Source: Methanoculleus receptaculi
GTDB lineage: Archaea; Halobacteriota; Methanomicrobia; Methanomicrobiales; Methanoculleaceae
Direction of reading: 5' to 3'
NCBI RefSeq assembly: GCF_033472595.1
Contig: NZ_CP137642.1
Span: forward strand, 1,721,384 to 1,785,383
DNA length: 64,000 nucleotides
A program made the position numbers and the translations under genes. Under the pieces are notes generated by a model, which saw only the letters and a list, made by a program, of their open reading frames with translations, ran no database searches and was not told the origin of the DNA. Shown piece after piece: positions 1-64,000 of this stretch; the first letter of the stretch is position 1, and each line of letters opens with the position of its first letter.

Positions 1-1
1 G

Positions 2-406
2 ATCGCAGGAAAGCATGCGGTCGTCATCGGCCGGAGCATCGATGTGGGAAGACCTATGGCCGCCCTGCTCCTGAACGCCGATGCAACCGTCACCATCTGC
101 CACTCAAAGACAGGAGACCTCAAGGAGGAGGCGCGGAGAGCCGATATCCTTGTCAGCGCGGTGGGGAAGGCAAAGTTCGTCGGGCCCGATATGGTGAAGG
201 AGGGGGCGGCGGTCATCGATGTCGGCATAAACCACGACGAAGATGGAAAACTCTGCGGGGATGTCGACTTTGAGGCGGTGAAGGACGTGGCAGGTGCTAT
301 AACCCCTGTTCCTGGCGGCGTCGGCCCCATGACCATCGCAACGCTGATGGAGAACACGTTCAAGGCCGCCAGGCTGGAAACATGCAACAGCATAACTGCC
401 TGGTGA
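2..406 (+). CDS. folD: FolD, methylene-tetrahydrofolate dehydrogenase/cyclohydrolase (C-terminal part)
   Basis: Only the last 134 residues lie in the window; the frame is open to the left edge, and a full FolD is about 280-290 residues, so roughly half is missing. FolD oxidises 5,10-methylene-tetrahydrofolate to the methenyl form with NAD(P) and hydrolyses it to 10-formyl-tetrahydrofolate in the cytoplasm. Visible motifs are the dinucleotide-binding stretch [12 protein letters not shown] and the C-terminal family signature [11 protein letters not shown]. The 3' end overlaps folP by 25 nt, so the two are probably co-transcribed. A GTG at 44 lies inside the conserved domain and is not the real start. 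The family is certain; the exact cofactor cannot be read from the sequence. Confidence 0.93.
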
Positions 407-1200
407 ACGGCCTGCTGATCGGCGGGGGGGCCCCGGTTCGGTTGATGGGCGTCATAAACTGCAGCCCGGAATCGTTCTACCGTGGCTCCTACACCCCGGT
501 GGAGAGTGTTCATGACCGTGCCCTTGCAATGGTCGAATCCGGCGCCGATATGGTCGACATCGGGGCGCGGAGCACGGCGCCGGGGTCTCGTCCGATCACC
601 CTCGCAGAGGAGGCTGCCCGTATGGACGAAGCGCTCCGGGAACTGGACGGGACGGGGATCACCGTCTCGGTGGATGTCCAGCAGCCCGAGGTGCTCGAGG
701 TCTGCCTCCGCCACGATATCCATGCTGTAAACGATATCACGGGGCTTGCCGGAGAGCAGTTTGCACGGGCTGTCGCCGACTCGGGGCTGCCGGTCTTTGT
801 GATGGCAAGTCTCCGCCGGCCGGGCGATGCCGTGGGACTTGCCGCGACCCTCCAGGCGCTTGAAACGGTCGTCGAACGATGCTCGCGGTTCGGGATCGAG
901 GATTACGTGCTTGACCCGGGTATAGGGCGATGGGTGCCGGAGCGGAGAAGCGAGGATGACTGGGAACTCTGCCGGAACTTTCAGTCGTTCCTGGACTTTG
1001 GCCGGCCGGTTCTTGCCGCGGTCTCCCGTAAGACGTTTATCGGGGAACTCCTCGGGAAACCGCCGGAGGACCGGCTCGCGGGCACCCTTGCGCTCACGAC
1101 GATGCTGGTCGCCGCGGGTGCGGCCGTCGTCCGGGGCCACGATGTCCCGGAGACCGCTGACATCCTGCGGGTCTACGCAAAGATGAGGCAGATAGGATGA
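382..1200 (+). CDS. folP: Dihydropteroate synthase family protein
   Basis: 272 residues, typical for the TIM-barrel dihydropteroate synthases that join a pterin pyrophosphate to an aminobenzoate. The pterin-site motifs are recognisable: [12 protein letters not shown] at residues 22-33 (family form MGVxNxTPDSF), [11 protein letters not shown] near 61-71, [17 protein letters not shown], and VVRGHDV near the C-terminus. The ATG at 382 lies inside the end of folD, and the 3' end overlaps the next gene by 4 nt, so this is the middle of a three-gene operon. In methanogens a DHPS relative may act in methanopterin rather than folate synthesis, and the C and E in the first motif instead of T and D are unusual. 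The linked folD favours a one-carbon pterin role. Family clear, exact aminobenzoate substrate unknown. Confidence 0.85.
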
Positions 1201-2003
1201 CGCCTCCATCTTTCTCGGTCTACGGGATCGCGACCCCGCTGATCTACCCGGGGGATGATGTAGCGGAGAGGTTCCTTGAGTCCGTGGGGCGGTCGGGCGC
1301 GGGGGGGTTTAAGACCGGTGATGTTCTGGCGGTTGCGGAATCGGCGCTGGCAACCGCGGAGGGGCGGGTCGTGAGTCTCGCCAGCGTCGAGCCTTCAGAA
1401 GAGGCGCTACGACTCGCCCGGGATTACGTGATGGACGCCCATCTCGCCGAGGTGGTGCTCCGGGAGAGCGACCGGGTCGTTGGCGGGATACCCGGGTTCC
1501 TGCTCTGCATGAAGAACGGGACGCTCCTCCCAAACGCGGGGATCGACGCCTCAAACGCTCCAGCCGGTTCGGTTGTTCTCCTGCCCCTCGACCCTGACGC
1601 CTCGGCGGCACGGATACGATCCGCGATCGCTGAACGGACGGGGGCCGATCTGGGTGTCATCATTGTCGATTCCCGGACGCACGCGATGCGGCTTGGCTGC
1701 AGTGGGGTTGCAATCGGGTGTTCGGGGATCCCATCGGTGATAGATGAGCGCGGGAGAAAGGATCTATTCGGCCGCGAGCTCCAGGTCACAAAAAGGGCGG
1801 TTGCGGACTGTATAGCCTCGGCCGCTGAACTCGTGATGGGGGAGGCTGATGAATGTGTTCCGGCGGCAGTTATACGGGGGATCGGCCTCCCCATCGGCGA
1901 CTACAACGGGGTTGCTACCATAGACGCTTCAGAGTGCCTCTTCATGGGGGTTGCGCTTCACGCCGACCCGTCCCTTCTCGTCGATGGCAAGAGAGAACCC
2001 TGA
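1197..2003 (+). CDS. CofE-like gamma-glutamyl ligase family protein (paralog)
   Basis: 268 residues, related along its whole length to F420-0:gamma-glutamyl ligase (CofE), but distinct from the canonical CofE at 36.0 kb. Asp117 (NAGIDASN) and Asp158 (VIIVDS) line up with the metal-binding Asp109 and Asp150 of the canonical protein, and MGEADECVPAAV matches its MGESHEGVPAVV. The stretch TDTCGRAFRRGQ of the canonical enzyme reads VDSRTHAMRLGC here, so the nucleotide or acceptor site has changed. It overlaps folP by 4 nt (ATGA) and is co-directional with folD and folP. That context suggests glutamylation of a pterin or a related acceptor rather than F420; this is inference. Its 3' end overlaps the convergent cofC by 75 nt. 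Confidence 0.75.
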   Translation: MTPPSFSVYGIATPLIYPGDDVAERFLESVGRSGAGGFKTGDVLAVAESALATAEGRVVSLASVEPSEEALRLARDYVMDAHLAEVVLRESDRVVGGIPGFLLCMKNGTLLPNAGIDASNAPAGSVVLLPLDPDASAARIRSAIAERTGADLGVIIVDSRTHAMRLGCSGVAIGCSGIPSVIDERGRKDLFGRELQVTKRAVADCIASAAELVMGEADECVPAAVIRGIGLPIGDYNGVATIDASECLFMGVALHADPSLLVDGKREP

Positions 2004-2576
2004 GTTCTCCAGGTACTCTCTGCTCTTTCTCCCTTTTCCGTGGATGAGGATCTCTACGAGATCCTCTTTCTCGTCGATATCGGTGGACATCCGGAAGGAG
2101 TCGATGACATCGACGGATAACCCGCACTCTTCTGCAACCCGCAGGTGGTCAAGGAAACTCGCACCGTAGAAGTCGGCGTGGAAGCACTGAGGTTTCTTGA
2201 GGAAGATCACGTTCGTTCCTCCACCGCGGCCGGGGACGATGGCCATATCCTTCTCCGTCCGGATCAAACGCTGGATATCCCCGGCCGTGACCAGAGGTAT
2301 GTCGGCCATGATGATGAGCGCGGGGCAGTGGAACTGACGGAGCGCCCAGTTGATGGCATCGTTGAGGGGTTCCGTCCGGACGGCGATGAGCACGTTGTCG
2401 TGTTTGAAGGGGTGGGTGCAGAGCAGGGTGGCGCTGCACCCGGACTTCTGCACGGCGGCGATCACGTCTTCAAGCATCATCCGGGCGAACGCCTCCCGCT
2501 CTTCCTGGTTTAAGATGCAGGATAGGCGCGTCTTCGGGTTCACGGGCTTGAAAGGGATGAGCGCGTGGAAGTACAT
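1929..2576 (-). CDS. cofC: 2-phospho-L-lactate guanylyltransferase CofC
   Basis: 215 residues. CofC activates 2-phospho-L-lactate with GTP (some homologs use phosphoenolpyruvate) for transfer to the deazaflavin Fo in coenzyme F420 synthesis. The N-terminus ALIPFKPVNPKTRLS fits the nucleotidyltransferase pattern (IPxKPxxxAKTRL), MADIPLVT carries the metal-binding Asp, and VPGRGGGTNVIFL matches the family. It is transcribed towards the CofE-like gene and shares its last 75 nt with it. The radical-SAM gene cofG starts about 530 nt away on the other strand, so the F420 genes are close but not in one operon. The start ATG is followed directly by conserved residues, and no better start exists upstream. 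Confidence 0.93.
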   Translation of the reverse strand: MYFHALIPFKPVNPKTRLSCILNQEEREAFARMMLEDVIAAVQKSGCSATLLCTHPFKHDNVLIAVRTEPLNDAINWALRQFHCPALIIMADIPLVTAGDIQRLIRTEKDMAIVPGRGGGTNVIFLKKPQCFHADFYGASFLDHLRVAEECGLSVDVIDSFRMSTDIDEKEDLVEILIHGKGRKSREYLENSGFSLAIDEKGRVGVKRNPHEEAL

Positions 2577-3108
2577 TGAGAATCGGTTGTAGAGGCAGCA
2601 TTAAATAGCCATCGCTATCCCCGAAGGGGAAAGACCCGGATCGGGTCTTACCGGGCAACGGCGCGGCAGGAGGAGCCGGATGGCAACTCTGCCCGGGTGA
2701 ACGGCCCCGCTCGAGGGCGGTGATGGGCTGGCGGGAAAGGGGGGACGGAGACGGTTCCCGCCCCCAGTCTCTGCGTGTCATGGGGATACTCACTTCAGGG
2801 AGAGCAGACCGCCCCGGATACCGTGCAGGGGGAGAGGGAGCAGGATTCTTCGGGGGATTTTCACCCGAAACCGAGGTGACGCGATGCGCACTCCTGACAC
2901 TGTATCTATGGGATATCACCCCCGAGGGGGAGGGGCTGACTGGGAGGGGGCGGAACGCCCCTTCCCCTGTTGCTGCACCTCTGGTTGAACGGTTTTCGCC
3001 GAGCCGCTACCGCGGCCTCCTCCCCCCTCAAAGCCGCTCCCGCACATCTCTTTCCCCCCACCGCGTTTCCTCCCGAAGGTTCATGAAGGAGGGGGCTGAG
3101 ATCTATCC
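2577..3108. other. Gene-free gap with hairpins and one dispersed-element copy
   Basis: This 532-nt gap lies between the divergent cofC and cofG. I see no convincing gene; a 135-codon open frame on the plus strand has no family features and low-complexity composition. It holds a perfect 8-bp hairpin with a GAT loop at 2631-2649 (arms AAGACCCG and CGGGTCTT) and the palindromic dispersed element at about 2891-2970. A short A/T-rich stretch near 2600 (TTAAATAG) could belong to the cofC promoter. Confidence 0.6.
2891..2970 (+). repeat. Dispersed palindromic element, copy 1
   Basis: The core is a stem with arms at 2942-2952 and 2956-2966 and a GAA loop. The arms pair perfectly apart from one G-T wobble. 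A smaller hairpin (CCCCCGAGGGGG) lies at 2919-2930, followed by AGGGGCTGAC, which is shared with the copies at 6.3 kb and, in shorter form, 37.0 kb. Homology extends upstream: CCTGACACTGTATC resembles the same flank in the copies at 37.0 and 61.1 kb. No transposase is linked. Confidence 0.75.
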
Positions 3109-4104
3109 ATGCACCGCCGCGTCATAACCTTCTCAAGGAACGCGTTTCTCCCGCTGACAACGGTCTGTGCAAATCACTGCGGCTACTGCTCTTTCCGCAC
3201 CCCGGTTCAGGAAGGCTGCATCATGCCGCCCGGGGAAGCGATCAGGACGCTTGAGGCTAGCGCCGCCCTCGGCTGCACCGAGGCGCTCTTCACCTTCGGC
3301 GAACGTCCCGGCCTCGTCCCGGGGTTCTCCGCGATGCTCGAACGGTTCGGCTACCATGACATCCTGGACTACGTCTACGACCTCTCCCTCGAGGCCATAA
3401 GATGCGGCCTTTTGCCGCACACGAACGCCGGGATCCTCACGTACCAGGAACTCAGCCGGCTCCGAACCGTCAACGCCAGCATGGGGCTGATGCTCGAGAC
3501 GACCGCCGACGTCCCTGCGCACCGCAACTCCCCGGGGAAGGATCCGGCGGTGAGGATTGATATGATCGAGAACGCCGGGAAACTCTCTATCCCGTTCACG
3601 ACCGGCATCCTGCTCGGGATCGGCGAGACGATGGACGACCGTGAGGAGTCGCTCCGTGTCATCTGTGACCTCCACCGGCGTTACGGCCACATCCAAGAGG
3701 TGATCGTCCAGAACTTCTGCCCCAAACCCGGTACACCGATGGCGGATGCAGCGGTGCCGGGCACTGACGAGATCTGCGCGACGATATCCCTTGCCAGGGA
3801 GATCCTGCCGCCGGACGTGGCCGTGCAGATACCCCCTAACCTCGTCGACGCATCCTGTCTGATCGGGTGCGGGGTCAGCGACCTCGGCGGAATCTCCCCG
3901 CTGACCATAGATTACGTCAACCCCGAGCACCCCTGGCCGCAGATCGAGGAACTCAAACGGATTGTCGGGGACGCCGAACTCCGCGAACGCCTCTGCATAT
4001 ACCCTCAGTACATCGAGAGGGGCTGGTATCCTCCGCTGCTCGAACCGCTGATCCGGCATCTCTCTGAGAGGATTGCCGCCTCCTCTCGGGGTGAGGGGGC
4101 ATAA
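3109..4104 (+). CDS. cofG: Fo synthase subunit CofG (radical SAM)
   Basis: 331 residues. CofG works with CofH to make the deazaflavin Fo (7,8-didemethyl-8-hydroxy-5-deazariboflavin), the chromophore of coenzyme F420. The radical-SAM cluster motif Cx3Cx2C is seen at Cys20, Cys24 and Cys27 (CANHCGYCSF). Further family landmarks are TFGERPG, HTNAGILT, GILLGIGET (a glycine-rich SAM-binding stretch) and VQNFCPKPGTPM. cofH is not adjacent. purC begins 42 nt downstream on the same strand, so read-through is possible. The start ATG overlaps no neighbour and gives the standard N-terminus VITFSRNAFLPLT. Confidence 0.95.
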   Translation: MHRRVITFSRNAFLPLTTVCANHCGYCSFRTPVQEGCIMPPGEAIRTLEASAALGCTEALFTFGERPGLVPGFSAMLERFGYHDILDYVYDLSLEAIRCGLLPHTNAGILTYQELSRLRTVNASMGLMLETTADVPAHRNSPGKDPAVRIDMIENAGKLSIPFTTGILLGIGETMDDREESLRVICDLHRRYGHIQEVIVQNFCPKPGTPMADAAVPGTDEICATISLAREILPPDVAVQIPPNLVDASCLIGCGVSDLGGISPLTIDYVNPEHPWPQIEELKRIVGDAELRERLCIYPQYIERGWYPPLLEPLIRHLSERIAASSRGEGA

Positions 4105-4146
4105 CCTCATCAAGAATCCCGCTCAACACATATCGGAGTTCTGCGC

Positions 4147-4872
4147 ATGAAACAGGGTGACCTGCTCCACAGTGGGAAGGCTAAATCCGTCTACCGCACC
4201 GACGACCCCGGGGTCTACATAATGAAGTTCCGGGACGACATAACGGCATTCGACGGGGAGAAGAAAGACACACTTTGCGGCAAGGGGGTATACAACGCTG
4301 AGGTCTCGTCCTTCTTCTTCAGATACCTGGAAGAACACGGGATACGGACGCATTACCTGGAGAGCACCGAACCCGGCACCATGGCGGTGCGTGCGCTTGA
4401 GATGATCCCTCTCGAGGTGATTGTGAGGAACATCGCGGCCGGGTCTCTCGTGCGCAAATACCCCTTCAGGGAGGGCGAACCGCTCGACCCGCCGGTGATA
4501 ATCATCGACTACAAGAGCGACGCCCTCCACGACCCGATGCTGAACGATGACCTGGTCTTTGCTCTCCATCTTGCCACACCCGAGGAACTCGACCTGATCA
4601 AGGCCACAGCGCTCGCAATAAACGAGATACTCCGGGAATACCTTGATGCGCGCGGGATCACCCTTGTCGATTTCAAACTCGAGTTCGGCCGCGACAACGG
4701 GGATATCGTCGTTGGCGACGAGATCAGCATGGACTCGATGAGGCTCTGGGAAAAAGAGACCGGAGCCTCTCTCGATAAGGATGTTTACCGGTTCAGCAAG
4801 GGAGACGTGATGGAGACGTATGCCGCTGCCGCAAGACGCATACTCTCCCCGTCAGGAGGTGAGACTGCATGA
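4147..4872 (+). CDS. purC: SAICAR synthetase PurC
   Basis: 241 residues, the normal length for phosphoribosylaminoimidazole-succinocarboxamide synthase, which couples CAIR to aspartate using ATP in purine synthesis. The N-terminus carries SGKAKSVYRTDDPGVYIM (nucleotide site) followed by FRDDITAFDGEKKD. LIPLEVIVRN-type residues appear as MIPLEVIVRNIAAGS, and VDFKLEFGRDNG and DEISMDSMRLW match the two later signatures. It heads a purine operon: the stop overlaps purS by 4 nt. Start chosen because the next residues (MKQGDLLHSGKAKSVY) match the family N-terminus. Confidence 0.96.
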   Translation: MKQGDLLHSGKAKSVYRTDDPGVYIMKFRDDITAFDGEKKDTLCGKGVYNAEVSSFFFRYLEEHGIRTHYLESTEPGTMAVRALEMIPLEVIVRNIAAGSLVRKYPFREGEPLDPPVIIIDYKSDALHDPMLNDDLVFALHLATPEELDLIKATALAINEILREYLDARGITLVDFKLEFGRDNGDIVVGDEISMDSMRLWEKETGASLDKDVYRFSKGDVMETYAAAARRILSPSGGETA

Positions 4873-5111
4873 AGTATACCGTTACCATAACCATCCGACT
4901 GAAAGAGGGGATGCTCAACCCTGAGGCGCGTGCCATCCAGCACGCCCTCAAGAACCTGGGGTTCCAGACTGAAGACCTGACCACAGCACGACTCTTCCGG
5001 ATCAGGCTCGATGCTCCTGATGCAGCGGCGGCCCGGGAGACAGCCCGGCAGATGTGCGACCGGCTCCTGGCAAACCCTGTAATCCACGATTATGCGATCG
5101 AGGTCGAGTAA
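4869..5111 (+). CDS. purS: FGAM synthase small subunit PurS
   Basis: 80 residues, as usual for PurS, which bridges PurL and PurQ in formylglycinamidine ribonucleotide synthase. The pattern is standard: a beta strand KYTVTITIRLKEGMLNPEA, then AIQHALKNLGF and a second strand around TTARLFRIRLD, with a helix and final strand ending in YAIEVE. It starts inside the purC stop (ATGA overlap) and is 3 nt from purQ. purL is not in the window. Confidence 0.95.
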   Translation: MKYTVTITIRLKEGMLNPEARAIQHALKNLGFQTEDLTTARLFRIRLDAPDAAAARETARQMCDRLLANPVIHDYAIEVE

Positions 5112-5114
5112 GGC

Positions 5115-5846
5115 ATGAGGTTTGCTGTTGTGCAGTTCGGCGGCAGCAACTGCGACCGGGACGTATGCCATGTCCTTACCGATGTCTGCGGCGTCGATAC
5201 CGACCTCGTCTGGTACAAGGACGGGCTCAGCCGTTCCTACGACGCCGTGGTGCTGCCGGGTGGGTTCTCCTACGGCGATTACCTCCGGCCGGGAGCGATC
5301 GCCGCGAGAACCCCGATCATGGCCGATGTCATCAGGCACGCAAAGACCGGGGGCCTGGTGCTCGGTATCTGCAACGGCGCCCAGATTGCCTCGGAGGCCG
5401 GGCTGGTGCCCGGGGTCTTCACGCTTAACACCTACCCGAAGTTCATCTCGCGGCACGTCCACCTCAGTGTCGAGAACACCACCTCGCCGTTCACGATGCT
5501 CTACCGGAAAGGGGAGGTGATCAGGATACCGATCGCACATGCGGAGGGTCGTTACGTCGCCCCGCTGATGGAGATTGCAAGACTGAACCGCGAGAAACGG
5601 GTCGCGTTCAGGTTCTGCGACGAACACGGGAACGTGGGACCGGAGAGCAACCCGAACGGCTCGACTGAGAGTATCACCGGCATACTGTCAGAGGGCGGAA
5701 ACGTCCTCGCGATGATGCCGCATCCCGAGCGCGCAAGCGAGGCGGTGCTCGGGTCAGAGGACGGGGTCAAAATCTTTAACTCGATGGTAGCCTATATCGA
5801 AGAGTACGGGAGAAGAAGCCCCGCGCGAAAGGAGAAGAGGGCATGA
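5115..5846 (+). CDS. purQ: FGAM synthase glutaminase subunit PurQ
   Basis: 243 residues. PurQ is the class I glutamine amidotransferase that releases ammonia for PurL. The nucleophile is Cys86 in LGICNGAQ; the catalytic His lies in MMPHPERASE near residue 213; the N-terminus FGGSNCDRD and the loop GGFSYGDYLRPG are standard. It sits 3 nt after purS and overlaps the following redox gene by 4 nt. Length and motifs are normal. Confidence 0.96.
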   Translation: MRFAVVQFGGSNCDRDVCHVLTDVCGVDTDLVWYKDGLSRSYDAVVLPGGFSYGDYLRPGAIAARTPIMADVIRHAKTGGLVLGICNGAQIASEAGLVPGVFTLNTYPKFISRHVHLSVENTTSPFTMLYRKGEVIRIPIAHAEGRYVAPLMEIARLNREKRVAFRFCDEHGNVGPESNPNGSTESITGILSEGGNVLAMMPHPERASEAVLGSEDGVKIFNSMVAYIEEYGRRSPARKEKRA

Positions 5847-6124
5847 CTGAAAGTAATATCGAAAATGAGCATAACAGGGCAAAGGAATACGCAAAGGAGA
5901 GGGGCTACATCTTAAATCCCGATGAAAGACAGCTTGAGACCGTTCTCCGCGGGCTTGCCAGGAACAAGGAACGGTTCGGGGCGGCATACTGCCCCTGCAG
6001 GCTCAGGAGCGGGGACCCCGAGAAAGACCGGATCATCATCTGCCCCTGCATCTACCACGAGCAGGAGATAGAGGAACAGGGGTTCTGCCACTGCAGGCTT
6101 TTCTTCAAGAAGAAGTCCGAATAA
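5843..6124 (+). CDS. Ferredoxin:thioredoxin reductase catalytic-type protein
   Basis: 93 residues. The Cys pattern is that of the catalytic beta subunit of ferredoxin:thioredoxin reductase: CPC at 50-52, CPC at 67-69 and CHC at 82-84, which bind a [4Fe-4S] cluster next to a redox-active disulfide. The enzyme passes electrons from ferredoxin to thioredoxins. LNPDERQLETVLRGLARNKE is the usual N-terminal helix region. It overlaps purQ by 4 nt, so it is translated from the purine transcript; whether that reflects redox control of purine synthesis or chance is unknown. A second, frameshifted copy lies at 56.6-56.9 kb. No variable alpha subunit is seen, which is normal for archaeal forms. Confidence 0.85.
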   Translation: MTESNIENEHNRAKEYAKERGYILNPDERQLETVLRGLARNKERFGAAYCPCRLRSGDPEKDRIIICPCIYHEQEIEEQGFCHCRLFFKKKSE

Positions 6125-6499
6125 CCTTCTTTTCCCTGGCCCGCCGGTGGTGGAGCAGGAGTTACCAGCAGCCTCTCGCCTGACAGAAGAGAGCCTTCTG
6201 CCTTCCGGGAGGGTGCAGCGTGGGGAGAGTCCTTCCCTGGCACGGACGGGATGAAACTTCAGGAAAGTTTCCCACCGGCAACCGGGTGAGAACCCCTTGC
6301 GGACAGCGTCTCGATGGAGGATCGACCCCGTGGGGGAGGGGCTGACGGGAAGGGGGCGGGACGCCCCCTTCCCCGAGAAGAGACCACCCCCCACCCGGCG
6401 CTTTCAGCACACCTGGCAAGGGCAGGAACCGTCTGCCGGAGGGAGGAGGGCCCACCCCCCAGAGACCGAGAGATCCCGGACCATCTCAACCCTGGAAAT
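6125..6499. other. Gene-free gap holding a dispersed-element copy
   Basis: This 375-nt gap lies between two convergent genes. I find no coding signal on either strand that fits a family. The right two thirds resemble the flanks of the dispersed element, whose hairpin lies at 6347-6373. Confidence 0.6.
6301..6375 (+). repeat. Dispersed palindromic element, copy 2
   Basis: A perfect 12-bp stem has arms at 6347-6358 (GGGAAGGGGGCG) and 6362-6373 and a GGA loop. Just upstream, CCCCGTGGGGG forms a second small hairpin, followed by AGGGGCTGAC as in copy 1. Compared with copies 1 and 3 the stem has an A-T pair where they have a G-T wobble, so base pairing is kept. Confidence 0.75.
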
Positions 6500-8158
6500 T
6501 CACTTCTGCTGCTTTAGCGTTCTTCTGTGCCTGAAAGCATCGTAAACCGCGTAGAACCCGATCAAAACCGCGACGATATAGCCAAGCGTCGCAACAACCG
6601 AGATCGACTCTGGTATGGGGACGTCGGCCACCCCTATCACCAGCGACGAGCCCACAACGATCGCTGCCACCACAAGCCCAACGAGGAGTTTGTCGCTCGT
6701 CCGGTCGACGATGCCGCTGATCTGACGGAGGTCGCGGTCATCTATCCCGAACTTGATCGTCCCCTCAGAGAGCGTCCGAAGCGCCTCGTTGACGTTCGCC
6801 GGGAGGGCAAGCAGGCCATCAGCCGCGCCTGCAAGCGACCGCACCGCACCCTCCAGAGTTTCCATGGAGAACCGCTGCCTTGCGGCAATATCCGTCAGGT
6901 ACGGCCGGATCCGGTGATCGAAGTTGAAGTCCGGGTCCAGCCTGACCCCGAGATCCATAACCATAACGATCACCTTCATTATCAGCATCAGGCTCGACGG
7001 CACCCGGATATGGTACCGCCGGAGGGTATCGGTCAGCCCCCGGATCGCGAACGCAAAGTTCACCCGCTTCAGTTTCGTCTCCCGATAATCCAGCAGGATC
7101 AGGTAGAGGTCGTCTTTTACGCTATCTACGTCCTCCCGCCTGATCCGAACGCCAAGACCTCCGAGCGCGGCAAGCACCCCGTCAACATCTGTCCTGCTCA
7201 ACGAGAGGAGGAGATCCACAAAGACCTTCCTCTTCTCCGGCCGGATGACACCAAATATACCGTAATCCAGGACAGCGATCTCGCCCTGCCGGGTCACCAG
7301 CAGGTTGCCCGCGTGGGGGTCGCCGTGAAAGAACCCATCGACAAAGATCTGCTTGACGTAGGCGTAAAACCCAATCTCAGCGATCTCTACGGGGGAGACG
7401 CCCATGGCGCGTATGGCCTCCAGATCATCGATCCTGACACCCTCGACGTAGTCCATCACAAGCATCCGGGGGCCGGAGAGGTTCCAGTAGATCCGGGGTA
7501 TCCTGATGCCCGGAACGTCTCTCAAGTTCCGCCTTAGCCGCTCCGCGTTCATCCCGTCCTGGGTGAAGTCCAGTTCACGCCGGATCTGGATTGCAAACTC
7601 CTCCACCATCCCCACAGCGTTGTAGACCTGGAGGTCCGGGAACATCGATTCCAGCCTGGCCGCAAGCGACTGCAGGATCAGGAGGTCGGTCTCGATCAGG
7701 TCGACTATCCCGGGGCGCTGCACCTTGAGGGCAACGACGCGGCCGCCCCTCAGGACAGCGCGGTGCACCTGTGAGAGGGATGCCGCCGCTGCCGGCTCCT
7801 CCTCGATCAGGTCGAAACAGTCCTCCAGGTTCCCGCAGTACTCCATGATCACCGGCCGGATCTCCTCAAACGGCAGCGGCGCAACCCGGTCCTGGAGCCT
7901 CTGCAGCTCCTCGATCAACTCGGGCGGGAGCAGTTCACGCCGGGTGCTCATGATCTGGCCGAACTTGATGTAAGTCGGCCCCAGTTCCTCGATGGCAAGC
8001 CGGATACGCTCGTAGATCGATCGTTTCTCCTGCGGACGTTTCCGGAGCGCCTGAAGCCGTTCGGCCCCCGGAATAACCTCCTCTACCAGGATCCCGAACC
8101 CGTATTTGACCAGCACATCTGCTATCTGGCGGTACCGCCGGAACCGCGTGACCATCAC
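6500..8158 (-). CDS. ABC1/UbiB family atypical protein kinase
   Basis: 552 residues, the usual length for AarF/UbiB proteins, ancient kinase-like ATPases linked in bacteria and mitochondria to isoprenoid-quinone synthesis. The family KxGQ motif appears in YIKFGQIMSTR, the ATP-binding Lys in VALKVQRPG, and the catalytic loop in FFHGDPHAGNLL with the metal Asp in VLDYGIFG. Two hydrophobic segments near the C-terminus (about 485-540) probably anchor it in the membrane. Methanogens of this group lack quinones, so its lipid substrate here is unknown. It is the last gene of a minus-strand run that starts at ppsA. Confidence 0.9.
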   Translation of the reverse strand: MMVTRFRRYRQIADVLVKYGFGILVEEVIPGAERLQALRKRPQEKRSIYERIRLAIEELGPTYIKFGQIMSTRRELLPPELIEELQRLQDRVAPLPFEEIRPVIMEYCGNLEDCFDLIEEEPAAAASLSQVHRAVLRGGRVVALKVQRPGIVDLIETDLLILQSLAARLESMFPDLQVYNAVGMVEEFAIQIRRELDFTQDGMNAERLRRNLRDVPGIRIPRIYWNLSGPRMLVMDYVEGVRIDDLEAIRAMGVSPVEIAEIGFYAYVKQIFVDGFFHGDPHAGNLLVTRQGEIAVLDYGIFGVIRPEKRKVFVDLLLSLSRTDVDGVLAALGGLGVRIRREDVDSVKDDLYLILLDYRETKLKRVNFAFAIRGLTDTLRRYHIRVPSSLMLIMKVIVMVMDLGVRLDPDFNFDHRIRPYLTDIAARQRFSMETLEGAVRSLAGAADGLLALPANVNEALRTLSEGTIKFGIDDRDLRQISGIVDRTSDKLLVGLVVAAIVVGSSLVIGVADVPIPESISVVATLGYIVAVLIGFYAVYDAFRHRRTLKQQK

Positions 8159-8182
8159 GGAAGGTTCTGCGCTCCGGGTAGA

Positions 8183-9358
8183 TTAATGGATTGGTGAGCG
8201 GGAACCGCCCCGCGAGAACGACTTCCAGGGGTATGGGACGGCAAGGAATAGCAGCACCGAGAGGACGATTGCAAGCGGGATCGTCACAAGCCCCACCTCA
8301 AGCGAGGTCAGATCGGAGATCAGGCCGGTGAGCGCAACGCCGAGTCCGCCCACACCGACAGAGAGACCGAGCATCAGCCCGGAGACCAGGCCGACGTTTG
8401 CAGGGGCGATCTCGTGCGCCATCGCCACGCTGACCGCAAACGTCGACCAGAGGGCGAACCCGAAGACCATCAGCGCGACGAGCGAGATCGCTCCGCCCGC
8501 CGTGAGGAAGACCAGGAACGGTGGGATGGCGGCCATGAGGCCGAGGATGGTGCAGTCCTTGCGGCCGTAGCGGTCAGAGAGCGAGCCCCCGACAACCTGG
8601 CCGACGACCCCGGATATCAGCATCCCCGAGACCAGGAGGTTCGCGGTCACGAGGTCGAACCCCCGCAGGGTGAGGACGGTTGGGAGGTAGGCAACAGACC
8701 CGAAGATTGCCCAGGCACGGAGACCCGAGGCCGCGACCATGAGCGCGATCGCCCGATAGGATGTCCGGGCAACCGGTGCGGCGGCGGGCCGGGCTCCCTC
8801 GCGGCGGTCGGGGGTGGGGAGGATGCGCCGCAGAACCGCCGACATCAGTATGCCGGGGACGGCCAGGACAACAAGCCCCGGCAACCCCATCAGCCCGACG
8901 ACCGCCCCGGCACAGATGGGGCCCAGCGCGTAACCGAGGTTCCCGCCGATCACAAAGTAGGAGGTGACCCGGCCGCGGACGGCGTCCCGGGTCAGGCGGC
9001 TGACCGTCCCCAAGGCGCTCGGGTGGAAGAGGGCGTGCCCGAACGCCGCGATGGTGACCGAGGCGATGATCAGGTAGTAGTTCCCGAGCAGACCGACGAA
9101 GGATATGAACGTCGCACTGATAAGGACCGTGATGCTGATATGGATGGCAAACCCCTTGTTGTCGTAGAGCCAGCCTGCAACCGGCTGCAGGAAAGACGAG
9201 GTCAGGTTGTAGACGGTGACTATCAGCCCTGCAAGGAGGAAGGAGTAGCCCTGCTCTGCGATCAGGAGAGGGAGGATTGCAGGGAGGACCGGCGAGTAGA
9301 GGTCGGTCACAAGATGGGCGGCGGAGAGCGCCCAGACCGGTTTTGTATCGGCAGCCAC
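8183..9358 (-). CDS. MFS transporter, fosmidomycin-resistance-like
   Basis: 391 residues with about twelve hydrophobic segments, an inner-membrane secondary carrier of the major facilitator superfamily. The N-terminus SAAHLVTDLYSPVLPAILPL resembles the Fsr subgroup (HxxxDxxxGxxPxLLPLL), and the loop after helix 2 reads GWLYDNKG. A second loop motif, GGSLSDRYGRKD, follows helix 8. It lies 24 nt upstream of the UbiB gene and 8 nt after the methyltransferase gene. The substrate cannot be deduced. Confidence 0.85.
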   Translation of the reverse strand: MAADTKPVWALSAAHLVTDLYSPVLPAILPLLIAEQGYSFLLAGLIVTVYNLTSSFLQPVAGWLYDNKGFAIHISITVLISATFISFVGLLGNYYLIIASVTIAAFGHALFHPSALGTVSRLTRDAVRGRVTSYFVIGGNLGYALGPICAGAVVGLMGLPGLVVLAVPGILMSAVLRRILPTPDRREGARPAAAPVARTSYRAIALMVAASGLRAWAIFGSVAYLPTVLTLRGFDLVTANLLVSGMLISGVVGQVVGGSLSDRYGRKDCTILGLMAAIPPFLVFLTAGGAISLVALMVFGFALWSTFAVSVAMAHEIAPANVGLVSGLMLGLSVGVGGLGVALTGLISDLTSLEVGLVTIPLAIVLSVLLFLAVPYPWKSFSRGGSRSPIH

Positions 9359-9366
9359 GGTTTAAC

Positions 9367-9981
9367 TCAGATCCTTCTTCTTAAATGTATGGCCTCAACC
9401 GTGATATCCATGCGGTCGCTGCGGTGATGGGCGAACGTCCGCCTCATTGGAAACCTGCAGCGGATCACCTCCACCACAACCGCCCGACCCTCCGTATACG
9501 CGGCCACAAACGCTGCCGACCCCTGGTTGAAGATGCCGTAGACCTCGCCGGCAATTTCAAGCGCCCTGTCGATGAACGGCCGGTCGGCATGAACCTTCTG
9601 CGCCCCAAACGGCGGGTTCATAACAACGGTATCGCAGGCAAACCGACCCCAGTCAAGACCACTGTCGCGTACGTCGGCCACAACGAACTCGATATCCAGG
9701 CCGAGCCGGTCGGCGTTCCGCCGGGCTGCGGCCACCGCTGCCGGGTCTATATCAAGACCTGTCACGGCCGACGCCCCGAGGAGCGCCGCGCCGCAGCCCA
9801 GGATCCCCGTTCCGCAGCCGAGGTCAACGACCCTCCTCCCCTCGATCGCCCCCTGCATGGCGGCGTGGTGGAGGAGACGGGCAGCCACCGGAGCCGGAGT
9901 CCCGTACTGCTCAAGCCGCGAGGTCGGCCGCTCGAACCCCTCCAGGCGTTCGAGTTCCATCTCGAGATGGCGCAGGTTCAT
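9367..9981 (-). CDS. METTL5-type N6-adenine methyltransferase
   Basis: 204 residues. The SAM-binding motif is DLGCGTGILGCGAALLGA, followed by TGLDIDPAAV, and the catalytic loop is NPPFGAQKVHADRPF; NPPF marks transfer to the exocyclic amine of adenine. The N-terminal LERLEGFERPTSRLEQYGTP is typical of METTL5 proteins, which methylate small-subunit rRNA in eukaryotes; an rRNA target here is inference. It overlaps dph2 by 4 nt, so translation is coupled with another translation-related gene. Confidence 0.85.
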   Translation of the reverse strand: MNLRHLEMELERLEGFERPTSRLEQYGTPAPVAARLLHHAAMQGAIEGRRVVDLGCGTGILGCGAALLGASAVTGLDIDPAAVAAARRNADRLGLDIEFVVADVRDSGLDWGRFACDTVVMNPPFGAQKVHADRPFIDRALEIAGEVYGIFNQGSAAFVAAYTEGRAVVVEVIRCRFPMRRTFAHHRSDRMDITVEAIHLRRRI

Positions 9982-10931
9982 GGCGCGAGATACTCGTCGA
10001 TTGTGTAATCGTCCAGCGATCGCGCGCCGCAGAGGATCTCAAACTCCGGCGGCGCCAGCACCGGGACGGGGAACCTGACCTGGTCATCGTAGGCAAGACG
10101 TGGGCATGCGGTGTTCACGTAGGCCTCAAACCCGAGATCGAGGAGAGCATCGGGCGAGACCTCGCGCATAACGACCAGGAACGCCTTCTCCGAGAGGCCG
10201 ACGAGCCGTCGGGCCAGGTCAAGCCGCCTCTGGCCGCTCCTGCTGCTGAGGATGATCCCGTAGTTTGCAGCGTCCCGCGCCTTCTCCATAAGAGCGGCGC
10301 GGCGCCGGACCAGCCGGTCGGCATCGACCACCCCTGCCTGGCCGGTGAAGGGGTCAAGCGCGACAACCCTGGCACGGGTCGAAAGCCGGATACCGATGGG
10401 GTGGAACACCCCCGTCCCGACAAACAGGATCTCGTCCGCCCCCGTCGCCCGTGCTGCCGCGAAGTTGCAGCCGAGCACCTGGCCCGGGACCGGTGTCCGG
10501 CCGTCCCCCGCGGCGACCACCGCCTCGACCCCATGCTCCCGGAGGAATGCCGCCACCCCGTCGAGCAGATGGACGTGCTGGATGGTGGTGACAAGACCGA
10601 TGCGGCGGGCTTTGAGGAGGGGAACAACACTCTCGAGCACGCTGAGATCGAAATCGATCCTAACTGGCTCGTAGACCACATCAGGACGCTCCTCCACCGG
10701 TGCGTGGCCGAAGTGGACCAGGACGTCGGCATACGCCAGGGCGTCGAGTGCGAGGTCGCAGCCGCCGTAACAGGCGTCCCCGCTGACGATCACCTCAAAC
10801 CCCGCATCCCGGAGCGCGGCAGATGTCCCCGGCGCCTCTCTGGCAAGTCCCGCGGGGAACTGGAGGGCGACCCTCCGGGCCCCGCGGCTGCGGAGTTGCT
10901 CGATGAGATCAGAGATAGGTATCAACAACAC
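9978..10931 (-). CDS. dph2: Diphthamide synthase Dph2
   Basis: 317 residues from the GTG at 10931. The frame is open further upstream, but those residues lie inside the hpt gene and do not match the family. Archaeal Dph2 is a noncanonical radical-SAM enzyme that transfers a 3-amino-3-carboxypropyl group to a His of elongation factor 2. The three cluster Cys are seen in GDACYGGCD, VLGCNFAAA and NTACPRLAYDD. LQFPAGL near the N-terminus and LDPFTGQ fit the family. It overlaps hpt by 23 nt and the methyltransferase gene by 4 nt. Confidence 0.92.
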   Translation of the reverse strand: MLLIPISDLIEQLRSRGARRVALQFPAGLAREAPGTSAALRDAGFEVIVSGDACYGGCDLALDALAYADVLVHFGHAPVEERPDVVYEPVRIDFDLSVLESVVPLLKARRIGLVTTIQHVHLLDGVAAFLREHGVEAVVAAGDGRTPVPGQVLGCNFAAARATGADEILFVGTGVFHPIGIRLSTRARVVALDPFTGQAGVVDADRLVRRRAALMEKARDAANYGIILSSRSGQRRLDLARRLVGLSEKAFLVVMREVSPDALLDLGFEAYVNTACPRLAYDDQVRFPVPVLAPPEFEILCGARSLDDYTIDEYLAP

Positions 10932-11460
10932 GCACCCGATCCGGGGATACCTCGACCCTGACCAGCATCTTGCACGGCCGGCCGATATCCGCATCGCCCC
11001 GGCCGATGACGACACAGACGTCGGCGATCCCGGCACCCACCTGCCCGAGAGCGCTGATGAGGGCGCGGAGCGTTCCCCCCGTGCTGCAGACGTCGTCGAT
11101 TAGCACAACCCGGTCGCCGGCGCCGACACCGTTCAGGTAGAGTTCCCCCTTCGAGTAGGCTGTGGTCTGGTGGACAGCGACCTCGCCGGGGAGACCGTAA
11201 GATCGTTTCCGGACGACCACCAGCGGAATATCGGTCATAAGCGAGAGGGTGACACCGATATGGATCCCCATCGCCTCGCAGACGACGATCTTGTCGACCC
11301 CCGATAGGTCAAGGACCCGCACCATGGTGCACCCGATCTCACGAAGGAGTGCGGGCTCAAGGAGCGGCACCCCGTCGGTGATCGGGTGGATGAAGTAGTT
11401 GTAGTCTCCCCGCTTCATGACGGGAGACGTCTCCAGAGAATGAATCAGCCGTTCAAGCAT
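10909..11460 (-). CDS. hpt: Archaeal hypoxanthine/guanine phosphoribosyltransferase
   Basis: 183 residues, matching the archaeal purine phosphoribosyltransferase family used for salvage of hypoxanthine and guanine with PRPP. The PRPP-binding motif is VVLIDDVCSTGGT; KIVVCEAMGIHIG and VVVRKRSYGLPGE are other conserved stretches. It overlaps mfnA by 8 nt upstream and dph2 by 23 nt downstream. The family is sometimes called adenine phosphoribosyltransferase; base preference cannot be read from the sequence. Confidence 0.88.
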   Translation of the reverse strand: MLERLIHSLETSPVMKRGDYNYFIHPITDGVPLLEPALLREIGCTMVRVLDLSGVDKIVVCEAMGIHIGVTLSLMTDIPLVVVRKRSYGLPGEVAVHQTTAYSKGELYLNGVGAGDRVVLIDDVCSTGGTLRALISALGQVGAGIADVCVVIGRGDADIGRPCKMLVRVEVSPDRVRVVDTYL

Positions 11461-12550
11461 TCATATCACACATATCTGCCAGAAACTCTTCGACAACGTC
11501 GCGTGTGACGTGGGGCATGCAGACTATCCTCATGTGGCCCTGCCGGGTCATTGAGACCCGCCAGCCGGGTGGTGCACGCTCGCAGCGGAAAGTCGCGACG
11601 TTGACGTCCGGGGTCACGGCCCGGGGGCAGCCGAGCGTCTCCATCCCCTCGATCAGGCGCCGGCAGTTCTCCATGCACCCCGAGACCACGGCCTTCATCC
11701 CGTCCCTCCCCATGTACTCAAGGACGGCGACCGCCGCGGCCACAGGAGCGCCAGGCCGGGTGCCGGCAAGGGTGAACTCCCGCTTCACCGTGAGGTAGGG
11801 GGTATCCACGCTGAGGCGCGAGAACCAGTCCGGGTCGCGAACCAGGAGACAGCCTGCCGGGATGGTGCTCATCCCCATCTTGTGGGGGTCGACGGATATC
11901 GAGGAGACGCCGGGGAGCCGAAAGTCAAACGGGATCGGCCGGTCCAGGAACGGGGCGACCATCCCGCCAAACGCCGCATCGACGTGGAGGAAGATGTCCC
12001 GGTCAAGGGCGATCTCCGAGAGGCGGGCGATGGGGTCGATCATGCCGTATTCGGTCGTCCCTACGACACCGACGAGGGCAACGGTGTTTGCGTCGATCAG
12101 GTCTTCGGCCATCTCGACGTTCATCCGGAACTCAGGGTCGAGCGGCACCGTCCGTGCCTCAACTCCGAGCATGTCGCAGGCCTTTGTAAACGAGAAGTGG
12201 CCCGATGCCGGCATCACGACGTTGGGGGAGTTCACCGGTTTGAGTTTCTTTGCTATCCGGAGTGCCTGGATGTTCGACTCCGTCCCGCCGCTCGTAGCGT
12301 ATCCCCCGGCATCCGGGCGGTGCATCAGAGTTCCGAGCCGCTCGACGAGAAGATCCTCAAGCGCGGATGTCCCGGGGAAGAGGCCGGGGTCGCCCAGGTT
12401 CGTCTCGATGAAGATCATGTGCGCCCGCACCGCAACAGGGTGGGGCGGTGTGCACATCGAGCTCAGGATACTCCGGTAGCCAAGGTCATCCTGCCGCTTT
12501 GATGAGAGAAAGGAGAATAGTTCCTCCTCCGGGCACCCAACATCACGCAT
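11453..12550 (-). CDS. mfnA: L-tyrosine decarboxylase MfnA
   Basis: 365 residues from the ATG at 12550, which overlaps ppsA by 8 nt; a longer frame to 12661 lies inside ppsA and lacks family residues. MfnA is a PLP enzyme that makes tyramine for methanofuran, and in some archaea makes beta-alanine from aspartate for coenzyme A. The PLP lysine lies in SVDPHKMGMSTIPAG; SGGTESNIQALRIA and HVDAAFGG are other cofactor-site motifs. mfnB lies 12 kb away. The neighbourhood mixes cofactor, translation and carbon metabolism genes. Confidence 0.92.
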   Translation of the reverse strand: MRDVGCPEEELFSFLSSKRQDDLGYRSILSSMCTPPHPVAVRAHMIFIETNLGDPGLFPGTSALEDLLVERLGTLMHRPDAGGYATSGGTESNIQALRIAKKLKPVNSPNVVMPASGHFSFTKACDMLGVEARTVPLDPEFRMNVEMAEDLIDANTVALVGVVGTTEYGMIDPIARLSEIALDRDIFLHVDAAFGGMVAPFLDRPIPFDFRLPGVSSISVDPHKMGMSTIPAGCLLVRDPDWFSRLSVDTPYLTVKREFTLAGTRPGAPVAAAVAVLEYMGRDGMKAVVSGCMENCRRLIEGMETLGCPRAVTPDVNVATFRCERAPPGWRVSMTRQGHMRIVCMPHVTRDVVEEFLADMCDMNA

Positions 12551-14840
12551 TTCTTCTCGCTGCTTCAAGGAGGATCTGTTTCTCTTTACGCGCAACGGCC
12601 TCACGGATCCGCCGGACAGCATCGATGTTCGCCGAGACGCTTGATATTCCGTGCTCGACAAGCCAGGTGACCATACGGGGGTCTGAACCTGCCTGACCGC
12701 AGATGGAGCACTCGACCCCGTGCCTGCGGCAGGCGCTGATGGCGTAGTCGATCAGCCGGAGGACAGCGGGGTGTTCCGGCTGGTACATCTCAGCGACGTG
12801 CTCGTTGTTCCGGTCGATGGCCAGGGTGTATTGTATGAGGTCATTCGTCCCGAACGAGGCGAACCTGATCCCGGCCCTGATGAAGTCCTCGATGAGGACA
12901 ACGCTGCTCGGGATCTCGATCATTATTCCGAGTGTGACGTTGTCCACATCGACCCCCAGGTCCTTCATAATCGCCCTGGCGCGGGTGAACTCGTCGGGGT
13001 GGTTTACCATCGGAAACATCACGCCAAGGTTGTCATACCCGGCGGCCCAGAGGCGCTTGAAGGCCTCCACCTGGAGACCGAACTGGTCGGGGGACTCCAG
13101 GTCGCGGCGGATGCCGCGCCAGCCAAGCATCGGATTGTGCTCGATGGGTTCCTCCTCGCCGCCCTCCATGTTCCTGAACTCGTCGGTCGGGGCATCAAGC
13201 GTCCTGACCCAGACGGGTTTTCCGGGGAACGCGTCGAGAACGGTCTTGATGCCGGTGTAGAGTTCAGTGATAAACTCTTCCTCGGCACCGTGTTCGATGT
13301 ACCAGGAGGGTGTCTTGCCAAGCCCCAGGATGAGGTGCTCTATACGGAGGAGACCTACACCGTCCGCACCCGTGGCAGCTGCACGCGCTGCGGCCTCCGG
13401 CAGGGAGACGTTCACCTTCACCAGGGTGCCGGTGATGATGGGGGCTGCTGCGGCCGTCGCCGGTGCGGCCCTGGATACTGCCGGCGGCTCTACCGCTCCC
13501 TCGTAGACCAGACCCTTCTCGCCGTCGACGGTGACCATCTGTCCGTTCTTCAGGGTCTTTGTTGCCTTCTTCGTCCCCACAATCGCCGGGGTTCCGAGTT
13601 CCCGGCTCACAATCGCCGCGTGACAGGTCATGCCACCCTCGTCCGTGATGATGGCGTTGACACGCCGCATCGCGGGCACCATGTCGGGGTTGGTCATGGT
13701 GGTGACAAGGATGTCACCCTCTTTGACGGCGCTGGTGTCCTTGACGTCATGCACTATCACTACCTGGCCGCTCGCGACCCCCGGTGAGGCGCCCTGGCCC
13801 TGCAGGATCACGGCGCCGAGAGAGCCGCTCTTCTTCCCTGTTTCGGTGGTGCGTCTTACCCCCGGCTGCTTGATCGTTGTTATCGGCCGTGACTGGAGGA
13901 TGTAGATCTCATCGCCGACGATCGCCCACTCGATATCCTGCGGGACACCGTAGTGGTCTTCGGCGATCTTGCCGAGCATCGCAAGCCGTGCCACCTCCTC
14001 GTCAGAGAGGACGGGGGCGAGCCGTTTCTCGGCCGGCGTCTTGATGGTCTTTGTGCCGTGCTGGCCGTCAGGCACGATCATGATATCCTTCTCTGCGATC
14101 AGGCGGTCGACCACACGCTCCGTGCGAAGGTCAAAGACGTAGTTGTCGGGAGAGACGCTGCCGGAGACGACGGCCTCGCCAAGCCCCCACGAGGCCTCGA
14201 TGATAGTCAGGGGCTCCCCGGTGACCGGGTGGGAGGTGAACATGACCCCGGCCTTCTCTGACCGGATGAGTTCCTGGACAACGACGGCGATGTTCACGCT
14301 GCGATCGTCGAATCCCTGTTTTGCGCGGTAGTAAATGGCACGCGCGCCATAAAGCGACACCCAGCACCGCTGGACGGCGTCAAGGAGTGCTTCCTCACCG
14401 ACGATGTTCAGGAAGGTCTCCTGCTGGCCGGCAAAACTGGCGTCCGGGAGGTCCTCGGCGGTGGCGCTCGACCGGACGGCGACGACCGTCTCCCCCCCGT
14501 CCATCCTGGCGTAGGCGCCAGCAATCTCCTGGCGGATGTAGTCGGGCATCGCGGCGTTCAGGACGATATCCTGCACCTCTCGCGATACAGATTCCAGCGC
14601 AGCGGTGTCATCGACGTCCAGACGCTCCAGCCTGCGAAAGATCTCGTCCTCGATCCCGGTCTCCACAAGAAACCTGCGGAACGCCTGAGCGGTCACCACA
14701 AAAGCCCGGGGCACCGGCAGACCGATGGCTGCCATCTCACCCAGTGAAGCCCCTTTCCCCCCCACGGAGATTATGTCTTCCTTTTTGATCTCTTCAAGCC
14801 ACAGAACGTTGGGCATTTCCTTCATGCTCGCACCACACAT
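12543..14840 (-). CDS. ppsA: Phosphoenolpyruvate synthase PpsA
   Basis: 765 residues; the enzyme converts pyruvate to PEP using ATP, giving AMP and phosphate, the entry to gluconeogenesis in methanogens. In order: N-terminal nucleotide-binding domain (VGGKGASLGEM; VAVRSSATAEDLPDASFAGQ), central phospho-His domain with GGMTCHAAIVSREL, and a C-terminal PEP-binding barrel with SFGTNDLIQYTL. The Cys loop reads CSICGQAGSDP where many homologs have CGEAPSD. An in-frame ATG at 14825 is an alternative start. A likely TATA box (CTTTTATGC, 14860-14868 read on the minus strand) would place transcription start very near 14840, so the mRNA may be almost leaderless. ppsA heads the minus-strand run down to the UbiB gene. 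Confidence 0.95.
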   Translation of the reverse strand: MCGASMKEMPNVLWLEEIKKEDIISVGGKGASLGEMAAIGLPVPRAFVVTAQAFRRFLVETGIEDEIFRRLERLDVDDTAALESVSREVQDIVLNAAMPDYIRQEIAGAYARMDGGETVVAVRSSATAEDLPDASFAGQQETFLNIVGEEALLDAVQRCWVSLYGARAIYYRAKQGFDDRSVNIAVVVQELIRSEKAGVMFTSHPVTGEPLTIIEASWGLGEAVVSGSVSPDNYVFDLRTERVVDRLIAEKDIMIVPDGQHGTKTIKTPAEKRLAPVLSDEEVARLAMLGKIAEDHYGVPQDIEWAIVGDEIYILQSRPITTIKQPGVRRTTETGKKSGSLGAVILQGQGASPGVASGQVVIVHDVKDTSAVKEGDILVTTMTNPDMVPAMRRVNAIITDEGGMTCHAAIVSRELGTPAIVGTKKATKTLKNGQMVTVDGEKGLVYEGAVEPPAVSRAAPATAAAAPIITGTLVKVNVSLPEAAARAAATGADGVGLLRIEHLILGLGKTPSWYIEHGAEEEFITELYTGIKTVLDAFPGKPVWVRTLDAPTDEFRNMEGGEEEPIEHNPMLGWRGIRRDLESPDQFGLQVEAFKRLWAAGYDNLGVMFPMVNHPDEFTRARAIMKDLGVDVDNVTLGIMIEIPSSVVLIEDFIRAGIRFASFGTNDLIQYTLAIDRNNEHVAEMYQPEHPAVLRLIDYAISACRRHGVECSICGQAGSDPRMVTWLVEHGISSVSANIDAVRRIREAVARKEKQILLEAARRNA

Positions 14841-14919
14841 ATACTTCTCACCATTGCATAAAAGATTTAGGAGGAAAAAGCATCAAGACATATGATGTTG
14901 AACTAGTATGGGTTGAACC

Positions 14920-16503
14920 GTGAGATATAGGGTACTGGTCAGCGATCCGCTGGCAGAGGAAGGGCTTGATACCCTGAAAGAGTTTTGTGATCTGGATATC
15001 AAAACGGGGCTGACTGAGGATCAACTCGTCGATATCATCGGTGATTACGATGCCCTGCTGGTGCGCTCGGGGACAGAGGTTACGGCACGGGTTATCGAGG
15101 CGGGGAAGAGGCTCAAGTTTATCGGTCGCGCCGGTGCCGGGGTGGACAATATTGATACCGAGGCGGCGACCCGGAAGGGTATCATAGTCGCGAACGCTCC
15201 TGAAGGAAACACCCTGGCGGCCACCGAGCACACGATGGCGATGATGCTTGCTCTCGCGCGGAATATACCGCAGGCGAACGCTTCGGTTAAGAAGGGCGAG
15301 TGGAAGCGCTCGAAGTTCATGGGCGTCGAACTGAACGAGAAGGTCCTGGGTATCGTGGGGTTCGGGCGCATAGGCCGTGAGGTGGCGAAACGTGCGCAGG
15401 CGATGGAGATGAAGTGCATCGCTTACGATCCTTTCATCAGCAGCGAGCGGGCTGCAAGCCTTGGTGTGGAGATGGTGACGCTGGAGGACCTCTTCAGGAG
15501 AGCGGACGTCATCACCGTACATACCCCGCTTATAAAGGAGACGCACCACATGATCAACGCCGGGGCGATCGCGACGATGAAGGACGGTGTCCGGCTGGTC
15601 AACTGCGCCCGCGGCGGTATCGTCGATGAGAAGGCTCTCGCGGACGGGATTGCAAGCGGAAAGGTTGCCGGTGCTGCGCTGGACGTCTTCGAGAGCGAGC
15701 CGCCGACGGATTCGCCGGTGATCGGTCTTGAGCAGGTGATCGTCACGCCGCATCTAGGGGCAAGCACGGTCGAGGCGCAGAAGAACGTCGCCATCTCGAT
15801 CGCAAACCAGTGTATCAGCGTCCTCTCGGGCGGCTCTGCGAAGTACGTGGTGAACGCTCCGGTTGTGCCGATGGAGCAGCAGGCGCTGATAGAGCCCTAC
15901 GCGAGGCTTGCGCAGAAGATGGGCAGGCTTCTCATCCAGCTCATCGAGGGCAGGCTTGAGGCGATCGATGTCACCTACGGCGGCGAGGCTGCAAACCTGC
16001 CGAACACGAAGTTCATCACGCGGATGATCCTGAAAGGGATGCTTGACCCGATCCTGCAGGTGCCGGTAAACCTGGTGAACGCGGAGTTTGTGGCGAAGGA
16101 GCGGGGTATCCGGTTGAGCGAGACCACCACGGAAGAAGCGCAGGGGTTCAGGAACATCATCACCATAACGGCGAGGACTGACAGGATGACCGAGACGGTT
16201 AGCGGGAGCGTCTCGAGCCCGAACCGGGCGCGGATCGTGAGCATCGGGGGCTACATGACCGATCTGACGCCGACGGGGCACGTGGTCATCTCGCGCCACA
16301 CGGATAAGCCGGGCGTCATCGGGAAGGTCGCGACGATCCTTGGCCGGACGAACGTGAACATCGCCGGGATGCAGGTCGGCCGCCACAGGCCGGGTGAAGA
16401 GGCGCTGATGGTTCTGACCGTCGATTCCCCGGTGCCGCCTGAGGCGATGGAGGAGATCAAGCGGGTCGATGGGATCCATACGGCAAAGTACGCGGAGATC
16501 TGA
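14920..16503 (+). CDS. serA: D-3-phosphoglycerate dehydrogenase SerA
   Basis: 527 residues from a GTG start, the long form with substrate-, NAD-, intervening and ACT domains. It catalyses the first step of serine synthesis. The NAD motif is GIVGFGRIGREVAKRA, the substrate-site Arg lies in NCARGGIVDEKAL, and the catalytic His in VTPHLGAS. The C-terminal ACT domain (VVISRHTDKPGVIGKVATIL) normally allows serine feedback. It is divergent from ppsA with 79 nt between. No better start lies upstream: RYRVLVSDPLAEEG is the normal N-terminus. Confidence 0.96.
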   Translation: MRYRVLVSDPLAEEGLDTLKEFCDLDIKTGLTEDQLVDIIGDYDALLVRSGTEVTARVIEAGKRLKFIGRAGAGVDNIDTEAATRKGIIVANAPEGNTLAATEHTMAMMLALARNIPQANASVKKGEWKRSKFMGVELNEKVLGIVGFGRIGREVAKRAQAMEMKCIAYDPFISSERAASLGVEMVTLEDLFRRADVITVHTPLIKETHHMINAGAIATMKDGVRLVNCARGGIVDEKALADGIASGKVAGAALDVFESEPPTDSPVIGLEQVIVTPHLGASTVEAQKNVAISIANQCISVLSGGSAKYVVNAPVVPMEQQALIEPYARLAQKMGRLLIQLIEGRLEAIDVTYGGEAANLPNTKFITRMILKGMLDPILQVPVNLVNAEFVAKERGIRLSETTTEEAQGFRNIITITARTDRMTETVSGSVSSPNRARIVSIGGYMTDLTPTGHVVISRHTDKPGVIGKVATILGRTNVNIAGMQVGRHRPGEEALMVLTVDSPVPPEAMEEIKRVDGIHTAKYAEI

Positions 16504-16563
16504 GCGCGCCGGGATCCCTCTCAGCCCTCCCTTCTAAGGGGCGATTTTGAGCCGGGCGAATGG

Positions 16564-16570
16564 TTTTATA
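16564..16570 (+). promoter_or_regulatory. TATA box of tRNA-Val
   Basis: TTTTATA about 38 nt upstream of the mature tRNA 5' end. Archaeal TATA boxes sit 26-27 nt before the start of transcription, so a leader of about ten bases removed by RNase P is expected. Confidence 0.55.
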
Positions 16571-16607
16571 CCAAAAGAACCAACCTTGTTAATCGTCAGG
16601 CTGATGC

Positions 16608-16681
16608 GGGCTCGTGGTCTAGGTGGTTATGACGTCGCCTTGACATGGCGGAGGTCCTGAGTTCGAATCTCAGCGAGCCCA
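16608..16681 (+). tRNA. tRNA-Val (anticodon GAC)
   Basis: The cloverleaf folds fully: acceptor arms GGGCTCG (16608-16614) and CGAGCCC (16674-16680) with discriminator A, a five-pair anticodon stem with loop TTGACAT (anticodon GAC at 16642-16644), and a T arm containing GTTCGAATC. No intron is seen, and CCA is not encoded. Confidence 0.95.
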
Positions 16682-17116
16682 TCACTCCTTCTGGAACTGA
16701 AAACCTGGTTTTCAGGCTTTTTGCACGCTGCTGGTTTCGGCGGCGTCAACGATTCTGACGTGTGAACTCGCCTCTTTTCCCCGGTAATGACGCGCGGGGG
16801 GGCAACCGCTTCACCTATGCAATCAGCCGCTCGCGATAATCTTATTTCGTCAGCCACCACCGGCGTCGGAGTGGGCCGTGGGGAGTGCGTGGCGATTGAA
16901 CCGGTGGGAAGCCTGGCCAGGATGGAGAAGAGATTAGAGGGAGGGTTACGTGAGGCCGCAAGAGAGGGCCTCCGCCCTGGAAGTGTATCCATGAAGAATC
17001 GCCCTGTCCGGGGCAGAGCCTGAAACCACCGGTTTTATATCTTTCTGCTGCTCAACCTCCGGCTGAGAACATATTCTTATACAATTTTTTACAGAACCTA
17101 CTGCACGGGGAGTGGG
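16682..17116. other. Gap between tRNA-Val and the K+ channel gene
   Basis: 435 nt without a convincing gene. Just after the tRNA an inverted repeat (GAAAACCTGGTTTTC, 16698-16712) may form a small hairpin. The A/T-rich run at 17065-17095 (TATTCTTATACAATTTTTT) is the probable promoter of the downstream channel gene. Confidence 0.5.
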
Positions 17117-18022
17117 GTGTACCGCCGGTTGAAGTCCCGGGTCCACCTGCTCATGGCAGGCGATCCGGAGAGAGGCGGGCTGGCAAGCAGGTGTTTTGAT
17201 GCCTGCTTGATGGCGCTGATCGTCGCGAACGTCATCGCGGTGATACTTGAATCGGTTGAAGGCATATTCCTGCATTACCGGGAACTCTTCTACACATTTG
17301 AACTCTTTTCTGTGACGGTCTTTTCTATCGAGTACATACTCCGGTTGTGGACGTGCACGGAGACCCCGGATTACCACGGGGCGGTTCTCGGGAGGGTTCG
17401 TTATGCGTTCACTCCTATGGCCCTGGTAGACCTAGTGGCGATACTGCCGTTCTTCCTGCCGATTCTGATCCCGATGGACCTGCGGTTCGTGAGGGCTGCC
17501 CGCCTCCTGAGGCTGTTCAGACTGCTTAAACTCGGGAGGTATTCTTACGCTTTCAAGATGTTGAGCGGCGCTTTCCAAAGATCAAAGGAAACTCTTGCGG
17601 TTGCGGCCAGCGTCCTGGTGGTACTCCTGATCTTCGCATCGAGTCTTATGTATTATCTGGAGCACGAAGCGCAGCCGGAGGCGTTTTCGAGTATTCCTCA
17701 GGCGATGTGGTGGACGATTGTGACTTTGACAACCGTAGGCTATGGCGACGTCTACCCGGTCACCCCGGCCGGGAAGTTGCTCGGCTCGTTCATTGCGGTG
17801 ATGGGGATCGGGATGTTTGCCATACCCGCCGGAGTTCTGGCGACGGCCTTCATAGAGGAGATCCAGAAGAAGGGTTCGAAGACAACCCGGGAAGAAGAGA
17901 CGACGGTGAGTCCTCAGGAAGAGACGATCGCCCTCCTGGAGAGGCTAGATGCGCTGCACGATAAAGGGGTGCTCTCTGACGATGAGTTCCTGGCCCAGAA
18001 GGAGAGGATACTGAAGCGATGA
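17117..18022 (+). CDS. Voltage-gated potassium channel with C-terminal SHOCT tail
   Basis: 301 residues from a GTG start. Six transmembrane segments as in KvAP: S1 about 28-48, S2 58-80, S3 100-118, S4 with regular Arg/Lys at 123-141 (RFVRAARLLRLFRLLKLGR), pore helices, selectivity filter TVGYGD at 206-211, and S6 222-248. It forms a tetrameric K+ pore in the cytoplasmic membrane. After a charged linker, residues 272-300 (ALLERLDALHDKGVLSDDEF) match a SHOCT domain, a short oligomerisation motif not present in classical Kv channels. It stands alone; no transporter gene is adjacent. Confidence 0.92.
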   Translation: MYRRLKSRVHLLMAGDPERGGLASRCFDACLMALIVANVIAVILESVEGIFLHYRELFYTFELFSVTVFSIEYILRLWTCTETPDYHGAVLGRVRYAFTPMALVDLVAILPFFLPILIPMDLRFVRAARLLRLFRLLKLGRYSYAFKMLSGAFQRSKETLAVAASVLVVLLIFASSLMYYLEHEAQPEAFSSIPQAMWWTIVTLTTVGYGDVYPVTPAGKLLGSFIAVMGIGMFAIPAGVLATAFIEEIQKKGSKTTREEETTVSPQEETIALLERLDALHDKGVLSDDEFLAQKERILKR

Positions 18023-18816
18023 TTGGCTCTGGAGCGGCAGGAAGTCGTGTTCGCCATCGACTGCGAGACTACGGGCATCACGAGGCACTCTGCGAGAGTC
18101 CTGTCGCCGGCGTTGCTCTTGTCGAAGGTATCAAGGAGGAGAGCGGAAGCGGGTCGCCGTCACGGAGGATGGCACGGGCACGCTCGCTTCGCTGTATTCG
18201 TCCGGGGCGGGGTCTCCAGCCTCCTGCTTTCTCTTCGACCTATCCCGGGGCTCATACATCGCCCTGAGTTCCGGTCAGCGCTGGGCGGGCCGTCCACATT
18301 GTCCCGATCACTGAATGGCTGGAAAAACTGTGAAGCCTTTCTGGAACCGGTGTGCACCGCCACGAAGTCTTCGGGGGTCACACTTCTGCGAGGGTCTGAT
18401 GCATATCGAGGTATCGGGCACGGGAGAGGGCGCAACTTTCGGCGTTCGCAAGGAACGCATCGATCATCCCGGCCTGCTCGCGGCTCCAGACCTCTTGCGG
18501 GACGCATCTGAGAGAGAATGTCTCCTGCCCGGCAGGAGACGGACGGTGATGGGGTCACACGGGCTGAGGAGATCGACCGTCTTGAAAGGGAAAATGTTGC
18601 TATCGATTGGCAACCAGGCAGAAACCCGGTCTTCTATACGAGATGATGCAAGGGATTGCAGGTATACAGATCTTGCGGTGTCTGGATTTGAGACGCCCCC
18701 AGGAGCACAGGGGGTCTCCTCTCTCCCATCGAACCATCCGGCCGCGGGATTTTTCATCCACACTTAAGAATCTCTTCCCGGATCGGGATCCAGCGTAGAC
18801 CTCCCCTGACTGGAAC
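18023..18816. other. About 0.8 kb without an intact gene, possible remnants
   Basis: Several frames of 60-160 codons occur, but none has a good start site and family residues along its length. A minus-strand frame ending with a stop at 18378-18380 and running back to about 18545 reads like real protein (QEVWSREQAGMIDAFLANAE, then YLDMHQTLAEV), yet it is closed upstream by stops. A plus-strand stretch near 18047 (VFAIDCETTGIT) looks vaguely like an exonuclease motif but breaks off. I read this as decayed coding sequence; no function is assigned. Confidence 0.4.
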
Positions 18817-20013
18817 TTACCACAGCATATATAGAAGCATCCCCGCCACCCCGCCAAAGAACGTGGCGGTCAGGTTTGTGCCGGAGTTGCCGATCCTGCC
18901 GCTGTTCTCGAGCGTTGCCCCAACCACGCTGTCGACATTGGTTCCGATGAAACCCGCAATGACCGTCACAATGGCAAGTTTCGGGTCAGCAACGCCCATC
19001 ACAAGGGCAACGGCAGCAACAATGATCGATGCCAGGATGGCCGCAACTTCGCCGCGCAGTGTCACCCCCCCGTTTGTACCCCGTGGCACGGGTTTGAAGG
19101 TGGTGATCAGGTATGGCGTCTTTCCCGTGACGCCTATCTCGCTTGCCGCGGTATCGGCAGCGGCCGAGGCAACACCACTCATGAATAGTGCCGCAAACGC
19201 CGGATTCCCGGTTATACCGTAGAGGATGGCGCCGCCTGTTGCCACAAGACCGTTTGCAAAGACGTTGAAGTAACCGCGCACCCCACCGTGTTCCTGCGCG
19301 ACGCCGAACCGTTCCTTGTCAGCATAGCGGTAACGAGTTGCCGCTGCACCGATGATGAAGAATGTGAGCATGATGAGGAACCACCTGACGTCCGCAAAGA
19401 CAATCAGTATGATCCCGATCATCGCCCCGGAGAACAGACCGCTGATGTCGGCAACCCTCAGATGGTAGGAGGTGTATCCGAACCCGAAGGCTATCACGGC
19501 CGCAGCGATGAGGATGCTCAGGTCGACCTCATACTTGAGCTCCTCAAAGAGGAACATGGTCATCGCGACGCCGAGCGCCTCCACCATCAGTGCATCGTCC
19601 CGCCCGCCGAGAACCGCCCTGAGGAGGACCGCAGCAACCACCCCCATCAGGGCGACAAGGGCCACGGTGTAGTGGAGGTAAAACATCACCGCAATCGACA
19701 CAACGATTGCAGCAAGCATGTGGTAGAGATACGAGGCATGCTCCCCTCCGGTGAGGCGAAACGCCACCTCTCCGAAGACAACGATGCCAAGCGTGCAGGT
19801 GAAGACAAACGTCGAGAGCCAGCCAAGCCCATAGAGCACGGCAAGTGCAATTATAGATAGAGATACATAACGGGTATCCCTGATGAGAGAGAGAAGAAGC
19901 GAGAATAAAACGAGGAATAACGTGAGCAGCCAAGGCGGCTGTAGCAGAGGGGCAAGGCCTATGAAGACCAGGGTGAGCACCGATGAAAGAACCAGCCCCT
20001 GCAGCTTTGTCAT
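18817..20013 (-). CDS. DUF92 / TIGR00297 family integral membrane protein
   Basis: 398 residues with about eleven hydrophobic segments. The C-terminal half is a DUF92 domain: GGVRGYFNVFANG, ASAAADTAASEIG, GGVTLRGEVAAI and NVDSVVGATLE are conserved landmarks. Plant relatives (VTE6) phosphorylate phytyl phosphate, so a polyprenyl-phosphate kinase role is possible, but this is extrapolation. The N-terminal 170 residues are extra hydrophobic sequence of unknown kind. It is divergent from valS with a short shared promoter region. Confidence 0.75.
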   Translation of the reverse strand: MTKLQGLVLSSVLTLVFIGLAPLLQPPWLLTLFLVLFSLLLSLIRDTRYVSLSIIALAVLYGLGWLSTFVFTCTLGIVVFGEVAFRLTGGEHASYLYHMLAAIVVSIAVMFYLHYTVALVALMGVVAAVLLRAVLGGRDDALMVEALGVAMTMFLFEELKYEVDLSILIAAAVIAFGFGYTSYHLRVADISGLFSGAMIGIILIVFADVRWFLIMLTFFIIGAAATRYRYADKERFGVAQEHGGVRGYFNVFANGLVATGGAILYGITGNPAFAALFMSGVASAAADTAASEIGVTGKTPYLITTFKPVPRGTNGGVTLRGEVAAILASIIVAAVALVMGVADPKLAIVTVIAGFIGTNVDSVVGATLENSGRIGNSGTNLTATFFGGVAGMLLYMLW

Positions 20014-20177
20014 TCTTATATGGTTGAAACTACATGAACAAAGCCTTTAGGGTCGACACCCGGTTTATCCCCTCCATTTTGCCTCTAACCCATCTGAATT
20101 CAGGATCCGTGGGCGGCCGGAGGAAAGTCACGTCGAACATTATATTTCCGAGAGAAGAGAGAGATTATACGCTGAAA

Positions 20178-22775
20178 ATGTCGCCGTCACATCAACTACC
20201 CAAAAACTACGATATCGAAGAGGTGGAGAGGCGCTGGCAGTCAACCTGGCGGGATGAAGAGAACTATTTCGACCCCTCCTCGCCAGAACCCAGGTTTATC
20301 ATCGACACTCCACCGCCATACCCAACCGGCAACTTCCATATCGGCAACGCATTAAACTGGTGTTATATTGACTTCATCGCGCGCTACAAACGCATGCGCG
20401 GCTACAACGTAATGTTCCCGCAGGGGTGGGACTGCCACGGCCTGCCCACCGAGGTGAAGGTCGAAGAGACGCACGGGATCACCAAAAACGACGTATCCCG
20501 TGAGAAGTTCCGGGAGTTGTGCCGCGACCTCACACTCGGGAACATAGAGAAGATGCGGGCAACCATGCGGCGTCTCGGGTTCTCCATCGACTGGAACCAC
20601 GAGTACATCACCATGCTCCCGGATTATTACAGAAAGACCCAGGTGTCATTCCTGCGGATGCTTAAAGCCGGCGACATCTACCAGAGCGAGCATCCAGTTA
20701 ACTTCTGCACCCGCTGCGAGACGGCCATCGCGTTCGCCGAGGTAAACTATGCATCCCGCACCACCAAACTCAACTACTTTGACTTCGACGGCATCGAGAT
20801 AGCCACCACCCGACCGGAACTGCTCGCGGCCTGCGTTGCGGTGGCCGTCCATCCAGAAGACGAACGCTACACCGGGCTGCGGGGAAAGAAACTCAGCGTC
20901 CCGATCTTCGGCCACGAAGTCCCGGTGATCGAGGATCCCGCCGTCGATCCCTCATTTGGCAGCGGAGCGGTGATGGTGTGCACATTCGGCGATAAGACCG
21001 ACGTCTACTGGTGGAAAGAGCATAACCTCGACCTGCGTAAAGCAATCAACCGGAAGGGGGTCATGACCGGGATCGCAGGGCCGTATGCAGGCATGACATC
21101 GGAGGCCTGCAGGGAGGCGATCCTTGCCGATATGGAGAGAGCCGGGATCCTGAAACGGCAGGAAGAGATCGAGCAGCGTGTCGGGACGTGCTGGCGCTGC
21201 AAGACCCCGATCGAGATCCTCTCGGAACGGCAGTGGTTTGTCCGCGTCCATCATGACGAGATCCTTGAAACGGCGCGGAAGATAACCTGGATCCCGGAAC
21301 ACATGTTCACGCGGATGGAGAACTGGGTAAACTCCATGGAGTGGGACTGGTGCATCTCCCGTCAGCGGATATTCGCGACCCCCATCCCGGTCTGGTTCTG
21401 CACCACCTGCGGCGAGATGGTTCTTCCAGCCGACGAGGAACTCCCGATCGACCCGACGGTCGACAAACCGCGGCACCCCTGTCCGAACTGCGGCGGGAAC
21501 GAGTTCGCCGGCGAGAAGGACGTGCTCGATACCTGGATGGATTCATCCATATCAGTGCTCCACGTCACCGGGTGGGACGGGTCCAACAAAAAACCTCCAT
21601 ACTTCCCGGCACAGATCCGCCCCCAGGGCCACGACATCATACGGACATGGACGTTCTACACCATCCTCCGGGCGAAGGCGCTGGTCGGGAGCCATCCCTG
21701 GGAGCAGATCCTCATAAACGGAATGGTGCTCGGTGAAGACGGTTTCAAGATGAGCAAGAGCCGCAATAACATAATCTCCCCAGAGACGATCATCGAGCAA
21801 TACGGCGCGGACGCCTTCAGGCAGTGGGGAGCAGCCGGCGCAGCGACCGGTTCAGACATCATGTTCAACTGGAACGATGTCGTCGCCGCATCCAGGTTCC
21901 AGACCAAACTCTGGAACATCTTCCGGTTTGTCATGGGGCATCTGGAACGTGGCGCCGACCCTGCTGCACCGGTGACCGAACTCTCCGACCGCTGGCTGCT
22001 CGTCCGTCTCTCCGGGACGGTCGCAGAGGTCACCGCCGCGATGGAGGGCTACCAGTTCGACCGGGCGCTCAGGGCTATACGGGAGTTTACCTGGAACAGC
22101 CTTGCCGACGACTACATCGAGATCGTGAAAGGCCGCCTTTATGGTGATGGTGAAGAGGGAAGAGCAAGCGCCTGCAGCGCCCTCAGGACTACTATGGACG
22201 TTCTCTTCCGCCTACTCGCCCCGATCATACCGCACTTCTCCGAAGAGTGCTACCATGCCCTAACCGGGAGGAGCGTGCATAAAGAGACCTGGCCGGAGTT
22301 TGAATACACCGATGAGGATGCGCAGCGTAAGGGCGACCTCCTGATGAAGACTGTTGCGGAACTCCGGCGCTACAAGCATGACCGGGGCATGGCCCTGAAC
22401 GCCCCACTGGGGCACGTGACCGTTTACGCGCCGGAACATCTCGATGATGTCGGTGATGCTGGACGGGCGCTCGTCGCTGACCTGGAGTGGGTAACCGGTA
22501 CGCCGCAACTCGAGGAGGCGGTGAGCGGCGTCGAGTTCAACATGGCGGTCATCGGGCCGACCCTCCGCGGTCGCGCCCGGGGGTTCATGGAGGCCGTTAA
22601 GGCTCTTCCACCGGGGGCTCTCAAAAACCCGCCTGCAACCGTCATGGTCGATGGGGAAGAGGTTGCCGTCCCCCCTGAGGCGTTCACGCCGAAGATCGCC
22701 TACCGGGTGGCGGGAGAGGATGTGGAAGTGCTCACGCTCGGGGATCTCGTCGTGACGATCGGACAAAAGCCCTGA
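20178..22775 (+). CDS. valS: Valyl-tRNA synthetase ValS (archaeal type)
   Basis: 865 residues from the ATG at 20178; an upstream in-frame ATG at 20034 would add 48 residues unlike the family. The class I motif HIGN lies in [17 protein letters not shown], and KMSKS in [29 protein letters not shown] is the archaeal ValS version of the region before the editing domain. Zinc-type Cys pairs occur in TCWRCKTP and in CTTCGE/CPNCGG. Its last 44 nt overlap the convergent tmk. Confidence 0.94.
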
Positions 22776-23370
22776 TCTCGTCTGCGACGAACCTGGCAAC
22801 CACCTCTTCCTCGAGCAGAGCATCGACGATGGCAAACCGCACGGGATCGGATGCAGCGATCTCCAGATAGTTCTCCTGCACACGTTCAAGGATCCCGGCG
22901 TTCTCAAAGTATTCTCTCTTCGTTTCAGGATCGAGCCTTGAGATGGCATCATCCACGGGGAGTACCAGCAGGAACGTCCGGTCAGGCCGGATCGACCACC
23001 CCTCGTGGATCCGGCGCAACCAATCCAGTGGATCTGGCAGCACACCCTCAAGAACGACCGGCTGGTAGGCAAACCTGGAGTCGGCGTAACGGTCTGAGAT
23101 GACGATCCTCCCCTCATCGAGCGCAGGCCGGATCAGCGTATCGATATGCGCGGCATGGTCGGCGCAGAAGAGCAGCGCCTCAGTGATAGGGTCCATCCGC
23201 TCGGCGATCGCCCGCCGCACAGCATCACCGACCCAGGTTGCACCGGGCTCACGGGTGACGATGGGATCCAGGTCAGCCAGGAGTTCATGGAGGCGGGCAA
23301 GGAGTGTGGTCTTCCCGCTGCCATCGATCCCCTCGATGGTGATCAGCAGGGCTGCCCCCTCCGGATCCAC
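22732..23370 (-). CDS. tmk: Thymidylate kinase
   Basis: 212 residues. The enzyme phosphorylates dTMP to dTDP with ATP. The P-loop is [14 protein letters not shown], the DRx motif is [14 protein letters not shown], and the lid region carries [11 protein letters not shown]. It overlaps valS at the 3' end by 44 nt and the following HisA-like gene by 28 nt. The start ATG at 23370 lies inside that upstream gene; a start nearer the P-loop is not excluded. Confidence 0.92.
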
Positions 23371-24023
23371 TCAAGCGGCATCGTGCCGCGATGGACGGCG
23401 GTCGCGACTATAGCCCCGTCAAACCCGGTATCGGCAAGGAGATGGATGTCATCGACCCCGGAGACTCCGCCGCCGTAGAGGAGGCGGCCGGGGTAGCATC
23501 CCCGCATCTCCTCAAGGCCCCCCCGGAGGAGGCCGCGTTCCGTCCCCACGGCACCGATATTCAGGATGATGCAGCCCTCAAACGCTAACTCCGATGCGAA
23601 ACGCAGCATCTCCACCGGAGTTATCCCCCAGGGGAGCACCCGGCCATTCCTGATGTCGATGCTGAGATAGCCCCCAGGGTAGGCCGCAAGGTCCTCGATG
23701 CTCGCTGCCGCTGTCTCGGTGCCGACGACAGGTATCACACCATCGACCGCCGCTGAGTCTGCGGGCGACCTGCAACCGCGGTCCAGATAACACCGCTCGA
23801 CCACTGCAGCACAGCGCCTGACCAGGTCGTCCTGTGGTCTCCCGCCCTGGATACTGTCCAGGTCGGCGATGTAGATGTACCGCGGCGAGAGAGAGGAGAG
23901 GTAGGCCCCGGGTTCTGCCGACGGCGCCAGCCCCCAGGTCAGCGGCCGGTAGGCAGAACGGTTGCCTGCCTTACCATGCACCACAACGCCCCCGGCAAGA
24001 TCTACTGCAAGAATCAGTTCCAT
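23343..24023 (-). CDS. HisA/HisF-like TIM-barrel protein
   Basis: 226 residues from the ATG at 24023 (MELILAVDLAGGVVVHGKAG); a start at 24059 would add 12 unrelated residues. It resembles HisA: AVDLAGGVVVHGKAG matches the N-terminal substrate loop, YIADLDSIQGG the second Asp site, and GGGVSGVDDI the phosphate-binding loop. HisA isomerises ProFAR in histidine synthesis. Relatives occur widely in methanogens beside a true HisA, and this one lies divergent from mfnB, so a methanofuran-related or unknown barrel reaction is possible. It overlaps tmk by 28 nt. Confidence 0.7.
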   Translation of the reverse strand: MELILAVDLAGGVVVHGKAGNRSAYRPLTWGLAPSAEPGAYLSSLSPRYIYIADLDSIQGGRPQDDLVRRCAAVVERCYLDRGCRSPADSAAVDGVIPVVGTETAAASIEDLAAYPGGYLSIDIRNGRVLPWGITPVEMLRFASELAFEGCIILNIGAVGTERGLLRGGLEEMRGCYPGRLLYGGGVSGVDDIHLLADTGFDGAIVATAVHRGTMPLEWIRRGQPC

Positions 24024-24067
24024 GTCCTCAACGTAATCACTATTAGGGTGAAGGATCATTAATTTCT

Positions 24068-24757
24068 ATGCAATTACTCGTCAGCCCAAGCAGCATTGAA
24101 GAGGCAAACGCCTCGCTTTCCGCTGACATCATTGACGTGAAAAGGCCAGCTGAAGGCTCTCTGGGTGCTAATTTTCCATGGATCATCCGTGAGATCAAGG
24201 AGATCGCCGGCAGTAAACCAGTCAGTGCTGCAATCGGGGACAATGAGTATAAACCTGGAACCGCAGCACTTTCGGCATACGGTGCCGCACACGCCGGCGC
24301 CGATTATATCAAGGTCGGCCTGATGTTCGATGGTGCTGATCGTGCCCGTGAGGTCATCGAGGCGGTAACCACGGCGGTGAAACGGGAGTTTCCCGATAGA
24401 TATGTTGTGATCGCGGCGTATGCAGATTTTAACAGGCTTGGCACGATCTCGCCGCTTTCGATCAGCCCGCTGGTTGCGGATGCAGGGGCTGACGTGGCCA
24501 TGATCGACACAGGAGTTAAAGACGGGAGGGGTCTCTTCGCGTTCATGGATGAGGAGACACTTACCCAGTTTGTCAGGTGGAACCGTGAACTCGGGTTGAG
24601 GACCGCCCTTGCCGGTTCACTTAGGTTTGAAGACCTTGATGCCCTGAAACGGATCAACCCGGACATCATAGGTGTCCGGGGGATGGTCTGCGGTGGGGAT
24701 CGGTCGAGCACGATCAGGGCGGAACTGGTTGAGAGAGCAAAGATGATGATTGGGTGA
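24068..24757 (+). CDS. mfnB: (5-formylfuran-3-yl)methyl phosphate synthase MfnB
   Basis: 229 residues. MfnB joins two glyceraldehyde-3-phosphate molecules to make 4-HFC-phosphate, the furan precursor of methanofuran. The Schiff-base lysines are in IIDVKRPAEGSLGANFPW (Lys25) and DTGVKDGRG (Lys151). DNEYKPGTAALSAYGAA and GVRGMVCGG are other conserved stretches. guaB starts 3 nt downstream, so the two are co-transcribed. The HisA-like gene diverges from a gap of under 50 nt. Confidence 0.95.
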   Translation: MQLLVSPSSIEEANASLSADIIDVKRPAEGSLGANFPWIIREIKEIAGSKPVSAAIGDNEYKPGTAALSAYGAAHAGADYIKVGLMFDGADRAREVIEAVTTAVKREFPDRYVVIAAYADFNRLGTISPLSISPLVADAGADVAMIDTGVKDGRGLFAFMDEETLTQFVRWNRELGLRTALAGSLRFEDLDALKRINPDIIGVRGMVCGGDRSSTIRAELVERAKMMIG

Positions 24758-24760
24758 TGT

Positions 24761-26227
24761 ATGTACATCGAGAAACTGAAGATGGAAACAACATTTACAT
24801 TCGATGACGTGCTGCTCGAACCCGCAGAGTCGTGGGTCGAGCCCGACGAAGCCGATGTCAGGTCGCGGTTCTCGCGGAATATTCCTCTCAATATACCTCT
24901 CGTGAGCGCTGCCATGGATACGGTTACCGAGTCGGCGATGGCGATCGCCATTGCCCGTGAAGGGGGTATCGGCGTCATCCACCGGAACATGACCCCGGAG
25001 AGCGAGGTTGCTGAGGTCAGGGTAGTCAAACAGGCAGAGGACCTGATCGAGCGCGAGGTGGTGGCGGTCAGCCCGGAGGCCACGGTCACTGAGGTGGAGC
25101 GGATCATGCGGCAGTACGGCATCGGCGGCGTCCCTGTAATCGAGAACGATAGAGTGATAGGTATCGTCAGCCGCAGGGACATAAGGGCGATCCTTCCCGG
25201 ACACGGCGATGCGAAGATCAGCGACTACATGACGAAGAAGTTGATCACCGCAACAGAGGGTATCACGGCGGAGAACGCCCTCGAGACGATGTATGCAAAC
25301 AAGGTCGAGCGTCTCCCGGTCGTTGATGATGATGGGTGCTTGGTCGGGATCATAACGATGCGGGACATCCTGGAGAAGAGGCAGTACCCCCGCGCAACCC
25401 GTGATTCAAACGGTAAACTCCGGGTTGCAGCCGCCGTAGGGCCATTTGATTTCAATCGCGCTGTGATGCTGGCCGATGCGGGTGCTGACACCCTGGTGGT
25501 GGACTGTGCCCATGGCCACAACATGAACGTCGTCAGGGCGGTCGGCGAGATCAAGGCGAGCGTCACGGTGGATGTGGTTGCCGGAAACATCGCAACAAAA
25601 CAGGCGGCCCTGGCCCTCCTGGATACCGTCGACGGGCTGAAGGTGGGTATAGGGCCCGGATCAATCTGCACAACCAGGATCGTCGCGGGTGTGGGCGTCC
25701 CGCAGATCTCGGCGATAGCAAACGTTGCGGAGGTGGCGAGCGAGGCCGATGTGCCGGTCATCGCCGATGGCGGCATCCGGTACTCCGGGGATATCGCAAA
25801 GGCGATCGCCGCGGGTGCGGACTGTATCATGGCAGGCAGCCTCTTTGCCGGAACAGACGAGGCGCCGGGGAGGATTACAACGATAAAGGGCCGGCGCTAC
25901 AAGCAGTACCGGGGCATGGGATCGCTTGGCGTCATGAGCAGCGGCGAGTCCAGTGACCGTTACTTCCAGAAAAAAGAGTTTGGAAGGACCAAGTTCGTTC
26001 CGGAGGGTGTCGAAGGCGTCACCCCTTACGTCGGCCGGGTCTCTGATGTCATCTACCAGCTTGTTGGCGGCCTGAAGTCGGCAATGGGCTACACAGGCTC
26101 AAAGACAGTAGCGGACCTGAAAAGAAACGGAAGATTCATCAGGATAACCCCCGCCGGTTATGGGGAGAGCCATCCCCATAACATCATGATCACCGATGAG
26201 GCGCCGAATTACCGTCTCTTAGAGTGA
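24761..26227 (+). CDS. guaB: IMP dehydrogenase GuaB
   Basis: 488 residues with the standard build: catalytic barrel interrupted by a CBS pair (about residues 95-205). It oxidises IMP to XMP with NAD, the committed step to GMP. The catalytic Cys is in GPGSICTTRIVAGVGVPQ, the flap region is MGSLGVMSSGESSDRYF, and the N-terminus TFTFDDVLLEPAES is normal. It lies 3 nt after mfnB. The start at 24761 (ATGTACATC) is favoured; an ATG seven codons later is possible. Confidence 0.96.
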   Translation: MYIEKLKMETTFTFDDVLLEPAESWVEPDEADVRSRFSRNIPLNIPLVSAAMDTVTESAMAIAIAREGGIGVIHRNMTPESEVAEVRVVKQAEDLIEREVVAVSPEATVTEVERIMRQYGIGGVPVIENDRVIGIVSRRDIRAILPGHGDAKISDYMTKKLITATEGITAENALETMYANKVERLPVVDDDGCLVGIITMRDILEKRQYPRATRDSNGKLRVAAAVGPFDFNRAVMLADAGADTLVVDCAHGHNMNVVRAVGEIKASVTVDVVAGNIATKQAALALLDTVDGLKVGIGPGSICTTRIVAGVGVPQISAIANVAEVASEADVPVIADGGIRYSGDIAKAIAAGADCIMAGSLFAGTDEAPGRITTIKGRRYKQYRGMGSLGVMSSGESSDRYFQKKEFGRTKFVPEGVEGVTPYVGRVSDVIYQLVGGLKSAMGYTGSKTVADLKRNGRFIRITPAGYGESHPHNIMITDEAPNYRLLE

Positions 26228-26229
26228 TA

Positions 26230-26264
26230 AATTTTTATGCTGTGATCACTAACACTAAGTTAGT
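26230..26264 (+). promoter_or_regulatory. Promoter with two abutting palindromes before a regulator gene
   Basis: A TATA-like run (ATTTTTATG) at 26231-26239 is followed by the palindrome GTGATCAC (26242-26249, one mismatch-free 8-mer) and by ACTAAC-ACTAA-GTTAGT (26248-26264), whose right arm touches the ATG at 26265. The spacing implies a leaderless mRNA with the palindromes over the start site, as expected for an autoregulated repressor. Confidence 0.5.
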
Positions 26265-26882
26265 ATGCTTGAGAGGGGCGACGTTTCCCGGCTCCTGGAC
26301 ATCCTGGGAAACCGGAATAGAAGACGAATAATTGAACTGCTGGGGCAGAAACCGTGTTTCGTGACAGAGATCTCCGAGCGCCTGCTGCTCAGTCCGAAAG
26401 CAGTAATTGAGCATCTGCAACTGATGGAGCGGGAGCAGATCCTTGGATCATACCAGGATGAGCGAAGGCGAAAGTATTACTACCTCTCGCATGACATCAA
26501 TCTCATCATAAACCTGCAGAAGCAGGATGATATTGTCCTGTCCCCCCGTGAGGAGGACCGGCATGCACGGATCACAAGAGACCTCGTGTTGCTCAGGAGG
26601 ATGATCAGGGCTCATGACGAACTCCTGGAAAACCTTGAACACCTGGAAGGCGAGATTGAGTCACGGTTCGCCTGGCTCATGGGCGAGGGAATCTTCACAG
26701 ATGAAGGAGAGTTGAAGATCATCCTCGCCCTCGTGCATTCCGACATGGAACTCGGGGATCTGGAGGAAATGTGCGGCCTGTCCGCTGATGAGCTGAAAAA
26801 GAGACTGGGCAACCTCATGAAGATGGGGATTGTCGAGAAGACGAACAACCGATACCGGATAAGTGTTACACATGGCGGATAA
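26265..26882 (+). CDS. ArsR-like winged-helix transcription regulator
   Basis: 205 residues. The N-terminal 85 residues form a winged helix of ArsR type: LLDILGNRNRRRIIELLGQ, then the recognition region EISERLLLSPKAVIEHLQLM and the wing YQDERRRKYYYLS. The C-terminal part is helical and unlike known ligand domains; near its end a second HTH-like segment (DLEEMCGLSADELKKRLGNL) is seen. No Cys-based metal site is present. It overlaps the next gene by 11 nt, and palindromes sit directly before its start, suggesting autoregulation. Target genes are unknown. Confidence 0.8.
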   Translation: MLERGDVSRLLDILGNRNRRRIIELLGQKPCFVTEISERLLLSPKAVIEHLQLMEREQILGSYQDERRRKYYYLSHDINLIINLQKQDDIVLSPREEDRHARITRDLVLLRRMIRAHDELLENLEHLEGEIESRFAWLMGEGIFTDEGELKIILALVHSDMELGDLEEMCGLSADELKKRLGNLMKMGIVEKTNNRYRISVTHGG

Positions 26883-27291
26883 CCCTTACGACGAGATGTT
26901 TCGAAAGATCGAGCGACTGATGGAGCGGATCCTTAGCGATCTGCCCGATTACGACCCGAAGATCATCGGGTTTACCATCATCAGTGGGCCGATGGGAGAG
27001 GGTTTTTATCCCTACTTTTCCGAAGACAACTACGATGACCCCGAGGTTGAGGTGATCGAGGGGGATGACTGCATCTATATAACAACGGTGGCAAACGCCC
27101 TGGCGGACGGTGCACCCTACGTCACGTTCCATAAAAGATCTGTGACCCTCTGCACCGGCGGTGAGAGGGAGATGATAGTGGACCTCAATTGCGAGATAGA
27201 CCTGGTGCACAGTTCCTACAACGTGCAGCACGGTGTGATCGATGTTGTCTGCCGGAAAAAGGAGATGTCGGGAGAGACCCGCAGGCCTTGA
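26872..27291 (+). CDS. Small protein with Hsp20-like beta fold, function unknown
   Basis: 139 residues from the ATG at 26872; a GTG three codons earlier is an alternative. The N-terminal 35 residues are helical, followed by an acidic segment (YFSEDNYDDPEVEVIEGDD) and beta strands IYITTVANAL, VTFHKRSVTLCTGG, MIVDLNCEIDL and GVIDVVCRKK. The strand order resembles small heat-shock (alpha-crystallin) proteins, but the I-x-I tail motif is missing. It is translationally coupled to the preceding regulator. I cannot assign a function. Confidence 0.6.
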   Translation: MADNPYDEMFRKIERLMERILSDLPDYDPKIIGFTIISGPMGEGFYPYFSEDNYDDPEVEVIEGDDCIYITTVANALADGAPYVTFHKRSVTLCTGGEREMIVDLNCEIDLVHSSYNVQHGVIDVVCRKKEMSGETRRP

Positions 27292-27303
27292 ACCGCGTTA
27301 ATG

Positions 27304-27320
27304 TGGGGGCAAACCCCCCA
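27304..27320 (+). terminator. Possible hairpin after the Hsp20-like gene
   Basis: TGGGGG and CCCCCA form a 6-bp stem around a 5-nt loop, 12 nt after the stop codon. There is no T run after it, so its role in termination is doubtful. Confidence 0.3.
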
Positions 27321-27355
27321 AAGAACCTGTTTTCGTGATGGCACGCGAAGAGTGG

Positions 27356-27697
27356 TCACTCCTGATACTCTTCAAGGGCGAGTAGGTATATCCAGTCTAG
27401 AAGAATGGTGCACCCTTCCGGGTCGCATTCCCGGTCACAGCCGATGCAGGGGAGAACCTCCTCGCCGGCAAGGATGAGACCCGGGTCAACGGCGCGTTTC
27501 TTCGCCCTCAGGAGATATGTCTTGATCCCGTCACTGCGAAACTCGATCCGTTCGATCAAACCAGCATCCAGCAACCGCTTCACGATCCGGGAGCATTTCC
27601 TGCTGTCAATATCAAGGAGTTTCCAGAGATCGCTCTGGAGAACCCCTTCGCGGTGCGACTGGATGACGCCGAGTGCTTCTTCCTCCAGTTCAGACAT
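27356..27697 (-). CDS. Small HTH regulator with a C-terminal four-Cys cluster
   Basis: 113 residues. The first 65 form a winged helix of the Lrp/MarR kind (GVIQSHREGVLQSDLWKLLD, then SRKCSRIVKRLLDAGLIERI). The tail carries LPCIGCDRECDPEGC, a Cx2Cx3Cx4C set that could hold an iron-sulfur cluster or zinc and make DNA binding sense redox or metal state. An extra Cys lies in the recognition helix. It ends about 60 nt from the preceding convergent gene, and the LSm gene is 5 nt upstream of it in the same direction. Confidence 0.75.
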   Translation of the reverse strand: MSELEEEALGVIQSHREGVLQSDLWKLLDIDSRKCSRIVKRLLDAGLIERIEFRSDGIKTYLLRAKKRAVDPGLILAGEEVLPCIGCDRECDPEGCTILLDWIYLLALEEYQE

Positions 27698-27702
27698 GGT
27701 AA

Positions 27703-27939
27703 TCAGAGCAGGGGCGCAATGGTCAGTATATTGTTGCCGCGTATGACAACCGTTCCAAGAGCGCGGCCCCGCTGATCTCCGGTGTACTCTGTCGTCTCAT
27801 CCATGTGCAGGTTCAGGTGCTCGTCGACCGCCACGAGCCTTCCTTTGAGTTTCCTGCCGTCATCCTTGATCTCGACGACGATTTTAGAGTCCACAAGCGA
27901 AAAAACCTTCTTTACGGGGAGTACAATGCCATTAACCAT
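27703..27939 (-). CDS. LSm-like archaeal Sm protein
   Basis: 78 residues. Sm1 is seen as DSKIVVEIKDDGRKLKGRLVAVDEHLNLHM and Sm2 as GTVVIRGNNILTIAP; RGxxIL-type residues bind uridine-rich RNA in the ring. It is transcribed with the Cys-cluster regulator (5 nt apart). An A/T-rich TATA region (CATATAAG) lies just upstream. Archaeal Sm proteins form heptamers; other LSm genes may exist elsewhere. Confidence 0.88.
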   Translation of the reverse strand: MVNGIVLPVKKVFSLVDSKIVVEIKDDGRKLKGRLVAVDEHLNLHMDETTEYTGDQRGRALGTVVIRGNNILTIAPLL

Positions 27940-28201
27940 CTGTTCTTATATGGTTATATTCGCTCATTAAGGTTTCCTTCAGTCTCGCCCCTCTGAAAAG
28001 AGGCCATCAAACCAACAATTCTACCGTCGTGGTGGATCCCTGATCAAGATCCTGCTTTCTGCCCCTGCAACGACCAACGTGAGAATCGTCCCTCACTGCC
28101 CACCCCCCTCGAGAGGGCGGCTGGTCAGCCGCAAAAAGACGTTCCGCACGGTGGTGATTCGAGGGTATCACAAGCCATGAGCAAAACTGGTTTGAAAGGG
28201 A
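27940..28201. other. Gap before the aldehyde dehydrogenase gene
   Basis: 262 nt. It holds the LSm promoter at its left end, then no recognisable gene. The stretch CCCCCCTCGAGAGGGCGGC at 28105-28123 is reminiscent of the dispersed element but too degraded to call. Confidence 0.4.
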
Positions 28202-29632
28202 CTACAACCGAACCAGCACGGCCTTTCCCTCGGTGTAGTCCTCAAGCGCTCTGCTGCCGTTCTCCCTGCCGATGCCGCTTGCCTTCGTCCCGCCAAACGG
28301 CACCTCCGGTGGAATCCTGAGATGCTGGTTGACCCAGACTATTCCGGCCTCGAGGTCCTCCGCCGCCCTGGCGATCACCTCCGGGTTCTGCGTCCACACC
28401 GACGCACCGAGGCCGTAACGACTGCTGTTTGCGCGCTCAATCGCCTCGTCCAGGTCATGGACAGCAGCGATCGGCAGCACCGGGCCGAAGACCTCCTCGG
28501 TGAAGAGGGGTGAGTCGTGTGGAAGACCGGTGACAAGTGTCGGCAGGTAGAAGTTGCCATCTCTCAACGCCTCTCCCCCTGGCGGCCGACCGCCCGTGAT
28601 AATCTCTCCCTCGCCGCGTTCCCGCACGGCATCCACCAGACCGGCGATCCTCTCAAGACCCTCGCGGTTGTTCATCGGGCCCATATCGACACCGCGGTCG
28701 ATCCCGTTCCCGACAACGATCTTCTCGACCCTCGTCTTCAATCGGCGGATGAACTCATCCGCGATCGAGTCAAAGATGTATAGCCTCTTTACCGCCGTGC
28801 AGACCTGACCGCAGTTGTAGAATCGTCCCCTGATGACACCTTCAACGGCTGCAGGAATATCAACATCGTCACAGACGATCATCGGGTCGCTCCCCCCGAG
28901 TTCCAGCATGAGGTGTTTCATAGCGGGGGCGGCATCCATCGCGACCTCACGCCCTGTCTCGACCGCGCCGGTGAACGAGACCTTCCGGATTGCCGGGTTT
29001 CTCGCGATCTCCCGGCCGACCGTCTCTCCCGAACCCGTGACGACGTTTAAAACCCCCGGTGGGAGACCGGCCTCCTCCAGGATCTCCGCGAGTCGCAGGC
29101 AGGTCAGCGGAGCCGTGCTGGCTGGTTTTACGACCATGGTGTTTCCCGCCGTCAGCGCTGCACCGATCTTCCAGCCCATGATGATCGCCGGCATGTTCCA
29201 GGGGATGATCGCGCCGCAGGTGCCGAGCGGCCTTCTGATGACGGTGGCGCGGCCGTAGCCCCTGAGGTCCATGAACTCTCCCTGCAGCCCCGCTGAAAGA
29301 GCATAGTAATACTCCAGGATGTTTGCAAACCCGTTGATCTCATCGATCGCCTCGCGGATGGGTTTTCCCTGTTCGGCGGTCAGGAGAGCCCCGAGCTCGG
29401 CATTCCTTCGGCGAACCTCCTCAGCCGCAGAGAAGAGAATCTTTGCCCGAACCCTGGGCTCTTTTGCGGCCCAGTCTGAAAACGCCTCCCGGGCCGCCTC
29501 CACCGCGGCCCTGACATCATCCTCCACGCCGAGCTGTGCCTGGTCAACAACCTCTCCCGTGGCAGGGTTGTGCACCGGAAAGACCTTCCCGGAGACCGAG
29601 TCGCACCACTCGCCGTTGATCAACATCTTCAT
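28202..29632 (-). CDS. NAD(P)-dependent aldehyde dehydrogenase
   Basis: 476 residues from the ATG at 29632 (MKMLINGEW); a longer frame to 29704 overlaps the upstream MFS gene. Standard ALDH landmarks: IIPWNMPAIIMGWKIGAALT, VTGSGETVGREI, the catalytic Glu in LMLELGGSDPMIV and the catalytic Cys in NCGQVCTAVKRLY, then EVFGPVLPIAAV. Lactaldehyde dehydrogenase (CofA) for F420 side-chain synthesis belongs to this family and is plausible given the nearby F420 genes, but succinate-semialdehyde or other aldehydes are equally possible. Confidence 0.85.
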   Translation of the reverse strand: MKMLINGEWCDSVSGKVFPVHNPATGEVVDQAQLGVEDDVRAAVEAAREAFSDWAAKEPRVRAKILFSAAEEVRRRNAELGALLTAEQGKPIREAIDEINGFANILEYYYALSAGLQGEFMDLRGYGRATVIRRPLGTCGAIIPWNMPAIIMGWKIGAALTAGNTMVVKPASTAPLTCLRLAEILEEAGLPPGVLNVVTGSGETVGREIARNPAIRKVSFTGAVETGREVAMDAAPAMKHLMLELGGSDPMIVCDDVDIPAAVEGVIRGRFYNCGQVCTAVKRLYIFDSIADEFIRRLKTRVEKIVVGNGIDRGVDMGPMNNREGLERIAGLVDAVRERGEGEIITGGRPPGGEALRDGNFYLPTLVTGLPHDSPLFTEEVFGPVLPIAAVHDLDEAIERANSSRYGLGASVWTQNPEVIARAAEDLEAGIVWVNQHLRIPPEVPFGGTKASGIGRENGSRALEDYTEGKAVLVRL

Positions 29633-29672
29633 ACGTGATCCTATCGGCAGGAGCGGTAATATGCGCTCCGGG

Positions 29673-30740
29673 TCAACCACGGTATTCGCACCGGCACCTG
29701 CCAATGGGGACGGCCGCTGCCGCCACCATCACTGCCAGTAGGAGGAACGCCGGCAAAAACCCGAACCATCCGGCGACTCCGCCGGCAAGGGCAGAGAGGA
29801 TGGTGAATCCAGCGTATGAGGCGGTGTTGAAGAGTCCGGTCATCACCCCCTGCTGGATCCCGGTCTCCGCCAGGAACGCAAGAACCGCGACTATGGTCAC
29901 CCCGGAGAGAGCGCCGATGACCGGAAAAGCATAGGGCGTGACGCAGCCCGCAGCGACCGCCGGCGCCATCAATAGCGCGGACGCCCGGATTGCCGGGACC
30001 GACCGGAAGTTGAAGCGTGGTGCGACGAGAACGGCACCAACGGTTGCGATGTTGATGGTTGCAAGCTGGAGGGCAATCACCGTTGAGTCGTTCCCTGTGT
30101 AGCCGGGATATATGGCAGCCACCGCCCCCGTCACCCCCACCAGGATCATCACCGCAACAAAGAGCCAGAAGTAGTTTCGCACGATGCCTCCAGCATCTGC
30201 CCTCACAAAACCGGCACGTTCGCCCTCCCTGACCGCGACGCTCATTGCGGTTGCGGGGACGGCAAGCGCTGTAAAGACCGCAATCCCGGCAAGATGGTTC
30301 TCAAATACTGAATCGAGCCAGCCCGCTGCGAGTAGACCGACGACCAGCCCCAGGTTCAGGGCCGCCATGACGTAACCGCTCTCACGGGCACCCGAGGGCT
30401 GCGAATTTGTCCATGCAAGTGTTGCCGAGAGGAAGATTCCGCCGCCGATCCCCTCGATGACGCGGCAGAGGATGAGCGGGAGGCCGAAAGGAGAGAGAAT
30501 GAGCAGGATGCCGCTTGCAAGCGTCAGGAGGAGACCGGCACGGATGAGCGTCACGCTGCCTATCCGGTCGCTTGCGTAACCGGCCGGCAGCACAGCAACA
30601 AAAGCACCAAGAAAGTACGCAGAGTAGACCGCACCCTGGAGTGCCGCCCCTTCGGCAAAATCGGGGAGGACGGGGACGACAGCGTTTGAGAGCGCCATCA
30701 CCACAAATATACCGAGCAGGAGGGTGAATCTCTGCAGCAT
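29673..30740 (-). CDS. MFS transporter, small
   Basis: 355 residues, about twelve hydrophobic segments, shorter than the usual 400. The loop after helix 2 reads PAGYASDRIGSV (family form GxxxDRxGR), and FLSATLAWTNSQP lies in helix 4-5. It is 1 nt from the aCPSF1 gene and about 40 nt from the aldehyde dehydrogenase gene, so it is probably in their transcript. Substrate unknown. Confidence 0.8.
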   Translation of the reverse strand: MLQRFTLLLGIFVVMALSNAVVPVLPDFAEGAALQGAVYSAYFLGAFVAVLPAGYASDRIGSVTLIRAGLLLTLASGILLILSPFGLPLILCRVIEGIGGGIFLSATLAWTNSQPSGARESGYVMAALNLGLVVGLLAAGWLDSVFENHLAGIAVFTALAVPATAMSVAVREGERAGFVRADAGGIVRNYFWLFVAVMILVGVTGAVAAIYPGYTGNDSTVIALQLATINIATVGAVLVAPRFNFRSVPAIRASALLMAPAVAAGCVTPYAFPVIGALSGVTIVAVLAFLAETGIQQGVMTGLFNTASYAGFTILSALAGGVAGWFGFLPAFLLLAVMVAAAAVPIGRCRCEYRG

Positions 30741-30741
30741 C

Positions 30742-32634
30742 CTAGAACATGCGGTATGTCTCGAGGTTCAATGGAGAATGGGTCTCGATACGGTAGCGCT
30801 TGTAGATGGAACTTGCAAGATCGAGGGTCTTGTTCTCGTCACCGTGTATGGTGAAGATCTTCTCCGGCCGCGGCTGGAGGTGGGCGACATAGTTCATCAG
30901 CTGTTTGCGATCGGAGTGGCCGGAGAACCCGTCGACCGTGACTATCTCAAGATTGATCACTATCGTATCGCGCCAGCCAAGCGGGATCTCGCGCCATCCC
31001 TTCTGGATCCGCCGCCCGAGCGTTCCCTCCGCCTGGTAACCGACGAAGATAAGCGAGTTGCGCTCATCAGGGCCAAGCGCCTTGAGGTATTCCATCACCG
31101 GCCCGCCGTTCAACATGCCGCTCGTGGTGATGATGACGCAGGGTTCACCTGTGATCACCCGCTCGCGGAGATCGGGGGAGTCCACCTGGACAAAGGCCTC
31201 CGAGAGGAAGGGGTTCAGCCCTTCCCGGAAGATCTGGTTCCTGAGATCGCTGTTGAGATACTCCGGGTATGTCGTGTGGATAGCCGTTGCCTCCTTTATC
31301 ATACCATCGAGATAGATCTTCATCGGCGGGAGTTTCTGCCGCCGGATTCCCTCTTCCAGGGCGAGCATTACCTCCTGCGACCGTCCGACGGCGAACGCCG
31401 GGATGATCACCTTGCCGCCGCGGCCTATGGTCTCGGAGACCTTCTCATAGAGTTTCTCTTCTGCCTCCTTCCTCTGGGGCTGGATATCGTTTGACCCGCC
31501 GTAGGTGCTCTCCATGAATAATGTCTCAAGACGCGGGAACGACGAGACCGCGGGAGAGAAGAGCCTGGTCTTCTGGTAGTTGAAATCCCCGGTGAACCCT
31601 ATGTTATAGAGTCCATCGCCGACATGGAAGTGTGCGATCGCCGAACCCAGGATGTGCCCGGCGTTATGGAAGGTGAGCTTTATGTCGGGAGCGATATCGG
31701 TCACACTGCCGTAGTTGAGGGTTATGGAGTGCTTGATGTAGGCCTTCACCTCATTCGAGGTGTAGGGGATCCTGTCCGTCTCCTTCCTGACGACGTCAAT
31801 GTAATCGAGTTGGAGCATCGCCGCCAGGTCCCTTGTCGGCGGGGTCGAGTAGACCGGCCCCTCGTAGCCATACTTGTAGAGGAGCGGCACCAGCGCACAG
31901 TGGTCAAGGTGTGCGTGTGTGACCACAACAGCATCGAGCGTGTCAAGCGGGTAGATCTCGGGCACGTAGAGGTAAGGTGTCCCGTTTGTGGTGCTGCCGG
32001 GCTTCTCCCCGCAGTCAACCAGGACCTTGCTCTCCGGCGTCGAGATCAGGAACGCGGCACGGCCGACCTCACGGCAGCACCCGAGGGTGGTGACCCGCAG
32101 CCACTGGTCCTTGCTCGTGACCTCCCGGTGGATGCGGCGCCCGATCTTTCGGAGGAACATTTTCCGCTCATCCTTAACCGAGCGGAGATAGGCACGGATC
32201 TGCTTGACCGTCGAACTCTCGATGGGCGGTGTCCGGACGACCTTGGGCGTCCAGCCGATCTGTTTTGTGATCTCGCGGAGGGTTGCCCCGTTCTTCCCGA
32301 TGACAACACCCGGTTTCTCAGCCTCGATCAGCACCTCGCCGGTCTCCGGGTCGAAGAAGATCTCGGTGATCCCTGCGTTCTCCTGCACAACCGCACGGAT
32401 CTCCTGCGCCGCCCGCTCAGGGTCTTCAAGGATATTCGGGCGCACGACTATACGTTTCCTGAGATCCCGTGCCAGTATCTTTATAAGGTCCGCCTGATCG
32501 GCGAACTGTTTTGGATCATCGGTATATATGACGAGCTCGGGGCCCTCGAACTCGACGTCAGAGACCGTAATCCCGCCAGGAACAATCCTGTTAATCTGCT
32601 CCTTGAGCTCCTGGAGTTTGTCTTCAATAACCAT
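30742..32634 (-). CDS. aCPSF1, KH-domain beta-CASP ribonuclease
   Basis: 630 residues, the archaeal CPSF73 relative that cleaves RNA 3' ends and acts as a transcription termination factor. N-terminal KH domains (VVIGKNGATLREITKQIGW is the second KH loop), then a metallo-beta-lactamase core with THAHLDHCALVPLL and HNAGHILGSA, and the beta-CASP domain with VIIPAFAVGRSQEVML and VDGFSGHSDRKQLM. All zinc ligands look intact. It lies 21 nt after psmB, a pairing of RNA and protein turnover genes, and 1 nt before an MFS gene. Confidence 0.95.
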   Translation of the reverse strand: MVIEDKLQELKEQINRIVPGGITVSDVEFEGPELVIYTDDPKQFADQADLIKILARDLRKRIVVRPNILEDPERAAQEIRAVVQENAGITEIFFDPETGEVLIEAEKPGVVIGKNGATLREITKQIGWTPKVVRTPPIESSTVKQIRAYLRSVKDERKMFLRKIGRRIHREVTSKDQWLRVTTLGCCREVGRAAFLISTPESKVLVDCGEKPGSTTNGTPYLYVPEIYPLDTLDAVVVTHAHLDHCALVPLLYKYGYEGPVYSTPPTRDLAAMLQLDYIDVVRKETDRIPYTSNEVKAYIKHSITLNYGSVTDIAPDIKLTFHNAGHILGSAIAHFHVGDGLYNIGFTGDFNYQKTRLFSPAVSSFPRLETLFMESTYGGSNDIQPQRKEAEEKLYEKVSETIGRGGKVIIPAFAVGRSQEVMLALEEGIRRQKLPPMKIYLDGMIKEATAIHTTYPEYLNSDLRNQIFREGLNPFLSEAFVQVDSPDLRERVITGEPCVIITTSGMLNGGPVMEYLKALGPDERNSLIFVGYQAEGTLGRRIQKGWREIPLGWRDTIVINLEIVTVDGFSGHSDRKQLMNYVAHLQPRPEKIFTIHGDENKTLDLASSIYKRYRIETHSPLNLETYRMF

Positions 32635-32655
32635 TAAGACCGTCCTGAAAAAATG

Positions 32656-33300
32656 TCAGGCTGCAGGGCGGGCTTCAGATGGTTCATACAGTCCGCCCAG
32701 GATGCGTTCTTCGTATTTGTCTTTCGTGATCACGACCACCATGATATCCTCCCCGGATGCGGAGTCCCGGCGCATCGCAGAACGAACGGCACGAACAGCC
32801 AGGTCTTTTGCCGCATCCTCCTTCATCTCCGGACGATACTGGTCCTCGAGCACACCGTAGGCGAATGGAGACCCCGAGCCGGTGGCAACGATCTCGTCCT
32901 CTCTGGTCGCCCCGCCAAGGGCATCGACCGAGTAGATGCTAGGCCCCTCGTCATCGAAACCGCCCATCAGGAGCTGGACGTAGTATGGGTAGTAGCGGTT
33001 CTGGTTCAGGTAGTTTGAAAGCAGCGTCGAGGCTGCACCTACAGACATGGTCTTTCCGCGGCGCATCTCAAAGAGGTTGCACTCAACCTGCATTATCCTG
33101 ACGAGCTGCTGCGCATCGCCGACGCCTCCAGCGGTGGTCAGACCGATCCTTGGCGTGATCTGGTAGATCTTCTTGGCTCGCTTGCTTGCTATCATGTTGC
33201 CCATCGTCGCCCGCATCTCGGTTGCAAGCACCACGCCACGGTCGAAGATCAGCCCTACGGTTGTTGTACCTTTCATAATCTCATGGGAAATATCAGGCAT
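32656..33300 (-). CDS. psmB: Proteasome subunit beta (precursor)
   Basis: 214 residues from the ATG at 33300; a GTG-type start at 33321 is less likely. The propeptide is [11 protein letters not shown], and autocleavage before TTTVG exposes the catalytic Thr1. Asp and Lys of the active site are seen in [15 protein letters not shown] and [26 protein letters not shown] is the conserved later stretch. The mature protein forms the inner rings of the 20S proteasome; psmA is not in the window. A palindromic TATA-like ATAAATTTAT lies at 33376-33385. Confidence 0.95.
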
Positions 33301-33447
33301 TGAAACACCCCTTAAAACCATTAAAACGCTTTATCTCGCCCACAAGCGGTTAAGCGTATGGTGATATGTTAAATCATAAATTTATCGCCGCATCCTAAAA
33401 CAGATGCAACAGATACAGGCATCCATAAGGTATATGGACGTTATACT

Positions 33448-34308
33448 TTAACTCTTTCGCAGGTCCTGCCGCTCGGGCAGCAGGACCTTGATCAACTCAC
33501 GGTCAAACAGCATCCCGACAAGCCGCCTGTTCCCGTTGATCACCGGGAGCTGGTCGACCCTTGCCCGCCTCATCTTGAGGGCGCATTCGCTGACCTCGGC
33601 GTTGAGGGGGACGGCAAGAACGTTCCTGACCATCGCCTTCTTAACAGGAATCGGAAGCAGCTGGATCCTGGAGATTCCGTAACTGATGGTGTGCAGGTCC
33701 CGGATGCTCTCCCATGTCCATTCGTCGTCGTCTGTACCGTTTGAGAAGTCGCTTACCTCTATGCCGTCCTCGATGCGCGAATGTCGGATCAGGTCGCGTT
33801 CCGATATGATTCCGCTGAGCGTGCCATCCTCCATCAGGATAGGTATGGCGTCGTAGCCCGAGATCTCCATGATCCTCCCGACAAGCGTGAGAGGGGTCTC
33901 TTCCCAGAGCGCATACGTCCTGCTGACGAAGTTGCCCTTGATGGGGGTGGTGATACGCATCTGGGCTATGGCGTTGATCAGGTCAGCCACACTGAGGATC
34001 CCGACAAGCGCTCCATCCTCGATGACCGGGAGCCTCCTTATGTTGTTCCGCACAAGCAGCTGTGCCGCCTCTGAGATGGGAGCATCTGGCCTGATAACAA
34101 CCGGATCGGGTGTCATCAAGAGGCCGAGCTGGGTCTCTTCCGCCTTACGGAGGAGGTCTTTGCGGGTTATAATACCGACGAGTTCACCCTCCTTCAAGAC
34201 CGGGACGCCACTGATGCCTGTGCGTTTTAATATGCGCAGAACGTCATCCCGGTTGCCGGGGATCTCGACGCAGACAACGTCGGTCACCATGAAGTCCCGG
34301 ACTGACAT
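33448..34308 (-). CDS. Four-CBS-domain regulatory protein
   Basis: 286 residues made almost wholly of four CBS motifs in two pairs. Typical repeats are GISGVPVLKEGELVGIITRKDLL, RRLPVIEDGALVGILSVADL, YDAIPILMEDGTLSGIISERDL and VDQLPVINGNRRLVGMLFDREL (cited only as far as each shows the pattern). Such pairs bind adenosyl compounds (AMP, ATP, SAM) and sense energy state. No catalytic domain is attached. It lies 14 nt after a Usp gene, another nucleotide-sensing family. Partner unknown. Confidence 0.88.
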   Translation of the reverse strand: MSVRDFMVTDVVCVEIPGNRDDVLRILKRTGISGVPVLKEGELVGIITRKDLLRKAEETQLGLLMTPDPVVIRPDAPISEAAQLLVRNNIRRLPVIEDGALVGILSVADLINAIAQMRITTPIKGNFVSRTYALWEETPLTLVGRIMEISGYDAIPILMEDGTLSGIISERDLIRHSRIEDGIEVSDFSNGTDDDEWTWESIRDLHTISYGISRIQLLPIPVKKAMVRNVLAVPLNAEVSECALKMRRARVDQLPVINGNRRLVGMLFDRELIKVLLPERQDLRKS

Positions 34309-34322
34309 CTGCTCGGGCGAGG

Positions 34323-34751
34323 TTATGATCTCACCACCATCGTTGTGACAGGACTGTTTCGCACCACGTAGTCGGTTGCGCTTCCGAGCAGGAGACGATC
34401 GACACCGCTCTTCCCGTATGAGCCAAGGACGATGAGGTCGGCACCAAGTTCCTCTGCCATGGAGACGATCTGGGATCCCACGTGCCCCTGGCGGAGATGG
34501 GGGGTCAGCGGAATACCTGCTGCATCTGCTTTCTTTCGGGCCGCTTCGAGGATCTCTTCACCCTCTTTCTGCAGGACACTGTATATTATCTCGAGTGTGC
34601 TGTCCATGGGAAGAGATGAAAAGAGCCCCGATTCGACCACATACACAACATGAGCCTCGGCTTTCCAGGCACCGGCCTCAGCGAGAGCAGCCTCGAAAGC
34701 CCGGTCGGCCTGTTCTGAGCCATCTATAGCAACAAGTATTTTACGGAACAT
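34323..34751 (-). CDS. Universal stress protein (UspA family)
   Basis: 142 residues from the ATG at 34751 (MFRKILVAIDGSEQADRAF). The ATP-binding motif of the family is present as LIVLGSYGKSGVDRLLLGS followed by SPVTTMVV. A hydrophobic-amphipathic middle (VVESGLFSSLPMDSTLEII) fits the usual fold. It precedes the CBS protein by 14 nt and follows the amidohydrolase by 36 nt on the same strand. Function in methanogens is not established. Confidence 0.9.
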   Translation of the reverse strand: MFRKILVAIDGSEQADRAFEAALAEAGAWKAEAHVVYVVESGLFSSLPMDSTLEIIYSVLQKEGEEILEAARKKADAAGIPLTPHLRQGHVGSQIVSMAEELGADLIVLGSYGKSGVDRLLLGSATDYVVRNSPVTTMVVRS

Positions 34752-34787
34752 ACACACCACGCAGAACAGATACTGCGTATCTGGTTT

Positions 34788-35834
34788 CTATTGCAGGGTT
34801 AAAATATTTTGGCCGATCGATGAAGAATCCAGCCGTTTTACAATGGTCGCACGGATGTCCCTGCTGAAGGAGAGGTTGCCCTTCGACGGATCTATTACCA
34901 GGAAATGTGTTTTCTGCCCTTCTTCAAGGTATCCAGAGACCCCGGCAAGCCTCGCGCCTGCGATCGCGGCGCGGAGGATCTCTTCCGGGGATGCACGATA
35001 GACGGTTGCGGTAAACGCCATCTCCTGGAGCATATCTGGCTGAACAAACATCACGTTGTCCGTCCCGAGGTAAAGGGTGCCGCCGAGTTCGATAATGCGC
35101 GCGATCGGTGGGTGGGCGGGTGATCTCGTGACGCCGAGCACCCAGTTTGACCTGGGGCAGACGGCGACCGGTATTCCCATATCGACGATCCTGCGCATTT
35201 GCGCATCTGTTGCGTGGGTGCAGTGAACGAGCAGGTCGGGTTCAAATGCGAGCGCCTCGTCGATGTCGTCCGGGTTCTTCTCCCCGGCATGGAATGCGAC
35301 AAGTTTCCCTGCGGCACGCGCTGTTCTCACGATCTCTTCAGCGTTTTTCACGTCATGAACACTGCTGATCCCCGCCCCGTCACCGACCGTCTCTCCTCCA
35401 TCGCGGCCCAGGATGACCGGGAAACAGTCAAGCCCCGCTGCCGCATCGCGCAGTGCCGCAACGCCATCAGCCCCGCCTTCCCTGAAGTCGGCAAACCCGG
35501 CCGTCCCGGTTGCCATCATGGTGGTGATGCTCGCGCGCATCCCCCTGACCAGATCGGCGCGCGGGGTTGCTGCAAGGATCCGGTGCTTCAAACCGTTCGG
35601 CGGTTTGACCAGCCCGGCCAGGCTTCCACGGGCCGGGATGTCCATCGCGACGGTGTCCCCGAGATGGGTGTGGGCGTTGAAGAAGGCCGGCACGATCCAG
35701 AGACCGGACGTCCGTGAGACGGGCTCTATCGAGGTGATGATACCACCCGAGACGGTTATACTGACGTCCTCTTCCAGGAGTTCTTCGCCGAGGAGCGCCC
35801 GGCCGGTGATGACGCAATCTTCAGGCTGCCGCAT
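34788..35834 (-). CDS. Amidohydrolase-family protein
   Basis: 348 residues of the metal-dependent hydrolase superfamily (cytosine/S-adenosylhomocysteine deaminase branch). Metal ligands: HTH in VPAFFNAHTHLGDT, a His in VAFHAGEK, a His in LLVHCTHATD and the Asp in GGTLYLGTDNVMF. The family deaminates or hydrolyses ring amines; the substrate is not evident. It is shorter than typical MTA/SAH deaminases (about 420). It is divergent from the Sec61 beta gene, which shares a 45-nt promoter region. Confidence 0.75.
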   Translation of the reverse strand: MRQPEDCVITGRALLGEELLEEDVSITVSGGIITSIEPVSRTSGLWIVPAFFNAHTHLGDTVAMDIPARGSLAGLVKPPNGLKHRILAATPRADLVRGMRASITTMMATGTAGFADFREGGADGVAALRDAAAGLDCFPVILGRDGGETVGDGAGISSVHDVKNAEEIVRTARAAGKLVAFHAGEKNPDDIDEALAFEPDLLVHCTHATDAQMRRIVDMGIPVAVCPRSNWVLGVTRSPAHPPIARIIELGGTLYLGTDNVMFVQPDMLQEMAFTATVYRASPEEILRAAIAGARLAGVSGYLEEGQKTHFLVIDPSKGNLSFSRDIRATIVKRLDSSSIGQNILTLQ

Positions 35835-35848
35835 TGGTTCAACCTCGG

Positions 35849-35857
35849 TTTTATATA
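35849..35857 (+). promoter_or_regulatory. TATA box of the Sec61 beta gene
   Basis: TTTTATATA lies about 25 nt before the ATG at 35880, so the mRNA is expected to be leaderless or nearly so. The amidohydrolase gene starts at 35834 in the other direction. Confidence 0.55.
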
Positions 35858-35879
35858 TTGCAAATGATAATTATCTGGT

Positions 35880-36038
35880 ATGGCAAAAAAATCTGGCGGG
35901 AGACTGGTATCCTCTGCCGGCCTGGTCAATTACTACGACAGCGACGACCACCGGGCCATCCATATCAGCCCGACAGCCGTTCTTGTGATAGCCCTCGCGA
36001 CCGGAGTGGCAGTTTATATACTAAATCTCCTCTTCTAA
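35880..36038 (+). CDS. Preprotein translocase subunit Sec61 beta
   Basis: 52 residues, the small tail-anchored subunit of the SecYEG/Sec61 channel. The pattern is characteristic: MAKKSGGRLVSSAGLVNYYD, then DDHRAIHISPTAVL, and one C-terminal membrane helix (ALATGVAVYILNLLF). Archaeal SecG-beta proteins have just this length. Its stop overlaps the end of the convergent cofE by 4 nt. It is easily missed because of its size. Confidence 0.92.
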   Translation: MAKKSGGRLVSSAGLVNYYDSDDHRAIHISPTAVLVIALATGVAVYILNLLF

Positions 36039-36787
36039 TCTTTTTTATGCTCCTTTAGCAGCGCAGCCCTGATGATGTCTTCCTCAGGGGTGAAGTATAC
36101 AGCATCGTGCCCTTTCCAGGTGTGGCAGTTTCTGAAGACCACCGCGGGTACACCCTCGTGGCTCTCGCCCATAACAAAGTTTGCGAAGGCAGCAATCTCG
36201 TCGACCACCGCCTCTTCTGTGATCGTAAGGACATGACCGAAGAGGTCGGTGTCGCCCCGGTAGTCGTAAATGGCTGTCATCCCGGCCCAGCCGATGGCGA
36301 TGCCGGTCTGGCCGCGGCGGAACGCCCGGCCGCAGGTATCGGTGATTATCACGCGGACGTCTCTTCCGCTGATCCGATCGATCGCATCCCTGATCTCGGC
36401 AGCGGCGGCCATCGGATCGGGGGGAAGGAGGATCACCCGGCCATCCTCGATGTTGCTGTGGTCGACGCCGGCCCGCACACCGATGTGGCCGAAAGGCAGT
36501 TCGGAGAGTATGAACGGATCTTCGAGCAGGATCGCAGCAGAGGAGTCCAGCACCGCCTGCACAAAGCGCGGGTCTTCTCCTGTCTTTCCGGCTATCCGCA
36601 CGGCATCAGCACCGGGGACAATGGATTCAAGGTCACGGGTGAGGCCTTTTGCCTTAGAGTAGACCGATGAGGCAACCGTCAGGATGTCACCGTCCTCAAA
36701 CGCGACCAGCTCACAGATCATACCTGGCAGGTCGTCGCCCTGCCGAATCAGGGGAAGACCCCGAACACCGAATACCTGGATCTCCAT
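36035..36787 (-). CDS. cofE: F420-0:gamma-glutamyl ligase CofE
   Basis: 250 residues from the ATG at 36787; a start three codons earlier is possible. CofE adds L-glutamates to F420-0 using GTP. The metal-binding Asp109 (GVDHSNIEDG) and Asp150 (VIITDTCGRAFRRGQTG) are present, and MGESHEGVPAVVFR is the later conserved stretch. This is the canonical enzyme, in contrast to the paralog at 1.2-2.0 kb. It is convergent with the Sec61 beta gene, overlapping by 4 nt, and is not linked to other cof genes. Confidence 0.94.
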   Translation of the reverse strand: MEIQVFGVRGLPLIRQGDDLPGMICELVAFEDGDILTVASSVYSKAKGLTRDLESIVPGADAVRIAGKTGEDPRFVQAVLDSSAAILLEDPFILSELPFGHIGVRAGVDHSNIEDGRVILLPPDPMAAAAEIRDAIDRISGRDVRVIITDTCGRAFRRGQTGIAIGWAGMTAIYDYRGDTDLFGHVLTITEEAVVDEIAAFANFVMGESHEGVPAVVFRNCHTWKGHDAVYFTPEEDIIRAALLKEHKKD

Positions 36788-36796
36788 CGAATTCAC

Positions 36797-37362
36797 GTAT
36801 CAGTGGTCGTCTCCGCTTCCAGAAAAAGGCTCGGGTTCCATGCACCTGGATGCCGCGCTTACCTGGGTCCGTTGCACGCCCGATCCCGAGGGGGCAAGCA
36901 CGCTCTCCTTCCCTCAGGTGAGTTCACCCCCGAACGCGGCAGTAAGTAACGGTTGCCACAACATGGATGCCGTGCCGGGGGCGAGAAACAGGATCCTTCA
37001 AGGTGGTTTCATCGTGACGCTGGAAACGCGCTCACTGGCAGTGTATCAAGGAGGAATCGCCAGGCGGCGGTGAGGCTGACGGGGAGGGGGCGAAACGCCC
37101 CTTCCCCTGTCTCCTGCATCTAAACCAGACACTCTTTTTCCGCTGGAGGGGATGGAAGATCCCCCACCGCCCGCCCCCTCCAGAGTTGGCGGGCAGTGAA
37201 TGATGACAGCCAGTGGGAAGCCGTGCCAGTGATGAGGACTGGAATTTTCGGAAGGGTTCAGAGAGAACCTGAGTGAAAGGAATCAACTTCCAGCACCGCA
37301 TCAATGGGAGATCACCGGGAAGGATAATTATAAATCCAGCCACCCTAACACACCCATTGATC
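36797..37362. other. Gene-free gap with a dispersed-element copy
   Basis: 566 nt between cofE and a zinc-ribbon gene, with no convincing gene. It contains the dispersed element at about 37040-37110 and, to its right, a large GC-rich imperfect stem (CTGGAGGGG near 37144 with CCCCTCCAG near 37178). A TATA-like AATTATAAAT at 37325-37334 lies about 30 nt before the next start codon. Confidence 0.55.
37041..37110 (+). repeat. Dispersed palindromic element, copy 3
   Basis: The stem arms are at 37081-37092 and 37096-37107 with an AAA loop; one G-T wobble as in copy 1. Upstream, GGCAGTGTATC, AATCGCC and TGAGGCTGAC correspond to the flank of copies 1 and 2. Confidence 0.75.
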
Positions 37363-37629
37363 ATGTATCTCGTCATCCGTTGCCCGGGCTGCAAGACCTT
37401 CAACTACGTGGACCGCTACCAGCGCTGGAGGCTCTGCCCCATCTGCGGTGAGGTTATCAATGTGGAGCGGGTGCCGATATACCTGGATGCAGATGACTTC
37501 CAGGATGCAGAACAGGTTGTGGATCAACTCGAGTCTTACCTCCACCGGACGGGAAAGGCGGACCTGAACGAAGAGGAGATCCGCCAGTTGAGAGCAGAGT
37601 ACGCCCGGTGGGTGAAGAGCCGCCTCTGA
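37363..37629 (+). CDS. DUF1922-type zinc-ribbon protein
   Basis: 88 residues from the ATG at 37363. A longer upstream frame lacks family residues, and a TATA-like box about 30 nt before this ATG fits a leaderless mRNA. The N-terminus is a zinc ribbon: VIRCPGCKTFNYVD, then RLCPICGEV. The rest is helical and charged (DQLESYLHRTGKADLNEEE). The fold is known from archaeal DUF1922 proteins; the function is unknown. It converges on the fwd operon end, with 4 nt between the stops. Confidence 0.75.
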   Translation: MYLVIRCPGCKTFNYVDRYQRWRLCPICGEVINVERVPIYLDADDFQDAEQVVDQLESYLHRTGKADLNEEEIRQLRAEYARWVKSRL

Positions 37630-37633
37630 TCGC

Positions 37634-37783
37634 TCACCAGAGGCGACCGCAGCCAGGACAGATCATGCTCACTTTTCTGCCGCAGTGCGGGCAGTAAAGG
37701 CCCATGCGCTTGCTATTGACCAGCGGTCTCCCGCACCTCTTACAGTGGATCGGGGCGTCAAACCCGCACTCGTGCCTGACCAT
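37634..37783 (-). CDS. 49-residue double zinc-ribbon protein at the end of the fwd operon
   Basis: Starts in the TGATG overlap with fwdC, so it is translated from the fwd transcript. Four Cys pairs or part pairs: HECGFDAPIHCKRCGRPL, LYCPHCGRKV and MICPGCGRLW. Two zinc (or cluster) sites are likely. There is room for little else. It might help assembly or metal insertion of the formylmethanofuran dehydrogenase; that is inference from position alone. No known family name comes to mind. Confidence 0.7.
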   Translation of the reverse strand: MVRHECGFDAPIHCKRCGRPLVNSKRMGLYCPHCGRKVSMICPGCGRLW

Positions 37784-38553
37784 CAGTCCAGGTATTCGTA
37801 GTTCCCGACAAAAAGATTTCCTTTCCCCCGGTTCGCCACATCGCCGGTAAACCGGATTAGCGTCCGCCCATCCTGCTGGGCGGTGCCGACCTTCCTGAAG
37901 GTAGGGAGCATCCACCGCGCCGTCCCGTAGACGTAGCAGGCGCCATCCTTCATGTTTGCCGCCGGCCGTGTGCAGTCCCCATGGATGATGAGCGTCCCGC
38001 CACGCATCTCGGCGCCGGGCATATCCCCCGCATCGCCGTGAACTACGACCGTCCCGCCGGCAAGGTTCTCCGCCAGGAAATCACCGGCACGGCCAAAGAC
38101 CTCCACGCTACCCCCGGTCATACCCTTACGGCCGCCGCGGTAACCAGAAGCACAGTAATCGGCGGCGTTGCCCCGGCAGATGATCATCCCCCCTGCCATC
38201 TCCCGGCCGAGCCAGCCATCGGCGTTACCCTGGATCTCGATCGCCCCGCCGCTCATGAAATTGCCGCAGTGCATCCCAATATCCCCCAGGACGGTGATCT
38301 TCCCCGCATCCATGTACTCGCCGATCCTCTTCAACCGGGCGGTCTCCCCGGAGAGGACGACCTCCACATCCTCCGCCCGGTCGGCATCGCCCTCCACCAA
38401 GACCGAGAAAGCCTCCTCGATACCGAGCTCCCGGTTCCCCCGCCAGACAGAGAGATCGGTGCCGGAGAGAAAGTTCGCAGGGACGATCGACTCCGCCTCT
38501 ATCGGGATGGACCATCTCCCCATCGGTTTCATTGCAAGCGTGACTCTCATCAT
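37783..38553 (-). CDS. fwdC: Formylmethanofuran dehydrogenase subunit C
   Basis: 256 residues from the ATG at 38553, which overlaps the fwdA stop; another ATG follows at once. FwdC is a right-handed beta-helix built from glycine-rich repeats, as seen in GNFMSGGAIEIQGNADGWLG, MAGGMIICRGNAADYC and LAGGTVVVHGDAGDMPG. It is related to the C-terminal domain of glutamate synthase and holds the Fwd core together. It lies between fwdA and the small zinc-ribbon gene. Confidence 0.94.
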   Translation of the reverse strand: MMRVTLAMKPMGRWSIPIEAESIVPANFLSGTDLSVWRGNRELGIEEAFSVLVEGDADRAEDVEVVLSGETARLKRIGEYMDAGKITVLGDIGMHCGNFMSGGAIEIQGNADGWLGREMAGGMIICRGNAADYCASGYRGGRKGMTGGSVEVFGRAGDFLAENLAGGTVVVHGDAGDMPGAEMRGGTLIIHGDCTRPAANMKDGACYVYGTARWMLPTFRKVGTAQQDGRTLIRFTGDVANRGKGNLFVGNYEYLD

Positions 38554-40250
38554 AGTTCCGTCTCCGTCTCGATGCATCGGCTCCTGCTCAGGTAACTCTC
38601 CTGAACCGGGTAGTTGCTCATCCGGACGGTGTAGTAGCGGTCGAACTTCTCGACGAAATCAGCGTCCTTCCCCATATCATAGTTCTCAGAGACCTTCGGC
38701 CTGACCCAGATGGTGGCGTTGCTTCCGTGAACCACGCACTCGCCCCGGCGGGCGACAACCCTGCCCCGCTTGATCGTGTATTCCGTCCGGGAAAACCCGT
38801 CGATCACCTTCTGGAACTCGGTCGAGGGGTCGACCTCATCGATCCGCATGGGGTAGATCGCAACATCCGCATCCGCACCGGGAGCCAGATGGCCTTTCCC
38901 GAGATCCTGGATCCCGAGCGCCCGCGCCTGGCCAGCCCGTGTCATCACCGCGATCTCGTACCAGTCCATCTCCCGGTCGATCGCCGGGAGAGGCACCCTC
39001 GACCCGGTATCGGGATGGACCTTCGCAAACTCGGCGTCACGGTACCTCCTGCTCATAAGGAGGGCAATGATCTCGGGGTATTTGACAAACGGCGCACCGT
39101 TAGGGTTATCCGTCGTGAGCAGACACTGCCAGGGGCTCTTTGTGAGTAGCGCAAGTTCAAGACCGATCGCCCACATGATCGAGTTGACCAGGTTCTTGCG
39201 CCGGTAGATGACCGGTATGATCCCCGAACCCGTCTCGAGCTCCACATCGTGGTTGCTCCACTTCTCGTGGTGGAGGCGGTAGAGGTTAAACTCCATCGGC
39301 CCATCCGCGGTCATCGTCGTTGTCCGGCCAAACATCACCTGCCCCATATCCATGACTATCTGCGGCCGCATGTTGACGAGGTTTGCGATCGGCTCGCTCT
39401 TTGAAGAGAAGTCCTTCCATCCAGAACCGCCGTAGGCGTGGAACTGGACGTGAGTTGCATACAGTGTCTGGCGTTTCGGGTTCAGGTCAGGGACAAGACC
39501 CATCGACCCCAGGGTGCAGGTGTAGTTACCCGGAGTGCCCAGGTTGTTGCAGTGGAGGTGAACTGAGTGAGGCAGGTGGAGGAGTTCGTTTGCCTCGATC
39601 ACCGAGCGGATGATCTCTGCCGGCGTCACCTCAAAGTAGGGCACAGGGTCGCGGATGCATGATACGTTCTTGCCCCACTGCCAGGCCTCGGTACCGCCAG
39701 GGTTTGTGAGCTTGACGGCAAACCCCTTCACCGCTGTGAGCATCCAGGCTATGATTGCAGCGACCCTTTTCACGTCTCCATCGCGGATCGCCTCCATGAT
39801 CGACCAGTTCCCATCAAAGAGGGTGTTTGCCATGGTGTCCTGGAGAGGGGTGTAGGTGAACTCCTCGTGGGTGTGCCGGGCCTCAAGCGGCGCCATCGCC
39901 CCCTCAAGCAGTGTGGTGTAGCCCATCACGCTGTAGCGGTAACTGTTGCCATAGGTCGTCGGGACGCTGTAGCCGGAGGTGGCGTGCATCGGCCCGCGGC
40001 GGGGCGTCCTCCCCGCCCGCATATCCTCCGGGCTCATGTAGCGCCCGAAGTTCACCTTCGTCCCGCAGATATGGGTGTGTGAGTCGATCCCACCGGGCAT
40101 CGTGAGCATGCCACGGGCATCGATCACATCCGCGGCAGCGCTCACCTCCTCGACGATCTTCCCATCAAGGATGGCGATATCCATCGTCTCGCCGTTGATC
40201 CCGCTGAGAGGATCGATCACATGGGCGTTCTTAACCAGGAGTTCGGTCAT
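38550..40250 (-). CDS. fwdA: Formylmethanofuran dehydrogenase subunit A
   Basis: 566 residues. FwdA is the amidohydrolase-type subunit that condenses formate with methanofuran at a dinuclear zinc site. Ligands His58 and His60 lie in GGIDSHTHICGTKVNFG; later conserved stretches are VHLHCNNLGTPGNYT, ATHVQFHAYGG and LLTTDNPNGAPF with the catalytic Asp. It overlaps fwdB by 4 nt upstream and fwdC by 4 nt downstream. Confidence 0.96.
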   Translation of the reverse strand: MTELLVKNAHVIDPLSGINGETMDIAILDGKIVEEVSAAADVIDARGMLTMPGGIDSHTHICGTKVNFGRYMSPEDMRAGRTPRRGPMHATSGYSVPTTYGNSYRYSVMGYTTLLEGAMAPLEARHTHEEFTYTPLQDTMANTLFDGNWSIMEAIRDGDVKRVAAIIAWMLTAVKGFAVKLTNPGGTEAWQWGKNVSCIRDPVPYFEVTPAEIIRSVIEANELLHLPHSVHLHCNNLGTPGNYTCTLGSMGLVPDLNPKRQTLYATHVQFHAYGGSGWKDFSSKSEPIANLVNMRPQIVMDMGQVMFGRTTTMTADGPMEFNLYRLHHEKWSNHDVELETGSGIIPVIYRRKNLVNSIMWAIGLELALLTKSPWQCLLTTDNPNGAPFVKYPEIIALLMSRRYRDAEFAKVHPDTGSRVPLPAIDREMDWYEIAVMTRAGQARALGIQDLGKGHLAPGADADVAIYPMRIDEVDPSTEFQKVIDGFSRTEYTIKRGRVVARRGECVVHGSNATIWVRPKVSENYDMGKDADFVEKFDRYYTVRMSNYPVQESYLSRSRCIETETEL

Positions 40251-41536
40251 CGCTTCAGAGCCTCCTGCATCAACGCATACATCCGGGTGAGGACATCCTC
40301 ATCGGAGGGGTAATCGCTCGACACAACCTTCTTTGTCCGGATCGGCACCCCGTCCATCCGGTAGGCTGTTCCTTCCGCATCGACCCCGGTCACCGCCACA
40401 GGGATCTGGACGCTGCAGAACGCGGTGGTGGCGTTGGGGTAGGGGTCGAGCTGGACAACAGGGATCTCAGCAAGGTGTTCGATGCACTTGCGCGGGAAGT
40501 GCGCGGCCGGGTCGCTCCCGACTATCAGCGCGGCGTCGCACTCTTTGCGAGCCAGGACGTCCACCGCCGTCGTCTCCCCGGGGTTGTAGAAGGCGATGCC
40601 CCGGGAGAAGTCGATAGCGAAGGGGTAGCCTGTCATCCATGTGTTGACTTCGTTCGAACCGTAGACGTTGTAGTGGCCACGCATAGCCGATATGGTAAAC
40701 TTCGTGTGCCTGTTCAGTTCCGTGACGAGCTCGATGGCATTCCGAACGTTCTTGTACTTCCCGGGGATCATGGTGAGGCCGAGCCCGAAGTAGACCGCCC
40801 CGAACTTCGCGTTCAGGCAGAGGTCTGCCACCCGGATCAACTGGTCCCGCGTGACGCCCGCGACCGTCGGCGGGATGGTGTCGGTCTTACCCCTGACGAT
40901 CGCCCGGAGCGCCGAGAGGACGGCATAATCCCCGCCGGGCCTGACCCTGACGAACTCGTCGGCAATGTTTGCCGTCCGGGTCTTCCTGACATCGACGACT
41001 ATCACCTTCCGGTCGCGGAACGAGTTCTCCAGGAAAAAACCCTCCGCGTAACACGTGTAGCGCGAGAGGTGACGCGGGTGGGCGTCGATCGGGTTTGACC
41101 CCCAGTAGATCACAACGTCCGCCCGGTTCTTCACGACGCCGAGCGTGCAGCCCGGGTGCCCGACCTCCTGGATGGCCAGCACGGATGGGCCGTGGCAGAC
41201 CGAGGAGGTGTTGTCGATCACCCCCCGCACCAGTTCGGCCATGTGAACCCCGACACACTGCGCCTCGCCATGGGTGCCGCTCCAGCCGTAGAGGAGCGGG
41301 CGTTCGGCGTCAAGGAGCATCTCGGCGGCGTATCGAATGGCCTCATCATAGGAGATATCCTTCCAGGTCTTCCCCTCGCGCCGGATGGGGGTCTTGAGCC
41401 TCTCGCCGCCCAGGAACTTCGTCGCCCCCAGGTCGCAGGCGTTTGTGACGCCGACCACCCGGCCGCTCTCGATCTCGACCTCAATATCGTCGCAGAGACA
41501 TCCACAGAACGGGCAGACCGCGTCTTTAACGATCAT
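40247..41536 (-). CDS. fwdB: Formylmethanofuran dehydrogenase subunit B
   Basis: 429 residues from the ATG at 41536. FwdB carries the molybdopterin- or tungstopterin active site that reduces CO2 to formate, with one [4Fe-4S] cluster. The cluster motif is CPFCGCLCDD (Cys8, 11, 13, 15). The metal ligand is Cys114 in SSVCHGPSVLAIQ, a Cys codon, not TGA, so this is not the selenocysteine form. Tungsten or molybdenum cannot be told apart. It overlaps fwdD by 11 nt and fwdA by 4 nt. Confidence 0.95.
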   Translation of the reverse strand: MIVKDAVCPFCGCLCDDIEVEIESGRVVGVTNACDLGATKFLGGERLKTPIRREGKTWKDISYDEAIRYAAEMLLDAERPLLYGWSGTHGEAQCVGVHMAELVRGVIDNTSSVCHGPSVLAIQEVGHPGCTLGVVKNRADVVIYWGSNPIDAHPRHLSRYTCYAEGFFLENSFRDRKVIVVDVRKTRTANIADEFVRVRPGGDYAVLSALRAIVRGKTDTIPPTVAGVTRDQLIRVADLCLNAKFGAVYFGLGLTMIPGKYKNVRNAIELVTELNRHTKFTISAMRGHYNVYGSNEVNTWMTGYPFAIDFSRGIAFYNPGETTAVDVLARKECDAALIVGSDPAAHFPRKCIEHLAEIPVVQLDPYPNATTAFCSVQIPVAVTGVDAEGTAYRMDGVPIRTKKVVSSDYPSDEDVLTRMYALMQEALKR

Positions 41537-41915
41537 ATGCCAGCCCTCCAAGGTCTTCCATCAGTCCGTAAACCGATTTCGGCTCTTCGTCGGTCGGTTC
41601 GATCTCAACCTCGTGAGACTTGAAGTCCGGCATCCCGGTGGAACGGGTATCAGCGGCCAGGATGTGGTTTGCATAGGGCCCGTACGGGACAAAGACCGTC
41701 CCTATCTCAACCTCGACCGACGCTTCCGCACGCATCACGACCTCGCCGGCCGGGCCACGCACAAGGATCGGATCGCCGTCATCGACCCCGAGTTCGAGCA
41801 TATCAAACTCGTGCATGAAACAGGTCGAGGCCTCCCGGGCGTACTCTGCCGAACCCTTGTTCTCGACGGTCACACCCTGGTTGACCGTCCGCCCGGTGTT
41901 CATAAGGAACTTCAT
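41526..41915 (-). CDS. fwdD: Formylmethanofuran dehydrogenase subunit D
   Basis: 129 residues from the ATG at 41915 (ATGA overlap with the ferredoxin stop); the frame is open upstream but would run inside the ferredoxin gene. FwdD is the small beta-barrel that completes the pterin-cofactor pocket of FwdB, like the C-terminal domain of formate dehydrogenases. Landmarks: NTGRTVNQGVTVENKGS, LGVDDGDPILVRGPAGEV and GPYANHILAADTRSTGMP. Confidence 0.93.
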   Translation of the reverse strand: MKFLMNTGRTVNQGVTVENKGSAEYAREASTCFMHEFDMLELGVDDGDPILVRGPAGEVVMRAEASVEVEIGTVFVPYGPYANHILAADTRSTGMPDFKSHEVEIEPTDEEPKSVYGLMEDLGGLAYDR

Positions 41916-42523
41916 GACCCCACCTCGTCCAGGAACTGCACCCCTTCCACCATCCGGGCGACACGCATCGCGCCGCTCGGGCACTGGGTTTCACAGGTCT
42001 TGCAGCCTGTGCACTTCTCCTCGTGGAGGATCTGCACCCGGCCGCCCTTGACCCGCATGATCACATCGTCGCTTGTTGATGTCCCTGTCGCCGCAAGCCG
42101 GGGATCGATCTGGCGGTTGATCGGGCATGCGACACAGCAGTTCCCGCAGCGCATGCAGAGGCTCTCGTCGACCTCCAGGTGGTAGGAGTGCCAGAACGCC
42201 GTTGCATCGCGGCCGGCGAGTTCCAGGACGCGGCCGCTTGAGAGTACACCCTCAGGGCACGCCTCGACACAGAGACCGCACCGGATGCAGTGACCCGGGT
42301 AGACCTCGGGCTCCCACTGCTCCTTTCTGCGGAGGACGGCGATCGCGTCGGGTGCCGGGCAGATCATCATGCAGGTGAAACACCCGGTGCACTCCTTCTC
42401 CGTCCGGGTCGGGTAGCCCTTGAAGTAGGGCGGCGTCACGAGCGGCGCGGTCTTTACGAAGAAGAACTTCTTGAGCCATTCGGGCCTGAGGAACTCCCGG
42501 ACGTAGTAGACGATCGATCGCAT
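41912..42523 (-). CDS. Ferredoxin with four [4Fe-4S] motifs, between eha and fwd genes
   Basis: 203 residues. Four CxxCxxCxxxC motifs: Cys45/48/51/55 (CTGCFTCMMIC), 79/82/85/89 (CIRCGLCVEAC), 123/126/129/133 (CMRCGNCCVAC) and 171/174/177/181 (CTGCKTCETQC). The first two and last two may form two ferredoxin-like halves. The N-terminal 35 residues (YYVREFLRPEWLKKFFFVKT) resemble the linker of NuoI/EchF-type subunits. It is 4 nt from ehaO and overlaps fwdD. It is placed to carry electrons from the hydrogenase to Fwd; this is inferred from order and cluster content. Confidence 0.85.
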   Translation of the reverse strand: MRSIVYYVREFLRPEWLKKFFFVKTAPLVTPPYFKGYPTRTEKECTGCFTCMMICPAPDAIAVLRRKEQWEPEVYPGHCIRCGLCVEACPEGVLSSGRVLELAGRDATAFWHSYHLEVDESLCMRCGNCCVACPINRQIDPRLAATGTSTSDDVIMRVKGGRVQILHEEKCTGCKTCETQCPSGAMRVARMVEGVQFLDEVGS

Positions 42524-42527
42524 CGCT

Positions 42528-43616
42528 TCACCTTTCGTTGCAGGCGATACAGGGATCGCTGCTGATGAACGTCGAGGTAACGTCGGCGATTGACGTGGCG
42601 TCCACCACCATGTAGTGGGCGCAAGCCTCGATGTTCATGATCGACGGCGTCCGGATCGCGATATCGACCACCCTGCCGTATTCGTCGGTCTTGATAGTGT
42701 AGGTCAGCTCGCCCCGGGGGGCCTCACCAGCATACGAGGCCTCGCCTGCCCTGCAGAGGCCGCCTCCCCGGATGGGGCCGTCGGGCAGAGTATCTACGCA
42801 TTTACGGATCAGGTCGATGCTCTGGAAGACCTCCTGGAACCGGACCATGACCCGGGCGAAGTTGTCGCCCTCGGTCCGGGTTATCTGCTTGAAGTCCAGC
42901 GCCTGGTAGGTCGGGTGGCGGAGGCGCAGGTCGCAGTCCTCGACGCCGCTTGCACGTGCCGTTGGGCCGACTGTGTGGGCGCGGATCGCATCCTCGCGGC
43001 TCATGAACCCGATCCCTTTGCTCCTGAGCCCTATCAGGGGCCCGGTCTCAAAGATCCGGACGTAGCGCTTCAACTCATCCTCGACCTTTGCGAGATCGGC
43101 GAGCATCACCGCGGCGTCCTCCGGGAGGAGGTCGAACCGGACGCCGCCAGGGATCATGTAGGCGGTGTTGATCCTCGAACCGGTGATCCGCTCCAGGTTG
43201 TCGAGCACCCTCTCCCGGGTGTTTAAGAGGTACATCGCAAGCGTCTCGTGCTCGATCGTGTAGCAGTAGGAGAAGTTCGCAATGAGGTGACTGGCGATCC
43301 GGTCGAGTTCGTTCGCTACAACCCGCAGGTAGGCCGCCCGCGGCGGAACCGCTATATCGCTGATCTCCTCCATCGTCTCGATGAAGACCATGTTGTGAAC
43401 GACCGAGCAGATGCCGCAGACCCGTTCGGCAAGGAACATAACCTCCTGCCAGGGACGGCCGCGCATGATCCGCTCAATCCCCTTCTTCATGTAGCCGAGC
43501 TCGACCTCGGTATGGAGCACCCGCTCGCCCGCCGTCTCGCACTTGAGGCGGACGGGCTCTTTCCAGCAGGGGTGCATCGGCCCGAGCGGGATGGAGACGT
43601 CGACGGTCTTCTTCAT
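42528..43616 (-). CDS. ehaO: Energy-converting [NiFe] hydrogenase large subunit (EhaO-type)
   Basis: 362 residues from the ATG at 43616 (overlaps ehaN by 4 nt); a longer upstream frame lies inside ehaN. The Ni-Fe site is intact: Cys67 and Cys70 in ERVCGICSVVH and Cys356 and Cys359 in SDPCIACNER. The protein ends right after this motif, so no C-terminal peptide needs cleavage, as in several membrane-bound hydrogenases. It oxidises H2 for ferredoxin reduction driven by ion flux. Assigned to Eha rather than Ech or Mbh because of the DUF1959 neighbour. Confidence 0.93.
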   Translation of the reverse strand: MKKTVDVSIPLGPMHPCWKEPVRLKCETAGERVLHTEVELGYMKKGIERIMRGRPWQEVMFLAERVCGICSVVHNMVFIETMEEISDIAVPPRAAYLRVVANELDRIASHLIANFSYCYTIEHETLAMYLLNTRERVLDNLERITGSRINTAYMIPGGVRFDLLPEDAAVMLADLAKVEDELKRYVRIFETGPLIGLRSKGIGFMSREDAIRAHTVGPTARASGVEDCDLRLRHPTYQALDFKQITRTEGDNFARVMVRFQEVFQSIDLIRKCVDTLPDGPIRGGGLCRAGEASYAGEAPRGELTYTIKTDEYGRVVDIAIRTPSIMNIEACAHYMVVDATSIADVTSTFISSDPCIACNER

Positions 43617-44068
43617 GACTGTTTTTCCTCGTAATCCTTGAATATCAGCGGTGCAACCGAGAGAATGGCAGAGAGGATCTCCGTTGGTCGTGGAGGGCAG
43701 CCCGGAACCTCTGCGGCTATGGGTATATAGTTCTTGACCGGTGGAGTAGTCAAAGAACCCTTCCGGGCATAGACACACCCCGATATCGGGCAGTTCCCGA
43801 TAGCGACGGCCACTTTCGGCTCCGGGATCTTATCCCAGATGTCGCGGAGTTTGTCCACCCACTGAGGCGTTACGGAGCCTATCACCAGGAGGATATCAGC
43901 CTCACGGGGGTTGTTGTGGACGTAGATCCCGTACTGCTCGATATCATAGCGGGGAGCAAGACAGGCAAGCACCTCGATGTCGCAGCCGTTGCATGAGCCG
44001 ACATCGACGTAACTGACGTGGATCGACCTCGACCGAACGGCGTTTTTTATGCTCTGGAGTATGCTCAT
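43613..44068 (-). CDS. ehaN: Energy-converting [NiFe] hydrogenase small subunit (EhaN-type)
   Basis: 151 residues. The proximal [4Fe-4S] ligands are Cys26 and Cys29 (GSCNGCDIEVL), Cys93 (GNCPISGC) and Cys124 (VPGCPPRP). It is related to NuoB of complex I and pairs with EhaO on the cytoplasmic side of the membrane. It overlaps its neighbours by 4 nt on both sides. Confidence 0.93.
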   Translation of the reverse strand: MSILQSIKNAVRSRSIHVSYVDVGSCNGCDIEVLACLAPRYDIEQYGIYVHNNPREADILLVIGSVTPQWVDKLRDIWDKIPEPKVAVAIGNCPISGCVYARKGSLTTPPVKNYIPIAAEVPGCPPRPTEILSAILSVAPLIFKDYEEKQS

Positions 44069-44448
44069 GATATGACCGCCTCCCTGATCCGCTCCCTGCC
44101 TCTCGCGATTGCCTCCTCAATGGGCATATCCCGGGCCAGCGCTCTGGTCTCTTCGTAGATCTCTTTCATCCTCTCCATGTCCAGAAGCGGTATATACCGT
44201 GTGAAGAGTTCGCACCCGAGCTCCTTTGCCAGCGGGTCGCCCTCATCGGCATACCGCAGCCCCATCTCCCAGCGGGTCTCTATGTTCTCCAGCAGCGACA
44301 TATCGAGACGCTGGATCAGCAGCCTGCGCAGTTTTGCATCACTCACGCCGAGCCGGCGCGCAATCGCTCTGACGGCCGCATCGTGTTTTGTGCTCGTCAG
44401 TATGTTGTACTTCAGAGGCCGGAGGTCTTTCTCATAGAGGAACTTCAC
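44065..44448 (-). CDS. ehaM: EhaM, DUF1959 protein
   Basis: 127 residues, soluble and helical, matching the DUF1959 family (EhaM): LKYNILTSTKHDAAVRAIAR, RLGVSDAKLRRLLIQRLDMS and AEGDPLAKELG-like YADEGDPLAKELG. This family occurs only in Eha operons and so fixes the type of the hydrogenase. Its biochemical role is not known. It overlaps the genes on both sides by 4 nt. Confidence 0.85.
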   Translation of the reverse strand: MKFLYEKDLRPLKYNILTSTKHDAAVRAIARRLGVSDAKLRRLLIQRLDMSLLENIETRWEMGLRYADEGDPLAKELGCELFTRYIPLLDMERMKEIYEETRALARDMPIEEAIARGRERIREAVIS

Positions 44449-44696
44449 GCAAGCACCCCCGACGCGTTTGCCACCGCGTAGGCGAGAAACCCGAGCACCA
44501 TCACCCAGAGCAGCGCCGTCTCGTAGCGTTTCAGGGCGAGTTCGTCGTGCATCCAGGTGAGGGTCGCGGCGACGGCGAGCAGGATGACTCCTGCCAGTGC
44601 CTGGCCGGTCACGCTCCCGTTTTGGGCGATCTGGACAAGGAATACCATGACGTAGAAGACCGCTCCCGCCGTGATCAGGAGCCGTAACGCGCTCAT
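44445..44696 (-). CDS. Small membrane subunit (EhaL- or EhaK-like)
   Basis: 83 residues with two or three membrane helices (RLLITAGAVFYVMVFLV; TGQALAGVILLAVAATLTWM; LLWVMVLGFLAYAVANA). Position between the NuoH-like subunit and EhaM fits EhaK or EhaL (DUF2104); only one such gene is present here where the reference operon has two. The letter is a guess; membership of the complex is likely. Confidence 0.75.
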   Translation of the reverse strand: MSALRLLITAGAVFYVMVFLVQIAQNGSVTGQALAGVILLAVAATLTWMHDELALKRYETALLWVMVLGFLAYAVANASGVLA

Positions 44697-45538
44697 CCCA
44701 CGATCACCCCGAGGATGAGGATGTAGATGACGAGCGCGCCCGTCACCAGGCTCTGCACCGTCACGGTGTCGTAGGGCGAAAGCATGGGGGTGATGGCACA
44801 GACGAACGAGAGCGATACCAGGACGAGGAGCATCAGGAGCAGCGTCAGGGCAAGCGGCAGCGATCCGATGAAGATGAGGACGAACGCGTAGAGGAGGACG
44901 TAGGTCTTGAGGGCGTACGCCACCTCGAGCCCGGCGCGCCAGACTCCGAAGTGTTCGGTCATGTTCCCGCTCACGATCTCTTTTGCCTCGATGATCGAGA
45001 ACGGGCCGTAGTGCATCTTGGAGAGGATCACGAGATACATCGCCACGGCCGCCGGGAACGCGATGCCGAGGAGCGGGCCGTGCACCTCCTGGTAGGCCGT
45101 GATATCCGCGATCGCGAGCGAGCGGGTGAAGAAGTAGATCGCGACGACGGTGACCAGGAGCGGCAGCTCCGACGCTGCCGAGATGACCGACCGTATAGCC
45201 CCGAACTTCGTGTACGGCGAGCCCGTCGAGAGCCCCATCCCGTGCTCCACGATCTTGTGCAGCAGATAGATCCCGAAGAGGATCAGGATGCTGCCTCCCG
45301 TGAGGAGGATGAAGAGGGCCCCGCTCCAGATGGCGATCGCAACAAAGACGATCCCCACAAAGAGCGTCTGACTGGCTGTCTTTGGAATCCAGGTCTCCTT
45401 GAAGGAGAACTTCAGGGTATGCAGGATCTCCTGCCAGATCGGCGGTCCGGGGCGTCCCTGGATCCTCGCGATGACTTTCCGGTGGATGCCGTGGAAGAGC
45501 AGGCCGATGAAGGTGGCAAAGAGCAGGTATTCGATCAT
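44693..45538 (-). CDS. ehaJ: EhaJ, NuoH-like membrane subunit
   Basis: 281 residues, about eight membrane helices, homologous to NuoH of complex I, the subunit that joins the hydrogenase arm to the ion-translocating membrane part. Typical loops: RIQGRPGPPIWQEILHTLK near the N-terminus, STGSPYTKFGAIRSVISAAS, and the acidic SIIEAKEIVSGNMTEHFG. It overlaps the following gene by 4 nt and is 1 nt from ehaI. Confidence 0.9.
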   Translation of the reverse strand: MIEYLLFATFIGLLFHGIHRKVIARIQGRPGPPIWQEILHTLKFSFKETWIPKTASQTLFVGIVFVAIAIWSGALFILLTGGSILILFGIYLLHKIVEHGMGLSTGSPYTKFGAIRSVISAASELPLLVTVVAIYFFTRSLAIADITAYQEVHGPLLGIAFPAAVAMYLVILSKMHYGPFSIIEAKEIVSGNMTEHFGVWRAGLEVAYALKTYVLLYAFVLIFIGSLPLALTLLLMLLVLVSLSFVCAITPMLSPYDTVTVQSLVTGALVIYILILGVIVG

Positions 45539-45539
45539 G

Positions 45540-45743
45540 TCAGTATCCTATGAACGGGATATCTTCTTCTCCGGGTTTTGCGTTCCACCACAATGCGATG
45601 AAGATGACGAAAGCCGGGAACGCAACGACCGCGATCAGTTCCGCGGCCAGGGCCGGGAGGTAGCCGAGAGCGGCAAGCAACCCGGTCGCCGCCGCAACCA
45701 ACCCCGCGGCAAGCCCGACGATCAGTGCAGTCTGTTTCTTCAT
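45540..45743 (-). CDS. EhaI-like small membrane subunit
   Basis: 67 residues, two membrane helices (ALIVGLAAGLVAAATGLLAAL and ELIAVVAFPAFVIFIALWW), ending in a conserved-looking NAKPGEEDIPFIGY. Position between the NuoH-like and MbhH-like subunits fits EhaI. Assignment rests on order and size. Confidence 0.75.
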   Translation of the reverse strand: MKKQTALIVGLAAGLVAAATGLLAALGYLPALAAELIAVVAFPAFVIFIALWWNAKPGEEDIPFIGY

Positions 45744-45749
45744 AGTTCA

Positions 45750-46418
45750 TCACATCGATAGGACGATTTCTATTACGCGCAGGAAGAGGAGGAGCGAACT
45801 GACGTGGATCATCAGGATGAACGGCGCTCCCTGCGCTCTCGTGATCTCCGCCTTTGCAATGTAGAACGGCGCCATGCCCTCTCCCATGACGCCGAGCACC
45901 AGGAACGCCTTCGCGAAGAGGGGAACCGCCACCGCGCCGGTGAAGAGTTCCCACATGCTCAACGTGCCGGTGTTCGCGAGGATGATCGCCGCGCCCCCAA
46001 AGAGCGGGACTGTGGCGAGCATCGCAACGATACCGTACTGGAACGCGGCGTTTAAGACATGCCGGTTCCGGTAGGCTGCGACGATGCCGATGTTCGTGAT
46101 CCCCACCATCGAGGCGAAGAGGGTGAAGTTGAAGACGTCCCCGGTCACCATCGCCCCGAGCGTAGCGAGCCCGCAGGCGATCGCCATGAACCGCTGGAAC
46201 CGCAGGAGGTCCGGGTCGACCTCCTTCGTGTAGTAGGCGTCGCCGCCGAACGCGATATCCACCTGCCGCTCCGGGCGGCTCACGATGACGAGCATCGTGA
46301 AGATGAGGGCAAAGACGAAGAGCACTGCGGTGTAGGGGCTGAAGTAAGCGACGATGTCGCCGAACTCCAGCACGAAGAGTTCCGGCCCGCCGATGTTCGG
46401 CGTCGGGAGATTAAACAT
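45750..46418 (-). CDS. ehaH: EhaH, proton-pump-like membrane subunit
   Basis: 222 residues from the ATG at 46418 (overlap of 8 nt with ehaG). About six membrane helices. It resembles the N-terminal part of NuoN/MrpD-like antiporter subunits: FQRFMAIACGLATLGAMVTG, VFNFTLFASMVGITNIG, and a Lys in VPLFAKAFLVLGVMGEGMAP that corresponds to the proton-path lysine. It ends 6 nt before ehaI, the largest gap in the cluster. Confidence 0.85.
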   Translation of the reverse strand: MFNLPTPNIGGPELFVLEFGDIVAYFSPYTAVLFVFALIFTMLVIVSRPERQVDIAFGGDAYYTKEVDPDLLRFQRFMAIACGLATLGAMVTGDVFNFTLFASMVGITNIGIVAAYRNRHVLNAAFQYGIVAMLATVPLFGGAAIILANTGTLSMWELFTGAVAVPLFAKAFLVLGVMGEGMAPFYIAKAEITRAQGAPFILMIHVSSLLLFLRVIEIVLSM

Positions 46419-47016
46419 CCGGACCACCTCCCCGCATCGTTCCCACAAGGGACATCTTTGCCATCACCTTGATGAGGATTGCTCCTCCGGCGATCATCAC
46501 AGCAAAGAACCAGTACCCCGGAAGGAACATAAAGATAAAGAATGCTCCTATCCAGAACGCCCACGCGTAGCCGCTTACGGTCTCGATCAACTCGAACCGC
46601 TCGGCGTGTCCCCGGCACATGAAGTAGAAGACCACGCCGACCGCGGCGATTACTCCGCCGGTGAATCCCGATAGGACGATGCCGTAGGCGACCAGAATCA
46701 GCGCGAGGATGCCCGGAGCACTGTCCATCACCTCGATTCGGAACGCCGGGCCCGCCGGCGCCCGGAGCCCTTCCTTCGTGATGTAGACCTCCGAGATGGC
46801 CATCAGTTCGGATATCCCGACGACGAGCCCCGGGAGGATGAGCGCCTCGGCAAGGTCGGTGGCGACGAGCGCGATCAGGACGAGGGCGAGGATCTCCGCG
46901 AGATCGGTGAGGAGGATCCGGTGCAGATCGTCCTTCTCCCGGACGAGGGCGGTAAACCCGATGATGATCGCAGCCGCGACGACGACCAGACCGACCGGGT
47001 AGGCAATCTCCATCAA
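46411..47016 (-). CDS. ehaG: EhaG-like membrane subunit (DUF2105 type)
   Basis: 201 residues, six or so membrane helices. Stretches such as DLAEILALVLIALVATDLAE and ALILPGLVVGISELMAISEVY carry acidic residues within helices. The family occurs only in Eha complexes. Overlaps ehaF by 4 nt and ehaH by 8 nt. Confidence 0.82.
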   Translation of the reverse strand: MMEIAYPVGLVVVAAAIIIGFTALVREKDDLHRILLTDLAEILALVLIALVATDLAEALILPGLVVGISELMAISEVYITKEGLRAPAGPAFRIEVMDSAPGILALILVAYGIVLSGFTGGVIAAVGVVFYFMCRGHAERFELIETVSGYAWAFWIGAFFIFMFLPGYWFFAVMIAGGAILIKVMAKMSLVGTMRGGGPDV

Positions 47017-47477
47017 CCATCCCTCCTGAAGAGGTAACTTGCAATCCCGAACGCTACGAAGAGGATGCTCGTCTCAACGACGGTATCCAGCCCCCGGGTG
47101 TTGTAGAGAATCTCGTCGAGGATGCCGCCCGGGTGAGCGACGATCGTCGTCCCCATATGGTGGGTGATATCGGCGAGCCACTGGCTGAACGGTGTCAGGT
47201 AAGCGGTCACGTAACCGACGTAGGGCGAGTTCTCAGGGTACTGCGCCTTCACGGGGGTCGTCCCGAAGGGCACGCCGCCCCGGTCGTAGGGATCGAGGGT
47301 GCTTGCGGGGTCGAGGGTTTTGGGGTAGAGCTGGTCGTCCTGGTAGGCGATGAACGGCAGGGTGACGAGGCCGAGTATGACGACAACGATTGCAAGGAGC
47401 GCATACAGCGCGGTGAGGTTCTCGACCCTTGAAGTCGTCGCGGATATCCGGGTGATGATCGACCGGTTTGGCGTCAT
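47013..47477 (-). CDS. ehaF: EhaF-like membrane subunit (DUF2106 type)
   Basis: 154 residues. One helix near the N-terminus (LYALLAIVVVILGLVTLPFI), a long loop on the outer side (YPKTLDPASTLDPYDRGG), and a second helix at the end (TVVETSILFVAFGIASYLF). RGLDTVVETSILF resembles the MrpB/MbhF-type C-terminal helix. It overlaps its neighbours by 4 nt. Confidence 0.8.
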   Translation of the reverse strand: MTPNRSIITRISATTSRVENLTALYALLAIVVVILGLVTLPFIAYQDDQLYPKTLDPASTLDPYDRGGVPFGTTPVKAQYPENSPYVGYVTAYLTPFSQWLADITHHMGTTIVAHPGGILDEILYNTRGLDTVVETSILFVAFGIASYLFRRDG

Positions 47478-47719
47478 TCTACGGCCTCCTTGCGCTCGAT
47501 AACCCGGACGAGGACGAAGGTCGAGATCGCCGTAACCCCGATGAACGTCAGTAGGGCGAGCATCTCGTCATAGGCGAGCATGATCAGGAGGAGGCCGAAC
47601 GCGGGGATCTCGAGGCTGATCAGCCTCCCGAGGTAGGTCATCGGGCGCGGGAACCCGGCAGCGATCACCCCGACGATGAGGATGATGCAACCGAGGACGA
47701 ACTCAGGCGTCATGGGCAT
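47474..47719 (-). CDS. ehaE: EhaE-like membrane subunit (DUF2107 type)
   Basis: 81 residues, three membrane helices; GRLISLEIPAFGLLLIMLAY resembles MrpC/NuoK-type subunits. Start at 47719 or at an ATG two codons later. Overlaps ehaD by 17 nt and ehaF by 4 nt. Confidence 0.78.
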   Translation of the reverse strand: MPMTPEFVLGCIILIVGVIAAGFPRPMTYLGRLISLEIPAFGLLLIMLAYDEMLALLTFIGVTAISTFVLVRVIERKEAVE

Positions 47720-47939
47720 CCCTCCCGCAGATCAGCAGTATGATGATCGTGGTGACGGGAACAATCAGGCTGACGGCGATGAGGACGTCCAGGTAGCCGC
47801 GGGCGGCGATGAATGGTGCGATGCCGCCGAAGGTGATCCCGACAGCGATCAGCTTGTCGAAGCGATCCCGCTGGAGGTGGGCGCTCACCGCCCCGATGAG
47901 CGCCACGGCCGCGAAGAGAAGGACGAGGAGGTCATCCAT
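47703..47939 (-). CDS. ehaD: EhaD-like membrane subunit (DUF2108 type)
   Basis: 78 residues from the ATG at 47939, three hydrophobic segments (DDLLVLLFAAVALIGAVSAH; AVGITFGGIAPFIAARGY; AVSLIVPVTTIIILLI). Order and size fit EhaD. A start six codons earlier would extend it into ehaC. Confidence 0.77.
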   Translation of the reverse strand: MDDLLVLLFAAVALIGAVSAHLQRDRFDKLIAVGITFGGIAPFIAARGYLDVLIAVSLIVPVTTIIILLICGRDAHDA

Positions 47940-48174
47940 GCCGCTCACCCCCCGCATACGTGCTCGCTATGGCGTTTGCCTCGAGCGTCGAGCCGACGAA
48001 GTAGGCCGCGGCCGCAACGAGGGAGAGAGGATGGTTGAGCAGCAGGACGATCGAGGCGGCAATGGCGAAGTTCATGACGTTCACGTAGGGGAGCTTTCTG
48101 CCGGTGTTCTTCTCAAGAGTCGCCCTGATCGCGGCAAAAACCGCCAGAGCGGCCACGAGGTAGAGCGCGATCAC
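47932..48174 (-). CDS. ehaC: EhaC-like membrane subunit
   Basis: 80 residues from a GTG that overlaps the ehaB stop. Two hydrophobic segments (ALYLVAALAVFAAIRATLE; IAASIVLLLNHPLSLVAAAA), separated by NTGRKLPYVNVMNF. Assigned by order and size. Confidence 0.76.
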   Translation of the reverse strand: MIALYLVAALAVFAAIRATLEKNTGRKLPYVNVMNFAIAASIVLLLNHPLSLVAAAAYFVGSTLEANAIASTYAGGERHG

Positions 48175-48656
48175 TGCCGGACCCTCCAGAGCCGTGCAAG
48201 AAGCCTGCTCGCGTGAACGTGAGATAGCCCCTGGATGGTGAGGATGGCGACAACCATGCCGGCGATAAAGTCTGTTGCAGCAAAACCGACCTGGGTGAAG
48301 CCGTAGACGACGAACGTGGCGAGGACTGCGCCGGTGGTCCCGGCGTAGCCGGGATCGTGGCAGATGCGGTTGCCGATGAAGACGAACGCGGCCGCGATGA
48401 GCCCGCCGGGGATACCGGCGACGTAGACTCCGCAGGCAGCAAGGAGCGTCCCGGCCGAGGCGTCGGGGGAGCAGACGATGTTTCCCATCATGGTGCCGCC
48501 GGCAAGAGCGCCGCCGCCGGCTTCGATATCCCGCGCGACGGCAGACGCTCCGCTGACGCCCCCCGCTTCCGGCAACCTGAAGAGAATATCGACGGTCACG
48601 AAGAGAATCCAGCTGATGGTCGCTGCCGCCAGGATATGGAGGAACTCGTCCAGCAT
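48171..48656 (-). CDS. ehaB: EhaB-like membrane subunit, first gene of the cluster
   Basis: 161 residues with four membrane helices and glycine-rich loops (GGVSGASAVARDIEAGGGAL; AGGTMMGNIVCSPDASAG). It fits EhaB. No gene corresponding to EhaA precedes it: the upstream 335 nt are A/T-rich and non-coding. The promoter for the whole eha-fwd cluster must lie there. Confidence 0.78.
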   Translation of the reverse strand: MLDEFLHILAAATISWILFVTVDILFRLPEAGGVSGASAVARDIEAGGGALAGGTMMGNIVCSPDASAGTLLAACGVYVAGIPGGLIAAAFVFIGNRICHDPGYAGTTGAVLATFVVYGFTQVGFAATDFIAGMVVAILTIQGLSHVHASRLLARLWRVRQ

Positions 48657-48991
48657 TCTAGCTCAACTAATGGAAAATACGGTCGATCAATTCAATAAAG
48701 GTTTTGTTGTTAACATTTCGGGCCCGATTCGGCCGAAATTCGACTCCGGCGCATCTTCGGCATGACAGGGCCTGGTTAATTTTGTATATAATGTAACGTA
48801 TTTTATACACAATATATTTTCCCACGTATGCATTAAAGGATTTATTTGACCGCCATTCCCTGATCCAGGAGACGTGAAGAGTTTTCGGATCAGATCCGGG
48901 TGCGGGCGGTACCGCGCACGCCACCTCCCGGACGGCGTGCCTCCGGCGCCGGGGAACAAGTATAATTCTCCCGGCACCGACATATATGCAC
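48657..48991. other. A/T-rich promoter gap upstream of ehaB and tRNA-Leu
   Basis: 335 nt, clearly lower in GC than the genes. It contains TATA-like runs in both directions (GTATATAATG at 48783-48792 and ATTTTATACAC near 48799-48810; AAGTATAATT at 48957-48966, about 30 nt before the tRNA). An 85-codon open frame on the minus strand has A/T-biased, non-family sequence, and I do not accept it as a gene. Confidence 0.55.
48715..48739. promoter_or_regulatory. Inverted repeat upstream of ehaB
   Basis: ATTTCGG and CCGAAAT separated by 11 nt, about 60-80 nt before the ehaB start codon. Could be an operator for the eha-fwd cluster; no regulator is linked. Confidence 0.35.
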
Positions 48992-49076
48992 GCGGGGGTT
49001 GCCGAGCCAGGTCAAAGGCGCTGGATTTAGGGTCCAGTCTCGAAGGAGTTCAAGGGTTCGAATCCCTTCCCCCGCA
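48992..49076 (+). tRNA. tRNA-Leu (anticodon TAG)
   Basis: 85 nt, class II. Acceptor arms GCGGGGG (48992-48998) and CCCCCGC (49069-49075) with discriminator A, anticodon stem CTGGA/TCCAG with loop TTTAGGG (anticodon TAG), a variable arm around CTCGAAGGAG, and T loop GTTCGAATC. No intron; CCA is not encoded. Confidence 0.95.
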
Positions 49077-49386
49077 TACGCACAATTTTCAAGGTTTATT
49101 TCCTCCGATCGAGGATCATCGTACTCACGCGACCGGGAGGGGATCACTGACTCCTGCACTACCTCCGCCGCCGCAATTTCGCTCACATGATCTGCCGCGC
49201 TACCCTGACCGCACTCCAGCACGGATGCGCTTCATTTCAAGGTAGGTCGGGTCACGAGGCCTGGCGAGCTGGAAGGCAGGCGAGGGGTGACTGGCCGGAG
49301 AGTGCGACGGTTTGTTACGCGACCGTCCGTAGGACAGGAGCGTGAACACCGCAGGAACGACGTTCCCTGGCAGCAGCTCCGGGCTC
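49077..49386. other. Gap between tRNA-Leu and arsR
   Basis: 310 nt. I see nothing in it that supports a gene or a defined element. Confidence 0.5.
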
Positions 49387-49785
49387 CTACGTCTCCTTTG
49401 CCATCCGTGCGATCTCCTCCGGGGATAGAGAGGCATACCTCTGATCGGACACCACCGATCTCATAAGGTCCGGATCGGCCTCCAGCCGGCTGGTGAGGCA
49501 TTCCGTAAGCACCCGGAGCAAAGGGGACTCCGATTCCGCACGCGAGTAGTACATCCACAGCCCATCGCGACGAGCGGTCACCAGGCCTGCATGGCGGAGA
49601 ACTGTGAGGTGACGCGAGATCTTCGTCTGGGGCATCGCGAGGGCCACCTGTATCTGGCAGACGCAGAGCTCGCCTTCCCCGAGCAGAAGGAAGATTCTGA
49701 GCCGGGTCTCATCCGAGAGAGCCTTAAAGATCGTGACATAGGAGTGAAGATTGTCAGCCTCCCGGCGATGCGACCGGACGGTCAT
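49387..49785 (-). CDS. arsR: ArsR-family metal(loid)-responsive repressor
   Basis: 132 residues. A winged helix starts at FKALSDETRLRIFLLLGEG; the metal-site motif ELCVCQIQ lies in the classic alpha-3 position of ArsR (ELCVCDL in plasmid forms), and the recognition helix is MPQTKISRHLTVLRHAGLVT. Such a protein binds As(III) or Sb(III) and releases DNA. GGAGGTGG precedes the ATG at good distance. It is second in a two-gene operon, 40 nt after a permease gene whose promoter carries a 16-bp palindrome, the probable operator. Confidence 0.9.
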   Translation of the reverse strand: MTVRSHRREADNLHSYVTIFKALSDETRLRIFLLLGEGELCVCQIQVALAMPQTKISRHLTVLRHAGLVTARRDGLWMYYSRAESESPLLRVLTECLTSRLEADPDLMRSVVSDQRYASLSPEEIARMAKET

Positions 49786-49825
49786 ATGCCGCCACCTCCT
49801 TTCATACGCGCGGATCCAGTGAGAT

Positions 49826-50788
49826 TCATGCGATCACGCCCCCGAGCTGGAACGCCTGCAGGACGATGCCGGTGAGGATCGCGACCCCCAGCACCGTGGC
49901 GACGAATGCTGCGACAAGCCTGCGCTCAAATATCGAAGCAAGAAGGGTCACTTCCGGAATGCTCGCGCCCGCCCCGCCGATGATGAGCGCCATGACCGCA
50001 CCGACCCCCATCCCCTTGGCAGCAAGTACGGCACTGATGGGGATGATCGTCTCTGCCCGGATATACATGGGGATGCCGATGATCGCTGCGACCGGGATAG
50101 CGAGCGGGTTCTCCGGTCCCGCGAGGGAGACGATCAGGTCTTCCGGGACAAAACCGTAGATGAAGGCCCCTATGGCGGCACCGAGGACGAGGTACGGCAG
50201 TACCTGGCGGAAAAGCGTGAACGCAAACCCGAACGCCGAACGCATGCGCGTACTATGGGTGGGCGGCGCTACGCCGGCGGTCCCGCACGCGCAGGAACAA
50301 CATCCGGCTGCCGCTGTCCCCTCATCACTACTCTTCTCTGTTCCAACCGCTTTCACGAATCGCAGGTACCCGCGGCGTTCGAGCGTAAGACCGGAAAGGA
50401 CGGCGATAATGAATGCAATGACGCCGTAAACCAGCGTCGGAAACGGGCCGACGAATGCGAGGGCCAGGAAGATGATGATCGGGTTTAAGAGCGGCGACGC
50501 GAAGAGGAATGCCATACTTGCCCCGAAGGGAACTTTCGCCTTCAGCAGCCCTACCAGCACCGGAATCGTCGAGCAGGAGCAGAACGGCGTGAGGGCACCA
50601 AAGACGGCTCCCATGGCGGTTCCGAGCACCGGGTACCTGCTGGTGAGCGCGCGTTTGATCTTCTCTTCCGGGACGTATTCCTGGATGAGTCCGACGACAA
50701 AACTGATCCCGATAAAGAGCAGGACAAGTTCGGCGGTGATGACCAGGAACGTCTGGACCACGTCGACAAGATCGTTGATGCCTATCAT
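49826..50788 (-). CDS. ArsP/DUF318-type permease
   Basis: 320 residues, about eight membrane helices in two halves. The family motif is seen as TPFCSCSTIPVLVGLLKA, and FASPLLNPIIIFLAL follows. The central cytoplasmic loop contains a Cys-rich patch (GCCSCACG), possibly metal binding. Relatives export trivalent organoarsenicals (ArsP) or other metals. It leads the arsR operon and has an operator just upstream. A second member is at 55.2-56.3 kb. Confidence 0.85.
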   Translation of the reverse strand: MIGINDLVDVVQTFLVITAELVLLFIGISFVVGLIQEYVPEEKIKRALTSRYPVLGTAMGAVFGALTPFCSCSTIPVLVGLLKAKVPFGASMAFLFASPLLNPIIIFLALAFVGPFPTLVYGVIAFIIAVLSGLTLERRGYLRFVKAVGTEKSSDEGTAAAGCCSCACGTAGVAPPTHSTRMRSAFGFAFTLFRQVLPYLVLGAAIGAFIYGFVPEDLIVSLAGPENPLAIPVAAIIGIPMYIRAETIIPISAVLAAKGMGVGAVMALIIGGAGASIPEVTLLASIFERRLVAAFVATVLGVAILTGIVLQAFQLGGVIA

Positions 50789-50802
50789 AATACCATATAT
50801 TC

Positions 50803-50818
50803 GTATATTCGAATATAC
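50803..50818. promoter_or_regulatory. 16-bp perfect palindrome, probable ArsR operator
   Basis: GTATATTCGAATATAC, 15 nt upstream of the permease start codon, with a minus-strand TATA box (TTATATATG, about 50821-50829) just beyond. It would cover the transcription start, so a bound repressor should block initiation. Confidence 0.6.
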
Positions 50819-50999
50819 ATATATAAGTATCCTTTTGCGATGGTGGCGGTGACACGCTGCGTCGGATGCCGGTGAAGGCCACGATCAGGATAGGCGGCGG
50901 GGAGACCAGAGATCTCCCGCGTCAGGGGCACCGCCTGAAAAACAGGGGCGAGCGCGGCCGCACCGGGGCATCCGGCGCGTGTCGAGGACAGCCCGCGGT

Positions 51000-51347
51000 T
51001 CACCGCCGGATCGCCTCAAGCACGGCGGCCGAAAGGCGCTTGATCTCGTCGAACCGCGGTTCGGCCATCCCGTTCTTTGCGATGCCGCAGTCGGTCGCAA
51101 CGATATGCAGGTGCGGCTCGATGCCGAGCGCCCTGAGTTTCTTCTTCCCGCAGCAGTCGGCGCACCCGTCCAGCACCAGGACGCGATCCGCGTGCCGGAT
51201 CACAGTCTCCAGCGCCGCCGTCGGCCGGGTGGCCGCGATGCAGGCCTCGACCGCTCCACAGGAGCAGTGGAGGAGCATCGCCCCCGTCTGGGCGGTCAGC
51301 TTCCCGGTGTTCGAGATCCCCGAACAGGCGATGACAGTGACCGCCAA
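51000..51347 (-). CDS. DGC-domain putative zinc-binding protein
   Basis: 115 residues from a TTG start directly after the arsC stop. Family landmarks: VIACSGISNTGKLTAQTG at the N-terminus, a middle Cys set (LLHCSCGAVEAC), and the name-giving VLDGCADCCGKKKL, then IVATDCGIAKNG. Four or more Cys could bind zinc or arsenic. Genes of this family occur with arsenic operons, but the role is unknown. A truncated relative lies at 54.1-54.4 kb. Confidence 0.8.
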   Translation of the reverse strand: MAVTVIACSGISNTGKLTAQTGAMLLHCSCGAVEACIAATRPTAALETVIRHADRVLVLDGCADCCGKKKLRALGIEPHLHIVATDCGIAKNGMAEPRFDEIKRLSAAVLEAIRR

Positions 51348-51755
51348 TCAGTTCCCCCCGAACGTCGCGTCGATCCAACCCGTAATCTCGTCCCGGATCC
51401 GCCGGACGCCTTCCATGATCTCCTCGTCGGTGCCGGCGAGGTTCGACGGGTCCGGGAACTCCTGATGGATCTCCTCCTTCGCCCAGGGGAAGAAGGGGCA
51501 GATCCCGCCCTCGCAGACGGCGACAAGGAGATCCATCTCCTGTTCGTCGAACTCACCGAGATCCTTTGAGCGGTGGCCGGAGATGTCGATCCCGATCTCG
51601 GCCATCGCCCGGACCGCATAGGGGTTCAGGGTTCCAGGTACCGTGCCGGCCGAGAAGGCCTCGTAGCGGTCGCCGTAGCGGGCGTTCATGTACCCCTCCG
51701 CCATCTGCGAGCGGGCGGAGTTGTGGGTGCAGACGAAGAGGACTTTCTTCTTCAC
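51348..51755 (-). CDS. arsC: Arsenate reductase ArsC (low-molecular-weight phosphatase type)
   Basis: 135 residues. It reduces arsenate to arsenite with thioredoxin. The active loop CTHNSARSQMAEG holds the first Cys and the Arg; the later Cys pair sits in VAVCEGGICPFFPWA; the acid is in EFPDPSNLAGTD. The disulfide cascade of this type uses thioredoxin, and two mini-thioredoxins are encoded in the same operon. It is 4 nt from the DUF2703 gene. Confidence 0.92.
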   Translation of the reverse strand: MKKKVLFVCTHNSARSQMAEGYMNARYGDRYEAFSAGTVPGTLNPYAVRAMAEIGIDISGHRSKDLGEFDEQEMDLLVAVCEGGICPFFPWAKEEIHQEFPDPSNLAGTDEEIMEGVRRIRDEITGWIDATFGGN

Positions 51756-51759
51756 GGTA

Positions 51760-52155
51760 TCACTCCAGCCCGAGCGCTTTCAGCACCGCCCGGGCGATCA
51801 GCTCCGGCGGGGTCGACTCGTAGCGCTCGCCGTCATACTCGACCGCACGGCACGTTGCATCGTCCTGCCCGGTGATGCAGGCGCAGGAGGCACAGGGCGT
51901 GCTGGTAACTTCCATGCCCTCGATCAGGTCCTCAAGCGGCATGCCGTTGAAGAGGATGCTGTTCGACTCTCCGATTGCCGCGTTCTCGAGGGGCGTCTCG
52001 ACAACCCGGACCGTGATGCCCTCTTCCTCGAGGATGGGGCGTATCTCTTCGACGACGTCCATCACTGCACGTCCCGTCTCGCCGCACCTCTCGCAGGTGT
52101 TCTCGATGTCTCTTCCAATATGCCGCCATTCGACGACGAGTTCCTGTTCTACCAT
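51760..52155 (-). CDS. DUF2703-type small Cys-containing protein
   Basis: 131 residues from the ATG at 52155, with GGAGAG nearby. A longer upstream frame lies in the Usp gene. It contains CERCGETGRAV near residue 20 and STPCASCACITGQDDATCR near 90, patterns that recall metal binding. LVVEWRHIG and SILFNGMPLEDLI fit the DUF2703 pattern. It is usually found in arsenic or mercury neighbourhoods; its function is unknown. Confidence 0.75.
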   Translation of the reverse strand: MVEQELVVEWRHIGRDIENTCERCGETGRAVMDVVEEIRPILEEEGITVRVVETPLENAAIGESNSILFNGMPLEDLIEGMEVTSTPCASCACITGQDDATCRAVEYDGERYESTPPELIARAVLKALGLE

Positions 52156-52171
52156 ATCGATCTCTCCTGAA

Positions 52172-53050
52172 TTATCGTACCACCAGCACGTGGCTTTCCG
52201 ACCGGTGCACGACCGCTTCGGCCACCCCGCCGAAGATCTGCTCTGCAATCCCGTGCCGTCCCTTCGCTCCCAGGACGATAAGCGTTGCGCCGCGTTCCTT
52301 TGCAAGGGAGAGCACCTCGTCGATGGCATTCCCCGTCCGGAGGACGGTGCCGACGTTTGCAAACCCGGCTTCCTCGAACTGCCGCTTCAGAGCCGCGAGC
52401 CGTCCTTCGTCGCGCCGGTTGAACGCCGCCATCTCTTCGGGCGAGGCGTACGCGAGATGCCGGAGGTCCTGGATGTGGGCGACGATCACCTCATCGGGGT
52501 GCGCCCCGGCCATCCACGAGAGGCAGGGGATGCACCGCTCTGCATACGCCGAGAAGTCCGTCGCGTACAGGATGCGCCCAAAGAGCCGGTCGGCCGCGAG
52601 CCGGCAGGTCGTTTCATCGGCCGTCCCGATGATCCGCAGCCGGACGAGGAGGACCGGGTCGTTCACGTTCCGGAGGACGTCTTCCGTGGTGCTGCCGAGG
52701 AGAACCCGGGATACCAGGTTCCTCCCGTGCGAGCCGAGGACGATGAGCGCGTAGCCGTCCCGCTCCGACCGCTCGACGATCTCGATCGAAGGGATGCCGC
52801 TGACCACCTCCGCGGTCACGGACGGAGCCCCGCACGCGACCAGCCGGTTCCGCCAGGCCTCGAGCACCTCCCGGTCGTGGTCGAGGATCTCCGGGGCCGC
52901 CAGGGTGTCCCGCACGTTCGCCACATGGAGGAGCCGGATCTCCTGAACGCCGAGACGCACGATCTCCTCGACCGCCGAGAGGATCTTCTCGCCGCTCTCC
53001 GCCACGTCGAGCGGCACGAGCACGTTTCCGAGCTTTCTGCCATTTGTCAT
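52172..53050 (-). CDS. Tandem universal stress protein
   Basis: 292 residues, two Usp domains in a row. The first (about 1-150) carries [17 protein letters not shown], the second [17 protein letters not shown], both ATP-site motifs. It overlaps acr3 by 4 nt and so is part of the arsenic transcript, perhaps as a general stress or nucleotide-sensing factor. Confidence 0.87.
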
Positions 53051-54156
53051 TCTATCTCACCTCCAAACATGCCCTGTGTCCCGAGGCAGATCCGCACGAG
53101 CATCAGCATCACCGGCACCTCGATCAGCACCCCGACGACCGTCGCCAGCGCCGCCCCAGAGCCGAGGCCGAAGAGGATCGTCGCGGTCGCGATCGCCACC
53201 TCGAAGTGGTTCGAGGCCCCGATCATCCCGGCGGGCGCCGCGTCGCGGTAGGCGAGTTTCAGCCGCCGCGCGAGGACGAAGTAGCCCAGAGTGAAGATGA
53301 AGAGCGTCTGGATGAAGAGCGGGATCGCGATCCAGAGGATGGTGAGCGGATTTGCGATGATGACGTCGCCCTTGAAGGTGAAGAGGAGGACGAGCGTGCC
53401 GAGGAGAGCGGCGATGCTCACCGGGGTCAGGTAGTGCAGGAACCTGGTCTCGAACCAGGCCATGCCCTTCCGGGCGATGATCCACTTTCGCGTCACGTAG
53501 CCTGCCGCGAGGGGAAGGCCGACGTAGACCGCGACCGAGAGGAGGATCGTCTCCCAGGGGATCGGCATTGCGGCGACGCCGAGGAGGAACCCGCCGAGCG
53601 GGGCGTAGAGGACGAGCATCGTGAGCGAGTTGATCGCGACCATCACGAGCGTCAGGCCGTCGTTGCCCCGTGCGAGGTAGCTCCACATCAGCACCATCGC
53701 CGTGCAGGGGGCGATGCCGAGCAGGATGCACCCGGCGACGTAACTCCGCCAGAGCTCGACCTCGACGCCGCTCGGGAGGATCTCGGTACCGGGGAGGAAG
53801 TCGACGAAGAGGTAGCCGAGGAAGAAGGTGGCGATGAGGTACATCGTGAAGGGCTTGATCGCCCAGTTCAGGACGAGCGTCAGGGCGACGGGTTTCGGGG
53901 TCCTGGCGGCCCGGAGCACTTCGGAAAAGTCGATCTTCACCATGATCGGGTAGATCATGAAGAAGAGGGCGATGGCTATCGGTATCGAGATCTGGTAGAC
54001 CGAGAAGGCGTCGAGCGCGACCGCGACGCCGGGGAAGGTGCTGCCGAGGAGGATCCCGGCAACGATGCAGAGCGCCACCCAGAGTGTGAGGTACTTCTCG
54101 AACGTCGATAGGCGCCGGGTTTTTCCTTCTCCCGTCATCTCATTCTCCCCTGCCAT
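53047..54156 (-). CDS. acr3: Arsenite efflux transporter Acr3
   Basis: 369 residues, ten membrane helices of the bile-acid/arsenite transporter fold. The essential Cys lies in [37 protein letters not shown] and [18 protein letters not shown] are standard. It exports arsenite in exchange for protons. The first 20 residues are charged and extend into the truncated DGC gene, so the exact start is open. The lateral overlap with the Usp gene shows a shared transcript. Confidence 0.93.
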
Positions 54157-54428
54157 CGGCGTGTATCTCCGCTACTTCTCCCCCTACTCCTCCCAGGCTG
54201 CGCTGACCACCGTCTCGACGTCCTCTTCATCGTCGACGGGGCTCTGACCGGCACGCCGGCGGTGCAGGCAAGGATGCCATACCCCTCCAGCGTCAGCTGG
54301 ACTGCGGCGCTGTTCGAGATCTGGCCGGTGTTCGACGCTCCAGCACACGGGAAGAGCACTCGTTTCTTCCCGCCTTCGGGGACGCCGGGGCCCCCGCAGA
54401 CGCATACTACAGGCTGCTGCACTGCCAT
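54135..54428 (-). pseudogene. Truncated DGC-domain gene
   Basis: 97 codons from the ATG at 54428. The N-terminal half is a good DGC start (VLFPCAGASNTGQISNSAAV, then LEGYGILACTAGVPV). After this the frame turns into non-family Arg/Ser-rich sequence and ends inside acr3. In another frame, VDDEEDVETVVSAAWEE and a stop follow at once, reading like the true C-terminus. The middle with the DGCxxxC motif is absent, so an internal deletion plus frameshift is likely. It is 1 nt after a mini-thioredoxin gene. Confidence 0.65.
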
Positions 54429-54429
54429 C

Positions 54430-54672
54430 TCACTTCTCTCCAAGCAGTATCTGCTTGATATCCTCAACGCAGGGGACATGGCCGACGACCTTGGCCTCGC
54501 CGTCGACGTAGAGCGCCGGCGTCAGCATCACCCCCCGTTCGATCATCTCATCGAGGCCTTCGATCTTGCGGATCTCCGCATCGATCTTGAGGTCCCTGAC
54601 AGCAATTTCCACATTCTTCAGCATCCGCTTGCATTTGGCGCAGCCGGTCCCGAAGACTTCAACCAGAACCAT
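54430..54672 (-). CDS. Mini-thioredoxin (redox-active CxxC protein) 1
   Basis: 80 residues, much shorter than classical thioredoxin (about 105). The active site is VFGTGCAKCKRMLKNVE (CAKC), with cis-proline in GVMLTPALYVDG. Closely related to the next gene, so a tandem duplication. It may reduce ArsC or DGC proteins. Confidence 0.85.
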   Translation of the reverse strand: MVLVEVFGTGCAKCKRMLKNVEIAVRDLKIDAEIRKIEGLDEMIERGVMLTPALYVDGEAKVVGHVPCVEDIKQILLGEK

Positions 54673-54704
54673 CGCTCCTCTTCCTCCACGGGGAAAAGGG
54701 GGTC

Positions 54705-54938
54705 TCACCCCTGCAGGATCTCCTTGATCTCTTTCACGTCGGCCACCCGGCCGGAGACCTTGAGTTCCCCGTCGACGGCGAGCGCCGGCGTCAGCATCAC
54801 GCCGCGGTCCATGATCTCGGTGATATCGTCGACCTTGACGAGTTCGGCCTCGATGCCGAGGTCTTTGATCGCCGTCTCCACGTTCTTTGTGAGCCGCTTG
54901 CATCTGGCGCAGCCGGTTCCGAGTACTTCAACCTTCAT
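54705..54938 (-). CDS. Mini-thioredoxin (redox-active CxxC protein) 2
   Basis: 77 residues; active site LGTGCARCKRLTKNVE (CARC) and cis-proline in GVMLTPALAVDG. It aligns with the preceding protein over its whole length. It overlaps the next upstream gene by 4 nt. With the neighbouring FTR-type reductase it could form a ferredoxin-driven thiol chain. Confidence 0.86.
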   Translation of the reverse strand: MKVEVLGTGCARCKRLTKNVETAIKDLGIEAELVKVDDITEIMDRGVMLTPALAVDGELKVSGRVADVKEIKEILQG

Positions 54939-55204
54939 TGTTTCTTCACCTCGTTCTGGTATTCTGCAAGGAGCGCCGTCCGGTAAAGCGGTTCCGCTCC
55001 CTTCGGGATGTAGTTGTAGATCTTTACCTGCCCGACGAGTTCGTCGCCGATAGCGGTCTCGCCCGTGATACCGCTTTCGATGACGTCGGCCAGGATGTCG
55101 TCGAGCATCGCGAGCCCGACGACGACCCCGCCGACCTCGATCCGGCGGATCCGGCGCATGGCCTCGGCGGCGCAGCAGGGTTTCTCTCTCTTCTTCGTCT
55201 CCAT
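54935..55204 (-). CDS. 89-residue protein with CC motif, unknown
   Basis: Translated from the ATG at 55204 (frame is open upstream inside the permease gene). KPCCAAEAMRRIRRIEVGG near the N-terminus suggests a soft-metal site; then GLAMLDDILADVIESG and EYQNEVKKQ. The central part is helical. It sits between a permease and a mini-thioredoxin, overlapping the latter by 4 nt. I do not recognise a family. Confidence 0.65.
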   Translation of the reverse strand: METKKREKPCCAAEAMRRIRRIEVGGVVVGLAMLDDILADVIESGITGETAIGDELVGQVKIYNYIPKGAEPLYRTALLAEYQNEVKKQ

Positions 55205-55214
55205 GGGTTCTCTC

Positions 55215-56294
55215 CTAGATAAGCAGCATGCCGTTCCCGTACAGGAACCCGGCGACGGTCGCGAAGACGACCACCAGCGCCACGTAGGCCGCCGTCTTCT
55301 TCGCCCCGGCGATCCGCGAGATGACGAGGACGGAGGGGAGGCTGATCGTCGGGCCCGCGAGCAGGAGGGCAAGCGCCGGTCCCGGGGCCATGAGGCCTGC
55401 CGAGTAGCCGAAGGTCGTGCCGATGATCGGGACCTCGAGCAGCGTCGGCATGTAGAGGATCATCCCGACGATTGCCGCAAGGAAGTTTGCCGCGAGCGAG
55501 TTGTTCCCGAAGAAGGGCTGGAAGGTCTCGGGCGGGAGGAAGAAGGCGATGATCCCGACGAGGAACGTTCCCCCGATCAGGATGGGAAAGATCTTCTTCG
55601 TGAGGTCCCAGGTCTCGAGCCCCCAGTCGGTCACCTCGTCGCGGTCGTAATAGTAGATGAGCAGGACGGCGATCGCGAGCGTGAGAATGTAGACGATGCC
55701 GAGCCGGAGCGCCCACTCGAGCTGCGACGCCCCGAAGACCAGCACCCCGACCAGGAGGGCGAAGAACGCGGGCGTGACCCAGCGTGGTTTCTCCTCCTCA
55801 CACGCCCCGGCGACGCTCGGCGCCATCGCCCTCTGCTTGAGCGTCTCGATATCGGTCGACCGGAAGATCAGCGCCATAAAAAGCCCGATGACGATGGCGA
55901 GCACGACCGCAAAGACCGCCCGTGCTATCCCGAGGTCGAAGCCGAGCACCCGGGCGGTGTAGATGATCGCGAGGATGTTGATGGCCGGTCCGGCAAAGAG
56001 AAACGTCGTCGCGGGGCCGATGCCGCTCCCTTTCTTGAGGATGCCGGCAAATATCGGCAGGATGGTGCAGCTGCAGACGGCAAGAATCGTCCCCGATACC
56101 GATGCGATTCCGTAAGAGATGTGTTTGGGCGTGTCCGGGCTGAAGTACTTCAGGATCGCCTCTTTCTTGACGAAAGCCGCGATGGCCCCGGCGATGAAGA
56201 ACGCCGGGACCAGGCAGGTGAGGACGTGTGCCGAGAGGTAATCGAGCACTGCCGCGAGCCCCGACGCAAGAGCGCCTATGAGTATGTCAATCAT
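55215..56294 (-). CDS. ArsP/DUF318-type permease 2
   Basis: 359 residues, eight to ten membrane helices. Family motif AVCSCTILPIFAGILKKGSG and AGPAINILAIIYTARVL, plus GMILYMPTLLEVPIIG and SLPSVLVISRIAGAKKT in the second half. It is only distantly similar to the first permease. Its start overlaps the stop of a frameshifted small gene (TAATG), so it would be translationally coupled to it. Confidence 0.85.
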   Translation of the reverse strand: MIDILIGALASGLAAVLDYLSAHVLTCLVPAFFIAGAIAAFVKKEAILKYFSPDTPKHISYGIASVSGTILAVCSCTILPIFAGILKKGSGIGPATTFLFAGPAINILAIIYTARVLGFDLGIARAVFAVVLAIVIGLFMALIFRSTDIETLKQRAMAPSVAGACEEEKPRWVTPAFFALLVGVLVFGASQLEWALRLGIVYILTLAIAVLLIYYYDRDEVTDWGLETWDLTKKIFPILIGGTFLVGIIAFFLPPETFQPFFGNNSLAANFLAAIVGMILYMPTLLEVPIIGTTFGYSAGLMAPGPALALLLAGPTISLPSVLVISRIAGAKKTAAYVALVVVFATVAGFLYGNGMLLI

Positions 56295-56437
56295 TATCTA
56301 TTCCTTTTATGCAGTTCGATGTTCTCATGCGGGATGTTCATCCGGATGGCGGCAAGGGCCTGGAACGCCACGCCGGCGAGGGACGGCGACCCCGATGATC
56401 CCCCCAAAGAGCGGCATCCGTTCATATCCGTGTTCAT
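56294..56437 (-). pseudogene. Small one-helix membrane protein, probably frameshifted
   Basis: A 47-codon frame ends in AGVAFQALAAIRMNIPHENI, a plausible membrane-anchor end. Its beginning (MNTDMNGCRSLGGSSG) does not look like protein, while the neighbouring frame starts MPLFGGIIGVAV at 56417. Removing one base from the C triplet (G triplet at 56380-56382 on the plus strand) joins both into a 40-residue single-helix protein. The stop overlaps the permease ATG. Either a sequencing error or a broken gene. Confidence 0.5.
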
Positions 56438-56441
56438 TCGC

Positions 56442-56624
56442 TCACCGCTCCCGCTTCTCATCGGACGGCTCACCCTCCACCGGCGGCATGTGTTGACGGC
56501 TGTATTCGGCTATAACTGCCGATTTCCCCCTCCGTATCAGGAGGAGCACGCCGATCATGAAGGCGATAACGGCCGCCAGCAGCACCCAGAGTTCCGCTCC
56601 GTCCCAGAGCATCGGGTCGGCCAT
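56442..56624 (-). CDS. 60-residue single-helix membrane protein
   Basis: One membrane helix (ELWVLLAAVIAFMIGVLLLI) followed by RRGKSAVIAEYSRQHMPPVE and a charged tail ending DEKRER. GGGAGGAA before the ATG is a good ribosome site. It lies 2 nt after the FTR-type gene. Probably an accessory of the permease; no known family recognised. Confidence 0.65.
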   Translation of the reverse strand: MADPMLWDGAELWVLLAAVIAFMIGVLLLIRRGKSAVIAEYSRQHMPPVEGEPSDEKRER

Positions 56625-56626
56625 CC

Positions 56627-56943
56627 CTATTCCTCCCGCCCTACTGCATCCTTCCGGAAGAAGAGGTTGCAGTGGCACTTTCCTTCGCCGGCGATCTCGT
56701 CCAGGTGGTAGACGCAGGGGCAGGCAATCTTCGCGTCTTCTTCCGGCACGCCTTTCCGGATGCGGCAGGGGCAGTAGCGTCTGCCGTAACGGAGCTGGTT
56801 CCGGGCAAGCCCCCGGATGACGGCGTTTCTGACCCGTACGTCCGGTTGAGCACGAGATCGTGTTCGCGGGCGTACTCCTCCGCCCAGGCACGGATCTCGT
56901 CGACCAGTTCATCTTCGGTCAGGGCCGTCGGTTCGTCTGCCAT
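56627..56943 (-). pseudogene. Ferredoxin:thioredoxin reductase catalytic-type gene with frameshift
   Basis: From the ATG at 56943 the frame reads MADEPTALTEDELVDEIRAW and EYAREHDLVLN, then loses family character. The next frame carries VRNAVIRGLARNQLRYGRR, the clusters CPC, CPC and CHC, and ends FFRKDAVGREE at 56627. Adding one C after LN (at about 56842-56845) gives LNPDVRVRNAV, the expected sequence. Without it the protein lacks all cluster Cys. The intact paralog is at 5.8-6.1 kb. A sequencing error in a C run is possible. Confidence 0.75.
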
Positions 56944-56956
56944 GCTCCGCTTCCGG

Positions 56957-57097
56957 TCACTCCTTCTTCTCGTCCGTCTTCTTCGGCACAACCTTCATGC
57001 CGCCGCAGCAGCAGCCGCAGTCGCTCTCCGGCGCAAGGAGCCTCTTAATCCTTCCGGCGAGGCCTTCCTTCCGGTTTTTGTCGGTGTCGTCTGTCAT
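56957..57097 (-). CDS. 46-residue Cys-rich protein heading the second metal operon
   Basis: Sequence landmarks: a Lys/Arg-rich front (KNRKEGLAGRIKRLLAPESD), CGCCCGG in the middle, and a Lys/Glu-rich tail. Four Cys in six residues suit soft-metal binding. It is the first gene of the operon and lies 19 nt from a 20-bp inverted repeat. Function inferred as metal sensing, delivery or sequestration; not a recognised family. Confidence 0.65.
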   Translation of the reverse strand: MTDDTDKNRKEGLAGRIKRLLAPESDCGCCCGGMKVVPKKTDEKKE

Positions 57098-57385
57098 AGC
57101 GGTACGCTCCACTCCGTTTCAACATTATTTGAAACAAAGTAGGCAACGTTATCACATAAAGGTTCTGGTTCCAAAAAGAGTTGAAGGAGATGCAGGCACG
57201 GCGGCATTCGGTGTATCGCCGGGGGTGGCGGGGTTGATCGCCGGCGAGGCGCAGGGGAACTGGATCGTCTACCGGGTCACCGATGACGCGGCGGCGTGGA
57301 CCGTCTGAGGAGCGGCACAGGGCCGCCCCTCCGTGCAAGGAGCACGGTGCAATATTGACCGTTGCGCCGGATATCCCTTTTTCCC
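57098..57385. other. Gap upstream of the second metal operon
   Basis: 288 nt. Its left part holds the operon promoter. A plus-strand stretch at about 57200-57308 (VSPGVAGLIAGEAQGNWIVY, then a stop) looks protein-like but has no beginning; possibly a gene remnant. Confidence 0.4.
57116..57135. promoter_or_regulatory. 20-bp inverted repeat, probable operator
   Basis: GTTTCAA and TTGAAAC separated by CATTAT, 19 nt upstream of the first gene of the second metal operon. It differs from the operator at 50.8 kb, so another regulator or a relaxed ArsR site is suggested. Confidence 0.5.
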
Positions 57386-59641
57386 TCACGCCAGCTCGTG
57401 CTTCCTGAGGTACTCCCGGACCTGCCTCGACTCGATCCAGCCCCTGTCGAGCTCCCGGACGTAACTGTTGATCCGCTCGACCTGCTCCCGGATCTTCTCT
57501 ACGGCCGTCCCCTCCTCAAGCAGCTCGGTCATGCCGAGGATCACCTGGAGCGGCTGGCGGATGTGGTCGCCGAGGATCGCGAACTGCTCGATGTTCCGCT
57601 CGATCTGCTCGAACGCCTGCTGCCGGAGCTGCTCGTTCTGCTTGCGCTCGGTGATGTCCCTGCCGACCACGTGAACCCCGATCACCGACCGGTCGCGGAC
57701 GATCGGGGATTCGTTCAGCTCGAGGAACGCCACGGATCCGTCTTTGCGGCGGAACACAATCTCGAGCCCCTCGACCGGCTCGCCCCGGGCTATCCTCTTC
57801 CGTCCCTCTTCCCACACGGGGAGGGACGAGGGGGCGACGTAGTCGCGGCACTTGCGGCCGATGAGTTCGTCCGGGGTATAGCCGAGGATCCTCATCACCG
57901 CCGGGGAGATGTAGGCGATCCCGCCCTCGTGGTAGCAGGTGTAGATCATATCGAAACTCTGCTGCGTGATCTCCCGGAACTGTGATTCGCTCTTTTCGAG
58001 GGACTCCCGTGCCTGGAATCGCTCCATCATTCTTCCAAGGCGTCCGGCGATGGTATCAATCAGCGACCGCTCTTCGGCGAGGAACGGGCCTTCGTCCTCC
58101 CGGGGCCTCTCGCGGAGGTAGCAGACCACCACCATGCCGACCGTCTCGGCGTTGACGACAATCGGAGACGCCTGCCGCCAGGGCGTCTCCCGGAACCGCT
58201 CCGCCCTGTACTCGCGCCCACGGACCGTGATCCTGGCGACGGTATCCTCCGGGTACTGCCAGCCGGAAGGGAGCACCTGAACGGCTTCGCGTAAGATCCC
58301 ATCAAGCGTGATTCCCGGCCGTTCGATGATCCGTGATATCTCATAAAGGGCCGAGAGTTCACCAATCCGTTTGTTCAGGTCCTGCGTCCGCTTCCGCAGG
58401 GCATCTTCCGCCCGCTTCACATCGGTGATATCCCTCGTAATGACCGCGATCCGGGCGACGGCACCGTTTGCGTTCCCGACCGGGTAGAGAACGGCGTCGT
58501 ACAGGCGCCCTTCCCATGTATCTTCGAACCGCGCGGCCCTGCCCGTCCCGGCAACCTCGCGGAGGCGGGCCGCGTACGTCTCCGCCACGTCCGGCGGGAA
58601 GAATTCGGACATATTCATGCCGATGAGGTCCTCACGGGAGAGCGCAAACCACCGGGTCGCCGTCTCGTTGACGTCGATGATCCGGCCTTCCGCATCAAGG
58701 AGAACGATCGTCTCTTCGGGAGCGTCGAGGAGAGCGCGGGCCGTCGCCTCGCTCTCCCGGCGCTCCTCCTCGGCACGCTTCCGGTCGGTGATATCGTAGA
58801 GCTGCTCGACGATCAACGCCACTTCGCCTTTCTCGTCGAGGATCGGGCTTGAGCGGCATTCCAGGTAACGGCCGAGTTCGGGCACGAACTTCTCGACGAC
58901 CTCCTGCTTTTTGCTCGCGAGCACAAGGTCCGTCGCACAGACCGAACAGGGCCCGGGCCGCCCGATGAGTTCGTAGCATTTCCGCCCTTTCACGTCCTCC
59001 GGCGTCATTCCGAGCATCTCGTAGCCGGCACGGTTGTAGCGGAGGATCGTATGGTCAGGCAACTGGATGCCGACGATGTCGCCGAGGCTCTCAAACAGCC
59101 CCTCAAGCAGGGTGTTTACCTCCGCGAGGCGGCGACGGGTCTGCTCCTCCCCGGTGACGTCCTGCCAGGTGACGACGGCACCGGTTATCGTCTCCCCGAT
59201 CATGATGGGCGAGGCGGATACGGTAATGTGGATCTCCTCGTCCCCGGAGTCGGGGATGACGAACCGGCAGGACTCGAGCGTCTCTCCCCTGAGCGCCCGG
59301 TGCCCGGGAAGGTCCTCGGGCCGGACCGGCCTGCCGTCGGGATACCGGAGCGGTGCATCCCGCATCCTCGAGAGCGAACGGGCTATCCGGCTCTCGCCGC
59401 ACGGACACGCTACGACCCCGCCGTCGGCGTCGTAAACGATCCCCTGCCTGCCTACGGCGGCAAGAAGTGCATCGCGCTCCAGCTCTACCCGGACACTCCG
59501 GGCGGTAAGATCCCGGTTTTCGGCGAGTAGGGCATCGATGCCGGCTTTCAGCCTCTCCCACGCCTGAGGGTCAGGAGCGGGGTCGGCATCCTTTAACATC
59601 CGCAACAGAACTGCCGGGGACACATCGGATATGCTCCTCAT
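57386..59641 (-). CDS. Multi-PAS/GAF sensor protein without kinase ATPase domain
   Basis: 751 residues, no membrane segments. In order: helical lead with a Cys-containing PAS (about 60-165), PAS 2 (about 175-290, with CYELIGRPGPCSVC), PAS 3 (about 300-415), GAF (about 425-560) and PAS 4 (about 570-690). The tail carries a histidine-kinase-like H box (ILGDHIRQPLQVILGMTELL) and ends after about 60 further residues. The ATP-binding half is absent. The Cys pairs in the PAS domains might sense redox or metals. It may work with a separate kinase or be a non-catalytic signalling scaffold. It stands alone next to the metal island. Confidence 0.82.
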   Translation of the reverse strand: MRSISDVSPAVLLRMLKDADPAPDPQAWERLKAGIDALLAENRDLTARSVRVELERDALLAAVGRQGIVYDADGGVVACPCGESRIARSLSRMRDAPLRYPDGRPVRPEDLPGHRALRGETLESCRFVIPDSGDEEIHITVSASPIMIGETITGAVVTWQDVTGEEQTRRRLAEVNTLLEGLFESLGDIVGIQLPDHTILRYNRAGYEMLGMTPEDVKGRKCYELIGRPGPCSVCATDLVLASKKQEVVEKFVPELGRYLECRSSPILDEKGEVALIVEQLYDITDRKRAEEERRESEATARALLDAPEETIVLLDAEGRIIDVNETATRWFALSREDLIGMNMSEFFPPDVAETYAARLREVAGTGRAARFEDTWEGRLYDAVLYPVGNANGAVARIAVITRDITDVKRAEDALRKRTQDLNKRIGELSALYEISRIIERPGITLDGILREAVQVLPSGWQYPEDTVARITVRGREYRAERFRETPWRQASPIVVNAETVGMVVVCYLRERPREDEGPFLAEERSLIDTIAGRLGRMMERFQARESLEKSESQFREITQQSFDMIYTCYHEGGIAYISPAVMRILGYTPDELIGRKCRDYVAPSSLPVWEEGRKRIARGEPVEGLEIVFRRKDGSVAFLELNESPIVRDRSVIGVHVVGRDITERKQNEQLRQQAFEQIERNIEQFAILGDHIRQPLQVILGMTELLEEGTAVEKIREQVERINSYVRELDRGWIESRQVREYLRKHELA

Positions 59642-60155
59642 CTACCACTCCACTTCCTGCAACAGTCGGATATCCACATACCTTCGTTCTCTCCTCTACG
59701 CATCCTGCAGGGGAAGCCTCCGCGGCATCCGCACCTGCGGCCCTCCCCGCTGAGGCGGCATGGGTTCCTCCACCGGGTCCACCGGACATACGGCGTTGAG
59801 ACGTTGTTTGTTCCGGCAGGAATGAATCGGGTACATATATATTATTTATCAGATAAAACCGATTGGCACCGGACTCGCCACTCCGCCGACGCCATCTTCG
59901 AGGTCGTCTCCGCCGCGGCCAACGTCGGGATCAGCACCGGGTTCGTGAATCCCGGCATGAGTCCTGCGGCGAAGTGGCTCTTCATCGTCGTTATGTGGGC
60001 GGGGAGGCTGGAGATCGTGCCCGTCATCGCCCTGGCGGCCGGGGCGGTACGGAGGGTGTGAAGGCGATGGTCGCGAGCGATCCGCAGTAACGGGGAGAAG
60101 AGTGTGTCGAACCGGATGTCCGGCCCAAAAAAGAGGATGTGTAATGGTTGGGGGC
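59642..60155. other. Gap with a transporter remnant
   Basis: 514 nt. A/T-rich promoter signals for the PAS gene lie near 59830-59850 (ATATATATTATTTATC). The rest is a TrkH remnant and non-coding sequence. Confidence 0.45.
59875..60061 (+). pseudogene. C-terminal remnant of a TrkH-type potassium transporter
   Basis: About 61 codons: ADAIFEVVSAAANVGISTGF, then NPGMSPAAKWLFIVVMWAGR and LEIVPVIALAAG. This is the last pore loop and helix of TrkH/KtrB proteins (GNVGLS- and MxxGRLEI-type motifs). The first 400 residues are missing, and the sequence before it is unrelated. A relic of deletion or recombination. Confidence 0.7.
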
Positions 60156-60236
60156 CTAGTTCTTCCTGCCCTTGTCCTGAACCTTCTCCGCCTTCTTCTC
60201 CTGCTTCTTACCCTGAGGCTTGTTCTCCTTTGCCAT
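60156..60236 (-). CDS. 26-residue lysine-rich micro-protein
   Basis: MAKENKPQGKKQEKKAEKVQ followed by DKGRKN and a stop; ten of the 26 residues are Lys. A strong ribosome site (GGAGGTG) lies 8 nt before the ATG, and a TATA-like AAATTTATATC is about 55-60 nt upstream, so expression is likely. It may bind RNA or acidic surfaces. Too short for most gene callers; no family known to me. Confidence 0.6.
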   Translation of the reverse strand: MAKENKPQGKKQEKKAEKVQDKGRKN

Positions 60237-60418
60237 GAGTGACACACCTCCTTCCCGAGGAGGGATAGATCTGATGTTAACCGGCCATGATATAAATTTT
60301 ATGTCCACTCAGCCACTTTTTCCAGGATTCAGGAGAAATTATACGTTTTTGTCGTTCTCCGGCCATGAAGGGATCGAAAGGGCGCTTGAGCGCGGGAAGG
60401 GCCGGGGGGCCGGGAGCT

Positions 60419-60739
60419 TTACGCCCCGCGCCTGATGCCGGAGAGCATATAGAGCGCGATCAGCGAGAGTCCCCCGATCACCTCGACACCTATCACGAGG
60501 GCCACAACCGGGATCGCGCCGGCAACCGCGAGGCCTCCCGTTATCGGCCCGAGCTCGGCCGGTGTCCCCGCAGGCGCCGATCCCGGTTCGGCGAGCCAGT
60601 CACAGAAGAGCGCGGCACCGACCGCAAGCATGACGACCGCCATGAGGCTGAAAATGAGCAGTCCCAGGACCTCGGTCTTTCGGAGCGATTTTCCTGCAAC
60701 GCGCAATGACGCCTTTTTTGCACCCCTGCTCTCATGCAT
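60419..60739 (-). CDS. Two-helix membrane protein, unknown
   Basis: 106 residues from the ATG at 60739, preceded by GGGGGTG. A basic N-terminus (KKASLRVAGKSLRKTEVLG), helix 1 (LLIFSLMAVVMLAVGAALF), a short Pro/Ala loop, and helix 2 (GLAVAGAIPVVALVIGVEV, then GGLSLIALYML). No family recognised. A GTG three codons earlier is possible. Confidence 0.65.
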   Translation of the reverse strand: MHESRGAKKASLRVAGKSLRKTEVLGLLIFSLMAVVMLAVGAALFCDWLAEPGSAPAGTPAELGPITGGLAVAGAIPVVALVIGVEVIGGLSLIALYMLSGIRRGA

Positions 60740-61368
60740 ATCTTTCACCCCCTGCAGGCCGTCCGGTGCTCACCGGAAGCGGCCGGCAGACGGGGGTCAC
60801 GGAAATCACCCGGCACATATGGTGGATCTCCTTTCACCAGCGTAGAATCGGTGACACGCCGATGCGAATGCAGCGGCCACAATTCTACATGATTGAACAT
60901 GACAATACTATGAGACAGAGGATATATTTAATGGTACGCATCCCACCCCCCGACGCACCCGGAGAATCGTGTTCCGGGGAGGATACATACCCGCGGCCTC
61001 ATCCGCCGATATCGGCGAAGCCGTCCCAAAAGTGCCTCGCGGCTGAAGATCCACATAGTTTAGAACGCTCTTATGTGCGCTCTAGGAGAATTCGGTGACA
61101 TTCTGCGCAAGATTCCTGACACGGCTTCCCCCCGGATATCGCCACGCGGGGGAGGGACCGGGAGGTGCGACCGGAGGGAGCTTGAGAAGACCGGAGGTCT
61201 TCGAATGGGTGTCCCCCTCCCGGCAGAGGCATTTCGGGATGACCTCGGCTGCGAGACGCCGCCACGGGACAGGGACAGCCTCCCGGCTGGCAAATTCCCG
61301 TTTCAAGCGGAATGCTGCGGGGAAGGTTGGAATACACCAAGACTTTTATCCGTTTCTCTCCAACGGAT
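60740..61368. other. 629-nt gap with dispersed-element copy 4
   Basis: No convincing gene. A promoter with TATA-like ATATATTTAAT lies near 60920-60931. The fourth, more divergent copy of the palindromic element is at about 61111-61225. A TATA box (CTTTTATCC, 61340-61348) precedes the next gene by about 25 nt. Confidence 0.5.
61111..61225. repeat. Dispersed palindromic element, copy 4 (diverged)
   Basis: TTCCTGACACGG, GGATATCGCC and GCGGGGGAGGG match the flank of copy 1 in order. A perfect 7-bp hairpin with a GGA loop (GAAGACC/GGTCTTC, 61186-61202) is nested in a longer pairing of CCGGGAGG (61158-61165) with CCTCCCGG (61217-61224). Confidence 0.55.
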
Positions 61369-62784
61369 ATGAGAATGCCTCGCCTCTACCTCGGAAAGAT
61401 CCTGCTCCGCTGGTGCGACTCCTGCCACGCCCCCGTGCTCTCCGGGATCTGCGCCTGCGGCACCCCGACCCGCCCGGTAGCCGTCACGCCGCCGGGAGAC
61501 GCACGCCCTGCGTTTCCCGACGATGTCGAGCGGGTCAACCGAATATTCAGCGAACATTTCGGAGCGCCGCTGATACCGGAGGGGCACATTGCGCTCCTCA
61601 ACAAAGTTCCCGCCGAGGACCGGATGGACGAGATCGTCCTTGGCGGCGCGGTCGTGGGCGCGATCCGCTACTTCCCGGAGGAGCGGCGCTGGGAGCCACT
61701 CCCACGCCCTGCCGCCGCGGCTTACCTGAAGCCGACGAAGCGCTACGTCGTCGTCGACGACGGCGCGATCACGTCCATCCGCGGTTCGGGAGCAAGCGTC
61801 CTCGCACCGGGCCTCGTCTCGATCGATCCCGCCGTCGCCGAAGGCGATGAAGTCTTCATCCTGACGAAGGCCGGCGAGTGCATCGGCGTCGGCAGGGCAA
61901 AGGTCGATGCGGCCACCGCCGGGACGATGGACCGGGGGCTCGTCGTCCGGACGCGAAAGAACGTCCAGTCGGTCTGTGTCCCGGGCGAGGCGACGTGGGA
62001 GGACGTCGTCGCGGCAAACGAACCGGTCCTCGCGGACTACGAAGCCGCGAGCATCCGGTTCGTCCGGGAGGTCGCCCAGCAGAACCCCGAGAAGCCCACG
62101 GTCTCCTACTCCGGCGGAAAAGACAGCCTCGCGACCCTGCTCGTCGTCTTAAAGGCGCTCGGCCCGGTGCCGCTCCTCTTTGCCGACACGGGATTCGAGT
62201 TCCCGGAGACCTGCGAGAATGTGGACGAGGTGGCGGAACGCTACGGGCTCGAAGTCCTCCGGGTCTGCGACGAAGAAGCATTCTGGAAGATGTTCGATGA
62301 GAACGGCCCGCCTGCCGTCGACGACCGCTGGTGCTGCACGGTCTGCAAACTCCACCCCGTCGGCCGCCTGATCGGCGATCACTGGGGTGAATGCCTCTCG
62401 TTCATCGGGCAGCGGAAGTACGAGTCGGTGCGGCGGATGCAGAGCCGGCGGGTCTGGCGGAACGCCCATGTCCCGCAACAGCTCTCGGCGGCCCCCATTC
62501 AGCAGTGGACGGCGATGCACGTCTGGCTCTACATCTTCCGCGAGAAAGCCCCCTACAACCGCCTCTACGAGCGGGGGCTCGACCGCATCGGGTGCTTCAT
62601 GTGCCCCTCGAGCGACCTTGCGACGTTTGCAATCATCGGGGTATCCCACCCCGAGCTCCTGGCGATGTGGCACGGCAAACTCGCCCGCTGGCAGGAGAGG
62701 CAGGGGCTCTCTCCCGACTGGATCGAGCGCGGGCTGTGGCGAAAACGGGGAGATGCGGATGAAGAAGAAGATAGTTATAATTGA
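61369..62784 (+). CDS. PUA-domain, PAPS-reductase-like ATP pyrophosphatase
   Basis: 471 residues from the ATG at 61369; a TATA box about 25 nt earlier fits a leaderless mRNA. In order: zinc ribbon (WCDSCHAPVLSGICACG), a PUA-like RNA-binding domain (about 125-200), and a PAPS-reductase-like domain with P-loop SYSGGKDSLATLLVVL and metal-type Cys in RWCCTVCKLHP and GCFMCPSSD. The family activates a substrate with ATP. The RNA-binding domain suggests RNA thiolation or a related modification rather than sulfate assimilation. It overlaps hisH by 26 nt. Confidence 0.82.
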   Translation: MRMPRLYLGKILLRWCDSCHAPVLSGICACGTPTRPVAVTPPGDARPAFPDDVERVNRIFSEHFGAPLIPEGHIALLNKVPAEDRMDEIVLGGAVVGAIRYFPEERRWEPLPRPAAAAYLKPTKRYVVVDDGAITSIRGSGASVLAPGLVSIDPAVAEGDEVFILTKAGECIGVGRAKVDAATAGTMDRGLVVRTRKNVQSVCVPGEATWEDVVAANEPVLADYEAASIRFVREVAQQNPEKPTVSYSGGKDSLATLLVVLKALGPVPLLFADTGFEFPETCENVDEVAERYGLEVLRVCDEEAFWKMFDENGPPAVDDRWCCTVCKLHPVGRLIGDHWGECLSFIGQRKYESVRRMQSRRVWRNAHVPQQLSAAPIQQWTAMHVWLYIFREKAPYNRLYERGLDRIGCFMCPSSDLATFAIIGVSHPELLAMWHGKLARWQERQGLSPDWIERGLWRKRGDADEEEDSYN

Positions 62785-63367
62785 TTACGGTCTCGGCAAC
62801 CTGCGGAGCGTGCTGCGGGGCCTGGAGCGGGCGGGAGCAGCGGCGAGGATAACGGGGGATGCTGAGGAGATCACGGCAGCAGATGGGATCGTCCTCCCAG
62901 GGGTGGGGGCGTTTCGCGAGGGGATGGAGATGCTCGGCGATCTCCAGGTGACAGTCGTCAACGCCGCTCGCGATACGCCGCTGCTCGGGATCTGTCTTGG
63001 TATGCAGATGCTCATGGACTCGAGCGAAGAGCACGGGCTCCACCAGGGGCTCGGGATGGTGCCGGGGGAGGTCAGGCGGTTTATACCGACCGGCGGGGAG
63101 AAGGTGCCGCATATGGGCTGGAACACCATACGCGTCCAGGCAGGGGCACCTATCTTCGATGGGCTGCGCGAGGAGGAGTACGTCTACTTTGTCCACTCCT
63201 ACTATGCGGCGGCCGCACCGGAGAGCGTCATCGCGAGCACCACCTACATCCACCCATTTGCATCCGCGGTCAGGTGCGGGCAGACATACGGTCTCCAGTT
63301 CCACCCGGAGAAGAGCGGTGCGGTGGGGCTGAAGATCCTGGAGAACTTCATCGAGCAGATCTGTTAG
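62759..63367 (+). CDS. hisH: Imidazole glycerol phosphate synthase glutaminase HisH
   Basis: 202 residues from the ATG at 62759 (GGGGAG upstream). It delivers ammonia to HisF in histidine synthesis. IIDYGLGNLRSV is the N-terminal strand, the nucleophile Cys lies in LLGICLGMQMLM, and the catalytic His and Glu in YGLQFHPEKSG. VYFVHSYYA is the usual HisH stretch. hisF is not adjacent in the window. Confidence 0.95.
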   Translation: MKKKIVIIDYGLGNLRSVLRGLERAGAAARITGDAEEITAADGIVLPGVGAFREGMEMLGDLQVTVVNAARDTPLLGICLGMQMLMDSSEEHGLHQGLGMVPGEVRRFIPTGGEKVPHMGWNTIRVQAGAPIFDGLREEEYVYFVHSYYAAAAPESVIASTTYIHPFASAVRCGQTYGLQFHPEKSGAVGLKILENFIEQIC

Positions 63368-63586
63368 GCCAGGTATACTCCTCTCTCGCTGCCGGGACTC
63401 CCGTTTCTGCCTCGCACCCCTGCTCCAGCCAGGATAGACCGCAGCGGTGTTCACCAAAAAGAGTGCGTTCGGCTGAGATATGGAGATAGAGGCGGAGATG
63501 ATCTCGCCCTCCGCGGCGTTTGCTGTCTTCCTCGCGCTTGCAGGATCCGCAGCCGCGCCTGACCCCGCACCCCGCTAACCCGGCTT
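63368..63586. other. Gap between hisH and the Mut7-C gene
   Basis: 219 nt. A 32-codon frame from 63480 (MEIEAEMISPSAAFAVFLAL) has a membrane-like stretch but ends in Pro/Ala-rich sequence; it may be a broken gene start. No other feature seen. Confidence 0.4.
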
Positions 63587-64000
63587 TCAGGAGCCCAAGC
63601 GCACCTCTTTCAGCCTTCGCTCAATACGAGCCCCATGCGACCCCATCCAGTAGAGTTTCCGGCAGGCTGGGCACCACCAGAACTCCCTTTCCGGGGGCGA
63701 GGACGGTGCGTATGGGGTCTCCCGGATCTCACGCCGCGTTGCCGGTCGAAGGCGCGTGTTGCAGAGCGAACAGCGACTCATCCTGACCTCCGGCTCGATC
63801 AGACCGGCGTCGGCAAGTTGCCGGATCTGTGACATGATATCTTCAGAAGCGATGTAGACCGCCTGCTCCCCGCCCCGGCGCGCGAGTTCACGATCGCGGG
63901 TCAGGAGGACACGATCCTCACAGGTTGCGATCTCTAGCAGCAGCGAATCTTCCCGCGTGCTGCCGGGGGGGAGGCCGTTTGCACACAGTGTGTCATACCC
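63587..64000 (-). CDS. Mut7-C RNase-domain protein (N-terminal part outside the window)
   Basis: At least 137 codons; the frame is open to the right edge, and about 20-30 N-terminal residues are probably missing. DSLLLEIATCEDRVLLTRDR carries the acidic PIN-like nuclease residues, and EQAVYIASEDIMSQIRQLAD follows. The C-terminal zinc ribbon is RCSLCNTRLR with WWCPACRKLYWMGSHG. The family is a predicted RNase with a ribbon; partners unknown. Confidence 0.85.
   Translation of the reverse strand, partial: GYDTLCANGLPPGSTREDSLLLEIATCEDRVLLTRDRELARRGGEQAVYIASEDIMSQIRQLADAGLIEPEVRMSRCSLCNTRLRPATRREIRETPYAPSSPPEREFWWCPACRKLYWMGSHGARIERRLKEVRLGS

Follow-up and report, generated by a model that had tools for sequence, protein, structure and literature searches.

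How do cytochrome-free methanogens bring electrons of low potential to CO2 by routes other than Hdr bifurcation? Since 2009 this has been debated as a matter of the ferredoxin pool. Here we analyse a 64,000-nt stretch of the Methanoculleus receptaculi genome (hereafter the window), the minus strand of which carries, from position 48656 down to 37634, an uninterrupted cluster with no internal stops that encodes an Eha-type hydrogenase, a protein with four [4Fe-4S] clusters and formylmethanofuran dehydrogenase (Fwd). The neighbouring position of eha and fwd genes in Methanomicrobiales, and the proposal that Fwd is fed by Eha, were published in 2009 and again in 2017 and 2024 (PMC2686161, PMC5563889, PMC11201294). 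What is new here is the nature of the link: the ‘ferredoxin’ appears to be a fixed adaptor, with a hydrogenase subunit as one half and an Fwd subunit as the other.

Gene content of the eha–fwd cluster

The cluster comprises 19 genes, namely 13 for Eha, one for the four-cluster protein, fwdD-B-A-C and one for a zinc ribbon (Table 1); the original prediction had counted 12 Eha genes and hence 18 in all. Its description of an uninterrupted run in one direction held when coordinates and strand were re-checked: with ATG or GTG starts picked for minimal overlap, neighbouring genes overlap by 1–17 nt or are spaced by 1–6 nt, the widest gap (6 nt) lying between the genes for EhaH and EhaI.

Table 1 Genes of the eha–fwd cluster, in order of transcription
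Product	Length (aa)	Position in window	Strand	Basis or remark
EhaB-like membrane subunit	161	48171..48656	-	First gene of cluster
EhaC (DUF2109)	80	47932..48174	-	PF09882 E=3.7e-28
EhaD (DUF2108)	78	47703..47939	-	PF09881 E=1.2e-20; ATG at 47939
EhaE (DUF2107)	81	47474..47719	-	PF09880 E=1.6e-26
EhaF (DUF2106)	154	47013..47477	-	PF09879 E=2.7e-58
EhaG (DUF2105)	200	46411..47013	-	PF09878 E=2.1e-72
EhaH, NuoN/antiporter-related ion-channel subunit	222	45750..46418	-	PF10125 E=1.9e-98
EhaI, small membrane subunit	67	45540..45743	-	Position and conservation across the order
EhaJ, NuoH-type subunit	281	44693..45538	-	PF00146 E=1.2e-28
EhaK or EhaL, small membrane subunit	83	44445..44696	-	Position
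EhaM (DUF1959)	127	44065..44448	-	PF09218, above cut-off
EhaN, hydrogenase small subunit (NuoB-type)	151	43613..44068	-	PF01058 E=4.4e-27
EhaO, [NiFe] large subunit	362	42528..43616	-	MbhL 6cfw_L E=7.7e-55
Adaptor	203	41912..42523	-	Residues 1–113 NuoI/EchF/MbhN-type; residues 114–203 FwdG-type
FwdD	129	41526..41915	-	PF01568 E=3.3e-16, above cut-off
FwdB, W/Mo catalytic subunit	429	40247..41536	-	TIGR03129 601.8 bits, above cut-off
FwdA, metal-dependent amidohydrolase subunit	566	38550..40250	-	TIGR03121 790.5 bits, above cut-off
FwdC	256	37783..38553	-	TIGR03122 238.2 bits, above cut-off
Small double zinc-ribbon protein	49	37634..37783	-	1-nt overlap with fwdC stop

The Eha-specific membrane subunits (DUF2105–2109 and PF10125) and EhaM are all present and in order. 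The closest solved relative of EhaO is MbhL (6cfw_L), with the RVCGIC and DPCIAC motifs in register; both [NiFe] CxxC pairs, the metal ligands, are intact, and their cysteines are invariant in the EhaO alignment. The EhaB-like protein is 50–58% identical to the product of the gene at the same place in the eha operons of Methanobacteriales, Methanococcales and Archaeoglobi, and the EhaM family profile finds the MTH396 structure (1nxh_A) at 6.9e-18. A Pfam search with the EhaK or EhaL protein returned no match. Neither EhaA nor the polyferredoxins EhaP and EhaQ of the Methanothermobacter type are encoded in the cluster, which has the four-cluster protein in their stead; the absence of subunit A was remarked on by Anderson et al. 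in 2009 (PMC2686161). With its defining core subunits present, the cluster is, on its predicted gene content, a lineage variant of Eha.

FwdA, FwdB and FwdC were assigned by curated equivalog cut-offs, and FwdD scores 9.3e-31 against NF042908, under the cut-off of that W-specific exception model. The alignment of FwdA with 5t5i_A covers the full length, and FwdA was also aligned with 8rja_A; FwdB, likewise aligned with 8rja_B, keeps the tungsten/molybdenum-ligand region (SVCHGPS) of 5t5i_B, ligand cysteine included. No separate gene for FwdF or FwdG lies in the cluster; an Hdr-linked Fwd cluster elsewhere in the genome has both. A further Fwd paralogue (C1:556069) also stands without adjoining FwdF or FwdG, suggesting that Fwd copies may borrow these subunits. 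The zinc ribbon remains behind the gene for the four-cluster protein in most loci without fwd, which rules it out as a FwdE-like part of Fwd.

A hydrogenase–Fwd fusion in place of a ferredoxin

The four-cluster protein, which we denote the adaptor, carries four CxxCxxCxxxC motifs. In a profile search of solved chains, the best single-domain matches of its C-terminal half are FwdG (9sfi_U, 4.6e-22; 5t5i_G, 6.5e-18; 7bkb_L, 3.7e-13), whereas generic 2[4Fe-4S] proteins score ~1e-9 or worse. Within its own genome, this half finds FwdG of the Hdr–Fwd cluster as its best non-self match (7.0e-15 versus 3.4e-7 for the next), and the reverse search with that FwdG returns the adaptor first (1.9e-9 versus 2.8e-7), a reciprocal margin over generic ferredoxins of only two orders of magnitude, FwdG being close to generic ferredoxins. 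It is residues 114–203 only that match FwdG over its full length, reciprocally and above generic ferredoxins. The top PDB match of an AF2 model of the adaptor is again FwdG (5t5i_G; TM 0.86, target; 1.8 Å over 78 columns), in a model that does not place the two halves confidently against each other (pTM 0.57) and has residues 21–50 at a pLDDT of ~70.

The N-terminal half matches NuoI, MbsN, HycF and MbhN (6u8y_N at 6.1e-11, HycF and MbhN lower), and its best match in its own genome is EchF of the Ech operon; the NCBIfam NuoI and FpoI models match under cut-off. It contains two [4Fe-4S] motifs and the upstream NuoI-type stretch. All eight cluster cysteines are present in the window protein, and the second cysteine of cluster 1 is E, A, S or T in many relatives. 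These comparisons show the predicted adaptor to be a single polypeptide joining a NuoI/EchF/MbhN-type hydrogenase wire subunit to a FwdG-type 2[4Fe-4S] domain. We found no description of a NuoI–FwdG fusion in the literature searched.

Linkage and co-loss across genomes

A neighbourhood survey in Methanomicrobiales, put forward as a check by the original prediction, bears the linkage out. In all 94 sampled genomes with enough sequence, the adaptor gene directly follows ehaO, at a distance of 4–92 nt; downstream of it lies a full fwdDBAC set in 70 genomes, part of one in 13 and no fwd gene in 11. The adaptor thus stays beside ehaO even where fwd does not adjoin, which shows that, as judged from gene order, it belongs to Eha. 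The ferredoxin had been predicted to be shared by the two enzymes and perhaps to be a fixed subunit. The second idea is probably right, given a NuoI/EchF-like and FwdG-like fusion inseparable from ehaO; equal sharing fails, as the adaptor remains with Eha when fwd moves away, and a free shared ferredoxin is ruled out by this behaviour together with the NuoI-type half. Proximity of eha and fwd is not obligatory, and in the 11 genomes without adjoining fwd, Eha and Fwd could associate only in trans. An Archaeoglobi MAG likewise has Eha and the adaptor with no fwd gene nearby. On one MAG contig (L075), the adaptor does not follow ehaO.

The eha–adaptor–fwd order recurs in six Methanomicrobiales families at EhaO identities of 60–94%, far beyond chance, and this conservation, together with the co-loss described below, rules out an accidental neighbourhood of Fwd and Eha. 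Among 132 genomes of the order that are at least 90% complete, EhaO is present in 105, every one of which also has the adaptor. The other 27 lack EhaO, the adaptor (best E values of 1e-7 to 1e-10) and the Eha-type FwdB (best 1e-122 to 1e-140, versus 1e-160 or better where it is present), and both states occur inside at least five genera. In a tree, the Eha-type FwdB proteins form a clade with 100/100 support that includes relocated copies. The relocated fwdDBAC sets of one group of genomes (f2), which in four of them adjoin the Hdr–Fwd cluster, fall in this clade, ruling out that they are another Fwd type. In those genomes without Eha that were examined, the Hdr–FwdGF cluster is retained complete and the Eha-type clade is lost. 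The eha-linked Fwd is thus shown to be a separate paralogue clade, by its predicted membership, present only where Eha is present; its constant loss together with Eha indicates that it is functionally tied to Eha.

Proposed mechanism and alternatives

The best explanation is that the cluster encodes the Methanomicrobiales form of Eha and a formylmethanofuran dehydrogenase that belongs to it. Fusion and co-loss are both observed in the genomes; physical docking of Eha and Fwd we infer. By analogy with complex I-type enzymes, the NuoI-type half of the adaptor would be seated on EhaN, the small subunit of NuoB type; the FwdG-type half would reduce the FwdB FeS cluster, as FwdG does in Fwd. The fusion, read with the placement of NuoI and FwdG elsewhere, suggests that electrons from H2 would enter at EhaO, cross EhaN and then the adaptor clusters, first the N-terminal pair and next the C-terminal pair, and reach FwdB. 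There, CO2 would be reduced to formate, which FwdA would condense with methanofuran, and inward ion flow through EhaH and EhaJ would pay for the lower electron potential. In function, the module would resemble a gradient-driven formate hydrogenlyase running backwards, towards CO2 reduction, and would probably top up intermediates beside the Hdr-linked bifurcating Fwd. That Eha, the fused adaptor and the Fwd paralogue make up an ion-gradient-driven H2-to-formylmethanofuran machine seems to us somewhat probable; whether they form one stable membrane supercomplex, taking H2 directly to formylmethanofuran at the expense of the ion gradient and without free ferredoxin, we regard as evenly balanced.

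Alternatively, the adaptor may be a fixed Eha wire subunit whose C-terminal half only docks and reduces soluble ferredoxin, with Fwd nearby as the main consumer. In other group 4 hydrogenases, the NuoI-type subunit does reduce soluble ferredoxin, and some loci lack fwd genes. This reading is also the published one (Anderson 2009, PMC2686161; Gilmore 2017, with a dedicated ferredoxin, PMC5563889), and a ferredoxin is the intermediate in the published models. However, it is FwdG, not a generic ferredoxin, that the C-terminal half resembles along its entire length, and the strict co-loss of one Fwd paralogue, with the Hdr-linked Fwd retained, points to a private partner; we consider a soluble intermediate possible but rather unlikely.

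The arrangement could also reflect mere co-expression, the Eha ferredoxin serving the whole cell and the Eha-linked Fwd being fed in trans by FwdG and FwdF of the Hdr–Fwd cluster. That both subunits are encoded elsewhere in the genome and that the Eha-type fwdDBAC adjoins the Hdr–Fwd cluster in the four f2 genomes would fit, as would a Methanoculleus transcriptome in which eha subunits go down under shaking while the linked fwd genes are unchanged (PMC12008871), a difference that does not favour a strictly co-regulated single transcript. Yet retention of Hdr–FwdGF alongside loss of the Eha-type Fwd indicates that FwdF and FwdG are insufficient to retain this Fwd, making mere co-expression improbable. 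The module might conceivably run oxidatively instead, turning formylmethanofuran into CO2 while releasing H2 and exporting ions, given that both energy-converting hydrogenases and Fwd can in principle operate either way. Nearly all sampled relatives, however, are Methanomicrobiales, hydrogenotrophs whose growth direction is CO2 reduction, and no result favours oxidation; we regard this direction as extremely unlikely.

A subunit with a hydrogenase wire for one half and an Fwd docking domain for the other makes the question of electron supply a structural one: is there a membrane Eha–Fwd complex? Such a complex would explain the constant joint loss of the Fwd paralogue with Eha. If it exists, methanogenesis would have a third route for supplying its first step, in addition to bifurcation and soluble ferredoxin, and the complex would be an ion-driven H2/CO2-to-formate machine relevant to CO2 fixation.

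Comparison with known systems

As in the window, eha lies beside fwd or fmd in M. marisnigri, M. labreanum and M. hungatei, where Eha was inferred to supply Fwd electrons and a dedicated ferredoxin was proposed (PMC2686161, PMC5563889, PMC11201294). In the available portions of these papers, the link is a ferredoxin, subunits A and M are called absent, whereas EhaM is present here, and we found no description of the NuoI–FwdG fusion, its inseparability from ehaO or the co-loss. The Eha of Methanothermobacter (EhaA–T, PMC3087415) shares the order of EhaB–J, M, N and O with the window, but has separate EhaP and EhaQ polyferredoxins and EhaR–T where the window has one fused four-cluster subunit, and its transcription unit is without the fwd genes that the cluster here includes.

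In the Hdr–Fwd supercomplexes of M. hungatei (7bkb) and Methanothermobacter (PMC12350162), Fwd is wired to a redox machine through FwdG/FwdF Fe–S chains. The donor there is bifurcating Hdr; in the cluster described here, an ion-driven hydrogenase in the membrane would take that role, with a fused FwdG and without FwdF. The closest solved relatives of the window FwdA and FwdB come from the F420-reducing Fwd of an ethanotroph (8rja, PMC11493965), which keeps FwdG and has another oxidoreductase in place of FwdF; its FwdI connects Fwd with F420 rather than with a hydrogenase. As this enzyme too is without FwdF, a separate FwdF and FwdG of its own is not strictly defining for Fwd. Escherichia coli formate hydrogenlyase (7z0s) runs the opposite way, with a formate enzyme of another family and without FwdA and FwdC, but offers an analogy in how it works: a group 4 hydrogenase combined with HycF/HycB Fe–S subunits and a molybdopterin formate dehydrogenase.

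Gene cluster and earlier descriptions

Nineteen genes make up the cluster, all on one strand of a single 1.98-Mb contig: thirteen for Eha, a four-cluster protein of 203 aa (hereafter the adaptor), fwdD, fwdB, fwdA, fwdC and a zinc ribbon of 49 aa, with neighbouring genes overlapping by 1–17 nt or spaced by 1–6 nt. The original prediction of an Eha–ferredoxin–Fwd module described it correctly, apart from one overlooked Eha gene that had left the count at 18. Catalytic residues of EhaO, FwdB and FwdA appear intact, and EhaM (DUF1959, related to the MTH396 structure 1nxh), called absent in Methanomicrobiales by Anderson et al. 2009 (PMC2686161), is present. A tRNA-Leu lies upstream on the opposite strand, separated from ehaB by an AT-rich stretch.

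The eha–fwd arrangement and its basic reading are already known, because papers from 2009, 2017 and later report them. In each of the three Methanomicrobiales genomes known at that time, Anderson et al. found eha adjoining genes for formylmethanofuran dehydrogenase; they inferred that the ferredoxin serving Fmd is reduced by Eha. Gilmore et al. 2017 (PMC5563889) described a Methanocorpusculum parvum version with only two linked fwd genes and proposed separate ferredoxins for Eha-linked and Hdr-linked Fwd. Other papers report a Methanoculleus MAG whose Fwd loci adjoin those of Ech, Eha, bifurcating and formate-dehydrogenase systems (PMC11201294), the different ferredoxins used by Eha lineages (PMC9635834) and the anaplerotic role (PMC11346949).

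Coordinates of features in the window, the M. receptaculi genome (G000, contig C1) and other fetched loci (L)
Feature	Position	Strand	Remarks
19-gene cluster	window 48656–37634	−	
Adaptor	window 41912–42523	−	
ehaM	window 44065–44448		
Arsenic-resistance-like genes	window 49387–51755		adjoin eha operon; ArsR regulator, ArsP-type permease, DGC zinc-binding protein, low-molecular-weight phosphatase/ArsC-like gene
EchF of Ech operon	C1:544552		
Core-pathway cluster (L034)	G000:C1:478000–497000		ftr on opposite strand, then fwdG-fwdF-hdrC-hdrB-hdrA-mvhD-fwdDBAC, then genes resembling mcr and mtr
Third fwdDBAC set (L035)	G000:C1:546000–565000		between Ech operon and second mcr-like cluster, with moeA-like gene; FwdF/FwdG not beside it
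Orphan FwdD–FwdB fusions	L220:7884–9671; L223:8551–10272		also L221, L222, L226, L228–L230
ehaO end lacking adaptor	L075:11080–14272		Methanospirillaceae MAG contig

The adaptor is a two-part fusion linked to Eha

The four-cluster protein is a fusion of a NuoI-type and an FwdG-type half: split at residue 113, its two parts have different relatives. Searched against the PDB, a profile of the N-terminal half (30 sequences) matched the NuoI-type subunits MbsN (6u8y_N), HycF (7z0s_F), complex I NuoI and MbhN (6cfw_N), and the best non-self match in its own genome was EchF. Polyferredoxins outscored these subunits, but were discounted because their scores sum many weak repeats. The C-terminal profile matched FwdG from end to end and scored generic two-cluster ferredoxins much lower; own-genome searches agreed in both directions. 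In a structure search, an AF2 model (mean pLDDT 81, pTM 0.57) matched M. wolfeii FwdG best; the C-terminal half was modelled well (pLDDT about 90) and the N-terminal half more weakly, and the NuoI-type assignment therefore rests on sequence. The openly accessible papers searched held no description of a NuoI–FwdG fusion, which may be described elsewhere.

In several families, the first [4Fe-4S] motif has E, A, S or T in place of its second Cys (C48 of the window adaptor), with His immediately before it (CSHELRC, CQHALFC; L043, L044, L046, L049, L050, L053, L177, L178, L195 and L200), so the first cluster may be differently ligated in these adaptors.

The ehaO neighbourhoods compared came from 94 different genomes of the order and reached 3 kb or more beyond ehaO; the adaptor directly follows ehaO in every one. 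Full fwdDBAC comes next in 70 and partial sets in 13, nine of them Methanocorpusculum-type loci with fwdA and fwdC only; fwd is absent from 11 loci (one in a genome of family f4, the rest spread over several genera of family f2), nine of which keep the zinc ribbon after the adaptor. Thirty same-genus loci are consistent as far as their sequence extends, and an Archaeoglobi MAG has Eha and the adaptor with no fwd nearby. In L075 alone, ehaO ends with no adaptor in about 3 kb, which could be loss or misassembly.

Eha is co-lost with one Fwd clade

Eha had been described as universal in Methanomicrobiales from three genomes. Across 132 genomes of the order with a completeness of 90% or more, with presence scored by thresholds in draft genomes and EhaO absence read from per-genome best E-values, an EhaO orthologue is absent in 27 (best remaining scores Ech-like, 1e-39 to 1e-78). 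Neither the adaptor nor Eha-type FwdB occurs in any of these 27, whereas the 105 EhaO-positive genomes all have the adaptor and 104 have Eha-clade FwdB; the contig of the exception, G177, stops right after the adaptor. Genomes are not themselves independent data points; several independent events are nonetheless represented, because five genera (g7, g8, g13, g16 and g35) hold both states. The two Eha-less genomes inspected (L232, L233) keep the Hdr-linked FwdG-F-HdrCBA-MvhD-FwdDBAC cluster.

In a tree of 60 FwdB sequences, one clade (100/100) unites all Eha-linked copies with those relocated in f2 and with a group of FwdD–FwdB fusions, separate from the Hdr-linked and a third type. The M. receptaculi genome has one FwdB of each of these three main types; no FwdD–FwdB fusion was found in it. 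Orphan fusions of this clade are about 570–600 aa; several have MoeA-like genes nearby, and one lies close to molybdate ABC transporter genes. The fused Methanocorpusculum gene, away from eha and near molybdate-transport and MoeA-like genes, seems to complete the fwdA–fwdC pair of the eha locus. The catalytic subunit appears to have been swapped here, much like the FmdBC/FwdBC exchange of Methanothermobacter (PMC12350162).

Proposed mechanism

We propose that the FwdG-like half of the adaptor docks directly on FwdB and the NuoI-like half directly on EhaN; because both would dock directly, a continuous Fe–S wire would run from H2 to CO2, powered by the ion gradient. Counting against direct docking, fwd can lie away from the eha locus, and in one transcriptome eha and the linked fwd behaved differently (PMC12008871). 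A rewired Fwd has precedents in the Hdr–Fwd supercomplex (7bkb) and in the ethanotroph enzyme (PMC11493965), which contains the closest solved relatives of the window FwdA and FwdB and in which FwdF is replaced by FwdI and FwdG retained.
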